A DNA stretch of 64,000 nucleotides from an archaeon (GTDB taxonomy: Archaea > Thermoproteota > Nitrososphaeria > Nitrososphaerales > Gagatemarchaeaceae), in NCBI GenBank assembly GCA_016432545.1, contig CP066694.1:868001-932000 (forward strand), given 5' to 3'. The position numbers and the translations under genes are program-made. Each line of letters starts with the position of its first letter. Position 1 is the stretch's first letter. The notes under the pieces are model-generated. The model was not told where the DNA came from. It searched no databases and saw only the letters and a list, made by a program, of their open reading frames with translations. Below, piece by piece: positions 1-64,000 of this stretch.

Positions 1-2
1 TC

Positions 3-1121
3 TACTTCATGCCGGTGGCTGCGGGGATCGGCTTCTTTCTGTTCTTGAGCCAGCTCGGGATCCTCCTCTCCCCTCGGGGTGCTGCGGTGGCCAGCTACAT
101 CAGGACACTGAGCCCACTGGCCAACCTCGGCCTGCCTGGGATCAACCCCTACCTGCCGGTTGTCGACGGCTGGATCGCCCTGATAGTCGCGATGATCATC
201 CACGAGGGCGCGCACGGGGTGGTGGCGAGGAGCCTCGGTCTCCCCGTCAAGGCATCTGGGCTTCTGTTCTTCTTGTTCGTTCCCATCGGGGCCTTTGTGG
301 ACGTGGACGAGGACGCCCTTAAGGAAGCGAAGGCGTCGCACTCGGGCAGGGTCCTGGCGGCCGGGGCGGGAATCAACTTGGTGGTTGGGATCCTCTGCCT
401 GATTATCTTGTTCGGCCTGGTGTCGAGCATGAAGCCGGCGACCGACGGCATCGGGGTGGAAGGAGTCTACCCCAATTATCCGGCGGCAAAGGCAGGGATC
501 ATGGCGGGCGACTTCGTGACCGCGATCAACGGCGTGCAGATCGACGATCCGGCAACGGTCGCGAACAGTTCATGGTATAGGATCAACAACACGGTGACGC
601 TCACCGTGTGGAGGGGGGGCCAGGTCAGGGACTACAACGTGACGATAGGGTCGCTCAAGTACAACGACACAAGGACCGGGCAGGTCTCGGAGAGGCCTTT
701 CCTGGGCCTTGAGAACATAGGGTACGCTGGGCTCCAGGGTCTGGTCTCGGCCTACAGCGGCTCGTTCCTTACGAGGCCCGGCCTGTACATCTGCATACCT
801 ACCTTCCCCGCGTGCCAAGGAATCGTTCCCTTCTCGGACAAGCTTTCGGTCTTCTACACCTCGTCGTACGGGCCCAACCTTGTCCCGGCGGCTACCCTGC
901 TCTACTGGCTCTTCTTCATCAACTTCAACCTGGCGATCTTCAACGCGCTCCCGATCTATCCGCTGGACGGAGGGCAGGCCTTCAGGGTCGCGGTCAAGGC
1001 GGCAGCGAAGGGGAGGCTCACCGAAGATGGCGTCATGAGGGTCACGAAGGGAGTGACCTTAGCCGTCGTAGCCCTTCTGCTGAGCGTGATCGCAGGGCCG
1101 TACCTCTTCTACTTCGCCTAG
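3..1121 (+). CDS. Site-2 protease family (M50) membrane metalloprotease, 5'-partial
   Basis: Intramembrane zinc metalloprotease of the site-2 protease (RseP/S2P) family, expected to cut membrane-bound substrates such as anchored regulators. The first in-frame Met is at base 9, but the frame is open to the window edge, so the N-terminus is probably missing. The HEGAH zinc-binding and catalytic motif lies at about residues 65-69 inside a membrane helix. A PDZ-like domain spans about residues 145-225, and a C-terminal NALPIYPLDGGQAF segment supplies the third zinc ligand (LDG). Several hydrophobic helices are visible, the last at the C-terminus. The substrate cannot be inferred from the neighbours. 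Confidence 0.88.
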   Translation, partial: YFMPVAAGIGFFLFLSQLGILLSPRGAAVASYIRTLSPLANLGLPGINPYLPVVDGWIALIVAMIIHEGAHGVVARSLGLPVKASGLLFFLFVPIGAFVDVDEDALKEAKASHSGRVLAAGAGINLVVGILCLIILFGLVSSMKPATDGIGVEGVYPNYPAAKAGIMAGDFVTAINGVQIDDPATVANSSWYRINNTVTLTVWRGGQVRDYNVTIGSLKYNDTRTGQVSERPFLGLENIGYAGLQGLVSAYSGSFLTRPGLYICIPTFPACQGIVPFSDKLSVFYTSSYGPNLVPAATLLYWLFFINFNLAIFNALPIYPLDGGQAFRVAVKAAAKGRLTEDGVMRVTKGVTLAVVALLLSVIAGPYLFYFA

Positions 1122-1131
1122 CCGGGGTTCG

Positions 1132-1138
1132 TTAAATA
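1132..1138 (+). promoter_or_regulatory. TATA box of the 88-residue membrane protein
   Basis: The sequence ttaaata lies 22-28 nt upstream of the ATG at 1160, so transcription probably starts at or near the start codon (leaderless mRNA). Confidence 0.5.
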
Positions 1139-1159
1139 GGAACAGCGGTTCCCTTTCGG

Positions 1160-1426
1160 ATGGTCGACGTCCAGCCGCCGCCCGACTTCGGGGCACTGGT
1201 CCAGCAGCTTGCAGCCCAGTTCGTCGCGACGATGTCCGTGGTACTCAGCACCGTCGACTCGACCGTGGTCGAAGTCGCCAGGCTAGCCTACGTCACGGTC
1301 TTGTTGCTGGGGGTCCTGCTGTACTTCACCCATCTCGAGAAGAGGCTCGGGAAGGACCTGATCAAGGGAGGGGTGGTGCTCGCGGTCCTGTCGGAGTTCG
1401 TCTTCCCGGCGATCAGTAGGGTCTGA
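1160..1426 (+). CDS. Small membrane protein of unknown function, 88 aa
   Basis: No family recognised. The protein has a hydrophobic, Val-rich segment at about residues 30-40, a clear membrane helix at about residues 47-57 (LAYVTVLLLGVLLYF), a charged linker (EKRLGKDLIKGG) and a second hydrophobic segment near the C-terminus. A TATA box 22-28 nt upstream of the ATG supports a real, leaderless gene. The 3' end overlaps the end of pelota, which runs convergently, by 14 nt. Confidence 0.6.
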   Translation: MVDVQPPPDFGALVQQLAAQFVATMSVVLSTVDSTVVEVARLAYVTVLLLGVLLYFTHLEKRLGKDLIKGGVVLAVLSEFVFPAISRV

Positions 1427-2471
1427 CTGCGTAGCGAAGCAGCGCGACGATTCCTCCGAACGAGGAGACCTGCTTTCCGAACTCCATGGAGGAGTCGGCG
1501 AGGTAGACCTCCCCTCCTGCGCCTTCCACTTCGTTGAGGATGCCCACGACCTGGTCCTCGTCCGCGCCGGAGGCGAAGACATCGTCTGAGACCACGAGGG
1601 CCTCGACAGCCCCGGCCTCCGCAGCCTGAGAGACTCTGGCGACCGAGAAGGCCACCTTGGGGTCCAGGGAGGAGATCCTCTTGACGACTTCTGAGACTAT
1701 CTCCTGCATCCGGACGACCACAGAGCCCTTGGCGACCGACTGGAACGAGGGGGCCTTGACGAGGGCCCTGACCCCGTCGGAGCCGGTGAGGTCGAACCCT
1801 TCGAGGACAGTCAGAGAGGCTGGCTTGAGGCGCTCCCTGATCGCGTTCGCAATGGAGTTCTTGAAGTTGCCCGGGCCCGCGACGATCACGCTGTCGCCCT
1901 CAACGGTCGTCTGCGCGACGAGGTCCGCGACCTTTGAAAGGTAAGGACGCGCGCTCTGCTCCTCGGATTGCTTCCCTCCGAGGCCCGACTCGACGGTGGC
2001 TACCAGCTTCAGGTGGGAGCCGCTGAGGGACCCGACCCCCGCCTCCCTTCTGTCTGCAGCCACGATTACGAAACGCGTCGTCCTCTCCCCCGAGGGCGTG
2101 ACGAGGCCGGTGTCGAATGGAGTCCACTTCTCCTTGCGGAGAGTGATCGGGTGGCCAGGAGATATCGTGATGGCGTGGGACCCGACCTTTGTCACGCTCT
2201 CCTCGCTCGCTTCCAGGATGGTGCCCTTTACCCTGATCCTCTCGAGGCTGCGGTCGAGGCGAACCTCCTCGACGGAGAGCGCGATCGTGACCTTGACCCG
2301 CTCGCCCTTGTCAGGTCTGGCAAACTCTTCCTCCCTCTTTACGACCCGCGAGCTCCTGGTGACCACGACGTCCCCCTTCTTGATGAGGCGCCTGAGAGCC
2401 CAGAGGTCCTCAGTCGACTCGGGGGTAATAGAACAGGTACCGTGCTTCGTGTCCAGGTCTGTGACTATCAA
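1413..2471 (-). CDS. pelA: mRNA surveillance protein pelota
   Basis: Archaeal pelota (Dom34), which enters the A site of stalled ribosomes and, with the ABCE1 ATPase and an EF1A-type GTPase, splits them. The 352-residue length is normal. The N-terminal Sm-like domain contains LWALRRLIKKGDVVVTRSSR and the basic/acidic region VKREEEFARPDKGERVKV. The central and C-terminal eRF1-like domains follow (VIVAGPGNFK, LVVSDDVFA). It lacks the GGQ motif of release factors, as expected. It is the last gene of a minus-strand group after dnaG, with a gap of only 9 nt, so the two are probably co-transcribed. Confidence 0.95.
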   Translation of the reverse strand: MIVTDLDTKHGTCSITPESTEDLWALRRLIKKGDVVVTRSSRVVKREEEFARPDKGERVKVTIALSVEEVRLDRSLERIRVKGTILEASEESVTKVGSHAITISPGHPITLRKEKWTPFDTGLVTPSGERTTRFVIVAADRREAGVGSLSGSHLKLVATVESGLGGKQSEEQSARPYLSKVADLVAQTTVEGDSVIVAGPGNFKNSIANAIRERLKPASLTVLEGFDLTGSDGVRALVKAPSFQSVAKGSVVVRMQEIVSEVVKRISSLDPKVAFSVARVSQAAEAGAVEALVVSDDVFASGADEDQVVGILNEVEGAGGEVYLADSSMEFGKQVSSFGGIVALLRYAVRPY

Positions 2472-2480
2472 TAGCCCAGG

Positions 2481-3653
2481 CTACTCGAGCCCGAGGTCCC
2501 GGAAGGTGCCTATCCTGACGTCCTCTGGGATCTCGCCCAGCTCTCCTGTCCTGTGGCCGATTATCCCTTTCACGCCGACCTTGGCTGCGGACTCCACGAG
2601 CCTCTGCGTGACGATCCCGTCGAAGATTAGGAAGTGCGCCCCGTTGGCCCCCTCCATCTTCTGGACGAGCTCGCTGATGGGGAACCTGCCGATCTCTTGG
2701 AGGCTCTGGTCCAAGAGGACGGCCTCGAGGGTCCCGTTCAAGTTCGAGTAGAGCTCGCGCGTCTTGGCAACCACAGGTTCGTCGGCCTCTTCCTGGGCCG
2801 GCTTGGGAGCCCGTTCCTGTGGCCTCTCTCTCCGCTGTCCGGCTTGGGGAGCTTCAACCCGTTCGGACTTTAGCATGTTGATGACGTCGATCGGGGTCAG
2901 GTCCTCGACCTCCTTCCCTGGCGGGGCCCTCAGGACCTTTTCGACCCTGACGACCTGCGCGAGTTCCTTCTCGATAAGATCGCCGCCCCTGTCCCCGTCC
3001 AGTACGGCGATGAGCCGTCGCTTCTTGCCCAGCTCGATTATGGATTCCGGCACGCTTGTCCCTTCGAGCGCCACTACGTTTTCTATCCCGGCGCGGAGGA
3101 AGAGCACGACATCAGCCCTGCCTTCGACAAGGTAAACGAGCTCAGACGAGAAGACGCCCGGCCCTGCGGGCAGGTTCTCCATGCCGTAGTTGACCACTCG
3201 TGCCCTCTTCGTTGAATCGGTCACGTCCTTGAGGACGTTTTCCCCTTCGCTGGAGGTCTTGGAACTCCACTCGCGGACTATGAGCTTGGCCCTGTCCACG
3301 ATCTGCTTCCTCTTCGTGGCCCTCACATCGTCAATCGAGCCGACGGTGAACCGGGCGCTGCACGGCCCCACCTTGTCCACGCTCTCGACCGCGGCCGCTA
3401 TGAGCGCGGCCGTGCCGATGTCAGTCGACATCGGGACGATCACCTCTCCCCTGGTCCTGTCGTTCTTGGACTCGAGGTTGATTTCTATCCTGCCGACCTT
3501 CCAGCTCTTCTGAAGCTCGTTCAGGTTCATTTCAGGGCCGAAGAGGCCCTCTGTCTGGCCGAAGATTGCGCCGATTACGTCCGCCCGTTCGACGACTCCG
3601 TCTACCTCAAACTTCAGTTTGACTAGATACTTTACTATACCTGAATCTGGCAA
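2481..3653 (-). CDS. dnaG: Archaeal DnaG-type primase
   Basis: Archaeal DnaG, a Toprim-fold RNA primase that also associates with the exosome as a poly(A)-binding subunit in studied archaea. The N-terminal signature is KYLVKLKFEVDGVVERADVIGAIFGQTEGL. The Toprim core follows, with the acidic motifs LVEGRADV and VLDGDRGGD. A low-complexity Arg/Glu/Pro linker (about residues 270-295) precedes a C-terminal segment that includes IFDGIVTQRLVESAAKVGVKGIIGHRTGEL. A purine-rich ggagag sequence just upstream of the ATG may be a ribosome-binding site, because the likely TATA element lies about 80 nt upstream. Length 390 aa is typical. Confidence 0.95.
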   Translation of the reverse strand: MPDSGIVKYLVKLKFEVDGVVERADVIGAIFGQTEGLFGPEMNLNELQKSWKVGRIEINLESKNDRTRGEVIVPMSTDIGTAALIAAAVESVDKVGPCSARFTVGSIDDVRATKRKQIVDRAKLIVREWSSKTSSEGENVLKDVTDSTKRARVVNYGMENLPAGPGVFSSELVYLVEGRADVVLFLRAGIENVVALEGTSVPESIIELGKKRRLIAVLDGDRGGDLIEKELAQVVRVEKVLRAPPGKEVEDLTPIDVINMLKSERVEAPQAGQRRERPQERAPKPAQEEADEPVVAKTRELYSNLNGTLEAVLLDQSLQEIGRFPISELVQKMEGANGAHFLIFDGIVTQRLVESAAKVGVKGIIGHRTGELGEIPEDVRIGTFRDLGLE

Positions 3654-3689
3654 TTCCTTTCTCTCCTATCACTTCTGTTTCAACTCGTT

Positions 3690-3703
3690 CTTAACGGGTT
3701 AAG
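3690..3703 (-). promoter_or_regulatory. Perfect inverted repeat in the dnaG promoter region
   Basis: CTTAAC-GG-GTTAAG (plus strand) is a perfect 6-bp inverted repeat 37-50 nt upstream of the dnaG start. A TATA-like element (plus-strand atataaa, 3735-3741) lies further upstream. The repeat could be an operator in the 5' leader, or its gttaag half could itself be the TATA element. Confidence 0.4.
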
Positions 3704-3761
3704 CGTTAATCGGGTTTCGGGAAAATTGGCGGGGATATAAACTTCTTGCTTTTTTGGCCGG

Positions 3762-4160
3762 TCAGGCCTCCGATTCTGCGAATCTTGAGAGGTTCTCGAT
3801 GTGCAGGAAGACCCCGCGCGTGGCCACCTGGAGCCTCCTCCTCTCTGCCAGGGAGGTCTTGACGCCCTCCTGGGCGAGCTTCTTGATGAACTTGGAGGCG
3901 AGAACCCCTCCCTCCCTGTCCAGGTCGGTCAGGATTGCCACCTTCTTCGAGCCGCTAAGCGCTTCGGCAGCCCCTCTTCCGAAGGATGAGACGGTGAGGA
4001 GCCTTCCCTTGAACCCCAGCTCCCTGAGCGCCGATTCGTCGCGCTTTCCCTCGACGAGTACCGCCCACCCGTCCTCGGAAAGGTGGTTGAGGTCCCTGAC
4101 ATAGTCCGAGAGGAAGGAGCTGAAGGCCTGGAGGATGCGCCTGCGCTTGTCGATCAACAA
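3762..4160 (-). CDS. Small Toprim-domain protein (UPF0292-like), 132 aa
   Basis: A free-standing Toprim domain, related to the catalytic fold of primases, topoisomerases and RNase M5-type nucleases. Toprim motifs visible are VLVEGKRDESAL (the conserved Glu) and ILTDLDREGG (the DxD pair). The C-terminal part ends in HIENLSRFAE. The function is unknown; a metal-dependent nuclease or nucleotidyl-transfer role is inferred from the fold. It sits directly upstream of dnaG on the same strand, about 108 nt away, with dnaG's own promoter in the gap. Confidence 0.8.
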   Translation of the reverse strand: MLIDKRRRILQAFSSFLSDYVRDLNHLSEDGWAVLVEGKRDESALRELGFKGRLLTVSSFGRGAAEALSGSKKVAILTDLDREGGVLASKFIKKLAQEGVKTSLAERRRLQVATRGVFLHIENLSRFAESEA

Positions 4161-4374
4161 GTGTCAGCTCTTGGGATTGTTGCCCGTCTCTGACGAGCCG
4201 GGATCATGTCCCAGCTTAGAGCGGGGAGCATCACCTGGCCTCTTCAACGGGCAAACGGCACCGTCTGTCGCGCGACTGGGTAAACCATCTGCTCATCAAA
4301 GCGTTTCCGCCTTCGCAGGTGGCCGTTTGGCGCGCTTTAGAACGGATGCCGTCTGGTCGGGATGACCATGCGTT
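4161..4374. other. 214-nt gap without a recognised gene
   Basis: Between the Toprim gene and pheT. It has scattered GC-rich palindromic pieces and a few TGATGA-like and CTGA-like strings on the minus strand. They do not sit at the spacing of a box C/D RNA. No ORF with coding character is visible. It probably holds the promoter of the Toprim gene. Confidence 0.4.
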
Positions 4375-6009
4375 CTATTTTAGCTGTTCGTAAATGGATG
4401 AGAGGTCCAGCTCGAACCCTGAGACTGGCACCCGGAGCCCGAAGGACTCGAGGACCTCCGGCCTTACTTCGCCCACGACCCCAAGGCGCTTGCCCCCGAG
4501 GGCGAGGGACGCCGTCCTGCCAGGAGAGAAGGCCCAGTGTTCGGCCCCTATGGAGGTGGCCTCCTTGCCGGCCAGGATCCGGCAGAGGGCTTCGGCGTGC
4601 ATCTTGGCCTCGGAGAAGTTGGACCCGCTGTGGGCCAGCAGGCAGCCGAGGCGCCACCCCTCTCCGACTCTGGCGCCCGACCTGAAGAAGACCCTCCCCA
4701 CCTCGAAGACCCGCTGGGGATAGTCGGACTTCACGTTGGAGGTCAGGGCCGCCATCAAGGTGGGGATGAGCGAGTCTCTGAGGACCGAGTGGTCGAGCGA
4801 CTTCGGGTCCATGACTGCCACCCTGGACTGGGAGGGCCTGCCGAAGCGTTCGTAGAGCGAGGCGTTGTCTGCGAGCTCGAAGGTCATCATCTCCACCATT
4901 CCGGACCCGGCCATGACCGTGGCGGTGGAGTCGAGGAACTCCTGGAAGGGATTGAACGCGCCTGCCCTCTTGCTCGGAGGATACTCTGGGGGTATCTTGT
5001 CGACGCCGTAGCCGAGGGCGACCTCCTCTGCTATGTCCACGGGGTGGAGGATGTCGACCCTGTAAGCTGGGACAAGGACATTTGAGCCGGAGACCGAGAG
5101 GCGGCTCCTGGCCAGGCACTCCGCGATTTCCTGGCGGGACAGGTCGAGCCCGAGCGTCGAGCGGACCAGTTCCAGGTCGAGGGGGGTCTCGGTGGGCGAG
5201 AGGTTCGGGGTGGTCCTCGTCGCGGAAGGAAGCTTGACCTTGACCGTCCCTATCGAGGCCCCCATCTGAGCCAGGGTAGTCGCCATGATTGAGAGGACGG
5301 CGTCCCCGAGCCTCCGGTCAGTGCTCGTCACGTCGACGAGGAGATTGCGCGTCCTCTCGGTGACCTTGGTCTTCGACCCGTTGATGACTGGCGGGAAGGA
5401 GAGGACGGCGCCTTCCGCGTCCGTGATCATAGGATATGGGCCACCGGTGGGGAGCGCGCTGCCGTAGGAGCGCCCCTCGGTCGTGCTTCGGAGGATCCGT
5501 CCGACTGTCGCCTTTGAGGAGGCCCCCAGGGGAACGAAGGCGAACGAATCTCTGACCGCGCCGTAGTTCAGGGGAGCCTTGATTCGGTCGAGGTCGTGGA
5601 GGCCGATCGCCACGACCTTCCGCTTCCGGCCGAGGCCGTTGTGGAGGTCTTCCTGGAGTGAAATCATCTGTCGCACGTCCTCCTCGTCGAGCTTCATGCC
5701 CATGGCCGTGGCGAGCGCGATGTGGGGCCTGACCTTCGAGAGTCGCGGGTCGACGGTGACCGTCACGCCGGACGGAGCCGTGCCGAACCTTGGAAGGCCC
5801 TTCTCCTTGCCCAGGAGCCCCCTTAGCGACCTCGCTATTCCGTAGTCGGTCCCAAAGTCTGGCCTGTTCGGGCTGTACTCCAGTCTGACAGTGTCGCCCT
5901 CGACGCTTTCGATGTCAAGGCCGGCGTATGGGACCCTCTCCAGGATCGTCTTCCTGTCCGCCCCCACCATCCTGGTGAAGCGAGGCAGGCTAATGCGTAC
6001 TACCGGCAA
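4375..6009 (-). CDS. pheT: Phenylalanyl-tRNA synthetase beta subunit
   Basis: Beta chain of the (alpha-beta)2 PheRS that charges tRNA-Phe; this chain carries the editing B3/B4 region and tRNA-binding parts. The 544-residue length matches the shorter archaeal/eukaryotic type without the bacterial EMAP-like extension. Recognisable segments are MPVVRISLPRFTRMVG at the N-terminus, EYSPNRPDFGTDYGIARSL, the HNGLGRKRKVVAIGLHDLD editing-domain segment and the B5 region around LGYGVDKIPPEYP. The start overlaps the end of pheS by 20 nt, indicating one operon and translational coupling. Confidence 0.96.
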   Translation of the reverse strand: MPVVRISLPRFTRMVGADRKTILERVPYAGLDIESVEGDTVRLEYSPNRPDFGTDYGIARSLRGLLGKEKGLPRFGTAPSGVTVTVDPRLSKVRPHIALATAMGMKLDEEDVRQMISLQEDLHNGLGRKRKVVAIGLHDLDRIKAPLNYGAVRDSFAFVPLGASSKATVGRILRSTTEGRSYGSALPTGGPYPMITDAEGAVLSFPPVINGSKTKVTERTRNLLVDVTSTDRRLGDAVLSIMATTLAQMGASIGTVKVKLPSATRTTPNLSPTETPLDLELVRSTLGLDLSRQEIAECLARSRLSVSGSNVLVPAYRVDILHPVDIAEEVALGYGVDKIPPEYPPSKRAGAFNPFQEFLDSTATVMAGSGMVEMMTFELADNASLYERFGRPSQSRVAVMDPKSLDHSVLRDSLIPTLMAALTSNVKSDYPQRVFEVGRVFFRSGARVGEGWRLGCLLAHSGSNFSEAKMHAEALCRILAGKEATSIGAEHWAFSPGRTASLALGGKRLGVVGEVRPEVLESFGLRVPVSGFELDLSSIYEQLK

Positions 6010-7474
6010 ACTCCATCCTGTTCCTTAGCCAAGAGAGATCGGACCCATAGAGGTCGCGGAGGTCGTCGAGGCCGTAGCGCATGAGCATGAGGCGCTCGAT
6101 GCCCGGTCCCCAGGCGAGGACAGGCACCTTCACTCCGAGCGGGAAGGTGACCTCTGGTCGGAAGACCCCGGAGCCACTGAGCTCGATCCATGACTTTGAG
6201 ATCGGGGAGAACCCGACCACCTCCAAAGAAGGTTCGGTGTACGGGAAGTACGTGGGCCAGAGCTTCACATCCTTCATCCCCAGCTTCTTGTAGAACTCGG
6301 TCAGGAAGCCCATAAGGTGGCGGACGTTGAGGCCCTGGCCCACGATGATTCCGTCCATCTGGTAAAACTCGGCGAGGTGTTTGTAATCGAGGTTTTCATT
6401 TCTGTAAACTTTGGAGACTGCGAAGACCCGGGTCTCGCGCTCCTTGGACTCTGAGAGGGCCTTGACAGTCAGGACTGTGTTGTGGGTCCTCAGGACCAGC
6501 CGGCGAGCCTCTTCGATGCGCCACAGGTACTCCCAGCCCCTGCTGCCCGTCTTCCATCCGTCTTCGTGGGTGGACGCTACGTTGGCCACTACTCCGGTCC
6601 GCTTCAGCGAAGAGTCGGAGAGGCCCTCGAGGTAGAAAGTATCCTGCATCTCCCTGCCCGGGTGGTCCTGAGGTACGAAGAGCGCGTCGAAGTTCCAGAA
6701 CGCGGTGTGCACGCTCTCCCCGTCCACCTCGGTGAATCCCATGGAGACGTATGCTTCCTTGACTTCCCTGATGAAGTCGCGAACCGGGTGCCTGCGGCCT
6801 GGGTAGAAGACTGGGGGCTTCGCTACCACGTCGATGGGCCTCAGCGTCTTGCCCCGCCAGGACCTGGAGGCGAGGACCTCGGGGGTGACCTTGTCGAGGA
6901 GCCCGGCCTCCCCTTCCTGTTCAGAGGCGCCCTTGCCCCTGGCCGTCAGGGAAATGCTCGTCTGCTTCCTTTCAAGCCGCCTGACGGCCCCCCTCTTCAG
7001 GAGGTCGTCGAGGACGCGACGCTGGTCGCCTGAAACCGATGCGTAGGAAAGACCCTTCTGAATCGACTCCATGAGGCGCGCGAGCGAGTCGGGGCCCTTC
7101 GAGTCGGAGAGGGACACCGTCGGAGCGGCTCCCTGAGTCATCTGCACCCATCCCGAGGCCCGAGCCCTTCCCAACGCGGCGCTGAACTCCTCTTGGGAGA
7201 GGCTCTTCCGAAGAGAGTCCATGCTGGCAGAACCTCCTGACTCCCTGATCTTGGCGACAAGGCTGAGTTCAGGAGGGCGCCTGACGACCTCGAGTGTGGA
7301 CTCCGCGCTCTCGGAGACGATGACGAGCCCTTTCGACTCAAGCCACTGGAGAGCGCGCCGGATCTGGTCAGGGCCCAAGCCAGACCGATCGACTAGGGTG
7401 TCGAAGTCGAGGGGCCGCCCTGTCTCCAGTGAGGCCAGTATCTTCCGCTCCAGCGGATGGAGTGACTCGGACAC
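5990..7474 (-). CDS. pheS: Phenylalanyl-tRNA synthetase alpha subunit
   Basis: Catalytic alpha chain of PheRS. N-terminal winged-helix DNA-binding-like repeats (about residues 1-190) are typical of archaeal and eukaryotic alpha chains. The class II catalytic core follows, with HPVRDFIREVKEAYVSMGFTE (motif 1), FVPQDHPGREMQDTFYL, RTHNT / RVFAVSKVYRNEN (motif 2) and GPGIERLMLMRYGLDDLRDLY (motif 3). The length of 494 aa is normal. It lies just downstream of trpS (5-nt gap) and overlaps pheT, so three minus-strand genes form a synthetase cluster. Confidence 0.96.
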   Translation of the reverse strand: MSESLHPLERKILASLETGRPLDFDTLVDRSGLGPDQIRRALQWLESKGLVIVSESAESTLEVVRRPPELSLVAKIRESGGSASMDSLRKSLSQEEFSAALGRARASGWVQMTQGAAPTVSLSDSKGPDSLARLMESIQKGLSYASVSGDQRRVLDDLLKRGAVRRLERKQTSISLTARGKGASEQEGEAGLLDKVTPEVLASRSWRGKTLRPIDVVAKPPVFYPGRRHPVRDFIREVKEAYVSMGFTEVDGESVHTAFWNFDALFVPQDHPGREMQDTFYLEGLSDSSLKRTGVVANVASTHEDGWKTGSRGWEYLWRIEEARRLVLRTHNTVLTVKALSESKERETRVFAVSKVYRNENLDYKHLAEFYQMDGIIVGQGLNVRHLMGFLTEFYKKLGMKDVKLWPTYFPYTEPSLEVVGFSPISKSWIELSGSGVFRPEVTFPLGVKVPVLAWGPGIERLMLMRYGLDDLRDLYGSDLSWLRNRMEFAGSTH

Positions 7475-7479
7475 TTCGC

Positions 7480-8613
7480 CTAGCGCTTCCCCGAAGTGGC
7501 TATGGCCTTCTTGCCTGCGCGGAGCAGCTCCTTAGCCTGAGGGATGAAAGCTTCGCGCTTCTTCTGGTGGTCCTCGAGGAAGCCCTTGACGAGGCCGGCG
7601 GCCTCCTGCTTGCATTCGCCGCAGAGGCGGATACCTTTCACGCACTCGTGATAGACCCTCTCCACGTGCTCGTCGTCTGTCGCAAAGTGGAACCTGTAGA
7701 GGTCGTAGACGGGGCAGATGTCTGCCCTGCCCCCGAGGCGCCTCTGTTCCTCGACCGTGTCCCGCCCCCCCGTGAAGGCGCTCAGGACCTTCTTTGACGC
7801 CGCGGTCGGCTTGTCGTCGAGGGTCAGGAGAGATGCCTCGGCCCTCTTCGACATCTTCTGGTCGCCCGAGAGGCCGAGCATCAGCCTATGGTATAGCGCC
7901 GAGGGTGGGAGGAAGCCGAAGTCGTCGTGATACTTCGCGGCGAGGTCGCGCGCCAGCCTGAGGTGCGGGTCTTGGTCCGCACCGACGGGGACGAGGACCG
8001 GCTTTGGTCCGCCGAAGTCTTCGAGCTGAGGCATGAGGATGTCGCCCGCCTGCACGAGGGCTGCCATGTACAGGCCGATCTGCCGCTCGCCATAGATCGC
8101 CTTGAGCATGTTGTTCGTGACCCCCCTCGAGAAGATCGTGGCGAGCCGCGAGACCCTGATCTCTTCGCTCTGGAGATAGACTACGGCCCTCTCAGGGTCG
8201 AGCCCGAGTGCGAGGATGTCTGCGATGTTCTTCACGGCTATCTTCGACGTCTCTGCGAAGGAGAGGCCGTTGTCGGCGTACGCCTCCACGTCTGCGATGG
8301 CGTAGAAGACCGTCGCCTTCTTCGAAACTGACTGGAAGTAGACCATGTCGTCGGCAGTCATCTTGGTCCCCAGGTGGAAGTCGCCTGTCGGCTTGATCCC
8401 GCTCATCACCGCGTAGGGCTTGTTGTTGTCGATCGCGTCGAGGATCCTCCCCAAGTCCCTGTGCCCGAAGTCGATCCCCCTCCTGAGGTGGACGCTCGGG
8501 TTCTTGAATCGTGGAACCAAGGGTGCCACTGGCTCGATGCCGAACTCGGCCTGGAGGCGGGCGTAATCCTTGACGCCGGACGTTCCCCAGGGGTCGAGAG
8601 AGGCTCCCTCCAC
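7480..8613 (-). CDS. trpS: Tryptophanyl-tRNA synthetase
   Basis: Class I synthetase charging tRNA-Trp. The HIGH-equivalent is HLGT (residues 80-83) in KPTGDFHLGTKM. The KMSKR loop is intact at about residues 253-257 (GLSGDQKMSKRAEAS). The archaeal/eukaryotic-type N-terminal extension and the C-terminal anticodon-binding region, with a CGECK segment, are present. At 377 aa it has normal family length. It heads the trpS-pheS-pheT cluster. The cognate tRNA-Trp gene is in the same window at 12091-12263. Confidence 0.95.
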   Translation of the reverse strand: MEGASLDPWGTSGVKDYARLQAEFGIEPVAPLVPRFKNPSVHLRRGIDFGHRDLGRILDAIDNNKPYAVMSGIKPTGDFHLGTKMTADDMVYFQSVSKKATVFYAIADVEAYADNGLSFAETSKIAVKNIADILALGLDPERAVVYLQSEEIRVSRLATIFSRGVTNNMLKAIYGERQIGLYMAALVQAGDILMPQLEDFGGPKPVLVPVGADQDPHLRLARDLAAKYHDDFGFLPPSALYHRLMLGLSGDQKMSKRAEASLLTLDDKPTAASKKVLSAFTGGRDTVEEQRRLGGRADICPVYDLYRFHFATDDEHVERVYHECVKGIRLCGECKQEAAGLVKGFLEDHQKKREAFIPQAKELLRAGKKAIATSGKR

Positions 8614-8661
8614 ATTGCTCCTGCCGTGAGGTTCTGATATTATCTCTTCGGTCGATGAGGC

Positions 8662-9141
8662 TCAGCCTTTCGTGGACTTGCGGGCGATTCGGCCCTCCGT
8701 GTCGATCTCGCCCCTCCGAATGCGAGTCGAGGAGATGGGCTTCGAGTCCTCGGCGAGGACGTGCTCGATCGTGACCACCTCCAGGGGAGGGAACCCGCGT
8801 TGAGCCCTCAGCGAGTTGGCCAGGGGGACCCGCGCGGCTGTCTCCCCTGTGACCACGATCGCCTCGACGTCGGGAGAGGCGATGCCCGGGCCGAAGTAAT
8901 CGTCCAGCTTTGCGATGATGTACTTCCTCCGCGGAAACTTCTGCCCGATGAGCCTCTCGAGCCCCTGGATTCTCTCTTCGTAGCTCTGGTCGGGGGTCTT
9001 CCCTTCCTTGGCGGCGAATGGGTCCGACGTGACCCCTATCACGACCGTCTCCCCCACCTCGAAACTCTTGGAGAGGAGGGCCAGATGCCCCTTGTGGATG
9101 TGGTCGAAGGTCCCGCCGGTCGCGACCTTCCGGTACTTCAT
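8662..9141 (-). CDS. coaD: Phosphopantetheine adenylyltransferase (archaeal type)
   Basis: Nucleotidyltransferase making dephospho-CoA from ATP and 4'-phosphopantetheine. The cytidylyltransferase fold begins with VATGGTFDHIHKGHLALL (TxGTFD and HxGH motifs, residues 8-21). The C-terminal SSTRIRRGEID corresponds to the ISSTxIR motif. Length 159 aa fits archaeal PPAT, which is only distantly related to bacterial CoaD. Divergent from the methionine aminopeptidase gene across an 87-nt promoter gap. Confidence 0.93.
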   Translation of the reverse strand: MKYRKVATGGTFDHIHKGHLALLSKSFEVGETVVIGVTSDPFAAKEGKTPDQSYEERIQGLERLIGQKFPRRKYIIAKLDDYFGPGIASPDVEAIVVTGETAARVPLANSLRAQRGFPPLEVVTIEHVLAEDSKPISSTRIRRGEIDTEGRIARKSTKG

Positions 9142-9228
9142 CTGAGGTCGGCCTCAGTCCGAATCAATTGAAATACTGCACTCCTGCCGGCGGACTTACG
9201 CAATAAGGATTCGTGAGAGGAGAAGCCA

Positions 9229-10116
9229 ATGATTCCCGGAGAGTATGCGAGGTCAGGCCGGATCACCAGCGAGGTACGCGCGAGGGTGAAGGAGTTTGTC
9301 AAGCCCGGGACTGGATATCTGGAGGCCTGCAGGTTCGTAGAAGAGGAGATCTCCTCTAGGAAGGGGGCCCCGGCCTTTCCCGTCGGGATAGGAGTCAACC
9401 ATGTGACTGCGCACTACTCTCCGCAGGAGAAGGAGGCCTCTGTCTTCAAGGAGAGCGACCTGGTTAAGGTGGACTTCGGAGTCCACGTCGACGGGTACGT
9501 CACAGACACAGCGGTCAGCGTCACTTTCAACCCTTCGTACGAGCCGATGCTTGAGGCATCAGAGAGGGCCCTCGGCGTGGCGATAGCGGCCCTGCGCAAG
9601 GAGCAGAGGGCGGGGGAGATAGGCAGAGAGATCAGGAAGGAGGTGGCCCGCCTGGGCTTCAAGACGATTGAGAACCTCACCGGGCACACGGTTGACAGGT
9701 ACCAGGTCCATGCAGGCAAGAGCATCCCGAACCTCTACGTGCCGGGCATGCAGGCCCTGCGCAAGGGCGACGTCTTCGCGATCGAGCCTTTCGTCACGCC
9801 TGCGGGAGCAGCAGGGTACGTGGTTGACGCCCCCCTGACGACGATCTTCTCAGTCGTGGCAAGGAAGAGGATAGGAACTAAGGAACTGGACGCGTTCGTC
9901 GACAAGGTCTGGGAGGAGAGAAAGACCCTACCCTTCACCCCTAGGTGGTACCCAGACGACCTAGGAGGAGGGAAGCTGGACTCGGTCCTTGGAAAGCTGG
10001 TTGCCAAGAAGGTAGTGAGGTCGTACCCTACCTTGGTAGAGGCCTCGGGGAACCCCGTGGCGCAATTCGAGCACACAGTGGCGCTGACGGAAGGAGGGCC
10101 AGTCGTCCTAACTTGA
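9229..10116 (+). CDS. map: Methionine aminopeptidase, type II
   Basis: Removes the initiator Met from nascent proteins. Pita-bread-fold metal ligands are visible: Asp in KVDFGVHVDGYVTDTA (two Asp), His in GHTVDRYQVHAGKSIPN, Glu in FAIEPFVTPAG and Glu in QFEHTVALTEGGPVVLT. The insert between the His and Glu ligands and the helical region around RKRIGTKELDAF mark the archaeal/eukaryotic type II enzyme. Length 295 aa is usual. A TATA-like gcaataagg lies about 25 nt upstream of the ATG, together with gagagg, a possible weak SD. The gene overlaps the convergent zinc-ribbon gene by 9 nt. Confidence 0.95.
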   Translation: MIPGEYARSGRITSEVRARVKEFVKPGTGYLEACRFVEEEISSRKGAPAFPVGIGVNHVTAHYSPQEKEASVFKESDLVKVDFGVHVDGYVTDTAVSVTFNPSYEPMLEASERALGVAIAALRKEQRAGEIGREIRKEVARLGFKTIENLTGHTVDRYQVHAGKSIPNLYVPGMQALRKGDVFAIEPFVTPAGAAGYVVDAPLTTIFSVVARKRIGTKELDAFVDKVWEERKTLPFTPRWYPDDLGGGKLDSVLGKLVAKKVVRSYPTLVEASGNPVAQFEHTVALTEGGPVVLT

Positions 10117-10311
10117 GGGCTTCGAGCTCTCGGCGTAGACCAGGCTGACCCGGGTCTGGTTTCCGCACTTCGTGCACTTCGCCCCGTCCTTTGTGACGTA
10201 GTCGCCCACTGCGAAGGCGCGCTTCGTCTTCTGTCCGCAGACAGGGCACTCCTCGATGGAGTAGACGAGCAGCTTGTACTTCTTGTCGCTCGAAGGGACT
10301 GAACTCATCAT
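10108..10311 (-). CDS. Zinc-ribbon protein, 67 aa
   Basis: Small protein with CPVC (about residue 22) and CTKC (about residue 46) spaced as a zinc ribbon, and a basic tail. It is translationally coupled to the DUF1512 gene upstream (ATGA-type overlap at 10308-10311). No specific family recognised; a role in binding nucleic acid or ribosome-associated protein is the usual guess for such ribbons, and nothing here decides it. Confidence 0.75.
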   Translation of the reverse strand: MMSSVPSSDKKYKLLVYSIEECPVCGQKTKRAFAVGDYVTKDGAKCTKCGNQTRVSLVYAESSKPSS

Positions 10312-11426
10312 TGCGCTACGCCAAGCGTGTTGCCGATTCCAGCTACCAAGACCTCGTCCCCTTCCTTCGTCTTCTCTTCGATGAGCCTGTTCAGGACCTG
10401 CGAGACCTTGTCGGAGGCCTCTGCGATGTCCTTCCTCATCACTGTAATCGCTTCCAATATGCTCTGCTTGACGAGTATAGCGTAGAGCGGAATCTTGTTG
10501 AGGGTCGCGACCTCCTCAATCTGGTACTTCTCGACCCCGATCCCGCCGATTGCAGCGCCCACGCCCTCTGCGATCTCTCCCGTCTTCTCCCCTTCTAGCT
10601 TGAGGGCGGCGTCGATCATCACTATCGCGCTCGGCTTGATTCCCATCTCCTCGATGATCTTCTTGATGGCTACGCCTGGCTGCCCCACGTACGCCATGGG
10701 TCCGTCAGCCTTCACAACGTAGAGCTTGCGTCCCTTGTACTCTGTGACCGCCATGACCGTGTCCTTCGCGACCACACGCTTCTCCTTTCCGATCATGAAC
10801 TTCGAGACGACGACCGGGCCGATCCCGTCACCCACAGGCTGCCCGACCTTGAACGAGTCGACAGCGTTGAGGAGGGCGTCGGCCTCCTGTATGATCATCG
10901 GCATCAGCATCTGAAGCTGGATGAGGGTGAAGTAGGAGTTGGTCTTCTTGCCGAGCAGGTAGAAGTGGCGGACGATCTTGTGGATCATGTTCAGGGATGT
11001 GGCAACCTCGAGGAGGTTCTCGGAGATCGAAACAGTGACGGCGTTGTCCTGTCCGACCAGGTGCGCGACCTCGGTCCGGACCCTGTTGTTGTTCGTAGTG
11101 ACAACGTGGTCGATCTTTCCTACAAGCCCTTGAGGGTCGATGTCGACCGGCATTATCGTGACGTAGTCGAGGAACTGGTCCACGCGCTGCGTTGGGTCGC
11201 TCGGGGACTTTCCTACGTTGACCAGGTAGTCGATGGCTTCCTTCCTCGACTTCTCCTTCATCACCCTGAGCTTGTTCAGGCCGCGCCCTATCTCGTTGAG
11301 AGCAAAGTAGGACTGGATGCGCGTGCCATACAAGAAACTCACGAAGAAGAAGCCGACCCAAACAAGAGTAATCAAAGAAGACGGATCAAAGGGAACTTGC
11401 AGCGCGATGCTCGAGATGAGAGGCAA
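10308..11426 (-). CDS. DUF1512 family membrane protein
   Basis: Archaeal conserved protein of unknown function (DUF1512). An N-terminal membrane helix (about residues 17-33, LITLVWVGFFFVSFLYG) is followed by a large soluble part. That part includes RVDQFLDYVTIMPVDIDPQGLVGKIDHVV and a C-terminal region resembling a nucleotide or metabolite-binding alpha/beta domain (VMIDAALKLEGEKTGEIAEGVGAAIGGIGVEKY). A TATA-like atttaag element sits about 30 nt upstream, so it is the promoter-proximal gene of a pair with the zinc ribbon. Confidence 0.85.
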   Translation of the reverse strand: MPLISSIALQVPFDPSSLITLVWVGFFFVSFLYGTRIQSYFALNEIGRGLNKLRVMKEKSRKEAIDYLVNVGKSPSDPTQRVDQFLDYVTIMPVDIDPQGLVGKIDHVVTTNNNRVRTEVAHLVGQDNAVTVSISENLLEVATSLNMIHKIVRHFYLLGKKTNSYFTLIQLQMLMPMIIQEADALLNAVDSFKVGQPVGDGIGPVVVSKFMIGKEKRVVAKDTVMAVTEYKGRKLYVVKADGPMAYVGQPGVAIKKIIEEMGIKPSAIVMIDAALKLEGEKTGEIAEGVGAAIGGIGVEKYQIEEVATLNKIPLYAILVKQSILEAITVMRKDIAEASDKVSQVLNRLIEEKTKEGDEVLVAGIGNTLGVAQ

Positions 11427-11721
11427 GCGATTCTGAAAAGTCTTGACCTGCGCCCGGACTTAAATGTTCTGTATGGAAATCACGTCCAAATTTCTTGGAC
11501 GCGTCTTTTTGAGAAAAGGGTGCCGGCACCTGGGCTTCGCGAAGGCTCTCGCACTTCACTAACACCAAGGCGACGCGCGGTTTTACTTCCAGGATCGGAA
11601 CGAGTCTGGGTAGGACCCGCGCGCTATGGCCGGCTGAAGGACGCGGGTCTCGGCAGAGTAGATTAACGTTTCTGGGCACGACGCGACCGTTTTATACCTC
11701 TGAAAGGACGTCTCAAGGGTC
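11427..11721. other. 295-nt intergenic region with divergent promoters
   Basis: Between the divergent DUF1512 and Trm112-like genes. A minus-strand TATA-like motif lies about 30 nt before DUF1512. A plus-strand ttttatacc at about 11689-11697 precedes the ATG-proximal start at 11722. The middle contains a GC-rich imperfect hairpin around gtgccggcac. No tRNA fold or coding ORF is seen. Confidence 0.5.
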
Positions 11722-11991
11722 TTGCAGCGAAGACTCTTGGACATTCTCGCATGCCCGATAGACAAGCACTATCCCCTCGAGCTGCTCGAGTTCGAGCTGA
11801 AGGGAGACGTGATCGCCGAGGGAGTTCTTCTCTGTTCGGAGTGCGGGAGGTACTATCCCATAACGGACGAGATCCCGGTCATGCTGCCGGACAACCTTAG
11901 GACGAAGAAGGACGACCTCGTCTTTCTAGAGAAGTGGAAGGAAAAGCTCCCGGACAAGGTTGTCCACGGCGGAAAGCCTTGGAGCCTCTGA
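11722..11991 (+). CDS. Trm112-like zinc-binding methyltransferase activator
   Basis: Trm112 family protein (89 aa). In archaea and eukaryotes Trm112 is a hub that stabilises and activates several SAM-dependent methyltransferases acting on tRNA, rRNA and protein. Evidence: [17 protein letters not shown] with the first Cys, and [25 protein letters not shown], the classic C-terminal half with CxxC followed by [12 protein letters not shown]. The start TTG at 11722 is 25-30 nt after a TATA box. tRNA-Trp follows on the same strand. Confidence 0.88.
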
Positions 11992-12090
11992 CCCGCTAGG
12001 CGTCTCCTTTCCGCAGTCAATCTTTAGATATTGAGCCCGGGAGAGTTTGAGACGGAGGTCCTGGGCGGAGCAGCAAGAGGCATAGCTCGT

Positions 12091-12263
12091 GGGGGCGTAG
12101 CCCAGCTTGGCGATAGGTCGTCCGACGACTTTCCCCTGGAAAGGCAGGGCGACAGGCTCCAGTGGTCAAACAACCTAGTTTGATGACACGGCAGCGTGGA
12201 TGATTATGCATTGGAGCTGCAAGAGAAACCTGTAGACCGTCGGTTCAAATCCGACCGCCCCCA
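12091..12263 (+). tRNA. tRNA-Trp (CCA) with two introns
   Basis: The acceptor strands GGGGGCG (12091-12097) and CGCCCCC (12256-12262) pair perfectly, with discriminator A at 12263. The D stem is GCCC/GGGC. The anticodon stem ACAGG/CCTGT encloses loop CTCCAG-A with anticodon CCA (12159-12161). The T arm is GTCGG-TTCAAAT-CCGAC. A D-loop intron of about 34 nt lies near 12111-12144 (boundaries ambiguous by a nucleotide or two). A canonical 37/38 intron lies at 12163-12227 (65 nt). The larger intron contains TGATGA and GGATGAT strings and an anticodon-complementary stretch (see findings). Mature length is about 74 nt; CCA is not encoded. Confidence 0.93.
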
Positions 12264-12341
12264 CTGAACTTTGTGCGACTCTGAAGCTGAGATGGATGAG
12301 AGATGGGGCTGCGCTGTGGAGACGTGTGTACGTGCAGGGTT

Positions 12342-12995
12342 CTACGCTGTCGCAGTTGTGAAGTACGTGTACGTGTAGGTCTCGGTGGTAGCGGGCTCGG
12401 TAGTAGTGAAGAATGTGAGCGTGTACGCTTGGCGGGTCGTGGTGTAAGCCGACTGCGTGTATGTGAAGGTCGTCTGTTGGGTCTGGGTGTAGCTGTATCC
12501 CCCGTAGGAGTAGCAATACTGGGTCGTGGGAGCATAGGTGACCGTCGTTGCCGTCTGGGTGTAGGTCTGAGTTGTGCCAGAGTGAGTAATGGTGGTGGAG
12601 GACTGCGTGAGTATCGCGGTCGAGGTAGTCACGGCTTGGGTGGTGGTGCCCGTCGTCGTGACGCAGGAGTACGTCTCCGACGTCTGGGCAGTGGTGGCGG
12701 GGCTCGTCTGAGTCGTCGTGCTCGACTGGAGGGTGGTCGAGGTCGTCACCGTGCTGGTGCCCGTATTGCTCGACGCAGAGGTCGCAGACGAAGTCGTGTG
12801 CGCGCTCGAAGTGCTAGTGGTGCCGGCCGAGCTGGTCGTCGAGTGTGACGATGTGGTGGGCCCTGTCGTGACAGGCGTAGTGGACGTGTAGACGTAGATC
12901 CCGACCCCGATGATTACTATTACCAGAACTACCACGACCCCGATGACGGTCGTCGATATCGCGGACCTCCTACCCGCGGATAAGTCTAAGCGCAA
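12342..12995 (-). CDS. Thr/Ser-rich surface protein with pilin-like N-terminus
   Basis: The N-terminus reads GRRSAISTTVIGVVVVLVIVIIGVG: basic residues, then a short polar stretch, then a long hydrophobic helix. This matches the class III (type IV pilin/archaellin-like) signal of archaea and could equally be a simple membrane anchor. The remaining 180 residues are almost entirely Thr, Ser, Tyr, Gln and Ala, with a Tyr-rich C-terminal part (YCYSYGGYSYTQTQQ). This fits an exported, probably glycosylated stalk or adhesin-like protein. Start: ATG, with no certain TATA seen. Confidence 0.7.
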   Translation of the reverse strand: MRLDLSAGRRSAISTTVIGVVVVLVIVIIGVGIYVYTSTTPVTTGPTTSSHSTTSSAGTTSTSSAHTTSSATSASSNTGTSTVTTSTTLQSSTTTQTSPATTAQTSETYSCVTTTGTTTQAVTTSTAILTQSSTTITHSGTTQTYTQTATTVTYAPTTQYCYSYGGYSYTQTQQTTFTYTQSAYTTTRQAYTLTFFTTTEPATTETYTYTYFTTATA

Positions 12996-13106
12996 TCGCT
13001 TCGTGGGTCGGTGGGTAGCGCATTAAGCGTTTCGCATTCGGCCTCGCCCCCCCGGACCCATCCGGCCAATCCCTTATACCACCCAAGGACGCCTCCATCT
13101 CAGCAG

Positions 13107-13505
13107 ATGCTTTCTCCAAAAGAGCTGGCGAAGAGGGTCCTGAAGGCTGACGGTGCCTTCCAGTGGGTGGTCGTCCTCAGCTCCCGGGGAGAGACCCTTG
13201 CCCACGAGTACTCCGAGGGGTACGCTGAGAGGATCCCTGTCGCGAAGGACACGCGCGAAAGGCTTGGAGTTGTAGACGCCGTTTTCCTCGAGGCCGCGAT
13301 GAACGCTGAGAAGTGGTACGGGAAGATGGAGTTCATCCTCTTGGCCTATCGCAAGGCGAAGGTGATGCTCACCTATGTTCAGGAGTCAGAGGCCTACATC
13401 GCAGTGAAGATCCCGCGCTCCGCGATGGCAGAGCACCTGTTTCCGAAGCTCAAGAGCGCTCTGGGAAAGAAGGCACCCCGTAGACTCCGTCGTAGCCAGG
13501 TGTAA
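13107..13505 (+). CDS. Conserved hypothetical protein, 132 aa
   Basis: No function recognised. I choose the ATG at 13107 rather than an upstream start at 13011, because a TATA box (cccttatacc, 13071-13080) lies just under 30 nt before it and the upstream extension is Pro/Ser-rich, noncoding-looking sequence. The small alpha/beta domain contains WVVVLSSRGETLAHEYSEGY and KMEFILLAYRKAKVMLTYVQESEAYIAVKIPR, alternating strands that resemble a roadblock/profilin-like fold, and has a basic C-terminus. It overlaps the convergent EndoQ gene by 56 nt. Confidence 0.75.
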   Translation: MLSPKELAKRVLKADGAFQWVVVLSSRGETLAHEYSEGYAERIPVAKDTRERLGVVDAVFLEAAMNAEKWYGKMEFILLAYRKAKVMLTYVQESEAYIAVKIPRSAMAEHLFPKLKSALGKKAPRRLRRSQV

Positions 13506-14667
13506 AGACGACCCTTCCCTCCCTGACGGAGACGATCGCGTCGGCGACCTTCGGAGAGGCCGCTCTTTCCAGCTCTGAAGCGCCCACCTCGAGTAGGACG
13601 GAGAGCTCCGTCCCGAAGGTGCGGATGAGGCGGTCCTGTTCCTCAAGTACGCGCTTGACGTAGAGCCGGTTCACTCCTGTCGCGGCAGAGATCACTTCGT
13701 AGAGGGGGATGAGCTTCCTGAAGGGGACCGCCCCGGGGGCCTCCTCCCCCTCGGGCCTGTCTGCGAGCTCCTCCACCCTCTGGAGGACTCCGACCGTCAT
13801 CTTCTTGCCGCACGTCGGACACTTGTTCCCCAGGCGATTGGCATCCTTGGGCAGGAATGAAGTCCCGCACTTCTTGTGGCCGGTGAAGTGATACTTCCCA
13901 TAGGCTGGGTCCACTTCAATCGTGTAGAGGAACCTGGACCTGTCCTTGAGCCTGACCGAGCTGAAGACCTCGTCGTAGGTAAGTCTGGGCAGGTCGAAGA
14001 CGTTCGCTTCCCTCCCCAGGCGCCAGGGGTTGGGGGAGTGCGCGTCCGAGTTGGACATCAGGGCGACCTTGTCCAGCGACCTTAGCATCCAATTCATCGG
14101 CGGGTCCGAGCTTAAGCCGGTCTCGACGGCGAAGATCCTGGCGGCCTGGTCCTGGTAGCACTCCTCGAGGCTGTCAAAGCCGGACTTGCTCCCGAAGGCG
14201 CCGAACCAGGGGGTCCAGATGTGGGCGGGGACGACCACGATGGAACTGGAAATGGAGTGCAGCCTCTCGACAAGCTCCGGCGACCCAAGCCCTTTGAGCA
14301 CCGGCCTGCCGTCCGAAGCCAGCCGCCCGTACTTCCCGAGCTCTTGGTTGATCTGAGAGACAGTCTCGAGGTCGGGCGAGTAGATCAGGTGGTGGACCTT
14401 GCGGACCCGGCCTCCGGCCTCGTAGACTGTGCTCACCTCCCCGGCGAGCATCCATGTCATCCCCGAGTAAGAGAAGAGGCCTGTCCCTGAGATGGGCTGG
14501 AGCTTGGACTGAAGCTCGGCGAACCAGGCTGGGTGCGTAAAGTCGCCGGTCCCGAGGAGGTTGAGCCCCTTGACCTTGGCCCCCTCCGCGAGGTGCTCAA
14601 GGTCCATGAACTTGGAGGTCGCCAGCGCGTACTTCGAGTGGAGCTGAAGGTCCGCAGTCACGCGCAC
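13450..14667 (-). CDS. endQ: Endonuclease Q (PHP-domain DNA repair nuclease)
   Basis: EndoQ family enzyme, which in studied archaea cuts DNA 5' of deaminated bases (uracil, hypoxanthine) and abasic sites. The PHP-type metal site is visible: DLQLHSKYA, LLGTGDFTHP, VVPAHIWTPWFGAFG and SNSDAHSPNPWRLG. A C-terminal Cys4 zinc-finger region follows (KKCGTSFLP, CPTCGKKM). Length is 405 aa. The GTG start is 25 nt from a TTAATTAA box shared with the divergent MFS gene. Confidence 0.92.
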   Translation of the reverse strand: MRVTADLQLHSKYALATSKFMDLEHLAEGAKVKGLNLLGTGDFTHPAWFAELQSKLQPISGTGLFSYSGMTWMLAGEVSTVYEAGGRVRKVHHLIYSPDLETVSQINQELGKYGRLASDGRPVLKGLGSPELVERLHSISSSIVVVPAHIWTPWFGAFGSKSGFDSLEECYQDQAARIFAVETGLSSDPPMNWMLRSLDKVALMSNSDAHSPNPWRLGREANVFDLPRLTYDEVFSSVRLKDRSRFLYTIEVDPAYGKYHFTGHKKCGTSFLPKDANRLGNKCPTCGKKMTVGVLQRVEELADRPEGEEAPGAVPFRKLIPLYEVISAATGVNRLYVKRVLEEQDRLIRTFGTELSVLLEVGASELERAASPKVADAIVSVREGRVVFTPGYDGVYGVPSFPERS

Positions 14668-14690
14668 GGGGGGCGAGGGATTCTCGCGTG

Positions 14691-14700
14691 ATTAATTAAC
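14691..14700. promoter_or_regulatory. Bidirectional TATA element
   Basis: ATTAATTAAC contains the self-complementary TTAATTAA. It is centred about 28 nt from the EndoQ start (14667, minus) and about 27 nt from the MFS start (14723, plus), the normal TATA-to-start spacing for leaderless genes on both sides. The whole gap between the genes is only 55 nt. Confidence 0.55.
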
Positions 14701-14722
14701 AGCCGTCTGGGCGAGGTCCTCG

Positions 14723-15964
14723 TTGTCCGGAGGCGTCTCCATCCCGGGTCTGGCCACCCTGCGCTCGATTCCAATCAAGGTCCGGCTCCTCGTCCTTTCT
14801 CAGATCGTAAACACGCTGGCGTTCGGGTACTTCCTCATCTACGTCAGCGGCTACCTTGTGGACATCAAGGTGCTGGACGGAGGGAGCGTGGGCCTGATCT
14901 TCGGGATCGAAGGGCTCGTACTCATCGCGGCAGGAATACCGCTGGGGCTCCTCTCGGACAAGAAGGGGAGGAAGTGGTTCTTGATCCTTGGGAACGTCCT
15001 TCTCCCCCCGACCGTGATAATCTTCGCCATAACCCACGACTTTAGCCTCTACTTGGTCGCGGCCGTCACGGCGGGGGTCGCAGAGGCGGCTTCTCTGTCC
15101 TCATGGAACGCAATCATCGCCGACCAGACGGAACCAGGGGCCCGGGACGCGGCCTTCTCGCTCTCGTTTATCGTCGGCAACGTCGGAATCTCTGCGGGCC
15201 TTGCTTTGCCTCTCGCACTGCCAGTACTCGGCAATGCCTTCGGGGTCTCCCTGGAAGTCGCGCACTCCCAGGCGCTGCTGTACATAGGAATCGCCAGCTT
15301 CTTCGTGCCGGTCCTACTCTTCCTGCTGCTCAGGGGCTACCGCGAGAAGCCCAAGCAGGCCGAGACGAGCGAGAACTCGGGGGACCTCAGGCTCCTGCTC
15401 AAGTTCTCAGGGATGAGCGGGATCATCGGGCTGGGGGCGGGCTTGATCATCCCTCTGATGGGCACCTGGTTCCTCTACAAGTTCGCCGTCCCCGACATCT
15501 TCAGCGGTCCCTTCCTCGCTCTCTCGGGGATGACGATCGCCTTCGCTGCGCTGGGAAGCGCGTGGCTATCGAAGCGTTTCGGTCTGTTCAGGTCTATCGT
15601 GATGACGGCGGGAAGCTCCACCGCCTTCATGGCCAGCATGGCTTTCATACCAAACCTCTTCCTGGCAGGAGGGGTCTACCTGGTCAGGGCCTCGCTGATG
15701 AACATGGCCGCACCTCTGATGGACTCCTACCTCATGGGGATAATTCATCCTGGAAGGCGGGGACTGGCGAGCGCGATCTCGGCCATAGTATGGAGGCTGC
15801 CAAACAGCATCAGCACGATCGTAGGAGGGTACATCCTCCTCCTGGGGTTCACTTCCGGGAACCACCTCCTGTACGACGCCCCATGGCTGGGGGCCGCCGG
15901 CCTGTACGTGCTGGGGATATCGCTGCTCTACACCAACTTTAGGAATGTAAAGACCAAGGGCTGA
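14723..15964 (+). CDS. MFS transporter
   Basis: Major facilitator superfamily protein, 413 aa, with about 11-12 hydrophobic segments. The loop 2-3 signature is present as GIPLGLLSDKKGRKWFLILGN. The substrate is unknown; the neighbours (a repair glycosylase downstream, 5-nt gap) do not help. The TTG start at 14723 is chosen because the shared TATA box places transcription start at about that codon. Confidence 0.88.
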   Translation: MSGGVSIPGLATLRSIPIKVRLLVLSQIVNTLAFGYFLIYVSGYLVDIKVLDGGSVGLIFGIEGLVLIAAGIPLGLLSDKKGRKWFLILGNVLLPPTVIIFAITHDFSLYLVAAVTAGVAEAASLSSWNAIIADQTEPGARDAAFSLSFIVGNVGISAGLALPLALPVLGNAFGVSLEVAHSQALLYIGIASFFVPVLLFLLLRGYREKPKQAETSENSGDLRLLLKFSGMSGIIGLGAGLIIPLMGTWFLYKFAVPDIFSGPFLALSGMTIAFAALGSAWLSKRFGLFRSIVMTAGSSTAFMASMAFIPNLFLAGGVYLVRASLMNMAAPLMDSYLMGIIHPGRRGLASAISAIVWRLPNSISTIVGGYILLLGFTSGNHLLYDAPWLGAAGLYVLGISLLYTNFRNVKTKG

Positions 15965-15969
15965 GCTCT

Positions 15970-16569
15970 GTGGCGCGCCTGCGGAGGTCCTTCTACGAGG
16001 GGCGGGCAGATAGAGTCGCCAGGGCACTCCTAGGCAAGAGGCTCGTGAGAGTCAGGGAGGGTCGGAGGCTGGCGGGAGTGATAGTCGAGACCGAGGCATA
16101 CAGAGGGACAAGGGACCCGGGGAGCCATGCCTACAGGGGAAGGAAGCCGAGGAACGCGGTAATGTTCGGAGACCCGGGCCATGCCTATCTCTACTTCACG
16201 TACGGCAACCACTGGATGCTCAACTTGACGTGCGAGCCTTCACAGAGGCCAGCCGCGGTCCTGATCAGGGCCCTTGAGCCCTCTGAGGGGGTCGCCCTGA
16301 TGAAGCGGAACCGTCGGGTGGAAGAGGAGGTCGAGATTGCCAGCGGCCCCGGGAAGCTTGCGAAGGCCCTTGGACTGGACGGGGCCTTGAACGGGGAGGA
16401 TGTCGTGACCTCTCGGAGGCTCTTCGTCGAAGACGGGCTTTCCGCGGGACGGATCGGAGTGAGTTCCAGGGTGGGCCTGAGCGAAGGGTGGGAGAGGAAG
16501 TGGAGGTTCTACATCGCCGGGAACAGGTTCGTTTCGAGGGGAAAACCGTCGCTTCCGCGGAAGCCATAA
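15970..16569 (+). CDS. 3-methyladenine DNA glycosylase (AAG/MPG family)
   Basis: Alkyladenine DNA glycosylase-type base excision enzyme that removes alkylated and deaminated purines. Family motifs are FYEGRADRVARALLGKRLVR, the catalytic-Glu segment VIVETEAYRGTRDPGSHAYRG, and NAVMFGDPGHAYLYFTYGNHWMLNLTCEP. Length of 199 aa is normal. Probably co-transcribed with the MFS gene. It and EndoQ form a small DNA-damage neighbourhood. Confidence 0.94.
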   Translation: MARLRRSFYEGRADRVARALLGKRLVRVREGRRLAGVIVETEAYRGTRDPGSHAYRGRKPRNAVMFGDPGHAYLYFTYGNHWMLNLTCEPSQRPAAVLIRALEPSEGVALMKRNRRVEEEVEIASGPGKLAKALGLDGALNGEDVVTSRRLFVEDGLSAGRIGVSSRVGLSEGWERKWRFYIAGNRFVSRGKPSLPRKP

Positions 16570-16597
16570 CTAATCCGCCAGGCGGGTCGAATCGAGC

Positions 16598-16726
16598 GGG
16601 GTCGTCGGCTAGGCCTTTGGTCTAATCATGTGGACCAAGGGGGCTAGTCTGGTCTAGGCTTTCAGCCTTGGGACACGCGCGCAAGAACGCTGAAGACCCC
16701 CGGTTCAAATCCGGGCGACCCCACCA
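16598..16726 (+). tRNA. tRNA-Pro (TGG) with two introns
   Basis: Acceptor GGGGTCG (16598-16604) pairs with CGACCCC (16716-16722); discriminator A 16723, followed by an encoded CCA (16724-16726). The T arm is CCCGG-TTCAAAT-CCGGG. The anticodon stem TCAGC/GCTGA encloses CTTGGG-C, with anticodon TGG at 16669-16671. A 15-nt 37/38 intron occupies about 16673-16687. A 35-nt intron interrupts the region between position 8 and the D loop (16606-16640 or, equally, shifted to 16613-16647 because GGCTAG is duplicated at both ends). It contains a hairpin built on TTGGTC/GACCAA. A TATA-like ataacta lies about 30 nt upstream. Confidence 0.9.
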
Positions 16727-16766
16727 TCGCTTTACTGAATTCGGACTATCATACCGTTAAATACAA

Positions 16767-18878
16767 TTGACAATGACGCGGAGAGACAGTTTGCAGGCGG
16801 CTCCTCGAAGGGTAAAGACGATCTACAGCGTAATCGCGTCCCCCCAGAGGCTCGAGATCCTCAGGATTCTCAACATCAAGGGCCCCCTGACCTACAGCGC
16901 GCTCAAGACTCTCGCAGGCTTCAAGTCCAAGAAGGAATCCGGGAAGTTCGCGTACCACCTCCGGAAGCTCGTCAAGCAGCTCCTGATTCAGCTCAACAGG
17001 CAGGAGAGGAAATACACCGTGACCAACCTCGGGAGGCTGGTGCTCAACCTGACCCGCCAGATCGAGGAGCAGTCCCTCGTCGAGAGCGGGAAGCTGTACG
17101 TGAGGACCTCTCACCAGACGATGGAGGAATTCAACGCCAACAAGATCTTGCAGTCCCTCGTAAAGGAGGCTGGGATGCCGGTAGAGCTGGCCCAGAAGAT
17201 CACCAGCGAGACAGAGTCGAGGCTCTACAAGTTCCAGACCCAATACCTGACGGCCCCTCTCATACGCGAGATAGTCAACGCGCTCCTAGTGGAGCACAGC
17301 ATGGAAGAGTACAGGCACAAGCTCACGCGGCTCGGGATGCCGATCTACGACGTGACCCAGCTACTGGGGAAGGCTGGCGACGACGGAGGGAACGTGGAAT
17401 CGCTGGTCCACCAGACCGGCAAGCAGGTCTTCTCCGAGTACCTGCTCCTCGAACAGCTCCCAAGGGACGTCGCCGACGCCCACCTGTCGGGAGACATCCA
17501 CATCGCAAACGCAGGCTCTTGGGGCCTGACCCCTGACACGGTCTTCGTCGACCTGCTCTCCGTCAGGAGCGCGGGCCTCAACCCTCGCGGAAGGATAGCG
17601 AACACTTCGATGATACCCAGCCCCGAGAACTCAGAGAGAGCCCTGGGGATAGTGCTCAACATGTCGTCGATGCTTACGAGGGAGGTCTCGGACGAGGTGA
17701 CCTTCAGGAACTTCCTGCAGTTCGTCGCGCCTTTCTGCAAGTCAAGGGGCAAGAGGGAGCTGGAGTCGCTCTTCCTGAGGTTCTTCGAAATGCTCAGCTC
17801 GCCGATGGCCGGCACTGAGGCGCCCGCGGTCAGCCTCGAGCTGAACCCGTACAAGCACGATGACATCGGAAGGGAGGTGATGGACAGGACGCTCGACGCC
17901 GCCCTCGGAGCCTACAGGAGCTTCGTAGAGGAGACGCCGAGGCCTGACGTCAGGCTCCTCCTGGCTAAGCCAGGCAGGGTCGACGAGACCAAGACGCTCA
18001 AAGACGCGGCCGCGATCATCTTCAACGGTGGGAGGATCGCCTTCTTCTCCTCGGACCAGAGGAGGAGCTTTCTCGGGCTCAACGCCAACATCCTCGGTCA
18101 GGACTCCCAGGCGGACAACATCAGCGTGCTGCACGGGCTGAGCCTGAACCTCCCTCGGCTCGCCTACGACTCCAACCAGGACGAGACGTACTTCAGAGCC
18201 AAGCTGGCGCTTCTCATCAGCGTGGCGGCAGACGCCCTTTCGACCAGGAGGAGGCTGATCGAGAGGACGCTGAAGCGGGGCCTTCTTCCATCTCTGGCTG
18301 CGGGGTCGGACGCAGTGACATCAGAGACGATGCCGCTGATAATGAACCTGGTCGGGATGGATGAGACGCTGGCCAGCCTGATAAGAGACCCGACAGTGTC
18401 GTCGAGGTACGAGCTCGCTGACAAGATCGTGGGCACCGCCGGGCAGGTGGCGGACGAGAAGTCGACCAAGATCGACAGGCTGGGAGTCGGGATGCTGGAC
18501 TTGGACGGTGCGCAAAGGCTCGCCTCCCTGGACGCGGAGAAGTACGGCAAGGCCAACCTTCAGCCGCTGCTCAAGGGAGCGTACTCGCAGGCCCCCAAGC
18601 TCGTCCTTGCGGACCTCGAGAACCCGGAGAAGACGGCCTACATCACGAAGCTCTCTTCGGGGCTCAACGGGGGGCTCTCGGTGATGCTCGACGGCTCCTC
18701 GGAGGACGTGCGCGGAGTCTACAACACGATCCTCAACGCGACGCCGAAGCTTCCGTACTTCAAAGTGGACAGGACGATCTCGGCCTGCAGGAATTGCGGG
18801 TCGAAGCTCGGGCAGGGGGATGCTCGCTGCCGGAGGTGCAAGTCGGTCGCGACTTTCCAGTATTCGACAGCGGCGTGA
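16767..18878 (+). CDS. HTH / ATP-cone / NrdD-like fusion lacking the glycyl-radical site
   Basis: A 703-aa fusion. Residues about 15-95 form an ArsR-type winged helix (IASPQRLEILRILNIKGPLTYSALK). Residues about 105-195 form an ATP-cone, the nucleotide-sensing domain of RNRs and NrdR. The remainder resembles anaerobic class III RNR, with LPRDVADAHLSGDIHIAN as clear NrdD signature. The C-terminus keeps a four-Cys zinc site (CRNC, CRRC) but stops at once after it, where NrdD enzymes carry the Arg-x-x-Gly-Tyr glycyl-radical loop, so it should not be catalytically active. Inferred role: dNTP-sensing transcription regulator of the adjacent class II RNR, analogous in logic to NrdR. Confidence 0.85.
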   Translation: MTMTRRDSLQAAPRRVKTIYSVIASPQRLEILRILNIKGPLTYSALKTLAGFKSKKESGKFAYHLRKLVKQLLIQLNRQERKYTVTNLGRLVLNLTRQIEEQSLVESGKLYVRTSHQTMEEFNANKILQSLVKEAGMPVELAQKITSETESRLYKFQTQYLTAPLIREIVNALLVEHSMEEYRHKLTRLGMPIYDVTQLLGKAGDDGGNVESLVHQTGKQVFSEYLLLEQLPRDVADAHLSGDIHIANAGSWGLTPDTVFVDLLSVRSAGLNPRGRIANTSMIPSPENSERALGIVLNMSSMLTREVSDEVTFRNFLQFVAPFCKSRGKRELESLFLRFFEMLSSPMAGTEAPAVSLELNPYKHDDIGREVMDRTLDAALGAYRSFVEETPRPDVRLLLAKPGRVDETKTLKDAAAIIFNGGRIAFFSSDQRRSFLGLNANILGQDSQADNISVLHGLSLNLPRLAYDSNQDETYFRAKLALLISVAADALSTRRRLIERTLKRGLLPSLAAGSDAVTSETMPLIMNLVGMDETLASLIRDPTVSSRYELADKIVGTAGQVADEKSTKIDRLGVGMLDLDGAQRLASLDAEKYGKANLQPLLKGAYSQAPKLVLADLENPEKTAYITKLSSGLNGGLSVMLDGSSEDVRGVYNTILNATPKLPYFKVDRTISACRNCGSKLGQGDARCRRCKSVATFQYSTAA

Positions 18879-18993
18879 CCGGGCGGATTTCTTCTGTTTG
18901 TGTCAAAAAGAGTTCACAGTTCTGCGCTTCATGTCATCGAGCGGCGTAGTCTAGCTCGCGGGTGGTTGTCAAATCGGAACAAGCCAAGAGTAA

Positions 18994-19002
18994 GATATAT
19001 GG
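18994..19002 (+). promoter_or_regulatory. TATA box of nrdJ
   Basis: gatatatgg lies about 30-37 nt before the ATG at 19031. It decides the start: the frame is open back to 18962, but those codons lie upstream of or across the expected transcription start. Confidence 0.55.
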
Positions 19003-19030
19003 AGCGAGGGATGGGGTCAAGGTTAACGTT

Positions 19031-21334
19031 ATGACGTCAATCGTTGAACAACCACGGGACTCTCCGAATGCCGGGGAACAGGGCAAGGTGGAGGTCCACA
19101 TCCCGGCTGAGACGCTCGCGGCGTTCGGAGGAGACGAACTGCGCTCGAGGGTCTTCTACGAAAAGTACGCACTTAGGGACCTGAACGGGGTTCAGGTCGA
19201 GAAGGTCCCCGGGGACCTGTGGCGGAGGGTCGCGAAGGAGCTCGCCTCGCCTGAAAGGGACGAGGAGAGGAAGAAGGAGTGGGCGTCGAAGTTCTACTGG
19301 CTGCTGGAGGACTACCGCTTCGTGCCCGGAGGTAGGATACTCTTCGGCGCCGGGCAGCCCAGGAAGTCCACGCTTCTCAACTGCTACTTCTTCAGGATAA
19401 AGGAAGACTCCATCGAGTCGATCTTCGATTGGTGCAAGGAGGCTGCCAGGACCTACAGCTTCGGGGGCGGGGTGGGGACGGACATCTCAGTCCTGAGGCC
19501 CAGGGGAGCCCCGGTAAACAACTCTGCAATCTACAGCTCGGGGTCGGTTTCCTTCATGGAGCTGCTCTCGACGACCACCGGCACAATCGGCCAGGCGGGG
19601 AGGAGGGGGGCGCTCATGATTACGATCAGGGTCGACCACCCGGACGTGATGGACTTCATCGGCGTGAAGAAGGACCTCAAGAAGGTCAACTATGCCAACA
19701 TCTCCATCAAGATTTCGGACGACTTCATGAAGGCGGTCGAGGCAGACACCGACTTCAGGCTTCACTTCAAGAACGAGAAGGTGGAGATGAACAGGACAGT
19801 TAGAGCCAGGGACGTCTGGAAGTCGCTGATCAAGGGCGCCTGGCAGTCCGCGGAGCCAGGGGTCCTCTTCTGGGACACGATCAAGCGCGAGTCGACAACG
19901 GAATACAACGGGATGGAGGTCCAGGGGGTCAACCCGTGCAGCGAGCAGACCCTGGAGAGCTATGGGTGCTGCTGCCTGGGGTCGGTCAACCTCAGCGCCT
20001 TCGTGAAGGAGCCCTTCACTGAGAGGGCGAGCATCGACTGGGAGTCGCTGACGAGGGCGACCCAGTACGGGGTCAGGTTCCTGGACAACGTCCTGGACTA
20101 CAACGCCGAGAAGCACCCGCTGAAGCAGCAGGGAGAGGCGTCCCTGCACAGCAGGAGGATCGGGGTCGGGATCACGGGCCTGGGCGACATGCTGATTAAG
20201 CTGGGGCTGAAGTACGACGAGGACTCTACGATAGGGTTCGTGGACCACCTCTTCGAGAGGATCAAGAACGTGATCTACGACTACTCGACGGAGCTGGCGA
20301 AGGAGAAGGGTAGCTTCCCCGCCTTCGACGCGGAGAAGCACCTCGCGCAGCCCTTCGTCTCGAGGCTCGAAGAGAAGGTCAAGGAGAAGATCCGCTCTCA
20401 GGGGATAAGGAACGCGGCGATAACCACAATACCTCCGGTCGGCTCCGGCTCCATACTCGCTGGGTGCTCGAGCGGGGTCGAGCCGGTCTTCGCGCTCTCC
20501 TACACGAGGAGGAGCAAGTCGCTTAGCGAGGGCGAGTTCAAGGTCTTCCACCCGCTCGTCAAGGAGTTCATGAAGGCTACAACGACGAGGGACGAGGCTC
20601 AGCTCCCCAACTACTTCGTCACGGCCCACGACATCAAGCCCGAGATGAGGGTCAAGATGCAGGCGACCATCCAGAAGCACATCGACACTGCGATCTCGAG
20701 CACAGTCAACCTCCCGGAGGAGATCACTCCTGAAGAGGTAGAGAGGATCTACATGCTCGCCTGGAGGATGGGGTGCAAGGGCATCACAGTCTACAGGGAG
20801 GGGAGCAGGGAAGGGATCCTCGAGACCGACAAGGTCGCCAAGAAGGCGGAGCAGAAGGCGTCCTTCGCGCGCCCCAGGATGATGGAGGGGAGGACGCTCA
20901 AACTGAAGCTCCCGCAGGGCGGGCTCTACCTGACGGGGAACCTGGCCGATGGCGAGCTCAAGGAGGTCTTCGTGACCCTCGGAAAGTCTGGAGGGGACGA
21001 GAAGGCCGACGCGGAGGCCCTGGGGAGGCTCATCAGCCTCTACCTGCAGCACGGAGGGGATACCAAGAGCATCATCTCGACCCTGAAGGGCATAAAGGGC
21101 AAGTACGTTTCATGGGACGAGGGGACCCAGCTCCTCTCGATACCGGACGCCATCGCGAAGGCCCTGGAGATAATGACCCTGAACCGCGTGGTCAAGGAGT
21201 CCTCGATGGGCCCGCAGGTAAACGCGAAGCAGTCTCACCAGGGCGGGACGTGCCCCGACTGCCACGAGAGCAGCCTCGTGTTTGAGAATGGGTGCTACAG
21301 CTGCAAGAATTGTGGCTACAGCAAGTGCGAGTAG
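19031..21334 (+). CDS. nrdJ: Adenosylcobalamin-dependent ribonucleotide reductase (class II)
   Basis: Class II RNR making deoxyribonucleotides using coenzyme B12. Visible features are the N-terminal region LLEDYRFVPGGRILFGAG, the specificity/active-site segment KSTLLNCYFFRIKEDSIESIFDWCKE (active-site Cys), SFGGGVGTDIS, the catalytic loop NPCSEQ in VNPCSEQTLESYGCC, and PPVGSGSILAGCSSGVEPVFALSY. The C-terminus is Cys-rich (CPDCHES, CYSCKNCGYSKCE), fitting the redox tail. The N-terminus has no ATP-cone of its own, whereas the neighbouring fusion protein has one. Start chosen from the TATA spacing; 767 aa from this Met. Confidence 0.93.
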   Translation: MTSIVEQPRDSPNAGEQGKVEVHIPAETLAAFGGDELRSRVFYEKYALRDLNGVQVEKVPGDLWRRVAKELASPERDEERKKEWASKFYWLLEDYRFVPGGRILFGAGQPRKSTLLNCYFFRIKEDSIESIFDWCKEAARTYSFGGGVGTDISVLRPRGAPVNNSAIYSSGSVSFMELLSTTTGTIGQAGRRGALMITIRVDHPDVMDFIGVKKDLKKVNYANISIKISDDFMKAVEADTDFRLHFKNEKVEMNRTVRARDVWKSLIKGAWQSAEPGVLFWDTIKRESTTEYNGMEVQGVNPCSEQTLESYGCCCLGSVNLSAFVKEPFTERASIDWESLTRATQYGVRFLDNVLDYNAEKHPLKQQGEASLHSRRIGVGITGLGDMLIKLGLKYDEDSTIGFVDHLFERIKNVIYDYSTELAKEKGSFPAFDAEKHLAQPFVSRLEEKVKEKIRSQGIRNAAITTIPPVGSGSILAGCSSGVEPVFALSYTRRSKSLSEGEFKVFHPLVKEFMKATTTRDEAQLPNYFVTAHDIKPEMRVKMQATIQKHIDTAISSTVNLPEEITPEEVERIYMLAWRMGCKGITVYREGSREGILETDKVAKKAEQKASFARPRMMEGRTLKLKLPQGGLYLTGNLADGELKEVFVTLGKSGGDEKADAEALGRLISLYLQHGGDTKSIISTLKGIKGKYVSWDEGTQLLSIPDAIAKALEIMTLNRVVKESSMGPQVNAKQSHQGGTCPDCHESSLVFENGCYSCKNCGYSKCE

Positions 21335-21374
21335 GCGCCAACGATTTTTTAGGGTCGTCTCAGGGCGGGCAACC

Positions 21375-21617
21375 GTGGTCACGAAAGGGACCAAGGGCCT
21401 CCTCGTGGTCATGGCGGCGACGGCCCTGGTCATCACGCCTCTGGTGCTCCTCGGGGTCTTCGTGGGGCTCTACGTAGGGGAGCAGACGGGCTACTCAGGT
21501 AGCGTCCTTGCGATAGGGTTCTCAACTGCGGGTTTCGTGGCAGGCGTCGCGATAATCTTCAGGGTGATCAGGGCCGTCGTCGGGAGAACGGACGGGCCCG
21601 TTACCCCATCTTCTTGA
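21375..21617 (+). CDS. Two-helix membrane protein resembling AtpZ/AtpI
   Basis: An 80-aa protein with two membrane helices. The pattern GVFVGLYVGEQTGYSGSVLAIGFSTAGFVAGVAIIFRVIR recalls the G-x3-G...G-x-S...G...G...R layout of the bacterial AtpZ/ATP synthase protein I family, which assists ATP synthase assembly or ion loading. The GTG start at 21375 lies about 25-30 nt after a TATA-like attttttagg. It converges on the end of the A-ATPase operon, overlapping the 44-residue gene by 17 nt. The AtpZ comparison rests on pattern and context only. Confidence 0.5.
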   Translation: MVTKGTKGLLVVMAATALVITPLVLLGVFVGLYVGEQTGYSGSVLAIGFSTAGFVAGVAIIFRVIRAVVGRTDGPVTPSS

Positions 21618-21735
21618 GAGCCGCGGACCTCGCTTTCGCGACCCTCTCCTTCAGCTCGAAAGAAGAAGCTTCGTGCGCTTCACTCACTTTCTTGGCCGCC
21701 GCCTCGAAGGGCTCGTCTGCGGTCTCGTTGGTCAT
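21601..21735 (-). CDS. 44-residue coupled protein at the end of the A-ATPase operon
   Basis: The ORF starts with an ATG that overlaps the stop of the ATPase D subunit gene (ATGA at 21735-21732) and ends TAA at 21603-21601. The product is charged and helix-forming (MTNETADEPFEAAAKKVSEAHEA..., then FELKERVAKARSAALKKMG), with no membrane segment. The tight stop/start overlap is the best evidence that it is translated. It may be a small ATPase accessory or stalk-associated subunit; no family recognised. Confidence 0.55.
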   Translation of the reverse strand: MTNETADEPFEAAAKKVSEAHEASSFELKERVAKARSAALKKMG

Positions 21736-22373
21736 GCCGCTGCCTTCCTCTCCAGGACCTTCTTAACATGCTTTAGCCTGGTGAACTCCTCTCTCTCCCT
21801 CTCTTCGAGTGTCTGCTGGATGTACCTGATGGAGCCCTCGTACCTCGGGATGATCATGTACTCCAGGGCGTTGAGGAGGCGCTGGGTCTTCTCAAGCTCC
21901 TTGGCCAGCCTGAAGATCGCGTTCTCGTACTCGGCGGCCCTGAAGATCGAGGGGAGGACCTTGCGCATCTGCCTAGAGGCCCGGTCGACGGCCACGTTGC
22001 TGTCGGCGAACCCGTAGGTCATCCCGACCTCCTTCTCCGAGAGCTTTACCGTGGGGACGTCCACGTCGACTATCCTCCTCACGGTCACGTCGGCCTCGAC
22101 CATTGGGGGGGTGTTGGCCGCTATCCCTTCGAGCCTGAGGGGGCCCAGCTTGAGGTAGGCGTCGTAGAGGGCGAGGTACGCGTCCGAGAGGGGCTGGGAG
22201 ATCTCGTCCCGGGCCGCCGTCGCCTGCTGGATCATCTCGTCGAGGCGCTTGAGGAGGACGTCGCGCTTGTCGTCGAGGACCTTCTTGACCCTGACGGCGG
22301 TCTGGAGCCGCTTGCGGGTCCCGATGAGCTCGATCTTGGTCGGGAGGACGCTTCCGCCTGAGGCTACCGACAT
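21732..22373 (-). CDS. atpD: A-type ATP synthase subunit D
   Basis: Central-stalk (rotor) subunit D of the archaeal A1A0-ATPase. The long N- and C-terminal helices are visible: PTKIELIGTRKRLQTAVRVKKVLDDKRDVLLKRLDEMI, and RLAKELEKTQRLLNALEYMIIPRYEGSIRYIQQTLEEREREEFTRLKHVKKVLE. Length of 213 aa is normal. It lies directly after subunit B (12-nt gap). Confidence 0.96.
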   Translation of the reverse strand: MSVASGGSVLPTKIELIGTRKRLQTAVRVKKVLDDKRDVLLKRLDEMIQQATAARDEISQPLSDAYLALYDAYLKLGPLRLEGIAANTPPMVEADVTVRRIVDVDVPTVKLSEKEVGMTYGFADSNVAVDRASRQMRKVLPSIFRAAEYENAIFRLAKELEKTQRLLNALEYMIIPRYEGSIRYIQQTLEEREREEFTRLKHVKKVLERKAAA

Positions 22374-22385
22374 CGGGCCTTCAGC

Positions 22386-23789
22386 CTATTTGCCTTGGAC
22401 GTAGTGCTCTTTGATGAACTCTTCCTTGATGTTGGTAAGCTCGCTCTCAGGGAGAATCGAGAGGGTCTCCCACGCGATCCTCAGCGTGTCCTCGAAGGTC
22501 CTGTTCTCGTCGTAGCCCTGGTTGAGGTACTTCTGCTCGAACTCGTCCCCGAAGGTCAGGTACTTCAGGTCCGAGCCGGTGAGGCCGGACTTGCCCACGA
22601 TCTCCGCGAGCGCCCGGAGCTCCACAGCCCTCGCGTATGCGTTGTAGAGCTGGTTACCGACCTGCTGGTGGTCGGGCCTTGCGCGCCCTGCCTTGATCAC
22701 GTAGCCCAGAGCCGGTCCCATCAGCCTGCTCAGGCTCGAGAGGACGTAGACCGGGGGGAAGATCCCCTTCCTGAAGAGCTCCCTGCCGAGAAATATCTGT
22801 CCCTCGGTGATGTATCCCGTAAGGTCCGGGATGGGATGGGTGACGTCGTCGGAGGGCATCGAGAGTATCGGCATCTGGGTGATGCTCCCCTTCTTCCCCT
22901 TGATCCTGCCCGCCCGCTCGTAGTTGGTAGCAAGGTCGGTGTAGAGGTAGCCGGGGAAGCCCTTGCGCCCGGGAACCTCCTCACGGGCAGCCGAGATCTC
23001 GCGCAGCGCCTCCGCGTAGTTGGTGATGTCTGTGATGATTACAAGGACGTGCATGCCGAGCTCGTAGGCCAGATACTCTGCGGCCGTGAGAGCGACCCTC
23101 GGGGTGATGATCCTCTCGATGGCCGGGTCGTCCGCGAGGTTGAGGTAGAGTATGCTCCTGCGGATGGCGCCAGACTCGGCGAGCGTCCTCTGGAAGAAGG
23201 TCGCCTCGCTGTGCGAGACCCCGACCGCCGCGAAGACCACTGCGAACTCCTCGCCCTCGCCGACCACCGTGGCCTGGCGGGCGATCTGGGCCGCGAGCTT
23301 GTTGTGGGGCATCCCGGCCCCCGAGAAGATTGGGAGCTTCTGGCCCCTGACGAGGGTTAGCATGCCGTCGATGACCGAGACCCCGGTCTGAATGAGGTCG
23401 GTTGGGTACTCGCGCTGCTCGGGGTTGATGGGGGCTCCGTTGACGTCGAGGAACTCCTTCGCGACAGGCTCAGGGAGGCCGTCGAGGGGGCGGCCGAGCC
23501 CGTCGAAGACCCTGCCCAGGAGCTGGTCGGAGACTGGGAGCTGCATGGTCTTGCCCAGGAAGCGGGCCTTGGTCCCGCTCACCGAGAGACCCGAAGTACC
23601 TTCGAAGACCTGCACGACTGCCTTGCCGAAGCCGGTCTCGAGGACGCGCGCGAGCCTCTTCTTGCCCGACCCGTCGTCGATCTCGACCAGTTCGTCGAAG
23701 GCTGCCCTTTCGACGCCGTCGACCACGAGCAGGGGGCCCCTGATCTCAGCGACCTTGCTGTATTCTAGACCCGAAGAAGACTTGGTCAT
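22386..23789 (-). CDS. atpB: A-type ATP synthase subunit B
   Basis: Regulatory, non-catalytic nucleotide-binding subunit of the A1 head. As expected for B it lacks a Walker A lysine motif; the equivalent place reads [23 protein letters not shown]. Other family segments are [57 protein letters not shown], the conserved subunit-interface region. Length 467 aa. Overlaps the end of atpA by 4 nt. Confidence 0.97.
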
Positions 23790-25573
23790 GCGGCCCTGAC
23801 CTCCGGGACGGTCGAGAGGGAGCTGAACTCAGAGAACATCTGGTTTCTAATGGCTTCAAGCTTGTCCATCTCCTCGTTCTTGATGGCGAACTTCGCTCTG
23901 AGCATGGGAGCTATCACCTGCATGGCCCTGATCTTGCTGAGAGGCACGCCGTTCCCGAGGACCTTGAGGGCCTCCTGGTGGAACTGGACGAAGGTCTTCA
24001 TCATCACGAACTGTTTCTGGGGGCTGCAGTAGGCGTCCGTGTCGTCGTAAGCGTTCTGCTGCAGGAAGCCGATCTGGATCATCCTGGCGACGTCGAGGAT
24101 CAGCTTCTCTTCGTCGGGGAGGGCCTCGGGGCCAAGGAGGCGTACGATCTCTTTCAGAGCGTCCTCCCTCTGGAGGATGCTGTAGGCCTCGGCTCTGATG
24201 GCGAACCAGTCCTTGTCTACCCTCTCCTTCCACCACTTGCTGACCGACTCGGTGTACCCAGAATAGGAGCTCATCCAGTTGATCGAGGGGTAATGCCTCG
24301 AGTATGCGAGACGGGCGTCGAGGGCCCAGAAGTTCCTGACGAACCTGATCGTCTGCGAGGTCACGGGCTCGGTGAAGTCGCCCCCTGCAGGCGATACCGC
24401 GCCTATCAGCGTGATGGAGCCTGTCCTGGTGGGGGTCCCCAAGAGGTCGACCCTGCCCGCTCTTTCGTAGAATTCAGCGAGCCTCGATGCGAGGTAGGAC
24501 GGGTAGCCCTCCTCGGCCGGCATCTCCTCGAGCCTTCCGCTGATTTCACGGAGGGCCTCGGCCCAGCGGCTGGTGGAGTCTGCTACCAGCACTGTGTCGT
24601 ACCCCATGTCCCTGTAGTATTCGGCCATCGTGACGCCGGTGTAGATGCTCGCCTCTCTGGCGGCGACCGGCATGTTGCTGACGTTCGCGACGAGGATCGT
24701 CCTCTCCATCAGCGGCCTGCCGCTCTGGGGGTCGATCAGCTCGGGGAATTCGACGAGCACCTCGGTCATCTCGTTGCCCCTCTCACCGCATCCTATGTGG
24801 AAGACGACCTTGGCGTCTGCCCACTTCGCGACCGAGTGCAGCGTGACGGTCTTGCCGGTCCCGAAGGCTCCCGGGATCGCCCCGGTCCCTCCCTTCGCCA
24901 TCGGGAAAATCGAGTCGAGGACCCGCTGCCCGGTCATCAGCGGGATCTCCGGGTCGAGCCTCTCGCGGATGGGCCGTGGGGTCCTGACCGGCCACTTGTG
25001 ATACATCATCAACTCAAGCTTCTTTCCAGACTTGTCCTCGGCGGTCACGACCGTCTCGTCGACCTTGTACTTCCCTGCCTTGACTATGTCCTTCACCTTG
25101 ACCTTGGGGCTCGTCGGAGGCGCCAAGATTCTGTGCTCGAGAAGGGGCGTCTCCTGGACCGTGCCCAGGATGCTCCCTCCCTCAATCTCGTCGCCCTTCT
25201 TGATGGAGGGGACGAACTCCCATTCCTTGTCGAAGGGGATCGAGTTGGCAGTGACTCCCCTCGTGATGAAAGCACCTGCCTTCTTGGCGATAACGTCGAG
25301 GGGCCTCTGAAGGCCGTCGTAGATCGTGCCGACCATCCCGGGGCCCAGGGTCGTCGAGAGAGGCTGCCCTGTCCCGAGGACTGGCTCGCCCGGGCGGAGG
25401 CCGCTGGTGGATTCGTAGACCTGGACGAAGGCGATGTCGCCAGTGAGTTTGATTACCTCTCCGACTAGCTTCTCCTCGCCGACCTGCGTGACCTCGTACA
25501 TCTTGGAGGCCGCCATGCCCGAGGCCTTGACAGCTGGCCCGGAGATCCACACGATCTTTCCTTTAACCGGCAA
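23786..25573 (-). CDS. atpA: A-type ATP synthase catalytic subunit A
   Basis: Catalytic subunit, 595 aa. The Walker A P-loop is [17 protein letters not shown]. The [41 protein letters not shown] segment is conserved. The archaeal non-homologous insertion region ([30 protein letters not shown]) is present. No intein interrupts it. The TTG start at 25573 is preceded by a possible internal promoter (cattataagg, minus strand, 25606-25615), so A-B-D may also be transcribed separately from H-F-E. Confidence 0.97.
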
Positions 25574-25605
25574 GACGAAAACCTGTTCGGCGTCGAAGTT
25601 GTCGG

Positions 25606-25615
25606 CCTTATAATG
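25606..25615 (-). promoter_or_regulatory. Possible internal promoter before atpA
   Basis: Minus-strand cattataagg about 33-43 nt upstream of the atpA start, in the 68-nt gap between atpE and atpA. This is the only sizeable gap inside the operon. Confidence 0.4.
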
Positions 25616-25641
25616 TTTAGAACGTTTCTCGCGTTTTCTGG

Positions 25642-26244
25642 CTAACCGGCCGTCAGGTGGCCCGCGACTTCTCGCCTTAGCTCAGGCCGCATTCTCTCGA
25701 GCCTTGCCTCGAAGGTATTGTCGAACTTCACGGAGCCGTCGGGGGTCGTGAGGACGACGCCACCGATGGTGGGGACCGCCCCTTCCTCGAGGGTCAGCTT
25801 CGCCTGCCCGCCCAGCTTCTTCAGCGCTGAAGCCACGGCCTTCCTGTCCTTGGAGTTGCAGTGGACCCTTGCCTTGGGTCCTATGACCTCGACCCCCTCT
25901 GAAATCAGCATTGTGAGCGACTTCTCGTAGGCTGTTCCCGAGGAGCCGGAGATCTCCTTCACGGCCGCGTCAAAGACCTCGCCGACCGCCCTGTCCAGGG
26001 ACCTGAGCTGGGCGTTCCTGGTCTCGAGCTCCGCAGCGCCGACTATCTGTCTCTTGAGCGCCTCAGACTGCTTGACGCTCGTCTCGAGGACCTTCGCGAC
26101 CGACTCGGCCGTCTCTTTCTTGGCCCTCTCGACCCTTGCCAGGGCCTGGCTCCTGGCAGCCTCCAGCTCGGCAAGCGCCTCGGCTTCGAACTCGGCCGAG
26201 ACTTTCTCGAGCGTGTCGTTGGCGGCCTTGCTCAGCTTTCTCAG
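25642..26244 (-). CDS. atpE: A-type ATP synthase subunit E, apparent CTG start
   Basis: Peripheral-stalk subunit E, expected length about 190-200 aa. The first ATG/GTG/TTG in frame would give only the C-terminal 106 residues (from 25962). The frame continues open upstream with clear coiled-coil E-subunit character ([31 protein letters not shown]). The best-placed start is CTG at 26244-26242, overlapping the TGA of subunit F as CTGA, and this gives 200 aa. The C-terminal domain ([48 protein letters not shown]) is typical of E. Non-AUG initiation is an inference. Confidence 0.85.
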
Positions 26245-26537
26245 ACTCCCAGTATCGCCCTGAGCATCGCCCGGTACTCGACCTTCTCCTTCCTGCTCCC
26301 GGGCCCGGGGACTTCGTAGATCAACGGAATCGCGCGCTTCGAGCGGACCGCAGTCAGGTCGTCCCTTATGGGCCCGGCGACCTCGTCGCTGACCATTATC
26401 AGACCGACCTTCGAGTCGGTGACCAGCTTTCTGATTTTGTCGAGGGCCGCAGCTGGCGAGGAGACGTACTCCCCCGTGACGCCCGAAAGGACGAACCCGG
26501 TCACGAAGGCCTTGCCCCCGACAGCGACTACCTTCAC
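26241..26537 (-). CDS. atpF: A-type ATP synthase subunit F
   Basis: Small Rossmann-like rotor subunit F, 98 aa, acting as an activity switch in the central stalk. Family segments are MKVVAVGGKAFVTGFVLSGV and KVGLIMVSDEVAGPIRDDLTAVRSKRAIPLIYEVPGPGS. The start overlaps the stop of subunit H by 4 nt; the stop overlaps the proposed CTG of subunit E. Confidence 0.93.
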   Translation of the reverse strand: MKVVAVGGKAFVTGFVLSGVTGEYVSSPAAALDKIRKLVTDSKVGLIMVSDEVAGPIRDDLTAVRSKRAIPLIYEVPGPGSRKEKVEYRAMLRAILGV

Positions 26538-26863
26538 TTCGAGCTCCCCATCAAGCGGCTCACTACGTGGTCTGCCGCCTTGGACTTCCTCCTTGAGATC
26601 GAACCTTCGAAGGCCTTCAGGTCCTCTGCTCCCTTCGCCCTGATTCGGTCGGCGTCCTTCTCGGCCTCGGCCCTCGCCTTCGCGAGGCGCCCTGAAGCCT
26701 TCTCCTGCGCGTTAGACAGTGAAGAGGACTTCGCCGACGTTGCCCATTCCTCCGCGTCCTTCAGGAGCCTCCTGCTCGCCTCGGTGGCCGCGGACTTTGC
26801 TCCGTCCAGCTCGGCCTCAAATTCGACGAGGGCCTTGATCGTGTCCTGGACGGCGGAACTCAT
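26534..26863 (-). CDS. ahaH: A-type ATP synthase subunit H (AhaH-like)
   Basis: A 109-aa all-helical, Ala/Glu/Lys-rich coiled-coil protein at the head of the ATPase operon, matching the AhaH subunit that pairs with E in the peripheral stalk. The sequence is low-complexity, so position and composition carry the call as much as motif. Subunits C, I and K are not in this operon. Confidence 0.8.
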   Translation of the reverse strand: MSSAVQDTIKALVEFEAELDGAKSAATEASRRLLKDAEEWATSAKSSSLSNAQEKASGRLAKARAEAEKDADRIRAKGAEDLKAFEGSISRRKSKAADHVVSRLMGSSK

Positions 26864-26893
26864 GGAACAGCTTTTCGTCAGCCTCGGGTTTGC

Positions 26894-26903
26894 GTAATTA
26901 AAC
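26894..26903 (-). promoter_or_regulatory. TATA box of the A-ATPase operon
   Basis: Minus-strand gtttaattacg about 31-40 nt upstream of the ahaH ATG, in the 66-nt gap to the next gene upstream. Confidence 0.5.
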
Positions 26904-26929
26904 GTTAGCGGGTTGGAGGCCGAGTTCGG

Positions 26930-27418
26930 CTACTGGCGCGTCCCGCACTTCGGACAGAAGGCCGCGGACTTTGGAATCTTCGTGCCGCACGAGGGGCAGA
27001 ACTTCATCTCTCCCGTTCCCTGACTCTGGACCCAGCTCTGGTCGGGAGCCGCGGCCGGACCCCTTCCCTGCAGCTCGTTGATGGAACCGTTGGCAAGGAG
27101 GAGCATTATCCCCGTGATTATCCCGGCGAAGAGGAGCCCGATCACCGCCCATCCGACAGAGTTGAGCGCTTTGAGGGCGGCTATGTCCCCTCTCTCGGCG
27201 GCGCCCCGCATCTGGTTTACCCTGTTCAAGACCGAGAGCGACAGGACCAAGAGGACGATTGGGATGACGGCGATGAATCCGAGGACTGGGATTATGAGGA
27301 ACAGGAGGAAGATTAGCGACGCGATTGCGAGCCCTACCACCGAGAGTATGTTGAAGATCAGAGCGACCAGGAGGTACGTCTTGATGCTCGAGAGCCGACC
27401 TGAGTCAGGGTCAGACAA
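26930..27418 (-). CDS. Membrane protein with C-terminal zinc ribbon (DUF996-like)
   Basis: 162 aa. Two or three hydrophobic segments lie at about residues 12-65, with another at about 88-110. A double-CxxC zinc ribbon follows at the C-terminus (FCPSCGTKIPKSAAFCPKCGTRQ). The layout matches archaeal DUF996-type membrane proteins of unknown role. Monocistronic, same strand as the ATPase operon but with its own gap. Confidence 0.75.
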   Translation of the reverse strand: MSDPDSGRLSSIKTYLLVALIFNILSVVGLAIASLIFLLFLIIPVLGFIAVIPIVLLVLSLSVLNRVNQMRGAAERGDIAALKALNSVGWAVIGLLFAGIITGIMLLLANGSINELQGRGPAAAPDQSWVQSQGTGEMKFCPSCGTKIPKSAAFCPKCGTRQ

Positions 27419-27494
27419 GGCCTGCGAAAGAATTGCCTGACAAACTCGATTTAAGCGTTGGCGGGCAGCACCTGGACTTGACAGGGCTTTCTGG

Positions 27495-27827
27495 TCATGA
27501 GGTGAGCTTGAGTATCGCCCGCGCGACCTCGCCGTCTGATTGCTCGAGAGCCGCGACGGCCCTCTCCCTCGTGACGCCGGCCTGCTGCTGGACCAGGAGG
27601 ACGTCCTCGTCGTTGAAGGCCTCCCTCTCTATCTCGACCTCCTCGACCTCGCCGACTACCTGGAAGACCTTGTTCCCCTGGGCGTTGACCTCCGAGACGG
27701 TCGCGTTCTTTATGTGCATCTCCTTGTCCTTGGTCTTGATCACTACCTCCTCGACGTCGGGTATCTCACGCATGTTGATCCCCATCTTGTCCATCATCCT
27801 TCTCGCGTTCCTGTTGTCCATCTTCAT
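27495..27827 (-). CDS. nac: Nascent polypeptide-associated complex protein (archaeal alpha-NAC)
   Basis: Ribosome-associated chaperone that binds emerging chains as a homodimer. The 110-aa protein has an NAC domain (VEEVVIKTKDKEMHIKNATVSEVNAQGNKVFQVVGEVEE) and a C-terminal UBA domain (NDEDVLLVQQQAGVTRERAVAALEQSDGEVARAILKL). Its start overlaps the stop of the PUA gene by 4 nt, so the two are coupled. Confidence 0.95.
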   Translation of the reverse strand: MKMDNRNARRMMDKMGINMREIPDVEEVVIKTKDKEMHIKNATVSEVNAQGNKVFQVVGEVEEVEIEREAFNDEDVLLVQQQAGVTRERAVAALEQSDGEVARAILKLTS

Positions 27828-28303
27828 CTTTCGAGGCCTGCTCTGACCTTCACCGCCACCCCGGACTTAAACAATGCCATGTGTTTCCCATTCATCACAG
27901 AGATCCCGACTCCGAGGACTTTCCTGCCCCTGCCCACGACCACGACCTCGCTCCTCGGGTAGACGTTCTTGCCCGCGGACCTCACGAACTTGCTGAAGAC
28001 CGACTTCCCCCCTCTGACGAACTCCTCCGCGTCGGGTTCGACTTCGACGAAGTTGTCCCTGAACCTCGGGCTCTTGGAGAGCACCCTTGCCCCGTACATG
28101 GTGAGGGCGAAGGCCCCGTTGGGCTTGACGGTAGCGATCAGGTCCTCCCCGTGGAAGGCGAGCTTGACCCTCCCGGAGCGTCGGGAGTAGGCGAGCCTGA
28201 CCCCCTCCTTGGGGAGGGCCCTGCTCACCCCGCGGCCGAAGAGGTAGTCGACCATGATGGAGAGCCTTCGGAGCTCGCCGCTCTGCGCAGCAGCCTTTCT
28301 CAA
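27824..28303 (-). CDS. PUA-domain RNA-binding protein
   Basis: 159 aa. An N-terminal region (DYLFGRGVSRALPKEGVRLAYSRRSGRVKLAF) is followed by a C-terminal PUA domain (GKNVYPRSEVVVVGRGRKVLGVGISVMNGKHM) like that of archaeosine transglycosylase-related RNA-binding proteins. The substrate RNA is unknown. The TTG start lies about 25-30 nt from an AT-rich box shared with the divergent membrane gene. Operonic with NAC. Confidence 0.85.
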   Translation of the reverse strand: MRKAAAQSGELRRLSIMVDYLFGRGVSRALPKEGVRLAYSRRSGRVKLAFHGEDLIATVKPNGAFALTMYGARVLSKSPRFRDNFVEVEPDAEEFVRGGKSVFSKFVRSAGKNVYPRSEVVVVGRGRKVLGVGISVMNGKHMALFKSGVAVKVRAGLER

Positions 28304-28325
28304 TGCAGAAGGCGCCCCTCAACAG

Positions 28326-28338
28326 CTTAAGTAATTAT
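28326..28338. promoter_or_regulatory. Overlapping divergent TATA boxes
   Basis: cttaagtaattat sits in a 52-nt gap between the PUA gene (start 28303, minus) and the membrane gene (start 28356, plus). Read on the plus strand, cttaagt is 24-30 nt before 28356. Read on the minus strand, ataatta is about 29-35 nt before 28303. Confidence 0.5.
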
Positions 28339-28355
28339 CCTGAGGGCGGGTACCT

Positions 28356-28853
28356 GTGGCTCCAGCGGTCTTCGTAGTCCTCCTCTATGGTCACGTCGTG
28401 TCCGCGATCGCATGGCTGGGCGGCGGGATACTCATCACCTTCGTCGTGGGGCCTGGGGTCCGGGGACTGAGCCCTATGGCCAACCTGGAGTTCACCGCGA
28501 AAGTTTTGCCGAAGATCTTGCGATTCATCCAGGCATCCATAGGGACGACCTTCCTATTCGGCCTCCTGCTCTTCTACTACCTCGGTGTCGACGCGACGTC
28601 CTCGGCGTCGCTGTGGATCGACGCGGGGATCGGGGTCGCGCTCATAGCGGCGGCAGTCGTCTTCGGAGTGACAGTCCCGTCGTTCAAGAAGGTCATCAAG
28701 ATGGCACAGGAGAAGATCGCGAGCGGCGCGCAGGGGCCTCCTCCGCCTGAGATGATGAAGTTTGGGACGAGGGCAAGGATGGGCTCGATAGCGGGCGTCT
28801 CGCTGCTCCTGGTAGTCGTCCTCCTGATGATCTCGGCCGCAGTCGGTCTCTAG
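28356..28853 (+). CDS. Four-helix membrane protein, CopD-like
   Basis: 165 aa with four hydrophobic helices and a conserved-looking N-terminal helix (FVVLLYGHVVSAIAWLGGGILITFVVGPG). The His in helix 1 and overall layout resemble the CopD/DUF2269-type family of integral membrane proteins that may bind haem or copper. The assignment is by pattern; no partner gene confirms it. Confidence 0.6.
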   Translation: MAPAVFVVLLYGHVVSAIAWLGGGILITFVVGPGVRGLSPMANLEFTAKVLPKILRFIQASIGTTFLFGLLLFYYLGVDATSSASLWIDAGIGVALIAAAVVFGVTVPSFKKVIKMAQEKIASGAQGPPPPEMMKFGTRARMGSIAGVSLLLVVVLLMISAAVGL

Positions 28854-28917
28854 GCCGCGCGCTGGTCCTGGCCGTCGCTGGAAACGATGATTAGTCTGAG
28901 TTGTCCCAGAGCCCAGC

Positions 28918-29454
28918 ATGAGCCCTGACCCGAAGAGCATCCAAGTCCTCCGCGTGGGCCAGAGGTACTACAGGGACGAAAGGACCCTCACCCACCTCTG
29001 CCTGGTCTCAAGGGCCCTCGGCGCGGAGTCGATCTTCCTCGAGGACGCGGAGAAGGACGTGACCAGGACCCTGGCCGAGGTCAACGAAGCTTGGGGGGGC
29101 GACTTCCAGGCCTTCCTCGGGGCCCCATGGAGGAGGGTGATCCAGGACGCGAAGAAGGAGGGGAGGAAGGTGGTCCACCTGACTATGTACGGGCTCCCGA
29201 TCCAGGACGTGGCGACGGAGCTGCGGAAGCTCGAGAAGGTCCTGCTGGTCGTTGGGGGGCCCAAGGTCCCGGGGAGGGTCTACCACGAGGCGGACTACAA
29301 CGTGGCAGTGACGTCTCAGCCCCACTCCGAGGTGGCCGCGCTCGCGATTGCGCTTCATGAGCTGCAGGGCGGAGAAGAACTTAAGAGAACGTTTCAAAAA
29401 AGCAAGCTCCGGATCCAGCCCTCGGCCCGGGGCAAGAGGGTCGTCAAATCTTGA
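28918..29454 (+). CDS. trm56: tRNA (cytidine-56-2'-O)-methyltransferase
   Basis: aTrm56, the archaeal SPOUT-class enzyme that 2'-O-methylates C56 in the T loop. Diagnostic features are IQVLRVGQRYYRDERTLTHLCLVSRALGA at the N-terminus and the SPOUT knot region LLVVGGPKVPGRVYHEADYNVAVTSQPHSEVAALAIALH. Length 178 aa. First gene of an operon with TFE (TTGA stop/start overlap), an HD protein and a small Cys-rich protein. Confidence 0.95.
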   Translation: MSPDPKSIQVLRVGQRYYRDERTLTHLCLVSRALGAESIFLEDAEKDVTRTLAEVNEAWGGDFQAFLGAPWRRVIQDAKKEGRKVVHLTMYGLPIQDVATELRKLEKVLLVVGGPKVPGRVYHEADYNVAVTSQPHSEVAALAIALHELQGGEELKRTFQKSKLRIQPSARGKRVVKS

Positions 29455-29960
29455 AAATAGAATACGAAGACACGTTTGTGAAGGTAGCCGGCCTCATAGG
29501 CGGCCCCGACTACGTCAGGGTGGCGAGGGCGCTCCTCAACAACGAGAACGCGACCGACGAGGAGATCGCGTCTGCGACAGGGCTAAAGATTAAGACCGTG
29601 AGGAAGTCTCTCTACGACCTCTTCGGACGGAGTCTGATCACCGGCGTGAGGGTCAGGGACCCGAAGAGGGGATGGTTCGTGTACAGATGGAAGGCGCAGA
29701 GGGACCAGACCGACGGGTTCATCCAGACCCAGAGGAAGAAGGTCCTGAACAGGCTCAAGCAGAGGCTCGACTACGAGGAGACCCACGAGTTCTACTTCTG
29801 CGGGACGCCGACGTGTCTGACCAGGACCTTCGAGGACGCGATGGAGAACTTCTTCAAGTGCCCGACTTGCGGGAAGGCCCTCAACAGGCTGGACAACGCC
29901 GAGCTGAAGAACTCGCTGCTCTGGAAGATCAAACAGCTGGAAGAGGAACTGGTGAAGTGA
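29451..29960 (+). CDS. tfe: Transcription initiation factor E, alpha subunit (TFE)
   Basis: Archaeal TFE-alpha helps RNA polymerase open promoters. Winged-helix domain at about residues 1-90 (YVRVARALLNNENATDEEIASATGLKIKTVRKSLYDLFGRSLI). The C-terminal zinc ribbon is FYFCGTPTCLTRTFEDAMENFFKCPTCGKAL (Cys-x4-Cys and CPTC). Length of 169 aa is normal. TTG start overlaps the trm56 stop; its own stop overlaps the GTG of the HD gene. Confidence 0.95.
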   Translation: MKIEYEDTFVKVAGLIGGPDYVRVARALLNNENATDEEIASATGLKIKTVRKSLYDLFGRSLITGVRVRDPKRGWFVYRWKAQRDQTDGFIQTQRKKVLNRLKQRLDYEETHEFYFCGTPTCLTRTFEDAMENFFKCPTCGKALNRLDNAELKNSLLWKIKQLEEELVK

Positions 29961-30508
29961 GGCCCTCTGAGGAGGGGGCCCTCAAGCTTCACAGGAAGCA
30001 CGGCAGCAACGACGCGATCGTCAGGCACTGCAAGACCGTCGCGAGGGTCTCGATGATACTCGCTACAGAGCTCCAGAGTCAGGGCAAGGCAGTCGACAAA
30101 GAAGCGGTCCTCGCAGGGGCCCTGCTCCACGACATAGGGAGGAACAGGGCCCAGACGGTGAGGCACGGGCTGGAGGGGTCGCTGCTGCTCAAGGAGGAAG
30201 GAGTGGACGAGAAGGTGGTGGAGATAGTAAGACGCCACGTCGGGGCCGGACTCTCGGCCGAGGAGGCGAAGGCGCTGGGGTTCCCGAACCTGGACTACAT
30301 CCCCAGGAGCGTGGAGGAGGTCGTCGTCTGCTTCGCCGATAAGATGGTCGACGGGGTCAAGGTCAGGCCCTTTGAGGAGGAAGTGAAGAGGTTCGTCCGG
30401 AAGGGGCACGACGTCCCCAGGCTGATGGCCCTCAGGGAGCGCGTGAGGTCCGAGCTTGGGAAGGACCCGGAAGGCCTGATCTTCGAGAAGATTAAAGAAA
30501 GTGACTAG
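29957..30508 (+). CDS. HD-domain phosphohydrolase
   Basis: 183 aa. The HD metal-binding residues are visible: HCKTVARVSMI, LLHDIGRNRAQTVRHGLEG and VEIVRRHVGAGLS. The last has the extra His typical of the YqeK/uncharacterised archaeal HD proteins. The GTG start at 29957 forms a GTGA overlap with the TFE stop, which fixes the start. Substrate unknown; nucleotide or cyclic nucleotide hydrolysis is the usual family role. Confidence 0.88.
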   Translation: MRPSEEGALKLHRKHGSNDAIVRHCKTVARVSMILATELQSQGKAVDKEAVLAGALLHDIGRNRAQTVRHGLEGSLLLKEEGVDEKVVEIVRRHVGAGLSAEEAKALGFPNLDYIPRSVEEVVVCFADKMVDGVKVRPFEEEVKRFVRKGHDVPRLMALRERVRSELGKDPEGLIFEKIKESD

Positions 30509-30522
30509 GGGACGCCGCCTTC

Positions 30523-30645
30523 GTGGCTGCGTGCATCTGCAGGTCCTGCAAACACAAAGACTACGAGAGCTGCGGCAAGTGCTCCTGCTGTTCCTACCAC
30601 AGGTGCGCGTGCATGCCCATCGTCGTCTCGGTCGGGTACGCGTAG
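30523..30645 (+). CDS. Tiny Cys-rich protein, 40 aa
   Basis: ORF from GTG 30523 to TAG 30645, 14 nt after the HD gene. The product has nine Cys in 40 residues arranged as CICRSC, CGKCSCC and CAC, plus two His, and ends in a short hydrophobic tail (MPIVVSVGYA). This looks like a metal-binding mini-protein. No family recognised. The unusual composition and position at the end of the Trm56-TFE-HD operon are the evidence. Confidence 0.5.
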   Translation: MAACICRSCKHKDYESCGKCSCCSYHRCACMPIVVSVGYA

Positions 30646-31128
30646 CCCAAGTGGCCGCTAACTAGTCTCGAAAGCTATGGGTTTACGTTAGAGTTTCCAC
30701 TTGTAAACAGGAATCCGCTCGAGGTTGGGTGGCTGGCGGGCTTGATTGATGGAGAAGGTTTCGTACACATCCGCTTCAGGAGCGACAGGTTCACGATGTA
30801 CCCTAGGCTCCGAATCTATGGCACTTCAAGGCCCATCATTGCAGAGGCAGCCAGGATCATGGGAGTGAACCCCTTTCCAAGGAGAGACAATGGTATCCTC
30901 GTTGGATGGTATGCGTCAGTCTCGCACCTGAAGGCCTTGAGGGTCTTGCGAATCGTCCAACCCTACCTCCGTGACCCTTCCAAGAGCTGTCGTGCCAAGA
31001 AAATCTTGGGCACCTTCGGTGACGTCGGGACTGTCAGAGGCTATCTGAGAACGCCGGAGTTCTTCAAAGACTGTCCGCCCCCAACTCGAATCCGAAAGCC
31101 GAGAAGCATAATAAACCACGTCCAATGA
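30646..31128 (+). pseudogene. LAGLIDADG homing endonuclease, 5'-truncated
   Basis: The reading frame encodes NPLEVGWLAGLIDGEGFVHIRF, the LAGLIDADG helix with its catalytic acidic residue, then a beta-rich region (RLRIYGTSRPIIAEAARIMGVNPF) and a basic tail. No ATG, GTG or TTG precedes the motif in frame after the TAG at 30643-30645; the first is a TTG inside LAGLI itself (30742). At about 150 residues only one motif is present. The gene therefore looks 5'-truncated, or depends on a lost intron/exon context. Lower GC than its neighbours. It ends 9 nt before an intron-rich tRNA. Confidence 0.7.
31107..31114 (+). promoter_or_regulatory. TATA box of the initiator tRNA gene
   Basis: An ataataaa-type AT box about 24-31 nt upstream of the tRNA 5' end at 31138, inside the tail of the endonuclease frame. 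Confidence 0.5.
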
Positions 31129-31137
31129 GACCATTTC

Positions 31138-31270
31138 AGCGAGGTGGGGAAGCCAGTCCCTCATGGGGGCCAGGTACATCCCGGCGGGCTCATAACGGAA
31201 ACTCCGCGAGAGACCCGCAGAGCGGAGGTTCAAATGGGGGTCAGACCCCCTGAAAGTCCTCCCCTCGCTA
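31138..31270 (+). tRNA. Initiator tRNA-Met (CAT) with three introns
   Basis: Acceptor AGCGAGG (31138-31144) and CCTCGCT (31263-31269) pair perfectly; discriminator A 31270. The D stem is GGGA/TCCC. The anticodon stem GCGGG/CCCGC contains the initiator-type three-G/three-C pairs, with loop CTCATA-A and anticodon CAT at 31191-31193. The T arm is GGAGG-TTCAAAT-CCTCC. Proposed introns are D loop 31157-31173 (17 nt), canonical 37/38 31195-31212 (18 nt) and T loop/stem junction 31236-31257 (22 nt). Removing them leaves a 76-nt tRNA with a standard D loop (AGCCAG-GTACA). Confidence 0.92.
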
Positions 31271-31408
31271 CTCATCATCTGAAGGCACGTCCCTGCGTCC
31301 TTCCGCGCGAGGTGTCAGGCCTCTCGGAATCCCAACCTGAGCACGATTCGACAAAAGGCTCATCTGAACAATACTGCGACCAGCTGACCCCCTCCATCGT
31401 CTAGGATC

Positions 31409-31909
31409 CTATCGGACTCTTCTTGAGACTGCTGGGTATGCGACTGCCGCCAGCAAGATCACAATGCCAAGCACTGAGAGGGCAGGGACCCACTCGACGT
31501 CGACGACCGGGAGCCATGGGAGCGGGACCTGGACGCTGTTCACGAAATAACTTGCAAGCGAAAGGGACACGAAGACCGAGGGGATGGTGGCGAACGCCGC
31601 CGTCAGGAGGCCAGGCAGTATGCTCCCCCTCACGAGCAGCAGATAGACGTTCACCGCTATGACTGAGAGAACGGAAATCATGCAATAGACGAATGAATAG
31701 TAGAACTGGAGTTCGGGAGGGATTCCTCCGATGATGGTCGGCCCTACCCAGAGCTCTGCGAACCCAATGAAACTGGCAATCTCCAAGACGTATGGCACAG
31801 CGTCGGGCAACCGCTTGTCTAACATGACGGTGAGGACGCTGTTGCCGAGGAAAAAGTCGATCCCGAGAAGTAAGAAGAACTGGGGAGCGAAGGGCGGCGA
31901 GAAGACCAT
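31409..31909 (-). CDS. Four-to-five-helix membrane protein in the fibre cluster
   Basis: 166 aa from the ATG at 31909, one base after the TGA of the signal peptidase gene. A longer frame exists but its extension only shadows the peptidase. Hydrophobic helices lie at about residues 8-27, 45-60, 65-95, 98-125 and 140-160. No family recognised. Tight linkage to the signal peptidase and the surface proteins suggests a role in export or anchoring of the fibre components. Confidence 0.65.
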   Translation of the reverse strand: MVFSPPFAPQFFLLLGIDFFLGNSVLTVMLDKRLPDAVPYVLEIASFIGFAELWVGPTIIGGIPPELQFYYSFVYCMISVLSVIAVNVYLLLVRGSILPGLLTAAFATIPSVFVSLSLASYFVNSVQVPLPWLPVVDVEWVPALSVLGIVILLAAVAYPAVSRRVR

Positions 31910-31910
31910 C

Positions 31911-32480
31911 TCAACGGCCTCCAGCGGTGTCCATGGCAGAGGCCCCCCCGGAGGCTTTGGAGGTTTCTTTCCCTGAGTTCTTGGACTTGATGCCGAGCAG
32001 GACCGCGATTCCCCCGATCGATCCGAGAAGCACGTAAAGTGAGACGCCGGTGAACCCCCACAGTGCGGGAGACAGGTAGCCGGCGTATGGAAGGACAGCG
32101 AGCACCCTGCCTTCATAGAAACTCTCGGTGACGCTCCAAGGGTCGGCGGAAGGGTTGGTGGCCATGTTGTCGCCTTTGGTCGTGTAGCAGACCTGGCCCT
32201 GGCAGTCGCCGACCGAGAAGATCCGATGTATGACAACCCCTGGGTTGCCCCTGGGGTCGTGGAAGACGATAACGTCCCCGACGCGAAGCGAGGAGTAGGG
32301 AGCCCCGTAGACGGCGACGACGTCGCCGTAGTTGATCGCGTTGGACATGCTGCTCGGACTGTCCGTCACGACCCGATACGGTTGGACGCCGAGCAGGTAC
32401 TCGACGCCTCCATAGGCAGCGAAGCCCACGAGGACGAGGGTTGCAGCGTACTCAGCGTACTTCAGGAGTCTCATCTTCAT
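31911..32480 (-). CDS. SipW-like (S26B, Ser-His type) signal peptidase
   Basis: Type I signal peptidase of the archaeal/ER class, 189 aa. An N-terminal membrane helix (about residues 8-30) is followed by the catalytic Ser in SPSSMSNAI (Ser44), His85 in VVIHRIFSVGD (replacing the Lys of bacterial LepB) and the conserved Asp in KGDNM (about 104). A C-terminal helix (YVLLGSIGGIAVLLGI) precedes a Ser/Gly-rich tail. Located between a membrane protein and three exported-protein genes, so it is probably dedicated to processing them, as SipW is for TasA in Bacillus. Confidence 0.88.
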   Translation of the reverse strand: MKMRLLKYAEYAATLVLVGFAAYGGVEYLLGVQPYRVVTDSPSSMSNAINYGDVVAVYGAPYSSLRVGDVIVFHDPRGNPGVVIHRIFSVGDCQGQVCYTTKGDNMATNPSADPWSVTESFYEGRVLAVLPYAGYLSPALWGFTGVSLYVLLGSIGGIAVLLGIKSKNSGKETSKASGGASAMDTAGGR

Positions 32481-34180
32481 CAGTCCACCTCCACGTCGAT
32501 GGTGTACTGGCTGTAGGGGGTGGCAGTGGAAGACAGGACCTTCAGTGACAGGACGAGGGTCGAAGTCCCGATCGATGAGGCGAAAGCTCCGACCTTTATG
32601 TTGACATCGCCCGAAGAGGCGAGCGTGATGGTCGAGCCCGAGCTACCCGTCATCGTCCCGCTGGCGACGATTATCTGCTGGGAGTAAGGGCTCGCGAAGG
32701 AAATCGTCAGGTTCGTCAGCCTCCCGATGTTCACGTTCGAGCCCGTTATCGCCCTGAGGTTGATCGTCCACGACGAGGCGACTGCGTTGTGTATCTTCAG
32801 CACGTAGTTGAAGAGACTGGGGGTCTGGAAGTTCGTCAACTGGCCGGAGCCCCAGAAGATCGTGACTGACTGGCTAGCTGTTACCGTCGTTTCGATGTAG
32901 CCGCCCGCGGGCACCGTGCCGGCACTCGAAGAGAAGGAGGACGAGACTTCGGTCTTGGTCGAAGTGATGGTCCCCGTGGTCACGGACGAGATCAGCGTGT
33001 CCTGGTGGGCGCCTGCGGAGTTGGTGGTGTACTCGCTGACGGAGAGTGTTGTGGTCGCTGGCTTGAAGACGGCCACGACCTCGGCCCAGCCCCACGTCCC
33101 AGTGTTGATGTTCGTCCCGTATCCCAAAGAGAATGTCGAAGTCTGCGAAGCGCTTGAAGAAGGAAGTTTGTACTCGTCTGCTGCGTTGAAGCGATACGCT
33201 GTCCCTCCCCCTGTCGTCCTGCAGTTCGTCGCGCCGGTGAAGTCGCCTCCCCGAGCTGACATGGAAGTAAAAGCGGGGTCGTAGGTAGGGGCACTAGAAG
33301 CTCCGCACGGCTGGTAGCCCGTGAAAGCGTAGCAGAAGTCGTTTCCAGTGCAGGTATAGCTGCCCACGGAAGCGGAAAACGAGGTGCCGGAGGTCGCAGT
33401 CCCCGCCCCCGAGGTCGTGGTATCAGTACTCTTCAAGGCGCCCAGGACCTCGAAGCACGTCACGTAGGAGTCGGTCACAGTCCCTGTAAAGTGAAGCGTG
33501 ATTGTGTCTGCGGCAGAAGACCCCGCCACCGCCGCATAGATGTAGGTCGCGAAAGTGATTGTGGACCCTCCTGACTTCGTCACGACTTGGGACCAAGTGT
33601 CGCTCTGGGAGTCGGTTGGCGAACTCACGGTGATTGAGGAGGGAGAGACGAGGAATGCAACGACGAGAAGAGCCCCTGCGGCGACGTTGCTTCCGTAGGC
33701 GCATGTGGGAGTCGTTGTAGTCCCTCCGGAGGCCCCGGTGGTCTGGTCCATGGGTGCGCTGATGCCTGAGCTAGCCCACGCGTCGAGCACAGTCGTGCCC
33801 GAAGGGATGGATGCGCTGCTGCTGTACGCGGGAGTCCAGAGGCACGCGGTCTGTCCGTTGGTGATTGTGAAGGACCCGGTCCCTCCCGGCGCAGTGAGGC
33901 TCGTGTCCACGGTTGGGCTGCCGCAACTGACTGGCATGTTAGCGGTCTCATAGTAGGTGAGGCCGGCGGTGACCTTCGCGGTCCCCGCGTCCGCTTCGAC
34001 CGAGGAGATGGTGGATGTGCCGGCTGTCCCTCCTTGCAGACTGACGGACGGTGACCGGACGGTGCCGGTCGAACTCGAAGCTCTAAAGTTGGTCGAAGAG
34101 GCTTCTGAAGCGACTGTGGAAGCCAGTAGCACCATGACGAAGGCGACGGAGGCAGAAAGCCATGCGGGTCCTTCTCTCAT
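32480..34180 (-). CDS. Large secreted Ser/Thr-rich surface protein, 566 aa
   Basis: Signal sequence WLSASVAFVMVLLASTVASEASS, then 540 residues dominated by Ser, Thr, Gly and Ala with repeated beta-strand-like patterns. Cys occurs in spaced pairs. The central part (DSYVTCFEVLGALKSTDTT..., TGNDFCYAFTGYQPC) resembles lectin/jelly-roll-type secreted modules, but I cannot name the family. The stop overlaps the peptidase start at 32480. Cluster position suggests a minor or tip component of the fibre, or a surface-layer-associated adhesin. Confidence 0.75.
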   Translation of the reverse strand: MREGPAWLSASVAFVMVLLASTVASEASSTNFRASSSTGTVRSPSVSLQGGTAGTSTISSVEADAGTAKVTAGLTYYETANMPVSCGSPTVDTSLTAPGGTGSFTITNGQTACLWTPAYSSSASIPSGTTVLDAWASSGISAPMDQTTGASGGTTTTPTCAYGSNVAAGALLVVAFLVSPSSITVSSPTDSQSDTWSQVVTKSGGSTITFATYIYAAVAGSSAADTITLHFTGTVTDSYVTCFEVLGALKSTDTTTSGAGTATSGTSFSASVGSYTCTGNDFCYAFTGYQPCGASSAPTYDPAFTSMSARGGDFTGATNCRTTGGGTAYRFNAADEYKLPSSSASQTSTFSLGYGTNINTGTWGWAEVVAVFKPATTTLSVSEYTTNSAGAHQDTLISSVTTGTITSTKTEVSSSFSSSAGTVPAGGYIETTVTASQSVTIFWGSGQLTNFQTPSLFNYVLKIHNAVASSWTINLRAITGSNVNIGRLTNLTISFASPYSQQIIVASGTMTGSSGSTITLASSGDVNIKVGAFASSIGTSTLVLSLKVLSSTATPYSQYTIDVEVD

Positions 34181-34187
34181 CCCGAGG

Positions 34188-34829
34188 TCACGTCCACTGG
34201 ACTGCGACCTTGAAGCTTATCGTGTCTCCGGTAACGACCGTGCCGCCGCTTCCTGCGTAGGCTACCACTTCGACGTACTGAGTGGACCCTGCCGTGATGC
34301 TCACTGGGAAGGTCCCCGATACGGAGCCACCGGTCGTCGAGGTGAACGTGAGGGATCCGACGCAGTTGGCCGGCGTGACCAGGGTTCCGTCTGCGTTGAA
34401 GTCCGTCTGCACAGTGCAGTAGTAGACTGTGACGCTCCCGAAGTCGGCGGCCCGCGTGTCTGAGATCCCAAGGATTGTGACCCCCTTGATTGAATGCGTG
34501 TTCGTAGCGTCCTTGACCTGCACGAGGTTGGAGTAGTAGGTGGCTGGAGGCGGGCTGAAGGTCGCGTCTGCTTTGAACAAGCTCATGGTCACGGTCGCGG
34601 TGTCCGAGGTTCCTGAGACTGTGACTGTGGCACATGGATAGACTGTACAGGATCCGCTCGAGTCTGAACCAGCCGCGATGGTGACGTCAGCCGCCCTGAC
34701 CGTGGACGTGAAGCTGGCATAGTCGTATACGTACACCGACGCGGTCGCAGTGCCGACCATGGACAGGATGAACAACCCAGCGAGGACCTTCGCGCGCCGC
34801 GAAGAGAACAGGGTCTTTAGACGCTCCAT
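34188..34829 (-). CDS. TasA/AbpA-like fibre subunit, copy 1
   Basis: 213 aa, paralogous to the product at 34986-35612. The N-terminus (KVLAGLFILSMVGTATASVYVYDYASFTSTVRAADVTIAAGS) follows the SipW-dependent pattern of TasA/camelysin: a hydrophobic helix ending in TATAS, then a strand that would pair with the next subunit. Shared landmarks with copy 2 are TVYPCATV, ATYYSNL..KDATN.HS, VYYCT, a Cys before the second half and a C-terminal F.V.VQW strand. It is encoded 7 nt upstream of the large surface-protein gene. Predicted to be cleaved by the S26B peptidase and to polymerise outside the cell. Confidence 0.72.
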   Translation of the reverse strand: MERLKTLFSSRRAKVLAGLFILSMVGTATASVYVYDYASFTSTVRAADVTIAAGSDSSGSCTVYPCATVTVSGTSDTATVTMSLFKADATFSPPPATYYSNLVQVKDATNTHSIKGVTILGISDTRAADFGSVTVYYCTVQTDFNADGTLVTPANCVGSLTFTSTTGGSVSGTFPVSITAGSTQYVEVVAYAGSGGTVVTGDTISFKVAVQWT

Positions 34830-34985
34830 CGTCCTAATGTCCGGGCGCCTCCATTGCAGGAGCCGATGAGCCTCTTAGACGGGATGGAATCAAAAAGGAG
34901 ACCGGATGCGATTCGGTTTTCGGACCTTTCGCCTTCGGCCTCAAGTGAGAACTTGTCTGCATTTTGCACTTACCTTGGAGCGAGC
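34830..34985 (-). terminator. Gap between fibre genes with a T-rich stop signal
   Basis: The 156-nt gap holds a minus-strand TTTTT run (plus-strand aaaaa near 34891-34895), a plausible terminator for the upstream fibre gene, and an AT-rich stretch that could be the promoter of copy 1. Nothing coding is seen. Confidence 0.35.
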
Positions 34986-35612
34986 TTACGCCCACTGGAC
35001 CTGGATGTTGAAGACGACGGTGTCGCCGTTGGTAGCGCCCGACCCTGCGAAGGCCACGACTTCGATGAATCGGTTGTTGCCCGCGCTTAGGGCGTCTGTG
35101 CCTGGGTAGATTGTGCCTGTGCTGCCTGTCGATGTGATGTCCAGCTTGTTCGCGCAGTCGGTGGCTGGGTCGTTTGTTTGCGCTGTGCAATAGTAGACGG
35201 TGATCTTGCCGAAGTCGCTACCGCTTGTAGCGGTGATGGTGGGGATGACCTTGACGGACAAGACGCTGTGGGCGTTTGTTGCGTCATGGATGACTGTCAG
35301 GTTCGTGTAGTAGGTTGCGGGTTGGGGAGTCTTGACGACAGACTTCGCGAAGCTAAGTGACACCGTAGCGTAGTCAGATGTTGCGCTGATGGCTACCGTG
35401 GCGCACGGGTAGATTGAGCAGGAAACGCTCGCGTCAGAGCCGGCGACCAACGTAAGGTCATTCGCTCTAACCGTGGCGGTGGAGTTGGAGTAGAAGTTGA
35501 TGAAGACGGTCGCGCTGGCGGTGGAGACCAGTCCTGCGATTGCGAGAATCGGGATGATCTTGCCAAGCCTTGATCCAGTAAGTGTTCTGAGTCCTTCAGT
35601 TATTTTCAACAT
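34986..35612 (-). CDS. TasA/AbpA-like fibre subunit, copy 2
   Basis: 208 aa, same architecture as copy 1: signal helix IIPILAIAGLVSTASATVFINFYSNSTATVRANDLTLVAGS, conserved SIYPCATV, PATYYTNLTVIHDATNAHS, VYYCTAQ and C-terminal VVFNIQVQW. The two proteins differ enough not to be a recent duplication. First gene of the cluster, preceded by a 218-nt AT-rich promoter region with an inverted repeat. A separate promoter and terminator would allow high expression as the major subunit. Confidence 0.72.
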   Translation of the reverse strand: MLKITEGLRTLTGSRLGKIIPILAIAGLVSTASATVFINFYSNSTATVRANDLTLVAGSDASVSCSIYPCATVAISATSDYATVSLSFAKSVVKTPQPATYYTNLTVIHDATNAHSVLSVKVIPTITATSGSDFGKITVYYCTAQTNDPATDCANKLDITSTGSTGTIYPGTDALSAGNNRFIEVVAFAGSGATNGDTVVFNIQVQWA

Positions 35613-35830
35613 GAAGAGATTGCAATCGGCCGGATTAATCGCCGAAGTGGAGAATCTTACACGAAATCGTGAGATTTTGCATCTATTTTACCATTTCATA
35701 AAAATTCATTGCCTTTTTCATGTGAAATATCAAAGTCTCGGGAGACTCTTGGCAGGTGCATCCCGCCATCGCAGCGCTGGAAAATGCTCCAGAGTTGCTT
35801 ATCTAAGCCCACGACCGAGCGGCTCGCAAC
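35613..35830. promoter_or_regulatory. AT-rich promoter region of the fibre cluster
   Basis: 218 nt between divergent genes, distinctly AT-rich compared with the surrounding DNA. A gattaat element about 25 nt before 35612 is a likely TATA box for the fibre operon. cttatctaag at about 35798-35807 serves the divergent cystathionine gene. No coding ORF seen. Confidence 0.5.
35653..35676. promoter_or_regulatory. Inverted repeat upstream of the fibre operon
   Basis: AATCT-TA-CACGA-AA-TCGTG-AGATT: two nested 5-bp inverted-repeat arms, broken by a 2-nt asymmetry, centred about 50 nt upstream of the fibre-subunit start and just upstream of its TATA box. Position suits a dimeric activator or repressor. 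Confidence 0.45.
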
Positions 35831-36997
35831 TTGGCAAGAGACTCCACCCGCTCCGTGCACGAGGCAGAGCCCGTGGACGAGGGGTCCGGCTCAATCACGA
35901 CCCCGATCTACCAGACCTCGACCTTCGCCTTCACAAAGGCCGAGGACGCGAGGAGGGCGGTCCTGGGGGAGACCAAGAAGTACGTTTACTCTCGCTGGGA
36001 CAACCCAACGACTGTCAGGCTCGAGAAGAAGCTGGCCTTCTTTGAGGGTGCTGAGGACGCGGCCTTCTTCTCCTCAGGCATGGCCGCGATCTCAACTTCG
36101 GTCCTCTCCGCCCTGAAGGCCGGGGACCACGCCGTCGCGATAAGCGACCTCTACGGTGGCGCGTTCCAGCTCATGACCAAGATTCTGCCTAGGTTCGGCG
36201 TGAGGACGACCCTGGTCGAGACCGGGAACCACGCCGCGATGAAGAAGGTCGTAGGGCCTTCTACTAAGCTCGTCTACATCGAGAGCCCCACGAATCCAAC
36301 CCTGAAGCTAGTTGACATCGCCGGGGCGGCGCGCATAGCGCACGGGGTCGGGGCGGCTCTGATGGTCGACAACACCTTCGCCTCGCCGATCAACCAGAAC
36401 CCGGTCAAGCTTGGGGCCGACGTCGTCCTCCACAGTGCCACGAAGTACATCAACGGTCACGCGGACGTCACTGCAGGAGTGGCGGCCGGAGACGCAGAGA
36501 CCGTCGACCGGATCAAGCACCTGAGGAGGGACCTGGGCGGGACCCTGGACCCCCACGCCGCCTGGCTGATACTCAGAGGGATGAAGACCATGGCCCTCAG
36601 GGTCAGGGCCCAGAACGAGAACGCGATGGCTGTCGCAGAGTTCCTTTCTAAGCACAAGAGGGTCAGGGCGGTCCACTACCCGGGGCTCGCGAGCCATCCG
36701 CAGCACGCGCTCGCCTCCAAGCAGATGAAAGGGTACGGGGGGATGATGAGCTTCGAGCTGAAGGGGACACAAAAGGACGCTGAGAGGCTCACCGAGCGGC
36801 TGAAGGTCGTACTGCTCGCTGCGAGCCTCGGAGGGGTGGAGTCGCTGGTTTCTCAGCCGTCGATCATGACCCACACTCAGATGACCAAGGAGGAGAGGTC
36901 GGGCACCGGCATCCCTGAGACCCTGATCAGGCTCTCGGTGGGGATCGAGGACAAGGAGGACCTGGTCGAAGACTTCAGGCAGGCACTGGGGCCATGA
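35831..36997 (+). CDS. Cystathionine gamma-synthase/lyase family PLP enzyme
   Basis: Cys/Met-metabolism PLP enzyme, 388 aa. Features are GSITTPIYQTSTFAF, YVYSRWDNPTTVRLEKKLAFFEGAEDAAFFSSGMAAIS and the PLP-Lys loop VVLHSATKYINGHADVTAG. C-terminal signature: GGVESLVSQPSIMTH. The family members (synthase, beta-lyase, gamma-lyase, O-acetylhomoserine sulfhydrylase) cannot be told apart safely from sequence by eye. The TTG start is about 25-33 nt after a TATA box. Overlaps the convergent tiaS gene by 23 nt. Confidence 0.9.
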   Translation: MARDSTRSVHEAEPVDEGSGSITTPIYQTSTFAFTKAEDARRAVLGETKKYVYSRWDNPTTVRLEKKLAFFEGAEDAAFFSSGMAAISTSVLSALKAGDHAVAISDLYGGAFQLMTKILPRFGVRTTLVETGNHAAMKKVVGPSTKLVYIESPTNPTLKLVDIAGAARIAHGVGAALMVDNTFASPINQNPVKLGADVVLHSATKYINGHADVTAGVAAGDAETVDRIKHLRRDLGGTLDPHAAWLILRGMKTMALRVRAQNENAMAVAEFLSKHKRVRAVHYPGLASHPQHALASKQMKGYGGMMSFELKGTQKDAERLTERLKVVLLAASLGGVESLVSQPSIMTHTQMTKEERSGTGIPETLIRLSVGIEDKEDLVEDFRQALGP

Positions 36998-38168
36998 CCG
37001 GTCTCGAGAGCCAGCCCTCCGGAACATTGGGCAGGTAGCTCGGCGCCTCTCGGCCGTACCTGGAAAGAGGCTTGGTCAGGTGCCTGTTGGCCCTCGGGGA
37101 GGAGATGTAGGTCCCTCTGGGGAGCCCTCCCTTGGCGGAGGCCAGTACTTCGAAAGTCTCCAGGTTGAGAGTCTTGGAGTGCAGCTTTGTGGCCCTCCTG
37201 ACCCCTCCGTAGACCCTCAGCCTGTCGCCCGGCTTTAGGAGCTTCGCGGCCCTTCGGAGGTCGCCGGTCGGCTCGTAGGCGGAGCAGAGCCTGCGCGTCC
37301 CAGCGCAGTTGATGCTGACGTACGTGTGGCCGCCCTGGCCCACATCGACCCCGACCACCTCGCCCTCGTCCCAACCCGATGAGTAGGCCTTCCAGTCGAG
37401 CTTCCTCTCGAGGTGCGCGTCCGTGTGCTGGTTCGAGACGTAGACCATGTGCCCCTGCGGGTCCTCGTCGAGGACAAGGCTTCGGAACGCCCCCAGGACG
37501 GTGTCGGGCGAGTCGCCCCTGACGCCGGCGAGGACCGGGTCGGGCCCGTGCGGAGAGATGAGGACCTTGCGCTTCTGGTGGTCGACGTTGTTCAGGGTGC
37601 GGGGGAAGGTCTCAGAGTCCATGCGGAAGACCGAGTCAGGGTCCAACTTCCTCATGGTTCCGAAGCGCTCGGGGAGCCTGTAGGAGATCAGCTCGTAGGT
37701 ATGGTCGTACCGCTCGTCGAAGGCCAAGGCGCTCGCCGCCCCGACCAGGCCCATCCCGTTGCCCAGCTCGAACGACCTGGCCCCCGCCTCTGCGATGGTC
37801 CGCCGTGCGCGGTGGGGATTGACCACTCCGCAGAGCGCGTCGGAGTAGAGCCGGTCGAACGAACGGGCCACCCCTGGGTCGTCGAGGAAGACCATGCCGG
37901 TGTTCGCGCCTCCCTCCACATCGGAGAGCTCGGAGACCTTTGCGGACAGGCGCGCGAACGCTCTGTCAGGGTCGGGGGCGTCGATGAGCAGGCAGACGGC
38001 GGCGTTCCCGCGGGTCTTGAAGGGGATGTTGGGGTTGAGCCGGACGAGGCGGGGGAAGGGCAGGACCTCGAGGACGTCGGAGAGGTCGGCGGCGATCCTG
38101 TACCCCAGGTAGGTGGTGCAGAATCCCCTCGAGGAGTCGGTGTCGTCGATGCCGACGAGGCAGTGCAT
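36975..38168 (-). CDS. tiaS: tRNA-Ile2 2-agmatinylcytidine synthetase
   Basis: TiaS attaches agmatine to C34 of tRNA-Ile(CAU) so that it reads AUA. Family hallmarks are MHCLVGIDDTDSSRGFCTTYLGYRI at the N-terminus, PRLVRLNPNIPFKTRGNAAV, a FERYDH-type central region, an OB-fold C-terminal part (GDRLRVYGGVRRATKLHSKTLNLETFEV) and the conserved C-terminal end. 397 aa. It belongs with the window's other tRNA-modification genes. Confidence 0.94.
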   Translation of the reverse strand: MHCLVGIDDTDSSRGFCTTYLGYRIAADLSDVLEVLPFPRLVRLNPNIPFKTRGNAAVCLLIDAPDPDRAFARLSAKVSELSDVEGGANTGMVFLDDPGVARSFDRLYSDALCGVVNPHRARRTIAEAGARSFELGNGMGLVGAASALAFDERYDHTYELISYRLPERFGTMRKLDPDSVFRMDSETFPRTLNNVDHQKRKVLISPHGPDPVLAGVRGDSPDTVLGAFRSLVLDEDPQGHMVYVSNQHTDAHLERKLDWKAYSSGWDEGEVVGVDVGQGGHTYVSINCAGTRRLCSAYEPTGDLRRAAKLLKPGDRLRVYGGVRRATKLHSKTLNLETFEVLASAKGGLPRGTYISSPRANRHLTKPLSRYGREAPSYLPNVPEGWLSRPVMAPVPA

Positions 38169-38210
38169 GAGCTCGCGGAGCGCCGGAGATATTTTAGTCT
38201 GAGATGAAGC

Positions 38211-38445
38211 CTAGGCTTCGACTACGATCATGGTGAGCGTGCTCCTCACCTTGTCGAGCCTGCGGATGTTCCAGGTGATCGTCTCCTTGACCTTCTCCAT
38301 CGTGTCGGCCTCGACCCTTGCGACGATGTCGTAGACCCCGTACACGACGTAGACGTCCCTGACGTTCTGGATCTCGCGGAGCTTCTTGAGAAGATCCTCT
38401 TCAGCGCCTAAATCTGCGTTAATTAATACGAAACGCCATCGGCAT
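38211..38445 (-). pseudogene. Lrp/AsnC effector-domain protein with a +1 frameshift
   Basis: From 38429 down to TAG at 38211 the frame reads VLINADLGAEEDLLKKLREIQNVRDVYVVYGVYDIVARVEADTMEKV..., ending RSTLTMIVVEA, a stand-alone Lrp/AsnC ligand-binding domain of the thaumarchaeal type. The expected N-terminus MPMAF is present at 38445-38431 but in another frame, separated by one extra base at 38430. In the domain's own frame there is no start codon before an upstream TAA. It is either a true frameshift, a programmed one, or an assembly error. Confidence 0.75.
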
Positions 38446-38531
38446 GTGCCGAAATCACCACCTATCGCGTCACTGACGTAGTCTCTGGTAATAACCGTTG
38501 CTGCTTATCTGACTGAAACAACTTCGTAGCC

Positions 38532-39218
38532 ATGGCTGCTTACCAGACTTGGGAACAAGTTGCTGGTTACTTTGACGGTGATGGCAGCATATTGATCTCA
38601 GACACGTCCAACCAACCGTTCAAATTGGGAATGTCCCTCCAGTTCGTGGATCAATCTAGGGAACAGATTCTGATGCTCCAAAATTTCTTAATCGATCGTG
38701 GTGTGAAGACCAGCAACATCCTGAAAACCTCGAAGGGCACCGCTAACATGCTTTCAGTAGGAAGCAGAGACTCAGTGATCAAGACCCTGAGGGAGATGGC
38801 CCCGTATCTGTTCAAGAAGGAAAGGGAGGCATTCGTTACCTTGGAATATTTGGAAGGTAAGATCACCGGGAATCAGTTGTTCACGGCCTTTCAGCTCGAA
38901 GTCGAAGCGGGTAGAAGGGAGAGGAGAGGGAGAACTGTGATGATTGATGTGCCGTACACGCAGTTCGAAGGAGAGGCCCTCATGAAGGCCCGAAGAAACG
39001 AAAGACTAGCGAGGGCGATAGTGAAGACGCGTTCGAAAGTCAGTGAAAGCGACTATTTTCGGATCAGGAGGGAAAACTACGTACTGAATTGGACGTTGCG
39101 GGACATCCTCGAAGCCCATCCCCAATATAGCAAGGAGACAATCCGCAGAATTCTCGGCAGGGGAAGGGGCTACGTTCTCGTGAAGGGCCGGGGCATCGTC
39201 AAAGCGGACAATAGATAA
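38532..39218 (+). CDS. LAGLIDADG homing endonuclease, free-standing
   Basis: 228 aa with one clear LAGLIDADG helix (QVAGYFDGDGSILISD) and the central beta-sheet region (MSLQFVDQSREQILMLQNFLIDRG). The basic C-terminal extension contains a possible helix-turn-helix (WTLRDILEAHPQYSKETIRRILGRG). ATG start, with a cttatctg box about 25 nt upstream. The GC content is visibly lower than in flanking genes. It lies between the frameshifted Lrp gene and tsr3/RNase P RNA; no surrounding intron is recognisable. Confidence 0.82.
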   Translation: MAAYQTWEQVAGYFDGDGSILISDTSNQPFKLGMSLQFVDQSREQILMLQNFLIDRGVKTSNILKTSKGTANMLSVGSRDSVIKTLREMAPYLFKKEREAFVTLEYLEGKITGNQLFTAFQLEVEAGRRERRGRTVMIDVPYTQFEGEALMKARRNERLARAIVKTRSKVSESDYFRIRRENYVLNWTLRDILEAHPQYSKETIRRILGRGRGYVLVKGRGIVKADNR

Positions 39219-39243
39219 GGAACGGCCGAAGGCCCGCCCCAGA

Positions 39244-39756
39244 ATGTTCGGAGTCTTCGCTCTCGAGATGGGCCAGGACGACCCCACGAAGTGCACGGCC
39301 AGGAAGATGATCCAGGCGGACCTGGCCAAGGGGGTGGGGAGAAAGTTCCACGCCAACGACAAGACGATGGTGCTCAACCCGTACGCCCACAGGGTCATCT
39401 CTCCCCCCGACAAATCGGTAAAGGCGATCATGGTCAACGACTGCTCGTGGAACCAGGCGCAGGAGGTCTTCTTCACGCGCCTGGGGGGCAAGCACAGGAG
39501 GCTCCCGATGCTTTTGGCCGCCAACCCCACCAACTACGCCGTCCCGGGGATGCTCAGCTCCGTGGAGGCGGTCGCGGCTGCGATGTACGTCCTGGGGGAG
39601 GTGGAGGACGCGCAGGTCTTCCTGGCGCTCTACAAGTGGGGGCCCAACTTCGAGACGCTCAACAAGGAGCCCCTCGAGGCGTACAGGAAGGCCCGCTCCG
39701 AGGGGAGGGTCCTCCAGGCGGAAAGGGAGTACTTCCCGAGGCTCTTCGAGCGCTGA
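39244..39756 (+). CDS. tsr3: Tsr3 rRNA aminocarboxypropyltransferase (DUF367)
   Basis: 170 aa. Transfers the 3-amino-3-carboxypropyl group of SAM to N1-methylpseudouridine in the small-subunit rRNA. Signature: EMGQDDPTKCTARKMIQADLA, VLNPYAHRVISPPDKS, IMVNDCSWNQAQEVF and RLPMLLAANPTNYAVPGMLSSVEAVAAAMYVLGE. Followed on the same strand by RNase P RNA. Confidence 0.93.
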   Translation: MFGVFALEMGQDDPTKCTARKMIQADLAKGVGRKFHANDKTMVLNPYAHRVISPPDKSVKAIMVNDCSWNQAQEVFFTRLGGKHRRLPMLLAANPTNYAVPGMLSSVEAVAAAMYVLGEVEDAQVFLALYKWGPNFETLNKEPLEAYRKARSEGRVLQAEREYFPRLFER

Positions 39757-39771
39757 GAAAGGGTTATCTGG

Positions 39772-40085
39772 GGAAGGCGGGTCGACGGCCCTGACGCGAG
39801 CCGGTGAGCGGGCCACGGGGACCTCCTGAGGAAGTTCCTCCCTCGCAGCAGGACGCGCGGCGCCATGAGGCGCAGCCGGAGACGGCTGGCTCCAGAACAG
39901 AAACGAGACCCGGCCCATCAAGGGCGATGATAGGGCGACCTTGAGGTCGGTGGAGACCGGGGTGAAACGGCTGACCCGCGCGGAGCAAGGCCAAACGTGG
40001 TCGATGAGACGCCTGCCGGAGACCAGGGTAGGCCGCTGAGCCGAATCCCGCCTAAAACAGAAGGAGGACTATGGCCGGGACGCGT
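39772..40085 (+). ncRNA. rnpB: RNase P RNA (archaeal type A)
   Basis: Universally conserved RNase P blocks appear in order. They are gaggaagttcctcc (39829-39842, CR-I area), ACAGAAACGAGACCC (from 39897), ggcccatcaagggcgatga, ggtgaaacgg (39961-39970, CR-II/III), agcaaggccaaac (39984-39996, CR-IV), gatgag, gggtaggccgctgag (from 40026), and acagaaggagg (40057-40067, CR-V). The terminal helices are GC-rich; exact ends are estimates. A full-length RNA argues against a close relative of Pyrobaculum, whose RNase P RNA is much reduced. Confidence 0.9.
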
Positions 40086-40094
40086 CAGACATGA

Positions 40095-40198
40095 CTCGGT
40101 GGGAGGGTGAAAAGCCCTCCTCCCGAGGCCTTAGTCCCTCCGACGAAGCACCGGGAGAGGCTAGGAGCTGGTTCAACCGGATCTGACCTAGCAGTTTT
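40095..40198 (+). other. Two hairpins downstream of RNase P RNA
   Basis: First hairpin: CTCGG(t)GGGAGGG ... GCCCTCC(t)CCCGAG with a gaaaa-type loop (40095-40127). Second: GCTAGG ... CCTAGC (40160-40192), enclosing CTGGT-TCA-ACCGG, followed by TTTT (40195-40198). Could be a 3' trailer plus terminator of the RNase P transcript, or a separate structured RNA. No ORF. Confidence 0.4.
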
Positions 40199-40368
40199 GG
40201 TGGTGTTGGACGATTCAAAGTGCCACCCACTTCGAAGCCTTGAATGGTTTGAAATCAGGTGACCTGAATAACCAATCGGAGGGGTCTGGACGGACTGCGC
40301 CCTACCTACATCGGCCACCGGCACGTCTTGTTCGAACGCAGAAATACTTCTGTACTGCATTTACGTTG

Positions 40369-40797
40369 GTGCTGAACAAACCAAGAAGAACCGTCGCCAT
40401 CGCAATCGTGTTGGTGGTTGTGGTGGTGGCCGTGGACCTAGTCTACTTCCCCGGGAGTGGAGAGATGTCGACCAGGCGGGTCGTTCTGAGCCCCAGCTGC
40501 CTGCTTCAGTCCGGTTGCAGAGAAGGGTTTGATGTCAACATCACGCGCCCCCAGGTTCTAAGAGTGAGCTTTGTAGCTCAACATGAAGTCTATGCGGAAG
40601 TGGACTTCGTTGGCAATGGGACGTCGAGCGAGGCCCTGCATTGGCCCAGAGGACTACAAGCTGATCTCGTAGTCTCCGTTCCCTGTAACTTCGGAACTTA
40701 CAGAATATGGTTCGCCAACCTAGGTACATTGGAGTCCGAGAATATCGTAACGGTACAATTCGAAACGACTGACATTTCGGCTCCAAAGTGTGGTTGA
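40369..40797 (+). CDS. Exported or membrane-anchored hypothetical protein, 142 aa
   Basis: GTG start (TTG at 40366 also possible) about 25 nt after a gaaatac box. The frame is open further upstream, but that part overlaps the structured region. N-terminal anchor NKPRRTVAIAIVLVVVVVAVDLVYF, then an extracellular beta-rich domain with two Cys pairs (SCLLQSGC, and VPCNFG...CG at the end). No family recognised. Lower GC than neighbours; part of a possible acquired segment. Confidence 0.6.
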   Translation: MLNKPRRTVAIAIVLVVVVVAVDLVYFPGSGEMSTRRVVLSPSCLLQSGCREGFDVNITRPQVLRVSFVAQHEVYAEVDFVGNGTSSEALHWPRGLQADLVVSVPCNFGTYRIWFANLGTLESENIVTVQFETTDISAPKCG

Positions 40798-41095
40798 TTG
40801 GAACCTGATGGTAAGGGTTAGGCCGCAGTCCATTCCCCGTTACAGACGATCTTAGGCCTTGACCTTGACGTTACTCCTTCGCCGTAGGAAAGAGAGCGGA
40901 ATGGCATGGGGGATTGTTGGCTTGATGCCATTCAATTTGTTCTATGCCTTCATCATTACTCTGTTTGTCATAGCACTAGCCAACTGCGGCCCCGAGTGCT
41001 GAGTCCAAGGGTCTGCTCACTTTCAAGGTCTGGACACCGATTGTCGCGTTTCCTGAACAAGCCTTAAACTGCCTCAGCCATCGCAGCGGAACCCC
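40798..41095 (+). other. 298-nt lower-GC gap before mre11
   Basis: Apart from the possible mini-ORF listed separately, I see only a TATA-like ccttaaac about 22-29 nt before the mre11 start. Confidence 0.4.
40901..41002 (+). CDS. Possible 33-residue membrane mini-protein
   Basis: ATG to TGA encoding one hydrophobic helix (NLFYAFIITLFVIALANC). The frame is open upstream to a TTG. Support is only the clean membrane helix; no ribosome-binding site or conserved context. It could be a chance ORF. Confidence 0.25.
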   Translation: MAWGIVGLMPFNLFYAFIITLFVIALANCGPEC

Positions 41096-42349
41096 TTGCA
41101 CAAGTTCGCCCACCTCGCCGACGCACACCTCGGGGCGCACAGGGAGCCGAACCTGCGGAAGCTCGAGCTCGAGACCTTCGACCTGACGATGCAGAAGTGC
41201 GTGGAGATAGGAGTAGACTTCGTCCTCGTATGCGGCGACCTCTTCCACGTGGGGATACCCGACCTTGGCGTCGTCGACGCGGCACTGCGGAGCATGCAGA
41301 GGCTTCGGAGAGAGGAGATCCCAATCTACGCGATCTACGGGAGCCACGATTACACTCCCAACGGGACCTCGGTCATCGACATCCTGAACACGGCCGGGAT
41401 CTTGACCAATCTGTTTAGACCCCAGTTCGTTGGAGAGAAGCTTAGGGTCCCCGTAACCACCGACGAAAGGACCGGAGCCAAGCTCGCGGGCATTTCGGCA
41501 AGGAAGATCGGGCTCGAGAGCAGGTGGTACGAGCGGCTGGACAGGGAGTCGCTGGAGGAGGTCGGGGGGTTCAAGGTCTTCGCGTTCCACAGTGGGATTA
41601 CGGAGCTCAAGCCCCCTGACCTCGAGCAGATGGAGAGCATAGGGGTGGACATGCTGCCGAGGGGCTTCGACTACTATGCGGGCGGGCACATACACGGGAG
41701 GGGCGAGTTCTCTCTGGAGGGGCACGAGAAGATAGTCTTCCCGGGGCCGCTCTTCACCGGGCACGGGCCCGACCTGGAGGCGACTGCGAGGGGGGAAAAG
41801 AGGGGGTTCTACATTGCCGAGTTCGACGAGAGGCTCAGGGGACAGAGGTTCGTCCCGATGGAGACGGTGCAGGGTGTCTTCAGGGAGTACGACCTGACTG
41901 GGAAGAACTCGGTCGAGGCGAGCAGGTGGATGGGGCAGGACCTTGAGGGCGTGGACGTCGGAGGTAAGCTGGTGGTGGTCAGGGCCTGGGGGGAGCTGGC
42001 GGGAGGGAGGAGCTCTGACATCGACTTTGGGGCCATGAGGGCGGGGCTGGCGGCGAGGGGTGCCCTGCACGTGTACCTGAACCGCGGCTCGGTCAGGTCG
42101 AGGGAGGTCTCGCAGCGCCTGATGCAGGGGATGGATTCGAGGGATGTGGAGAGGGCCCTCTTCAGGAGCGAGGCGGGGAAGGTGAAGGCTCGCGCTCAGA
42201 GGCTCGGGCGGGAGAGGAGCCCCGAGACGGCGGGGGAGCTGCTTGGGATCCTGAGGCAACCCCAGAAGGTGGGCGAGTCGAAGAGGGACTACGTGTCGAG
42301 GATGTCGCGTTCGGGAGCGGATGCGCTGGGCCTGGAGGACGTCGCGTGA
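41096..42349 (+). CDS. mre11: DNA double-strand break repair nuclease Mre11
   Basis: Manganese-dependent phosphoesterase, 417 aa. The five phosphoesterase motifs are in order: LADAHLGA, VCGDLFHVG, AIYGSHDY, AFHSGI and YYAGGHIHGRG. It works with Rad50, whose GTG start overlaps its stop (GTGA at 42346-42349). TTG start 41096, shortly after a TATA-like ccttaaac. Confidence 0.95.
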   Translation: MHKFAHLADAHLGAHREPNLRKLELETFDLTMQKCVEIGVDFVLVCGDLFHVGIPDLGVVDAALRSMQRLRREEIPIYAIYGSHDYTPNGTSVIDILNTAGILTNLFRPQFVGEKLRVPVTTDERTGAKLAGISARKIGLESRWYERLDRESLEEVGGFKVFAFHSGITELKPPDLEQMESIGVDMLPRGFDYYAGGHIHGRGEFSLEGHEKIVFPGPLFTGHGPDLEATARGEKRGFYIAEFDERLRGQRFVPMETVQGVFREYDLTGKNSVEASRWMGQDLEGVDVGGKLVVVRAWGELAGGRSSDIDFGAMRAGLAARGALHVYLNRGSVRSREVSQRLMQGMDSRDVERALFRSEAGKVKARAQRLGRERSPETAGELLGILRQPQKVGESKRDYVSRMSRSGADALGLEDVA

Positions 42350-44367
42350 TAATCAAAGAGCTGGAGCTGAAGAACATCCGGAGCTACAGGAAGGCCAAGG
42401 TCGAGCTCCCCATGGGCAGGACGCTCTTCGAGGGGGACATCGGGTCGGGGAAGTCGACGATCTTGATGGCGGTCGAGTTCGCGCTCTTCGGGTTGGGGTC
42501 GGAGTCGGGGGCATCACTGCTCAGGCTCGGGGAGCAGGAAGGGGAGGTGAGGTTGAGGTTCGAGGCCGAGGGGAGGGAGTACGAGGTGGGGCGGAGGCTC
42601 CAGAGGAAGGGAGGGTCGGTGCAGCAGAGGGACGGATGGGTCGAGACCCCGGAGGAGAAGCTCGAGCTGTCCCCGGGCGAGGTCAAGGAGAAGGTCCTCG
42701 AGGTCCTGAGGTTCAACGAGGCCCCGGACCCGAAGGCCCAGAGCACGATATTCAGGTACGCGGTGTACACGCCACAGGAGGAGATGAAGGAGGTCCTGGC
42801 CATGAGTCCGGACCTGAGGCTCCAGACCCTGCGGAGAGCGTTCAGGGTGGAGGACTACAAGACTGCGGCGGAGAACGCGCAGGAGGTCGCAAGGGAACTG
42901 AGGGGAGAGGTTAGGGAGCTGGAGGGCGCCGGAAGGGGACTCGAGAGGCTGAAGGAGGAGGCCTCGGAGCTCCGGGAGGAGTCTGGGGAGTTGAAGAGGG
43001 CCCACCAAGAGCTGGAGAAGCAGGAGTCGGGGGCGGAGAGGGAGGTTGCAAGGCTCAAGGGTGAGAGGGAGAAGCTGCGGGTGGACATGGTCAGCTATGA
43101 GAAGGCTAGGACTGAGGAGAGGCTCCTCGAGAGATCGGTGTCAGAGAGGAGGGAGGGGCTCGAGGGCCTGGAGGAAGAGCTGGAGGGCCTGCGGGAGAGA
43201 GCCGGTGAGCTCAGGGAAGTGGAGGTGCCAAAGGGGCCGCCGGAGTCCCTGACCATTTTGGAGCTCAAGGCCGAGGAGCGGAAGGCCCAGGCTGAGGTCA
43301 AGAAGCTGGCGGCCCTGGAGGCGACGATGGAGGAGAAGCTCAGAGACTATGGGACGATAATGGAGAGCGGAGTCTGCCCTGTTTGCGACACGAAGATCGC
43401 GGAACACGACTTCGGCAAGAGGACTGAGGCCAAGGAGGCCGAAAGGAGGCACGTCAGGAAGCTACTGGGGGAGGCGGAAGGGAAGCTGGAGGACGCGAGG
43501 CTCGCGCGCGAGAAAGCAGAGGAGGAACGCCAAGCGAGGGCGAGGGCGGCGGACGCGGAAAAGGAGAGGAAGACGGTCGATTCGGAGTCGCACAGGGTGG
43601 AAGGCGCAAGGAAGAAGATTCTAGCGAAGCTGAAAGAGGAGGAGGCCCGGCTCGCGGAGCTGGTGAAGATGACGACGGAGTTGCAGGCGTCTGTGGCGAA
43701 AGTCGAGGCGATGGAGGAGAGCCTGGAGGGGGCGGAGGAGTCGCTAAGGAAGACCAGGGACTCGATTTCAACCGGCAGGGAGAAGTTGAGGGGCCTCGGC
43801 GTTCGCGTGGCAAGGCTGAAGGAAGAAGTCGAGGCCAAGGAGAAGGCTAGGACGAGAAGAGACTCCCTTGCTGAGGCGGAGCTGTGGCTGACCGGCTACT
43901 TCGTGCCCACGGTGCAGCTCATCGAGAGGTCGGTCCTCGCGACGATCAACCAGGACTTCGGCGCGCTCTTCCAGAAGTGGTTCGCGATGCTGGTGGAGGA
44001 CGCGGAAAAGGACGTGAGGGTCGACGACGACTTCACCCCGCTCGTGACGCAGGAGGGGTACGAGCAGGACGTCAGGTACCTGAGCGGGGGCGAGAGGACG
44101 AGCGTCGCACTGGGGTACAGGCTGGCGCTCAACGCGATGGCGCAGAGGGCGTTGGGAGGCGCGGCCTCCGACCTTCTGATCCTCGACGAGCCCACGGACG
44201 GGTTCAGCAGGGAGCAGCTGGGGAATGTCAGGGAGGTCCTGGACGACCTCGGGGCGCCGCAGGTCATCGTTGTCTCGCACGACAAGGAGCTGGAGAGCTA
44301 CGCGGACCAGATACTCAGGGTCAGGAAGGCGGGCGGGGTCTCCGTGGTCGAGACGCCTGCTCGCTAG
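42346..44367 (+). CDS. rad50: DNA double-strand break repair ATPase Rad50
   Basis: SMC-like ATPase of the Mre11-Rad50 complex. Walker A is GDIGSGKSTILM at about residues 27-38. Long Glu/Arg/Lys coiled coils flank the zinc hook GVCPVCDTKI near the middle. The ABC signature YLSGGERTSVALGYRLALN and Walker B LLILDEPTDG lie near the C-terminus. At 673 aa the coiled coil is shorter than in most archaeal Rad50 proteins (commonly about 850-900), but all catalytic parts are present. HerA and NurA are not adjacent. Confidence 0.95.
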   Translation: MIIKELELKNIRSYRKAKVELPMGRTLFEGDIGSGKSTILMAVEFALFGLGSESGASLLRLGEQEGEVRLRFEAEGREYEVGRRLQRKGGSVQQRDGWVETPEEKLELSPGEVKEKVLEVLRFNEAPDPKAQSTIFRYAVYTPQEEMKEVLAMSPDLRLQTLRRAFRVEDYKTAAENAQEVARELRGEVRELEGAGRGLERLKEEASELREESGELKRAHQELEKQESGAEREVARLKGEREKLRVDMVSYEKARTEERLLERSVSERREGLEGLEEELEGLRERAGELREVEVPKGPPESLTILELKAEERKAQAEVKKLAALEATMEEKLRDYGTIMESGVCPVCDTKIAEHDFGKRTEAKEAERRHVRKLLGEAEGKLEDARLAREKAEEERQARARAADAEKERKTVDSESHRVEGARKKILAKLKEEEARLAELVKMTTELQASVAKVEAMEESLEGAEESLRKTRDSISTGREKLRGLGVRVARLKEEVEAKEKARTRRDSLAEAELWLTGYFVPTVQLIERSVLATINQDFGALFQKWFAMLVEDAEKDVRVDDDFTPLVTQEGYEQDVRYLSGGERTSVALGYRLALNAMAQRALGGAASDLLILDEPTDGFSREQLGNVREVLDDLGAPQVIVVSHDKELESYADQILRVRKAGGVSVVETPAR

Positions 44368-45023
44368 GGTGCGGTTTCTGAGCGTCCGCTTATCCTGAGG
44401 ATGGCCAGGGTCCCGAGGAGGACTTCCCTGAGGCCGCCCGACTTGTACTTCCTGTAGGCGAGCTCCCAGTCGGCTCTCGCGAGGAGGACGGTGACGACCA
44501 CGGTGAGCACGATCACGAGTATTGTGGGGCCCAACGAACTTGGGCCGAGGGTGGAGCCGGCGAGCTGGAAGTAGGCCTGGCCGAAGTACGCGACCGCCAC
44601 GGAGAGGATCACCTTGCCGAGGGTGTTGACTGCCATGAAGCGCCAGAAGGGGAACTTGACCATGCCCAGGGGCACCAGGTAGATGTCGTCTGGGAGGGGG
44701 GTCACGGCGAAGAGGAAGACGCCCAGGTCGCCGTACCTCCCGATGAAGCGGCCGAGGAATTCGAGGTTCTTCTGGGTCCCCTTTCCAGAGATCAGGTATC
44801 CCGACCTGCCGAGGAAGTAGGAAGTGGCCTTGCCGAGCGCCCCTCCTATCCCAGCGACCACACCGAGGGCGAAGGGGTCGAGGGTCCCGCTGAGGAGGAT
44901 GACTACGATCAGGTAGGGGACGGGGAGGAAGGGGATCACGCTACCCGCGAGAGAAGCTAGGAAGACTCCCAGGTAGCCGTAGGAGAGCGAAAGGTCGTAG
45001 AGAAGGGTGACCAGGTCGGACAC
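44364..45023 (-). CDS. DedA/VTT family membrane protein
   Basis: 219 aa, polytopic. The DedA signature region FLPVPYLIVVILLSGTLDPFALGVVAGIGGALGKATSYFLGRSG and GDLGVFLFAVTPLPDDIYLVPLGMVKFPFWRFMAVNTLGKV is clear. These proteins act in lipid scrambling/transport and membrane homeostasis. Its end overlaps the rad50 stop by 4 nt on the opposite strand. Confidence 0.88.
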   Translation of the reverse strand: MSDLVTLLYDLSLSYGYLGVFLASLAGSVIPFLPVPYLIVVILLSGTLDPFALGVVAGIGGALGKATSYFLGRSGYLISGKGTQKNLEFLGRFIGRYGDLGVFLFAVTPLPDDIYLVPLGMVKFPFWRFMAVNTLGKVILSVAVAYFGQAYFQLAGSTLGPSSLGPTILVIVLTVVVTVLLARADWELAYRKYKSGGLREVLLGTLAILRISGRSETAP

Positions 45024-45114
45024 GAGGGGAGGACACTTTCGGAGTCGTGATAAGGTTAGGCCCGAAGTCCACCACGGGGTTTAAACTCGGGAACGCCCGC
45101 TCGAGAGCCCTGTT

Positions 45115-46431
45115 TTGGCGAAGAGGATTGCCTGGCTCTCGAGCGTGATGCCCGCGGCGGTCACCGGGCTGGAGGAGCGGGTCGCGAGGTCGATCGAGGT
45201 CGTGGAGGAGCCGCCTGCGTGGATGTGCCTCGCGTGCAGGGGCGCCAAGCTCCTCTGCGGGAAGCCGAGGTGCCCGATCATAGTCAAGGCCCAGGCGATG
45301 GCGAGGCAGCCGCCCTCGTTCGCTGGCACAGAGATCGAGGGGTCCTCACCGCCGGGGGTCTTCGTGGGCAGGCTGGGGTATCCGAAGGTCTCGATTGGGC
45401 CGATGGTCCCGGCGCAGTTCGGGGACACGTCGATACTTGACACCCCGGAGGAGTGGCTGGGCAGGCCGGTGGACCAGATAGTGGACTACCGGTACTCGTT
45501 GGTGAGAGGCAACTCGAGGGCCAGGGTGGAAGACGCCAGGGACCCGGGGAGGCTCCTGACGTCGCTTCAGGAGCTGGCGATGGCGAGCAGGCCGGTGGAC
45601 ACAGAGCTTAGGCTCACGAAGGCTCCGAGGAAGGTCCTGATGCTCAGCGAGGACACGCAGCCCTTCGGGCCCTCGGCTCCGCTGGAGAGGTTCAGGACGC
45701 AGAACCCGACCGTCGACAAGAGGATCGAGGAGGCGCACTACGACAGGGACCTCGGGGCCGCGGACGCGGTCGAGAGGCTCTACGAGAAGGGGGTGCTCGT
45801 TACGAGGATCCAGAAGGCCTTCAGCATCGGGATGTTCGGTGACGGGGCGCGCAGGAGGATCGTACCCACCAGGTGGAGCATTACGGCGGTCGACAGCTCA
45901 GTGAGCCTGAGCCTCCTGGAGAAGGTGAAGCACAGGCCCACCATAGACGAGTACAGAGTCTATTCGTACTCGGTGTACGACAACCAGTACGTCGCGATCC
46001 TGCTGCCCGAGCAGTGGAGGTTCGAGTGGATCGAGGCGTGGTTCCCCAACACCACCTGGAACCAGTTCAATTCGACGCCGTACATGATCGGAGACTACGA
46101 GGAGTACTTCGGGAGGACGAAGTACGCGAAGGTGGGAGGGTGCTACTACTCGACCAGGCTGGCGGTCGCTGAGGCACTGGAGAGGGAGAGGAAGCAGGCG
46201 GCCGCGATCGTCCTAAGGGAGACGTACCCTGGATTCATCATGCCGCTTGGGGTCTGGAACGTCAGGGAGAGCATCAGGGAGCTGATGAGGCAGCCCTTCG
46301 AAAAGCACGAGACCTTTCGGACCGCGATGGGCTCAGCGCTCTCGAAGCTCAGGATCCCCCGGCAGAAGTGGGTCAGGGAGAGCGTTCTGATCTCGAGGGA
46401 GCTGACTCAGAGGAAGATCACTTCCTACTAG
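45115..46431 (+). CDS. nreA: DNA repair protein Nre (NreA family)
   Basis: 438 aa. An N-terminal Cys-rich motif (CLACRGAKLLCGKPRC) at about residues 38-53 is followed by the family core GRLGYPKVSIGPMVP, SEDTQPFGPSAPLE and DNQYVAILLPEQWRFEWIEAW...NTTW. Members interact with PCNA and are needed for resistance to DNA cross-links in haloarchaea. I see no evident PIP-like motif at this C-terminus, which ends in LTQRKITSY. Located next to mre11-rad50, extending a repair neighbourhood. TTG start, with gtttaaac about 30 nt upstream. Confidence 0.92.
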   Translation: MAKRIAWLSSVMPAAVTGLEERVARSIEVVEEPPAWMCLACRGAKLLCGKPRCPIIVKAQAMARQPPSFAGTEIEGSSPPGVFVGRLGYPKVSIGPMVPAQFGDTSILDTPEEWLGRPVDQIVDYRYSLVRGNSRARVEDARDPGRLLTSLQELAMASRPVDTELRLTKAPRKVLMLSEDTQPFGPSAPLERFRTQNPTVDKRIEEAHYDRDLGAADAVERLYEKGVLVTRIQKAFSIGMFGDGARRRIVPTRWSITAVDSSVSLSLLEKVKHRPTIDEYRVYSYSVYDNQYVAILLPEQWRFEWIEAWFPNTTWNQFNSTPYMIGDYEEYFGRTKYAKVGGCYYSTRLAVAEALERERKQAAAIVLRETYPGFIMPLGVWNVRESIRELMRQPFEKHETFRTAMGSALSKLRIPRQKWVRESVLISRELTQRKITSY

Positions 46432-46471
46432 CCAGATAGGCCTAAATCCAAAGTCGGAGGCGAGGGCGACC

Positions 46472-47167
46472 TTGACAGAGAAGCTCTTCTGGAGCGACAT
46501 GTACCTAGCGGAATTCGACGCGGTGGTGGTTTCGGCCGAAGGGAACAGGGTAGTCTTGGACAGGACCGCGTTCAATCCAAAGGGAGGAGGGCTGGTGTCG
46601 GACACAGGGGTGCTCGGGGCCTCGAAGGTCGTCGAGGCGGTCAAGGAGGGGGACGAGGTCGTGCACCTCGTCGAGGGGGATCTCGGGGCCGGCAAGGGAG
46701 CGGGCGTCCGCGGGGCGATAGACTGGGGGAGGAGGCACAGGATCATGCGGATGCACACGGCCGCCCATCTTCTGAGCGCTGTCGTCAACAGGGAGACGGG
46801 CGCCCTGATCACAGGGAACCAGATTTCGCCCGACGAGTCCAGGGTGGACTTCAACCTCGAAGACTTCCGGAAGGAGAAGGTAGAGCAGTACGTCCAGGCT
46901 GTCAACGGTGAGATATCGAGAGGACTGGAAGTCAAGACCTACTTCATGAAGAGAGAAGAGGCACTGGCGACGCCGGGGTTCGTGAAGCTGGCAGGGGCGG
47001 CTCCACCGTCGGTGGAGATGTTGAGGATAGTTCAGATCGGGGATGCGGACACGCAGGCAGACGGCGGGGTCCACGTAAGGAACACGAGAGAGATCGGGAC
47101 GCTGGTCGTGAACAGGTCGGAGAACAAGGGGAAGAACAACCGACGCCTGTACTTCACGGTGCGGTAG
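46472..47167 (+). CDS. alaX: Alanyl-tRNA editing protein AlaX
   Basis: Free-standing editing domain (231 aa, AlaX-M size) that deacylates mischarged Ser- or Gly-tRNA-Ala. Zinc ligand motif HTAAHLLSAVVN and the C-terminal GGVHVRNTREIGTLVV are seen. The residue that is Cys in the common CGGTH version is Asp here (DGGVH), so metal binding may differ. The substrate loop NPKGGGLVSDTG is present near the N-terminus. TTG start. Confidence 0.88.
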   Translation: MTEKLFWSDMYLAEFDAVVVSAEGNRVVLDRTAFNPKGGGLVSDTGVLGASKVVEAVKEGDEVVHLVEGDLGAGKGAGVRGAIDWGRRHRIMRMHTAAHLLSAVVNRETGALITGNQISPDESRVDFNLEDFRKEKVEQYVQAVNGEISRGLEVKTYFMKREEALATPGFVKLAGAAPPSVEMLRIVQIGDADTQADGGVHVRNTREIGTLVVNRSENKGKNNRRLYFTVR

Positions 47168-47202
47168 GAAGGATATTAGACAGAAGCAGGTCGGAGGCTT
47201 CG

Positions 47203-47508
47203 TTGGCCGGCTTCGCGGACGCGCTCTCGAGGGAGACGGAGGTGAAGGTGACGGTCGCAAGGAGGTCGGGCGGAACCCTCGAGCTGCTGCCGATGTACGG
47301 GCTCAAGACCGTCTGGTTCAGGGACTTCGAGAGGGCCGGAAGTCTTGAGTTGAGCGTGGGGAACGAGAGGACGAAGGCCGTCCCGCGTGTCTTGAGAAAC
47401 GCGGCCTCGGTCGAGGAAGTGAAGGGGAGGTTCGGCAAGAAGTACGGGGCAGGGGAGGTGAGGAAGTACTATCCGACTTCGGAAGTCGCCCTGAAGGTCG
47501 AGCTCTAG
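47203..47508 (+). CDS. Hypothetical protein, 101 aa
   Basis: No family recognised. Soluble alpha/beta-looking protein with strands (VKVTVARRSGGTLELLPM, VWFRDF, SLELSVG) and a basic C-terminal half (VKGRFGKKYGAGEVRKYYPTSEVALKVEL). TTG start 35 nt after alaX, so probably in the same transcript; a role in RNA binding is conceivable from the charge but unsupported. Confidence 0.6.
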   Translation: MAGFADALSRETEVKVTVARRSGGTLELLPMYGLKTVWFRDFERAGSLELSVGNERTKAVPRVLRNAASVEEVKGRFGKKYGAGEVRKYYPTSEVALKVEL

Positions 47509-47509
47509 C

Positions 47510-47686
47510 CTAGCGCCTGCGCGCGACCCAGAGCGGCATCCGCTTCGCAGTGCAGTTTCCGCAGTAGGTCCTCATGAGCCGGCTCGGCTCGTCGAAGATG
47601 GTCGTGGAATGTGACATGCAGACCACCTGGCCGCACTCAGCGCAGGTAGCGACCGCGTGGCCTTTGCAAACCGAACATCTCGCCAA
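47510..47686 (-). CDS. Zinc-finger mini-protein, 58 aa
   Basis: TTG 47686 to TAG 47510, start bounded by an in-frame TGA three codons earlier. Three CxxC pairs and a CxxxH-like element: CSVC, CAEC, CMSH and CGNC, with a basic end (TAKRMPLWVARRR). Likely binds two zinc ions in a B-box/treble-clef manner. Ends one base after the stop of the convergent hypothetical gene. Function unknown. Confidence 0.6.
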   Translation of the reverse strand: MARCSVCKGHAVATCAECGQVVCMSHSTTIFDEPSRLMRTYCGNCTAKRMPLWVARRR

Positions 47687-47828
47687 ATTTTTTCACTTTT
47701 CTCGCGCCGATTGAACACAGTCAGTCCTCGTCGAACCCTGCAAGGTCGTCGTGGGCGAGACGTGCCTTTGGCGCAATGGTTGGGAAGGGCTTCCTGTTAA
47801 TAAAGGCGAGCCCCTAAAACTTCGTCGG

Positions 47829-48149
47829 CTAGATGGGGAGCTTCGGCTCGCCTTCGTACTTCGACAGTCCCCTCTCGGCGAGGCCGTTCACGAATTCCCT
47901 GGCCTTTGAGGCCGGGACCCAGGGCGTCATCGTCTTCGAGTTTCCATCGGAGTCGCAGATCAGCGCGGCCGCCGTCCCGTTCTTGCCGGCGATCACCGAG
48001 TACAGGGACTCCTCTCCGACCGGGGTCCACTTCGCGGGGCCGATTTTGAGGAAGAGGAGCGGATAGCAGGGGCCCGCCACCGACTGGAGGAGGTCCATGG
48101 CCTCCTTGACCCTCGCTCTGCCGGCCTGGACCGCTTCGAAGTAGCTCAT
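47829..48149 (-). CDS. Hypothetical protein, 106 aa
   Basis: Small soluble protein: helical N-terminus (VQAGRARVKEAMDLLQSVAG), a beta region (LYSVIAGKNGTAAALICDSDGNSKTMTPWVPA) and a helix (SKAREFVNGLAERGLSKY). No family recognised. ATG overlaps the stop of the DMT transporter gene by 4 nt, so the pair is coupled. Confidence 0.6.
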   Translation of the reverse strand: MSYFEAVQAGRARVKEAMDLLQSVAGPCYPLLFLKIGPAKWTPVGEESLYSVIAGKNGTAAALICDSDGNSKTMTPWVPASKAREFVNGLAERGLSKYEGEPKLPI

Positions 48150-49036
48150 GCTGCTCCCCCCAGGTAGAGCAGGGTGAAGACGCCCGTGAGTGAGAGGAAG
48201 AGGCCTACGGCCTGGTTCTTTTCCAGCCTCTCGTGGAGGAAGACCATGGCGTAGGTGGCGGCAACGGCTCCTCCCATCCCCGAGAGGGCCGCGACTACGG
48301 GGAGCGAAGCTATTCCGCCTGCGATTCCGTAGCTGAAAGCGAGGAAGCCCACAGCCTCGAGGAGGCCCATGGCGACTATCGTAGCGGAGAAGTTACGCCT
48401 TGAGGGCCTGACTGACTGGTGAAGGAAGGGCGCAAGCAGGAATCCGGTCAGGGCCCCGACGCCCCGGAGGAAGACGGCCGGGAGGACGTAGCCGACCAGG
48501 GGGGTGGAGTATCCGACCCCGACGTACACTGTGCCGAAGAAGACGGAGGAGCCTACCGCCGACCCGACTCCGGCGGTGATCCGCCGACCGCCTGCCGCTG
48601 ACTTTCCACGGATCTCTGAGACTCGCGTGGAGAGGAGAACGACTCCGGCGATTATCGCGGTGATCGCCAAGACCTGCGTGGGGAGGAGGAGTGCGCCCAG
48701 TATCGTGACCGAGAGGACTGCCGTCACTGCTGGATAGGTGTAGGCGATGGGGGCGACCACGGAGACGACCCCGGTGTGGAACGCGCGGTAGAGGTAGATG
48801 AAAGCCATGAAGTTGACGAGCCCAGAGACTACGAGGATCACAGCTGCCACCGGCGGCACGCTGAAGGTCGGGCTCAGTATGGGCACCAGGGCGAGGAGTA
48901 TCACGAAGGTCGCCAGGTGCGAGTAGACCACAGTAGGGAAGTGGCCGACTGCCTCGGACTGTCTCCGGGACAGGTAGTCGGCTGTCCCCCAGCAAAGTGC
49001 CGCGATCAGTCCGAGGAGAACTGGGGTGTAGGCCAT
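48146..49036 (-). CDS. EamA/DMT-family transporter
   Basis: 296 aa, ten hydrophobic helices in two EamA repeats. The first begins LLGLIAALCWGTADYLSRRQ and the second GVGSAVGSSVFFGTVYVG, each with the WG/FG start of an EamA repeat; the last helices contain VAALSGMGGAVAATYAMVFLHERLEKNQAVG. Drug/metabolite-type exporter with unknown substrate. Confidence 0.88.
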   Translation of the reverse strand: MAYTPVLLGLIAALCWGTADYLSRRQSEAVGHFPTVVYSHLATFVILLALVPILSPTFSVPPVAAVILVVSGLVNFMAFIYLYRAFHTGVVSVVAPIAYTYPAVTAVLSVTILGALLLPTQVLAITAIIAGVVLLSTRVSEIRGKSAAGGRRITAGVGSAVGSSVFFGTVYVGVGYSTPLVGYVLPAVFLRGVGALTGFLLAPFLHQSVRPSRRNFSATIVAMGLLEAVGFLAFSYGIAGGIASLPVVAALSGMGGAVAATYAMVFLHERLEKNQAVGLFLSLTGVFTLLYLGGAA

Positions 49037-49099
49037 CTTTGTCTTGTGTCGGTCTTCTCCGACTCGGGTTTAAGAGGCGTCTCCTGGCCCTGAATTTGT

Positions 49100-50104
49100 T
49101 TGAAGATAGACGTCGAGGTGGCTTCATCTCCGGCCGAGGTGCCCGGGCTTGCGCGCAAGGCGGAGGAGATGGGGTTCGATTGTTTCTGGGTCAATGAGAC
49201 GAAGCACGACGCCTTCGTCCAGCTGGCGTTGGCGGCGGCGGGCACGAAGAGAATAGGGGTAGGGTCGTCGATAGCGCTGGCCTTTACGAGGAGTCCGACG
49301 ACGATTGCGTATGCGGCCTGGGACCTGCAGAGGCTGGCTGGGGGAAGGCTCCTTCTTGGGCTTGGGAGCCAGGTGAAGGGGCACATCGAACGCAGGTTCG
49401 GGATGAAGTGGGAGAGCCCGGCTTCGAAGATGAAGGACACGGTCCTCGCCGTCAGGGCGGTGTGGAAGTCGTGGCAGGAAGGCGTGCCTCTGCGCCACGA
49501 CGGGAGGTTCTACAAGCTCGACCTGATGACGCCATTCTTCAGCCCCGGGGCGATGGAGTGGCCCAAGATACCGGTCTACCTTGCCACTGTGAACGAGGGG
49601 ATGGCGCGGGTAGCCGGGCAGGTCGCCGACGGCGCCCACGTTCACCCCCTGCACACCGTGAAGTACCTCAGGGAGGTCCTCCGCCCCGCCCTTGACGAGG
49701 GGATGAAGAAGTCTGGAAGGAAGGGAGAGGACGTGACGGTCACTGCATCGGTCTTCTCTGCGGTCGGGAAGGACAGAAGGGAAGTCGTGGCCTCGAGGGA
49801 GGCTTGCAGGGGGCAGATTGCATTCTATGCATCCACGAGGACGTACAGGAAGGTAATGGAGGCTCACGGGTGGGGCGACGTCTGCGACAGGTTGCACGAG
49901 CTTTCGGTCAGAGGAGAGTGGGACAAGATGCCCGGCGAAGTCAGCGACGATGTGCTAGCAGAGATGGTCGTCGAGGGGACGTGGGACAAAATCGGACGAC
50001 TCCTGGTCGAGAAATACCGCGGGCTTGTTGATAGGGTGAGGCTCTACACGCCGTTCGATGGAGGAGACGATTGGAAGGCGCTGGCGGTGACGGCTAGGTC
50101 TTGA
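49100..50104 (+). CDS. F420-dependent LLM-class oxidoreductase
   Basis: Luciferase-like TIM-barrel enzyme, 334 aa, of the branch that includes F420-dependent methylenetetrahydromethanopterin reductase and F420-dependent glucose-6-phosphate dehydrogenase. Segments: EMGFDCFWVNETKHDAFVQLALAAAGTKRIGVGSSIALAFTRSPTTIAYAAWDLQRLAGGRLLLGLGSQVKGHIERRFG, and PVYLATVNEGMARVAGQVADGAHVHPLHTVKYL. The real substrate is unknown. TTG start. Overlaps the convergent O-methyltransferase gene by 11 nt. Confidence 0.87.
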   Translation: MKIDVEVASSPAEVPGLARKAEEMGFDCFWVNETKHDAFVQLALAAAGTKRIGVGSSIALAFTRSPTTIAYAAWDLQRLAGGRLLLGLGSQVKGHIERRFGMKWESPASKMKDTVLAVRAVWKSWQEGVPLRHDGRFYKLDLMTPFFSPGAMEWPKIPVYLATVNEGMARVAGQVADGAHVHPLHTVKYLREVLRPALDEGMKKSGRKGEDVTVTASVFSAVGKDRREVVASREACRGQIAFYASTRTYRKVMEAHGWGDVCDRLHELSVRGEWDKMPGEVSDDVLAEMVVEGTWDKIGRLLVEKYRGLVDRVRLYTPFDGGDDWKALAVTARS

Positions 50105-50672
50105 CGCTGATTTCTACTGCGTCAGGCTCCTCTTTGCCGACCCCATAGCGGAAGCCTGGGCTCTCATGGTAGGAGCTCTTGTAGTTGCCCGAGTTCCTTA
50201 CGTATTCGAGGTACTCTGCGACCTCGTTGGCGTGGGAGAGGACGTTGTCGGCCACGACGACGCTCCCCTCGTGGAGGAGCCCTTCGCATGCGCGGAGGTA
50301 GCCGATGTACTCGTCCTTGGCGGCGTCAAGGAAGACCATGTCGAACGGGCCCTTGAGTGTGGGTATCAGGACCTTTGCGTCCCCGACCAATATCTCGACC
50401 CTGTCTGAGAGTCCGGCCTTTGTGAGGTTCGAGAGCGCGACCCTGGCCATGTCCTCGCGGACTTCAAGGCAGGTGAGCTTCTGCCCGGGCTTTAGGTGGC
50501 GGGCCATGCGGATCGCGCTGTAACCCACGAGGGTCCCGACCTCCAGGATGGTGGAAGGGTTGTGCTTTTCCAGGACCTCGTCGAGGAAAGCGCCCCTCTT
50601 TGGGCCGATGATCGGAAGGCCCTGCTCCGGAGCGATCTTCTCGATGGACTGCAGCACTTCTTCGGGCTTCAT
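50094..50672 (-). CDS. SAM-dependent O-methyltransferase (class I, COMT-like)
   Basis: 192 aa. SAM-binding motif ILEVGTLVGYSAIRMARHLKPGQKLTCLEVREDMA, acidic metal-binding region MVFLDAAKDEYIGYLRACEGLL, and VVADNVLSHANEVAEYLEYVRNSG, with the metal-ligand Asp-Asn. Related to catechol/caffeoyl-CoA O-methyltransferases; substrate unknown. Confidence 0.85.
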   Translation of the reverse strand: MKPEEVLQSIEKIAPEQGLPIIGPKRGAFLDEVLEKHNPSTILEVGTLVGYSAIRMARHLKPGQKLTCLEVREDMARVALSNLTKAGLSDRVEILVGDAKVLIPTLKGPFDMVFLDAAKDEYIGYLRACEGLLHEGSVVVADNVLSHANEVAEYLEYVRNSGNYKSSYHESPGFRYGVGKEEPDAVEISVKT

Positions 50673-50772
50673 GGGATGGGATGGAGGTCTGGGCGCGTGT
50701 AAACCCTTCGGTGAACTGACGTTGGCCGGGACAATCTTTTAAGGCGGAGAGGGGCGGTTTCCATCTAGAGAC

Positions 50773-51114
50773 ATGTCCACCGAACAAGTAGACGTCAGGG
50801 AGGTACAGAGGCAGGTCTCGAAGGTCGTCGACCCCGAGATCGGTATGCCCATCGTCGAGATGAATCTAATCGACAAGCTGGACATCAAGGGGGGAGAAGT
50901 GGATGTAGAGTACCACGCGACCACGCAGTACTGCCCGCCGGTCTTCGCTCTGAAGATCTCCCAAGACATCAGAGACGGCCTGATGCAGGTGAAAGGCGTC
51001 AACTCAGTCAAGGTCGTCGTGACTGGACACTACTTCGCTGATGCGATTAACCGCCAGGTGAACAAGCCTTCGACCGATCAGGGCGCTCCGCCAGCGGAAG
51101 CCCCGAAGCAGTAG
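50773..51114 (+). CDS. MIP18/DUF59 family iron-sulfur assembly protein
   Basis: 113 aa. DUF59 domain: VSKVVDPEIGMPIVEMNLIDKLDIKGGEVDVEY, ATTQYCPPVFALKISQDIRDGLMQVKGVNSVKVVV. The Cys-Pro-Pro motif is the conserved Cys of the SufT/MIP18 family that helps insert Fe-S clusters. A taatcttttaa-type box is about 25-30 nt upstream of the ATG (leaderless). Confidence 0.88.
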   Translation: MSTEQVDVREVQRQVSKVVDPEIGMPIVEMNLIDKLDIKGGEVDVEYHATTQYCPPVFALKISQDIRDGLMQVKGVNSVKVVVTGHYFADAINRQVNKPSTDQGAPPAEAPKQ

Positions 51115-51741
51115 TCAGAGCAGGGTAAGAGCCGCGGAGAGTGCGCCGAGCCTAGCCGTTGAATCGTTACTCGCACCGCACAGGACCACTGCGTCTCCGT
51201 TCTTCGGACTGAGTCCTGCTCTGAGGAGCGACCAAGTGCCGCTTGGGAAGTCTCTCTCGCAGTCGTGGGACCCGCCAGGGACCGCGAACTTCCCCTCCTT
51301 GATGACGTAGGTCGTCGCGCCTGCAGCTCCCACAAGAATCGCTGCGTCGCGCTGGTCGATGCCGGTTGCGACCTTTCTGGCCCCGGAGCGGACCAGCATG
51401 CCCACATGATGGCTGCCTACCGTCAACCGAGAATCCTTGATTGAGATCATGGGCGAGAGGGCGCTGAGAGTCTCCCTGTACAAGCGCGCGCCTAAGACAG
51501 TCAGATGACAGCCCGTGGTGTCCGCATCGACGTATCCTTCTTCGCGGAGTTTCTTGAGGACGGTCCTAATCGATCCCTCCCCAAGCCCAATGTCCTGGGC
51601 CAGCGCCTGCCTGCCTATCGTCCTGGAGTTCCCAATCGTGAGGAATGCGAGGAGAAGGTGGGCCCTTGTAAACCCAGGCGACGGGCCCGGCTCGCTCTTC
51701 TCTCCGATGCTCAGGAGGGCCGCCAGGGGACGCAACCCCAT
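51115..51741 (-). CDS. HTH-DUF4443 transcription regulator
   Basis: 208 aa. N-terminal winged helix (HLLLAFLTIGNSRTIGRQALAQDIGLGEGSIRTVLKKLREEGYVDADTTGCHLTVLGARLY) followed by a C-terminal alpha/beta domain of the archaeal DUF4443 type (RDAAILVGAAGATTYVIKEGKFAVPGGS, AVVLCGASNDSTARLGALSAAL), which looks like a ligand-sensing domain. Divergently transcribed from the ECF S-component gene, whose promoter carries a 10-bp inverted repeat; the two are likely regulator and target. Confidence 0.82.
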   Translation of the reverse strand: MGLRPLAALLSIGEKSEPGPSPGFTRAHLLLAFLTIGNSRTIGRQALAQDIGLGEGSIRTVLKKLREEGYVDADTTGCHLTVLGARLYRETLSALSPMISIKDSRLTVGSHHVGMLVRSGARKVATGIDQRDAAILVGAAGATTYVIKEGKFAVPGGSHDCERDFPSGTWSLLRAGLSPKNGDAVVLCGASNDSTARLGALSAALTLL

Positions 51742-51835
51742 CGCTTCACTCTGGGGTTCTCTATAACTCGTTCCTCGACTGCGGGAGGATAGGCGAAGGG
51801 TTTGTGACGAGGACTCAAGACCGAGCGCTTAAATG

Positions 51836-51858
51836 GCTGGCTGGATTATCCAGCCAGC
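51836..51858 (+). promoter_or_regulatory. Perfect 10-bp inverted repeat (operator) over the ECF promoter
   Basis: GCTGGCTGGA-TTA-TCCAGCCAGC: perfect 10-bp arms, 3-nt spacer. It begins directly after the TATA box (cttaaat, 51828-51834) and ends one base before the GTG start at 51859, so it covers the expected transcription start of a leaderless mRNA. As RNA it would place a hairpin at the very 5' end, but repression by a dimeric DNA-binding protein is the simpler reading. Confidence 0.75.
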
Positions 51859-52407
51859 GTGAGGAGGGCGCAGGATGTTGCGGTAGTGGGGATATTTTCA
51901 GCCCTCGTCGTAGGCTCCGACTTTGCTCTCTATCCGCTCTATGGCATAAAGCTGATGGACACCCTGGTCTTCTTCGTGGCTTTCGCCTTCGGAGCAAGGG
52001 CGAGCGTCGGTGTGGCGGTCATCTCTGAGACGACTTGGAGCTATGTCAGTCCCATCGGGGCCGCGGGCGTGATTACTCCTTTCCTGGTAGGGGGAGAGCT
52101 CCTCTTCGTCCTTGCCGGTTGGTGGGCTTCGAAGGCGTGGGGGGACCGGTCGAAACTCCTCTCTCCAAATGCTATCTTCATCGGGGCGCTGATGCTGATC
52201 TGCGCCTTCGTCTGGGACTTCGAGACGAACGCGGCCACGGCCCTGATAGCAGGCTGGCCAACTGTGACTCTGCAGTCCGTTGGGGCTTGGGAGCTGAGCG
52301 GGATCCCGTTCGCGGTTGTACACGAGGCCGCTGACTTCGTCCTGGGGATGGTCTTGATACCCGCGATCCTGATGGTGGTTCCGAGGACGAGGGAGGCCGG
52401 GCCCTGA
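51859..52407 (+). CDS. ECF transporter S-component-like membrane protein
   Basis: 182 aa with about six helices. N-terminus VAVVGIFSALVVGSDFALYPLYGIKLMDTLVFFVAFAFGARASVGVAVISETTW is typical of ECF substrate-binding (S) components, with a short basic start and the AxxxA-type helix. No ECF ATPase or T component is adjacent. GTG start immediately after the operator. Followed by a DUF4430-like exported protein (one-base gap), suggesting a cobalamin or related cofactor uptake pair. Confidence 0.75.
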   Translation: MRRAQDVAVVGIFSALVVGSDFALYPLYGIKLMDTLVFFVAFAFGARASVGVAVISETTWSYVSPIGAAGVITPFLVGGELLFVLAGWWASKAWGDRSKLLSPNAIFIGALMLICAFVWDFETNAATALIAGWPTVTLQSVGAWELSGIPFAVVHEAADFVLGMVLIPAILMVVPRTREAGP

Positions 52408-52408
52408 C

Positions 52409-53107
52409 ATGGCGGGGAAGGGACTGCTGTATGGGGTCGTAGTGGTGATGGTGGCTGGGATACTGCTCACGTCCACGCTCGCGGTCCAGTACTACGCACT
52501 TTACCAGGCCCAGGCCTCTGCGTCGGAACAGCGGGCAGGCGAGCTGAGCGTAGCACTTGCGAAGTACAATTCGCTGGCGACTGACTACAGAACTTCCTTG
52601 CGCGACTACAACACGACCCTGTCGCTGCTTGCGAAGGCGGTCGCGAACCTGAACACCAGCACCCCCGCCTACGTGAACGCAAGCAGGGCACTCGCTACTC
52701 TCTGGGCGTCATACAAGGAGCTCGCAAGCGCTCAGGGAGGGAAGCCGCTGGTCTACCAGGTCAGGATGCTCCTGGACTTTGGGAACGGCACGTCAAGGTG
52801 GTACAACGACACGTCGATTCAGCCGGGATGGGACGGGTACGTAGCCACTTTGGTCTTCGTCGGCGGCAGGGTGGATGCGACCTGGTATCCGCAGTACGGA
52901 GAGCACTTCATCAACGGGATTGGAGGGGTCGAAAACGATTATGCGAACGACAAGTCATGGACTCTCTGGACGTGGAACTCAGCGAAGGGGTGGCAGAGTT
53001 CGACCCTGGGGGCCGACCAGGTACAGCTCGCCAACGGGACGGTCTTCGCCTGGGCCTACTGCGGATACGATCCGAACACCTTCGTCCCTACGTGCTCTCG
53101 GCCGTGA
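52409..53107 (+). CDS. Exported DUF4430-like (transcobalamin-type) protein
   Basis: 232 aa. An N-terminal anchor (GLLYGVVVVMVAGILLTSTLA) is followed by a helical linker rich in Ser/Asn glycosylation-type sites. The C-terminal domain has GGVENDYANDKSWTLWTWNSAKGWQSSTLGADQVQLANGTVFAWAYCGYDP, resembling DUF4430, the fold of the transcobalamin/intrinsic-factor C-terminal domain. Likely the extracellular binding partner of the S component. Family call by pattern. Confidence 0.65.
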   Translation: MAGKGLLYGVVVVMVAGILLTSTLAVQYYALYQAQASASEQRAGELSVALAKYNSLATDYRTSLRDYNTTLSLLAKAVANLNTSTPAYVNASRALATLWASYKELASAQGGKPLVYQVRMLLDFGNGTSRWYNDTSIQPGWDGYVATLVFVGGRVDATWYPQYGEHFINGIGGVENDYANDKSWTLWTWNSAKGWQSSTLGADQVQLANGTVFAWAYCGYDPNTFVPTCSRP

Positions 53108-53283
53108 CGGACTAGCGCCTAGTGGTCTATCGCCCGTAGAAGAGCGAGGGAGCGCCTCTGAATCTGGTGCTCCTCGGGCCGTTGAGCCGGATGTGCCTGC
53201 GTCGAGTCATGGACGCTACATGGCAGGCTGGCGCAGTTGAAGATGGGAATCAAGGATTTCTGACCTTCTGCTCAACTGGCTGC

Positions 53284-53292
53284 GTGCTTAAG
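53284..53292 (+). promoter_or_regulatory. TATA-like element of the HExxH gene
   Basis: gcttaagtg about 50 nt before the ATG at 53341. Implied 5' leader of about 25 nt contains aggaggag, a good Shine-Dalgarno just upstream of the ATG; a leadered gene, unlike most here. Confidence 0.4.
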
Positions 53293-53340
53293 TGCCGAGT
53301 AGCGGCCGCGTCCATCGAGTTGGCGGGTCAGGAGGAGAGG

Positions 53341-53688
53341 ATGAAAGCCCTGGTAGTCGCACTCGTCCTGGAGCGGCGCCCGGAGGAGGCCATCGAGGTC
53401 CTGAGCAAGTGGTACAAAGTGACCGTGCCCAGGCTCGGGGTCGGCGTGACCGAGGGGAAGACCAAGGGGATCGCTGCGGTATACTCGGGTAGAAGGAGGG
53501 AGATTCTCGCAGCCAACAGGGAGTACCTGTACGACCCGTTCGTGATAGTTCATGAGTTCTATCACCACCTTAGGACGATCGGCGGGACTCACAAGGGGAC
53601 TGAGAGGCAGGCTGACCTATTTGCGAACGGCTTCATCGCGGCTTATAGGAGCGCGGCTGCCGAGTGGGCGTCAAAGACCGACGGCTGA
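53341..53688 (+). CDS. Small zinc metallopeptidase-like protein (HEFYHH)
   Basis: 115 aa. The HExxH-type motif is VIVHEFYHHLRTIG (about residues 64-75), followed by ERQADLFANGFI, where the Glu/Asp residues could supply the third ligand (gluzincin-like EADxFA motif). Start chosen for its strong Shine-Dalgarno; the frame is open further upstream to 53167. A peptidase role is inferred; the short length leaves little beyond the metal site. Confidence 0.65.
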   Translation: MKALVVALVLERRPEEAIEVLSKWYKVTVPRLGVGVTEGKTKGIAAVYSGRRREILAANREYLYDPFVIVHEFYHHLRTIGGTHKGTERQADLFANGFIAAYRSAAAEWASKTDG

Positions 53689-53829
53689 CCAGATGTCCTC
53701 GTCATCGTCGAGGTCTACGTAGCCACATCGCTCGCACCTGGTACCCCGGATCTTTGCAGTCCTTTCTCCAGAGCCCACGGTCCTCTCGTATTCGAGCATT
53801 TGCCCAGCGTGGCATCTGTCGCAGATCAT
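53671..53829 (-). CDS. Zinc-ribbon mini-protein, 52 aa
   Basis: ATG 53829 to TGA 53671. CDRC near the N-terminus and CERC at residues 32-35 form a zinc ribbon, then an acidic tail (DLDDDEDIW). A TATA-like taaaatacc on the minus strand is about 25 nt upstream of the ATG. Overlaps the convergent metallopeptidase-like gene by 18 nt. Confidence 0.6.
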   Translation of the reverse strand: MICDRCHAGQMLEYERTVGSGERTAKIRGTRCERCGYVDLDDDEDIWSAVGL

Positions 53830-53908
53830 CCCAGCCGTTCGGACTGGGGTGGTATTTTAGGGCGGGGCAAAGGTTTAGGGATGAAGCCTCGGATGTGGGG
53901 GCCGAGAA

Positions 53909-54355
53909 ATGAAGATCGCGTTCAGCTCTCCTAGCGGCCCCGACGCGTGCATCTTCTGTAAGATTGTCTCGAGAAAAGAGGCCTCGCACATCATCTACGA
54001 GGACGAGAAGCACATCGCCTTCCTGGACGCGTTCCCCTTCTCAAGGGGACACACGCTCGTCTGTCCGAAGCAGCATGGAGAGACGATCTGGGACATGAAC
54101 GAGGCGGAGATCGCCGAGCTCTTCAAAGTCGCGTCGAGGGTCTCGAGGGCGGTCGTCGCCTCGACCGGCGCGGACGGTTTCAGGTTCGTGCAGAACAACG
54201 GTGAGGCGGCCAATCAGGTGGTCGCGCACGTCCATGTGCACGTCATACCCGTCAAGATGGAGGACAAGGGGAAGTTCGCCGACCGGAGACGCTTCTCTCC
54301 TGAAGAGATGGGGGAGGCGGCCGAGGCCATACGAGCGGAGATGCCGAAGCGCTAG
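53909..54355 (+). CDS. HIT-family hydrolase
   Basis: 148 aa. Histidine-triad nucleotide hydrolase/transferase. N-terminal zinc-type CIFCKIV, strand IIYEDEKHIAFLDAFPFSRGHTLVCPKQH and the HIT motif QVVAHVHVHVIPV. Probably acts on AMP-lysine or dinucleoside polyphosphates. ATG start. Confidence 0.93.
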   Translation: MKIAFSSPSGPDACIFCKIVSRKEASHIIYEDEKHIAFLDAFPFSRGHTLVCPKQHGETIWDMNEAEIAELFKVASRVSRAVVASTGADGFRFVQNNGEAANQVVAHVHVHVIPVKMEDKGKFADRRRFSPEEMGEAAEAIRAEMPKR

Positions 54356-55495
54356 CTAACCTGTGACGAAGACTGAGATTGAAGTTATCGCGGTGCCGGT
54401 GTCAGAACCTGTGACTGCGTAGATCGTGTACACGCCTGCTCCGTAGTGCTGGATGAAGTCGTGAAGGGAGAAGGCGAGCGCGTCCTGGGTTGAGGTGAAC
54501 TTCCAGGTGTCGGCATAGACTGTGATGCCTGACTGGAAGGAGGGACAGCCGAAGGAGCAGGGTTGGAGAACCCCGCCCGTCAGGGTGCCAGGGCCGTATT
54601 CGTGCGGGCCAGCGTTGAGCTGGGCGGGGGTCTCGGCCGTCGGGGGCGAGTCATAGGTGATGTAGACCGCCTTGGGCGCGGTGAAGGCTTGGAGGGTCGT
54701 CCCGGCGATTGAGACGTCGTATGTGCTGGAGACGGAAATCGTCAAAGCGATGTAGTAGTTTTCAAAGTCCTCGACGAAGTAGACCACCGTGCCGTCGTAG
54801 GCCACCCCTATGGAGACCCTGTTGTGCAAGGGGTTCAGGATGTTGATCCTGTGCCCGTTGTTGCAGCACTGAGAGTCGTTGTTCATCATCTGGTATTCGA
54901 GGGTCCGGATCGCTCCCTCTACCTCCGAAGTGGTGTAGAAGATCGGGCCGCTTGCCCGGTCGTAGGCTACGTTCTCCCCGACCGCCCCCTTGCCGCCGAG
55001 GAGCGAGTATCTCATGTAGGGAGAGTAGCCCTGAGTGTCGTAGTGGCTGAAGTATCCGTACCTGAGCATCGAGTTTGCGTGCTGCTGGGCCACGGGGTTG
55101 GGGCTTAGGGACACGGCCTGAAGGCCCGGCCTGTCCTGGTTGATCAGCGAGAGGGCGTAGGCGGCCAGCGTGTCGTAGTCCGGCGGGTAGGAGATCTTCG
55201 CCGACCCGTTCCCGATCAGGGGCGAGTAGATGGTGTAGTTCAGGGGAGGCCGTGCCGTGATCCCGAGGCCGCCGAAGATCGAGGACAGGAAAGAGGAGGC
55301 CGACTGTTCTGCCGACCTGAGGCCCGACTCGGCGTCGGGGGAGAGCGCTACGAAGGCGGCGACCAGGAGGACGACCACCAGGAGAAGGCCGAGGACGACT
55401 CCGGAGGCGCCCTGGCGCTTCGGCTCGGCAGGGACCACTGATGACGGGGAGGAGCGCCTCGCCTCGATGAGCATTGTAGAGACGCCGTCGGCCAC
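54356..55495 (-). CDS. Secreted/anchored CAP-superfamily protein
   Basis: 379 aa. N-terminal cytosolic stretch and membrane anchor (GVVLGLLLVVVLLVAAFVALS, about residues 30-52). The CAP (SCP/PR1-like) domain occupies about residues 105-235: ALSLINQDRPGLQAVSLSPNPVAQQHANSMLRYGYFSHYDTQGYSPYMRYSLLGGKGAVGENVAYD and HRINILNPLHNRVSIGVAYDG, with the conserved His/Glu. The C-terminal beta-rich domain is unassigned. Function outside the cell, unknown. Confidence 0.87.
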   Translation of the reverse strand: MADGVSTMLIEARRSSPSSVVPAEPKRQGASGVVLGLLLVVVLLVAAFVALSPDAESGLRSAEQSASSFLSSIFGGLGITARPPLNYTIYSPLIGNGSAKISYPPDYDTLAAYALSLINQDRPGLQAVSLSPNPVAQQHANSMLRYGYFSHYDTQGYSPYMRYSLLGGKGAVGENVAYDRASGPIFYTTSEVEGAIRTLEYQMMNNDSQCCNNGHRINILNPLHNRVSIGVAYDGTVVYFVEDFENYYIALTISVSSTYDVSIAGTTLQAFTAPKAVYITYDSPPTAETPAQLNAGPHEYGPGTLTGGVLQPCSFGCPSFQSGITVYADTWKFTSTQDALAFSLHDFIQHYGAGVYTIYAVTGSDTGTAITSISVFVTG

Positions 55496-55549
55496 GATAT
55501 TAAGCGAATAGCGCGCGGCCGACGTTCAAACCCGTCGAACGGAGGGGCC

Positions 55550-56197
55550 CTATGCTGAGAGGTCTTCGGTTTCTCTGGCGGCAAGGACCTCGGCAGGTAA
55601 CTCGGGGAAGCTGTCCCGCATCCTTTGCTCGGCGACCGCCGCTGCCTCCTCCATGACCTTCTGCGCATCTTCGTTGGCCACGTCGAAGTTCAGAGAGAGG
55701 CCGCCGGTGGTCCCGGCGTCGATCAGGACGCTGCTCAGGAGCCCGGATATCTCTCCGATCTCCTTGTCCGCTTCGGGGAGCGCGACCTGGAGACTCTCTT
55801 TCATGCTCCTGATCACCGACACGGCGGGGGCCAGGGTTGAGGCGATCTCGCCAAGGTCCGTGATCGTGCCGAGGCGCAGGGAGATCTGCTCAAGGGCGAG
55901 CTGGGCCTGAGTCACGACCTTGCCCATCTTGCGTACCTCGGTGAGCTCGTTCGCGTAGACCGCCGCGTGCGCGGTGTCGTGCTTTGCGAGAGAGGTGACG
56001 ACTCCCCGGAATATGACGGAGTCGCGCTGTTTTATCCGGTTGACTGTGCTGTCGAGCTGCGAAATCAGGACGCGGATCTGCCGATTAGCCTGGTCGATCT
56101 GCGGCTTGAGAGGCGTGGGAGGGCGTACCGAGTCCTTGAGCCTGTCGATAATGCCCGGACCTTGTTCCTTCTTCTCCCACTTGTTTGCAAATCCCAT
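55550..56197 (-). CDS. cdvB: CdvB / ESCRT-III-like cell division protein
   Basis: 215 aa. Snf7-fold helical protein: GFANKWEKKEQGPGIIDRLKDSVRPPTPLKPQIDQANRQIRVLISQLDSTVNRIKQRDSVIFRGVVTSLAKHDTAHAAVYANELTEVRKM is the alpha1-2 region typical of archaeal CdvB paralogues. The ATG 56197 is supported by a TATA box (gaaatata, minus strand, near 56225-56232) about 28-35 nt upstream; the frame extends further upstream but as non-coding-type sequence. CdvA and CdvC are not nearby, so this is probably a stand-alone paralogue. Confidence 0.85.
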   Translation of the reverse strand: MGFANKWEKKEQGPGIIDRLKDSVRPPTPLKPQIDQANRQIRVLISQLDSTVNRIKQRDSVIFRGVVTSLAKHDTAHAAVYANELTEVRKMGKVVTQAQLALEQISLRLGTITDLGEIASTLAPAVSVIRSMKESLQVALPEADKEIGEISGLLSSVLIDAGTTGGLSLNFDVANEDAQKVMEEAAAVAEQRMRDSFPELPAEVLAARETEDLSA

Positions 56198-56329
56198 GAT
56201 GTCTCGTCGGATGCTCGAACTTCCTATATTTCGCGGGCTCAAAACCAGATGCCAGTTTGGGCAAAATATTTTGACGCGAGGTCTTGGAGGAGGTCTGGGC
56301 TTGAAGAATAGCAGGGACGGCGCTGTAAA

Positions 56330-57043
56330 TTGAGGATAGCGGAGGGCATAGCGTACCTGACTGCCGCCGAGATGGCGGAGGTGGACAGGGAAGCTGTCGA
56401 GGAGTTCGGGATTGGAGTGCCCACGTTGATGCAAAGGGCTGGGGAGGGCGCGGCCGAGGTGGCGAAGTTGATGCTCGGAGGCGAGGTCCGGGGGCGCGCC
56501 GTCTCCGTTCTGGCGGGGAAGGGGAACAATGGAGGGGACGGGCTTGTGGTGGCCCGGGTTCTGAAAGGATGGGGCGCCGCGGTCGAGGTGATTCTTGGTG
56601 TGGGGAGGGCGTCCCTCAGGGAGGCGCCGTCGAAGCAGCTGGCACTGGCTGAGGGGGCCGGGGTCGAGGTCTTCGGGCAAGCTAGGGCCTTGGGGGAGCC
56701 TGACCTCATTGTGGACGCGCTTCTGGGGTACAATGCGAGGGGAGACCCGAGAGAAGCTGTCGCGAAGCTGGTCAGGGAGGCGGGCGCATCAGGGTCGAGG
56801 ATTCTTGCGCTCGATGTTCCCTCGGGGTTAGACTCGACATCGGGAGGGCGCGGAGAGCCATGCGTGGTCGCAAGCGCGACCGCGACGTTCGGGCTGCCGA
56901 AGGTAGGGCTCCTCGAGGCGAAGGAGGCGGGCGTCGTGGGGGACCTCTACCTGGTCGACATCTCACTGCCAGAGGAGGCGTACAGGAGGGTCGGGATGAG
57001 AGGTTCTCCGTTCGATGGGAAGCGGCTCCTAAGACTCTGGTAG
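56330..57043 (+). CDS. nnrE: NAD(P)H-hydrate epimerase domain protein
   Basis: 237 aa. YjeF_N domain: MAEVDREAVEEFGIGVPTLMQRAGEGAAEVAKL, VLAGKGNNGGDGLVVARVL, LIVDALLGYN and ALDVPSGLDSTSG. Repairs R-form hydrated NAD(P)H. Only the epimerase part is encoded; the C-terminal dehydratase domain found fused in many archaeal and bacterial Nnr proteins is absent. TTG start. Confidence 0.9.
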   Translation: MRIAEGIAYLTAAEMAEVDREAVEEFGIGVPTLMQRAGEGAAEVAKLMLGGEVRGRAVSVLAGKGNNGGDGLVVARVLKGWGAAVEVILGVGRASLREAPSKQLALAEGAGVEVFGQARALGEPDLIVDALLGYNARGDPREAVAKLVREAGASGSRILALDVPSGLDSTSGGRGEPCVVASATATFGLPKVGLLEAKEAGVVGDLYLVDISLPEEAYRRVGMRGSPFDGKRLLRLW

Positions 57044-57089
57044 GCCGGCCCGATACAACGCTTTTCAACTCAACGGCCAGCGGAGAGGC

Positions 57090-57257
57090 ATGAAGTCGGC
57101 GGAGGAGGACATGGGATGTCCGAAGTGCCATCGCTTTGAGCTCAGGGAGCATCCGGAGGGAGTCAGGTGCAGGTTCTGCGGCTACGCTTTGACTCCGGGA
57201 GAAGCGGACAAGTTCAGGCTCTTCAGGCTCCTCAAGGAAGAGTCAAAGAGAAACTGA
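57090..57257 (+). CDS. Zinc-ribbon mini-protein, 55 aa
   Basis: ATG 57090 to TGA 57257. CPKC and CRFC about 18 residues apart give a zinc ribbon; the rest is a basic helix (ALTPGEADKFRLFRLLKEESKRN). Follows nnrE on the same strand with a 46-nt gap. Unknown function. Confidence 0.55.
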   Translation: MKSAEEDMGCPKCHRFELREHPEGVRCRFCGYALTPGEADKFRLFRLLKEESKRN

Positions 57258-57262
57258 GGCGG

Positions 57263-57913
57263 TCAGGGTGCGGACTGCGGCGGGTTGAAGACGAAGACGC
57301 ACCATACCCTGCCTGCCCTCGACTCGAAGACCGGCGCGAACCCTTTCTGGCTCAGGAGCGAGAGCACCTTCTCTACTGGATGGACGTAGAACCTGAACCC
57401 GCGGCGCCTGAGGAAGATCTTCTGCAGGGGTAGGAAGACCTTGAGAACTCTTGTGAGGATGCGGCGATCGTCGGGGATCGAAATCGCGTAGAACCGGGAG
57501 GCGGCGGCGCTGGAGTTCTCGATGAGCCCTTGGACGTCAGGGTAGCAACAGAGAACCGTGTCGAGCACCACGAAGTCTGACCGTTCGAGGGATAGCAGGG
57601 CCCCGTCTCCGTGAACAAACTGGGCTGATCCCGAGTGGCCTGCGTCTTGGACAAGCGAGCGCGCGGTGCGTACCATCGCCGAAGAGAGGTCGACCCCCTT
57701 TGCCTTGGAGGCCCCTGCCTTGAGGAATTCGAGAGTTAGCGCGCCAACACCGCAACCTAGCTCCAGAGTACTGGAACCGGCGAGGCCTCGCTCCCTGAGC
57801 GCAGCCAAAATGGTCTTGGAGGTCGACCCCAGGCCCCTCCTCCGATAGTCCTCGAGCATCCTCTCGCTCTCTTCGTCGAAGCAGCAGGTGATTCCGCTGG
57901 TGTCTGTCGCCAC
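57263..57913 (-). CDS. Class I SAM-dependent methyltransferase
   Basis: 216 aa. SAM motif I LELGCGVGALTLEFLKAGASKAKGVDLSSAMV, motif for acidic loop FVHGDGALL and motif IV FVVLDTVLCCYPDVQGLIENSS. The N-terminus CCFDEESERMLEDYRRRG and the CCYPD segment resemble the magnesium-protoporphyrin O-methyltransferase-like group, without that being diagnostic. Substrate unknown. Confidence 0.85.
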   Translation of the reverse strand: MATDTSGITCCFDEESERMLEDYRRRGLGSTSKTILAALRERGLAGSSTLELGCGVGALTLEFLKAGASKAKGVDLSSAMVRTARSLVQDAGHSGSAQFVHGDGALLSLERSDFVVLDTVLCCYPDVQGLIENSSAAASRFYAISIPDDRRILTRVLKVFLPLQKIFLRRRGFRFYVHPVEKVLSLLSQKGFAPVFESRAGRVWCVFVFNPPQSAP

Positions 57914-57996
57914 CTAGGAGGCGACTCGGATGAGTGAGTTAACAGTTCTCGTCATTGGGAGGGCGTTTATCTTGGGTTATCCGGCAGGTGCCGTTC

Positions 57997-58191
57997 GTGT
58001 CCGCAAGAGTGAGCCCGGTCTCGAAGGTGTCCTCGGTCTTGATAGTCGCGGTGGGAATATTCATGGTCATCGCAGGTTTGGTTGGGGGCACGGAGGCGAA
58101 CACGATCGCGGGACTGGCTTTCGTAACACTGGGAGTTGTCCTGTATGTCCTGCTCTACAGACTCGGGAGAAGGCGGGACGCTAAGAGCTAG
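57997..58191 (+). CDS. Two-helix membrane protein, 64 aa
   Basis: Hydrophobic helices VSSVLIVAVGIFMVIAGLVGG and TIAGLAFVTLGVVLYVLLYRL, basic C-terminus. Start GTG 57997 is favoured because a tttatct box at 57965-57971 places transcription start there; the frame continues upstream to 57955. Overlaps the next convergent gene's stop by 4 nt. Unknown function. Confidence 0.55.
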   Translation: MSARVSPVSKVSSVLIVAVGIFMVIAGLVGGTEANTIAGLAFVTLGVVLYVLLYRLGRRRDAKS

Positions 58192-58733
58192 GCGGTTGGC
58201 TGCGCTGGCGGCTGCGAAACCGCCTTGAACCGGGCAGATAGGTTCCTGTTCCAGAGGCGGACTGCGAGAAGCCCTCCGATGGCGCCGCTGATGACACCGA
58301 CGACTACTATGGTTCCGTAGATTGCCGGGTCGTTGGGAAGGATTGGAGTCACGTATACTGTCGCGTAGTACGCCACCGGGCCCACGATGGTGCTCGAGAT
58401 CGTCATTGCGATCGCGGCACGCTTGGAGCTGACCGCCTCGCCGGACCTGACCTTGAGGCCCGAGCAGAGGGCGTCCGTTAGCGCCCCATAGAGGACTGCC
58501 AGGGCGAAGGGATAGAACGAGTACTGTGGCTCTAGGATGTTGATCAGAAGGCCTGCGACCGCGGCGGTAAGGGTCGCGCCTCCGACCCCAAGGAGGATGA
58601 AACTCAGCGCGAGGAGCGTCGCCTCCACGACGATGAGGAGGTCCCCGGTTGGAGGGGGCAGGATCGGCCCCTTGACGATCGCGATTATCACGCCGAACAG
58701 CGAAGCGGTTGCAATCTTCCTGGAGTCTGCCAA
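58188..58733 (-). CDS. ECF S-component-like membrane protein
   Basis: 181 aa, about five to six helices. N-terminus RKIATASLFGVIIAIVKGPILPPPTGDLLIVVEATLLALSFILLGVGGATLTAAVAGLL resembles ECF transporter substrate-binding proteins. No adjacent ABC or T component; unknown ligand. The TATA box gttaaatatt on the minus strand is 20-30 nt upstream of the ATG. Confidence 0.6.
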   Translation of the reverse strand: MADSRKIATASLFGVIIAIVKGPILPPPTGDLLIVVEATLLALSFILLGVGGATLTAAVAGLLINILEPQYSFYPFALAVLYGALTDALCSGLKVRSGEAVSSKRAAIAMTISSTIVGPVAYYATVYVTPILPNDPAIYGTIVVVGVISGAIGGLLAVRLWNRNLSARFKAVSQPPAQPTA

Positions 58734-58901
58734 CTTGGAGGGGTTTTCTAGGTCAATATTTAACGCTAGTTATACGACTAACCGCCGAGTGCGAGGCCTG
58801 CCGAGGCTGTTACGTGGCCCGAATCAAGCCCGGGCTGCAGGGAAGAGAAGTTCCCAGGTCTAGTCGCAAACTTTCATAACGTCCACAGTTGCCGCGGGCA
58901 C

Positions 58902-60035
58902 ATGCGCCGGTACGATGCGGTCGTGATCGGGTGCGGCGTCATGGGGTCGGCGGTCAGCTACAACCTCGCCTCCAGAGGTATCAAGACGGTGACCTTGGAC
59001 AGGTATCCGCTGAATCATGAGATGGGCTCTTCTCACGGGAAGACCAGGATAATCAGGCTCGCCTACTACGAGGACGAGAGGTACGTCCCCCTGCTGAGGA
59101 GGGCCTTTGACGCGTGGGCCGAGGTCCAAGAGAAGTCCGGCAGGCGCCTGATGGAGATGACCGGAGGGCTGATGGCCGGGAGGGAGGAAGGGGAGCTGGT
59201 TTCTGGCGTCTTGAAGACGGCCAGGGCCCACGGACTGGAGCACGAAGTCCTCTCCACCAAGGAGGCGGAGTCGAGGTTCCCTGCGATCAAGCTCTCGGAG
59301 GAGTTGAAGGCGGTCTACGAGGAGAGCGCCGGGATCCTCTACACCGAGGAGTGCCTCGAGGCCTTCACTGGGCTGGCGGCGGACGCGGGCTGCGACTTCG
59401 AGCATCTGGCCGAAGTGACGGGCTGGAAGCCCACGCCAGAAGGGGTAGAGGTGGAGGCCTCTGGAGAGACATTCCTCGCTCAGAGGGTCGTTTCGTGCGC
59501 GGGACCGTGGACAAGCGAACTCTTCCCGGGGGCGGTCCCGCTGAAGGTGGAGAGGCAAGTCCCCATATGGTTCTCATCGAAGAAGCAGGGCATCTTCTCG
59601 CCGGAGTCGATGCCGGTCTTCATCATGGAAGAGGAGGCAGGGAAGTTCTTCTATGGACTACCCGAGGTCGGGCACGGAGTCAAAGCAGCGAGGACGCACG
59701 CTGGAGCTATTGTGAACCCAGACTCGGTGAGCAGGACAGTTACCAAGGATGACATCGCCCCCGTCGAGGCGTTCGTAGGAAGGAGGTTGCCCAAGCTCGG
59801 GAGGAAGCCGATCGACTCTACTGTCTGCCTTTACACCAACACCCCGGACCTGAACTTCGCCATAGGACCGCACCCCGAGGAGGGGAAGGTCGTAGTCGTC
59901 AGCGCGTGCTCGGGGCACGGGTTCAAGTTCGCAAGTGTCCTTGGAGAGGTGGTCGCGGACATGGTCGAAGGGAAGAAGACCCAGGTAGACGTGTCGTGGC
60001 TGAGTCTCAGCCGGTTTAGGGCCGTTCACGCCTAG
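58902..60035 (+). CDS. Sarcosine oxidase-like FAD enzyme (SoxA/MSOX family)
   Basis: 377 aa. N-terminal FAD motif DAVVIGCGVMGSAVSYNLASRG, MGSSHGKTRIIRLAYYED near the flavin, and STVCLYTNTPDLNFAIGPHP. The Cys of VCLYTNTPD matches the cysteine that covalently holds FAD in monomeric sarcosine oxidase. Likely oxidises an N-methyl amino acid such as sarcosine, giving glycine, formaldehyde and H2O2. Convergent with hyuB, overlapping by 20 nt. A ttcataac box lies 25-30 nt upstream of the ATG. Confidence 0.88.
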   Translation: MRRYDAVVIGCGVMGSAVSYNLASRGIKTVTLDRYPLNHEMGSSHGKTRIIRLAYYEDERYVPLLRRAFDAWAEVQEKSGRRLMEMTGGLMAGREEGELVSGVLKTARAHGLEHEVLSTKEAESRFPAIKLSEELKAVYEESAGILYTEECLEAFTGLAADAGCDFEHLAEVTGWKPTPEGVEVEASGETFLAQRVVSCAGPWTSELFPGAVPLKVERQVPIWFSSKKQGIFSPESMPVFIMEEEAGKFFYGLPEVGHGVKAARTHAGAIVNPDSVSRTVTKDDIAPVEAFVGRRLPKLGRKPIDSTVCLYTNTPDLNFAIGPHPEEGKVVVVSACSGHGFKFASVLGEVVADMVEGKKTQVDVSWLSLSRFRAVHA

Positions 60036-61701
60036 GCACATCTTTGGTTCGTCCGAGTCTGTAGTGCTTCCTCGCTTCCTCGGACGAGACGAGCCCGGCT
60101 TGGATGTCTCCCGACACTTCGAGCGTCCCCCTCTTGTCTGGATCCCCGAATCCCCCTCCGCCAGCCGTCCTGACTTCGACCTCGTCTCCGGGCCTGAGGG
60201 CGAGAGTTACCTTGACGGGGACCTTCTCCTTCGAGCCGCGGCGAGATACGAAGAGCTCGGTGACTCTTCCCGGGAGCCCGCCCTCAAGGCCCCATGGAGG
60301 GTGGGTCCCCCTGTCTGCGAGCGCAGTGAAGGTCGTGCCGGCGAGCATCCTGTAACCACGAACAATCCCAGACCCACCCCGGTGCGCACCGGGGCCTGAA
60401 CTGTCGGGCCTGAACTCGTACTTGGTCATCAACACCGGGAAGGAGCGCTCGAGCTCCTCGATCGGGGTGTTGAGGGTGTTCGTCATGTTGCACTGGATTC
60501 CGTCGATGCCGTCGGCGCGTCGACTCCCTCCGAGCCCGACCCCGATCGTCTCGTAGAAGGCCCACTGGCGGCCGCGCCATCGCCCTCCGACCATGACGTT
60601 GTTCATTGACCCTCCTGCCGCAGCGGGAACCCGGCCTGGGGCGGCTTTGGCTAGGGCGCGGAAGACCACGTCGGCGTTGCGCTGGCTCGTCTCGACGTTG
60701 CCACCGCCGACCGGATGGGGGGAGGTGGGGTTGAGGATCGACCCGACGGGCGCTCTGACCTCCACTGGGGCGAAGGCCCCGTGGTTGGCAGGTATGTCGT
60801 CCCCTAGCAGACATCGGAGGACGAAGTACGCGCCTGAGATGGTGACCCCGAAGACAGCGTTGAGGGGGTAGTCGACCTGCTTGTGGGAGCCCGAGTAGTC
60901 CACGAGCACGCCAGAGCCGCTGATGACCACCTTCGCCTTGAGGACGAGGTCCGAGCCGTCAGGGGCCTCGAGATAGTCGGAGGCGGAGTAGGTACCTTCT
61001 CCAAAGCGTGCGAGCCTCTTCCTGGTTAGGGCTTCAGAGCTCCTGAAAGCCGTTCGCGCCGCGGCGCGGAAGTCATCTAGCCCATACTTCGATACGAGCG
61101 AGAGGACCCTCTTCTCTCCTGTGGAGTTGGCTGCCGCCTGGGCTCGGAGATCGCCCTTCCTCTCGCGCGGCGTTCTGGAGCCGGAGGCGACGCGGGTGAC
61201 AGTGGATTCTACGAAGCGGCGCCCTCTGCGAAGGTAGCACGGCTCGAGGACCAGGCCTTCCTCCTGAAGGGTCCGCGCGTCCGTCGAGATGCTTCCCGGA
61301 ACCTTCCCACCGACGTCAGAGTGGTGGGCCTTGTTGACCGCGAAGCCGACGAGCTGGGCGCCGTGGTGGATGGGAGCCATGACAGTGATGTCGTTGAGGT
61401 GCGTCCCAGTGATGTACGGGTTGTTGGACACGAGCATGGAGCCAGGCTCGAAGTCCAGGCCAGAGCGTTCGCAAGCGCCGATGAGTTTCGAGAGGCCCCA
61501 CGGAAGGGAGCCGAGGTGCACCGGGATGTGCTCCGCCTGCGCCAGGAGCCTTCCTCGCTCGTCGAAGACTGCGGCCGAGTGGTCCATCCTCTCCTTGATG
61601 TTCGGCGAGTAGGAAGCGTCCCTGAGTGCAAGTCCCATCTCTTCGCTCGAGTAGCGTAGCGCCTCGTTGATCAGCTTCAGAGTCACTGCGTCGCGCTTCA
61701 T
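60016..61701 (-). CDS. hyuB: Hydantoinase/oxoprolinase B subunit (HyuB)
   Basis: 561 aa from the ATG at 61701, which overlaps the hyuA stop (ATGA). Typical segments are LINEALRYSSEEMGLALRDASYSPNIKERMDHSAAVFDERGRLLAQAEHIPVHLGSLPWGL, NNPYITGTHLNDITVMAPIHHGAQLVGFAVNKAHHSDVGGKVPGS and GAHRGGSGIVRGYRM. HyuA and HyuB together hydrolyse cyclic amides such as 5-oxoproline or N-methylhydantoin using ATP. Which substrate cannot be read from sequence; context favours a sarcosine-yielding one. Confidence 0.93.
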   Translation of the reverse strand: MKRDAVTLKLINEALRYSSEEMGLALRDASYSPNIKERMDHSAAVFDERGRLLAQAEHIPVHLGSLPWGLSKLIGACERSGLDFEPGSMLVSNNPYITGTHLNDITVMAPIHHGAQLVGFAVNKAHHSDVGGKVPGSISTDARTLQEEGLVLEPCYLRRGRRFVESTVTRVASGSRTPRERKGDLRAQAAANSTGEKRVLSLVSKYGLDDFRAAARTAFRSSEALTRKRLARFGEGTYSASDYLEAPDGSDLVLKAKVVISGSGVLVDYSGSHKQVDYPLNAVFGVTISGAYFVLRCLLGDDIPANHGAFAPVEVRAPVGSILNPTSPHPVGGGNVETSQRNADVVFRALAKAAPGRVPAAAGGSMNNVMVGGRWRGRQWAFYETIGVGLGGSRRADGIDGIQCNMTNTLNTPIEELERSFPVLMTKYEFRPDSSGPGAHRGGSGIVRGYRMLAGTTFTALADRGTHPPWGLEGGLPGRVTELFVSRRGSKEKVPVKVTLALRPGDEVEVRTAGGGGFGDPDKRGTLEVSGDIQAGLVSSEEARKHYRLGRTKDVPRRERP

Positions 61702-63725
61702 CTCTCGAGCCTCGTCCCATACTCTTCGGCGCGCCACCTCCAGCCCGGATTGACTACTAGTGTCGAGTCGTACTCCTCGATGATGCAGGGCCCTCTGCCC
61801 CTTCTGCCCGACTGGATTGTCTCCCTGGTCAGCACAGGAACAGCCTGATGCTCTCCACCAATCCATGCGCGGCGACGCGATGGGTGCCCAGGCCGCCCCC
61901 TCGTCTGTTGCGTGGGGATAGGATGGGCCGAAAGCCTGACCGATGCCCTCACGTGGAGGTTGACCACTTCGACCACGTCTCTTGTCGAGTAGTCATAGAG
62001 CTGGCGGTGCCTAGAGCTAAAGTCCTTCCTGAAGGCGTTGTCGCCCCGGAATTTCAGGAGAAGTTCGTGGGACTGTCCTTCGTATCTTGCCTCTGCGTAC
62101 CTCAGCAAAGAGAACTCGGGGAATCCTTCCTTCTTCATTGCGGCCCTGACCTTCATTTCAAGTGCTGCGAACTGGGGTTGGAGGGCGCCTGTTCGGGCGG
62201 ATGCGGAGAAGGTCCTTGTCAGGTCTCCGGAGAGCAGACCGTGCGCGGAAAAGAGTCCCGCATGGGCGGGGACCACTATGGCCCTGATGCCCAGCTCTTC
62301 AGCCAGGTCGCAGGCGTGCGCTGGGCCCGCTCCGCCGAAGGCGAAGAGGACGAAGTCCCTAGGGTCCCTGCCTCTTTCGACGCTGACCATCGAAATCGCC
62401 CTAGCCATGTCCGCGTTGACCAGCCTGAGTGCCCCAATCGCGACATCCTCGGCGGCCGTCCCGAGAGTCTTGCAGAGCTGGCTGAGGGCCCTCTCGGCCA
62501 AGTCGAACCTGATCGGCATCGACCCGCTCAAGAGTGAGACCGGGTTGAGCCTCCCGAGCAGGACGTTCGCGTCGGTGATGGTTGGTTCAGCGCCGCCTCT
62601 TCCGTAGCAGGCAGGGCCCGGCTGGGAACCCGCGCTGCGCGGCCCCACCGAGAGCTGTCCGGACTCGTCAGCCCAGAGGACCGTTCCTCCGCCGGCGCTG
62701 ACCTCCGCGAGGTCGATGAAGGGTCCCCTCACCGAGTAACCGCTGCCCCTGATTGACCTCCCGCTGTGTGAGCGTCCCGCCGCTTCGAACTCCCGGGCGA
62801 CCTCAGCCTCGCCGCCCACTATGGCCCCGGCTTTGGCGGTCGTGCCGCCCATGTCGAAGGTCAGGACGTTGGGCTCGGAGAGGTGCCGGGCGAGCTGTTT
62901 GCAGGCGACCACGCCGGCAGCGGGGCCGCTCTCGATTCCGTGGACGGGCATCGAAGAGGCGAGATTTGGAGTGGTCGCGCCGCCGTCTGAGTTCATCAGG
63001 TAGAGCGGAGCGGTGACCTTTGCCCGCCTCAGCGAAGTGGCGAGTTTCTGAATGTAGGACTCCATGAGGGGGGCGAGGACCGCGTTGACTGTGGTGGTGC
63101 TGGTCCGTTCGAATTCCCGGTACCCGTTGTCGACTTCGCTGGAGATGCTGACGTGGCCTGCGAATCCGGATGTTCGGAGGGCCTGCTTCATCCTGAGCTC
63201 GTGCGAGGAGTTGGCATAGGAGTTCAGGAAGCATATCGCTACCGAGCCGTATCGCCCTCTCGTAATCGACCTTGAGACTGAGCTGGCCAGGCGAGGGTCG
63301 AGCGGGAGGAGCTCCCTGCCGTCGGCACTTATCCTCCCGGGAACTGTGTACCTGTCGCTCCTACGGATCAGTGGGGGCGGGCGCCTCGTGTCCAGATTGT
63401 ACAGCTCAGGGCGCCGCTGTCTGCCGATCTCCAGGATGTCCCTGAAGCCTTCGTTGGTGATGAGCGCAGCGCGCCCGAGTCTCGTCTTGGTGAGGAGGGC
63501 GTTGGTCGCGAGGGTGGTGGCGTGGGAGATCAGAGCGAGCTCTGACGGTCTGGGATTGAGTCTCAGGACACCTCGCACTATGGAGGCGGGCGGGCTCACT
63601 GCGGTGGGGAACTTCAGGACTGAGAGGAGGCCGCTACGGGAGTCGAAAGAGACTATGTCGGTGAAGGTCCCGCCGACGTCGACCCCCACGGAGACCGGGG
63701 AGGAGTTGCCCACGCGGGACGGCAA
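61698..63725 (-). CDS. hyuA: Hydantoinase/oxoprolinase A subunit (HyuA)
   Basis: 675 aa, actin-like ATPase fold. SVGVDVGGTFTDIVSF at the N-terminus, ALISHATTLATNALLTKTRLGRAALITNEGFRDILEIGRQRRPELYNL, VLTFDMGGTTAKAG, PGPACYGRGGAEPTITDANVLLGRLNP and FGGAGPAHACDLAEELGI are family hallmarks. Partner of hyuB, with a four-base overlap. Starts 80 nt from a divergent membrane gene. Confidence 0.94.
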   Translation of the reverse strand: MPSRVGNSSPVSVGVDVGGTFTDIVSFDSRSGLLSVLKFPTAVSPPASIVRGVLRLNPRPSELALISHATTLATNALLTKTRLGRAALITNEGFRDILEIGRQRRPELYNLDTRRPPPLIRRSDRYTVPGRISADGRELLPLDPRLASSVSRSITRGRYGSVAICFLNSYANSSHELRMKQALRTSGFAGHVSISSEVDNGYREFERTSTTTVNAVLAPLMESYIQKLATSLRRAKVTAPLYLMNSDGGATTPNLASSMPVHGIESGPAAGVVACKQLARHLSEPNVLTFDMGGTTAKAGAIVGGEAEVAREFEAAGRSHSGRSIRGSGYSVRGPFIDLAEVSAGGGTVLWADESGQLSVGPRSAGSQPGPACYGRGGAEPTITDANVLLGRLNPVSLLSGSMPIRFDLAERALSQLCKTLGTAAEDVAIGALRLVNADMARAISMVSVERGRDPRDFVLFAFGGAGPAHACDLAEELGIRAIVVPAHAGLFSAHGLLSGDLTRTFSASARTGALQPQFAALEMKVRAAMKKEGFPEFSLLRYAEARYEGQSHELLLKFRGDNAFRKDFSSRHRQLYDYSTRDVVEVVNLHVRASVRLSAHPIPTQQTRGRPGHPSRRRAWIGGEHQAVPVLTRETIQSGRRGRGPCIIEEYDSTLVVNPGWRWRAEEYGTRLER

Positions 63726-63804
63726 GAGTCCCCGAGCGTAATTAACAGTTGGTCGGCTGCTGTGGTTGGTTTATACCCACAGGCTATGGACGGAACGGGA
63801 GGCA

Positions 63805-64000
63805 ATGCTGGAGGACTTTCGGGGGATACCATGGGAGGCTCGGTTCCTCATCTACCTCAGCTTCCTGCCGGGGATCTCGCTCGGCTTCATCTACACGGAC
63901 CTTTCCTACTTTCTTCCGAATCTCGCTCTCTCCTACCTGCCTCACGACTCGGCCTTCTTCTGGATGGGCATAGTCGTGGGGACGATGGCGGCCACGCTCG
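63805..64000 (+). CDS. Membrane protein, 3'-partial at the window edge
   Basis: Begins MLEDFRGIPWEARFLIYLSFLPGISLGFIYTDLSYFLP and continues hydrophobic to the end of the window. The ttatacc box at 63770-63776 is about 30 nt upstream of the ATG. Two helices visible; an MFS-type transporter is plausible but undetermined. Confidence 0.6.
   Translation, partial: MLEDFRGIPWEARFLIYLSFLPGISLGFIYTDLSYFLPNLALSYLPHDSAFFWMGIVVGTMAATL

Follow-up and report, generated by a model that had tools for sequence, protein, structure and literature searches.

A fusion of a winged helix, an ATP-cone and an inactive NrdD-like region as a candidate dNTP-sensing regulator of archaeal ribonucleotide reductase genes

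To our knowledge, the control of dNTP supply in archaea is largely unknown. The locus described here raises the question of what a protein may do that looks like an anaerobic ribonucleotide reductase (RNR), has lost the parts needed for catalysis, carries a DNA-binding domain at its N-terminus and is encoded next to a complete class II RNR. The window, that is, the whole stretch of 64,000 nucleotides that was analysed, comes from an archaeal genome which forms a single contig of 1,504,237 bases. The gene in question and the parts of its product, hereafter referred to as the fusion, are as follows.

16791-18878, plus strand: fusion protein gene (HTH, ATP-cone, inactive NrdD-like region), 695 aa from TTG 16791; the longest open reading frame begins at 16767
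16821-17045, plus strand: ArsR-like winged helix (DUF7347 / HTH_20), residues 19-93 of the 703-aa frame
17097-17312, plus strand: ATP-cone, residues 111-182 of the 703-aa frame, with an RTS motif replacing KRDG
17382-18848, plus strand: NrdD-like (class III RNR) region, without the catalytic cysteines and without the glycyl loop
18786-18839, plus strand: NrdD-type zinc site CRNCGSKLGQGDARCRRC, the final element ahead of the stop

The initial annotation had described a 703-aa protein. This longest reading frame (16767-18878, plus strand) is indeed present, but the start is probably TTG 16791 (LQAAPRR), a codon conserved in the genus by alignment, which would shorten the product to 695 aa. We searched the 703-aa frame with Pfam and obtained the DUF7347 winged helix over its cut-off (E 1.7e-9) with HTH_20 slightly under, the ATP-cone PF03477 (E 9.8e-7, 29.7 bits against a cut-off of 25.8) and NRDD PF13597, again over the cut-off (E 1e-24). 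The NrdD equivalog models, on the other hand, scored far under their cut-offs (TIGR02487, 79 vs 326 bits), and the ArsR/SmtB metalloregulator model NF033788 reached 18.5 bits vs a cut-off of 55. After the zinc ribbon (CRNCG...CRRC) the chain runs on for only 12 residues before the stop codon, which leaves no glycyl loop. Two of the first claims made for this gene were in this way confirmed in the window: Pfam and fold matches recover the fusion of an ArsR-type winged helix, an ATP-cone and an NrdD-like region, and the NrdD part does stop after the zinc site, with the glycyl-radical loop missing.

The full-length fusion was modelled with AlphaFold2, using 43 relatives in the alignment, at a pLDDT of 84.6. 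The first 36 PDB matches found by Foldseek were all class III RNRs (9d3x, E 2e-21), and T4 NrdD (1h79), with which a comparison had been suggested, was among the matches with E 1e-15 and a TM-score of 0.69 by target, so that the NrdD barrel fold was recovered. A separate model of the N-terminal 195 residues (pLDDT 87.7) gave as its first Foldseek matches the ATP-cones of NrdR and regulators of the ArsR family, with weak E-values of 3e-4 to 1e-2; the winged-helix matches of the ArsR type were 3f6o, NolR, CadC and CzrA.

Some further genes in the window may be mentioned here. A tRNA-like gene, probably with an intron, lies just upstream of the fusion gene (16639-16723, plus strand); it was missed by ARAGORN and scored slightly under the Rfam gathering threshold (25.9 vs 29 bits). 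It is preceded by a gene which by eye resembles 3-methyladenine DNA glycosylases of the MPG/AAG type (15970-16569, plus strand; cluster c15) and which is kept near the fusion gene in several relatives. Rfam also identified the archaeal RNase P RNA gene at 39796-40083 and the 5S rRNA gene at 11518-11637.

If the fusion acts on DNA, its targets might be found close by, and the promoters of the fusion gene and of the adjoining nrdJ contain the following elements.

16755-16772, unstranded: candidate operator, TGTCAATTGTATTTAACG on the minus strand, overlapping the fusion gene's own TATA box
16757-16764, plus strand: TATA box TTAAATAC of the fusion gene, 34 nt ahead of TTG 16791
18901-18918, unstranded: candidate operator TGTCAAAAAGAGTTCACA upstream of nrdJ, the genome's only exact TGTCAAN6TTNACA match
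18930-18935, plus strand: CATGTC element of the nrdJ promoter footprint, by conservation
18967-18972, plus strand: further TGTCAA half-site of the same footprint, by conservation
18994-19001, plus strand: TATA box (GATATATG) of nrdJ, about 36 nt ahead of ATG 19031
19031-21334, plus strand: nrdJ, class II adenosylcobalamin-dependent RNR without an ATP-cone; the longest open reading frame begins at GTG 18962

The start of nrdJ is probably ATG 19031 and not GTG 18962, as both the TATA box and the conserved footprint point to the former. Since TATA boxes stand 34 and 36 nt before the two starts, the fusion gene and nrdJ seem to have separate promoters. In the spacer between the two genes, TGTCAA-N6-TTCACA, CATGTC, a second TGTCAA-like block and the TATA box are conserved, while the rest has diverged. 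The palindrome TGTCAA-N6-TTGACA was originally derived from sequences of the window's genus, and its enrichment was then assessed in families other than f1. There, an enrichment of half-sites with a gap of 6 was seen in the upstream regions of both nrdJ (z 5.1) and the fusion gene (z 4.7), and 282 other genes showed no such enrichment (z 1.5). In the window's 1.5-Mb genome, TGTCAAN6TTNACA with one mismatch allowed occurs at six places, both promoters being among them. By our own arithmetic, the five places that remain in 1.5 Mb would by chance put a match no farther than about 120 bases from the fusion's start roughly 4 times in 10,000; this match coincides partly with the TATA box. Other genomes gave a similar picture: two of the four places in G213 are the fusion and nrdJ promoters, the sole exact match lies at the fusion promoter in G162 and at the nrdJ promoter in G198, and one of the two exact matches in G026 lies at nrdJ. 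A scan upstream of nrdJ in families f3, f4, f5, f7 and f8 gave nothing clear. As a separate observation, the second exact palindrome of G026, TGTCAACAGCATTTGACA (L275, 4001-4018), lies at the beginning of a gene whose product is predicted to be a membrane or surface protein and which has no apparent connection with nucleotides.

We next consider how widely the fusion occurs and what accompanies it. It was matched in 280 of the 300 genomes of the class and, being conserved across the class, is far beyond chance; family f17 is largely devoid of it. Beyond the class, many other families of the phylum Thermoproteota were matched strongly by profile searches, often with proteins of 740-780 aa that have the same N-terminal parts; some further families gave weak matches only, and 20 of 250 genomes none. 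Several of these other Thermoproteota also retain a real NrdD alongside the fusion. As for the neighbouring genes, the initial annotation had asked whether the fusion is always adjacent to nrdJ. Within the window's order this holds without exception: in each of the named contigs that extend far enough (75 of 75), nrdJ is the next gene downstream and has the same orientation. Universal adjacency is nevertheless ruled out: f16, f19, f20 and one f3 genome have no nrdJ in the 6 kb or so around the fusion, and in other Thermoproteota the fusion is followed by a canonical nrdD in four loci (L152, L155, L156, L177) and by nrdJ in one (L146), with no adjoining RNR gene at the remaining loci. In family f18 the fusion gene and nrdJ are convergent. 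That the fusion does not stand next to an RNR gene in f16, f19, f20 and most other Thermoproteota counts against a regulator of RNR genes. The aspartate carbamoyltransferase genes pyrB and pyrI are found beyond the fusion or the RNR gene in many loci of both the Nitrososphaeria and the other Thermoproteota, which suggests an old gene order of fusion, RNR, pyrB and pyrI, in which the RNR gene has since been exchanged or lost. In many Thermoproteota (among loci L144-L183) pyrB and pyrI adjoin the fusion even where the locus has no RNR gene.

This arrangement could also be explained by a fusion that regulates the nucleotide pool more broadly, with pyrimidine and dNTP genes under its control and nrdJ as one target among them. 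Such a role would account for pyrB and pyrI beside the fusion in both groups and for the persistence of the fusion where no RNR gene adjoins. However, the palindrome is found at the fusion's own promoter and at that of nrdJ, and the other four matches in the window's genome (105475, 537661, 1177235 and 1311444) are at no evident promoter of a nucleotide gene, the one at 105475 lying inside a carB-like ORF. We therefore consider the broader role unlikely.

It was also proposed at first that the fusion supplies in trans the ATP-cone which the adjoining NrdJ lacks. The fusion would then be an allosteric partner that binds NrdJ and lends it the cone, so that dATP shuts the reductase off. The strict adjacency of nrdJ in the window's order is in favour of this proposal, and so is the lack of an ATP-cone in the window's NrdJ, which was confirmed by Pfam. 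Among the adjacent NrdJs, however, about half (36 of the 74 scored by motif) have a cone of their own; in the NrdJs sampled with Pfam it is present in f2, f3, f4, f6, f10, f11 and f18 and missing in f1, f8 and f9. Moreover, the NrdJs share 63-65% identity with that of the window in f8, f12 and f13 and only 26-40% in other families, whereas the fusion protein remains at 36-50% throughout the same families. Judged by these identities, the NrdJ beside the fusion belongs to several lineages, which have been exchanged for one another next to a conserved fusion. Since the fusion accompanies NrdJs both with and without their own cone, it is tied to the locus and not to one enzyme, as expected of a regulator acting at the level of DNA. 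Elsewhere it adjoins nrdD or no RNR gene at all, and its winged helix, for which a pure protein partner would have no need, is among the most constrained parts (see below). The own cones of so many adjacent NrdJs, the canonical NrdD as an alternative neighbour and the exchange of NrdJs lead us to reject the provision of a cone in trans as a general function, and we regard a partnership with NrdJ as quite improbable. Unusually long NrdJ frames of 1046-1149 aa were seen at four loci (L069, L074, L076 and L080), where inteins or a wrong start are possible.

Could the fusion still be an enzyme, with RNR or a related activity achieved through unusual chemistry? We compared 83 members of the fusion family (43 of the class and 40 from other families) with five canonical NrdDs of related genomes, and the equivalents of T4 C79, C290 and G580 are conserved in all five of these NrdDs. 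In the fusion family, all 83 members have lost the first active-site cysteine (C79) and the second-site CC pair (C290), with a single cysteine left at the latter in L152_6. The radical glycine is lost in 79 members; the four that have glycine in its column (L162, L163, L164 and L179) are all without the active-site cysteines. Most members keep the zinc cysteines. In the phylogenetic tree the fusion members of the class formed one group (100/100) and the real NrdDs another (100/96), and if the root is placed on the NrdD branch, the fusion family would be a single clade. The fusion gene is the sole NRDD locus and the sole ATP-cone locus of the window's genome, and no NrdG activase was found there above the cut-off, the best TIGR02495 score of 44.1 vs 131 bits being radical-SAM background. 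Residual catalysis by the fusion protein was rejected on account of the missing cysteines, glycine and NrdG. Although the NrdD fold and zinc site have been retained under purifying selection, an enzyme of unusual chemistry is very hard to reconcile with the loss of the active-site cysteines and radical glycine across the family, the missing activase and the complete class II RNR encoded next door, and we hold it to be highly improbable. It follows for genome annotation that NrdD-like matches in such archaeal genomes are not to be taken as a sign of anaerobic DNA synthesis.

The selection acting on the gene was assessed within the genus. Uncorrected synonymous divergence (pS) amounts to about 0.44-0.73 per site, while nonsynonymous divergence (pN) is 0.005-0.037 in the winged helix, 0.005-0.019 in the cone and 0.05-0.10 in the NrdD body. 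Constraint is thus much stronger on the winged helix and the ATP-cone than on the NrdD body, which is itself still under purifying selection. A decaying pseudogene or an annotation artefact, which the loss of the catalytic parts might bring to mind, is practically dismissed by a frame open in nearly every genome, a dN/dS of about 0.05-0.10 and the matches in nearly all genomes of the class noted above. At locus L092 (genome G089) the fusion gene is split by a frameshift or by decay into two ORFs of 492 and 184 aa.

Taken together, we favour, with a probability of roughly three in four, a fusion that is a pseudoenzyme working as an autoregulated, dNTP-sensing transcription regulator of RNR genes, similar to NrdR in its action without being NrdR. 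The transcription factor derived from an enzyme, as envisaged in the initial annotation, is thus supported, not proven, by the domains, the catalytic loss in every relative, the selection on winged helix and cone and the palindrome shared by the two promoters. In the mechanism that we propose, the ArsR-like winged helix would bind palindromes of the TGTCAA-N6-TTGACA type at the nrdJ promoter and at the fusion's own promoter. The ATP-cone would sense adenine nucleotides, ATP vs dATP, and change the shape or the oligomeric state of the protein; nucleotide binding is not certain, because an RTS motif takes the place of the classical KRDG. As in NrdR, the nucleotide bound by the cone would then alter both the oligomeric form and DNA binding. 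The dead NrdD body may serve as a dimerisation scaffold and possibly, through its old specificity site, as an additional dNTP sensor. In this manner the fusion protein would match RNR transcription to the dNTP pool and restrain its own synthesis. Autorepression is likely, judging from the position of the candidate operator over the fusion gene's own TATA box. At nrdJ the candidate sites are upstream of the TATA box, so control there could be activation or repression. A more far-reaching version is conceivable, although we doubt it: a whole RNR turned into a multi-input sensor, with the cone reading ATP and dATP and the old specificity site reading the other dNTPs, so that a single protein would gauge the pool of DNA precursors and govern RNR genes of class II or class III throughout the archaeal phylum.

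The closest known counterpart of the proposed regulator is NrdR (TIGR00244), the bacterial RNR repressor of about 150 aa, which has a zinc-ribbon DNA-binding domain and no RNR body. In both proteins an ATP-cone is joined to a DNA-binding domain, and the fold of the fusion's cone matches that of NrdR cones; they differ in that NrdR uses a zinc ribbon, whereas the fusion, an archaeal protein, combines an ArsR-like winged helix with a dead NrdD. NrdR itself was not found above the cut-off in 61 genomes of the class, including the window's. The class, to which ammonia-oxidising archaea belong, appears to be without NrdR, and the fusion offers a specific candidate for the regulator, together with a putative operator and an RNR gene as target. 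The organisms concerned are very abundant, and some of them are cultivated. For NrdR it is known that ATP or dATP in the cone sets the oligomeric form and DNA binding, and that the protein acts through palindromic boxes on the genes of several RNR classes and in many cases on its own gene (PMC9110341). The open-access papers searched by text, among them phylogenies of the RNR family (PMC9531940, PMC9669993), contained no description of an archaeal HTH and ATP-cone protein or of an inactive RNR acting as a regulator. With ArsR/SmtB regulators such as CadC, CzrA and NolR the fusion shares the fold of its N-terminal 90 residues, but its sensor would be the ATP-cone and the RNR body and not a metal site. 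Class III NrdD (TIGR02487, PF13597), finally, has in common with the fusion the ATP-cone, the barrel fold and the zinc site, and the RTS motif occurs in the cones of neighbouring archaeal NrdDs as well; the fusion, unlike NrdD, has lost the catalytic cysteines and the glycyl loop, has no NrdG and has gained a winged helix. In the course of evolution, an enzyme family appears to have given rise to a regulator that binds DNA and controls the pathway to which the family itself belongs.
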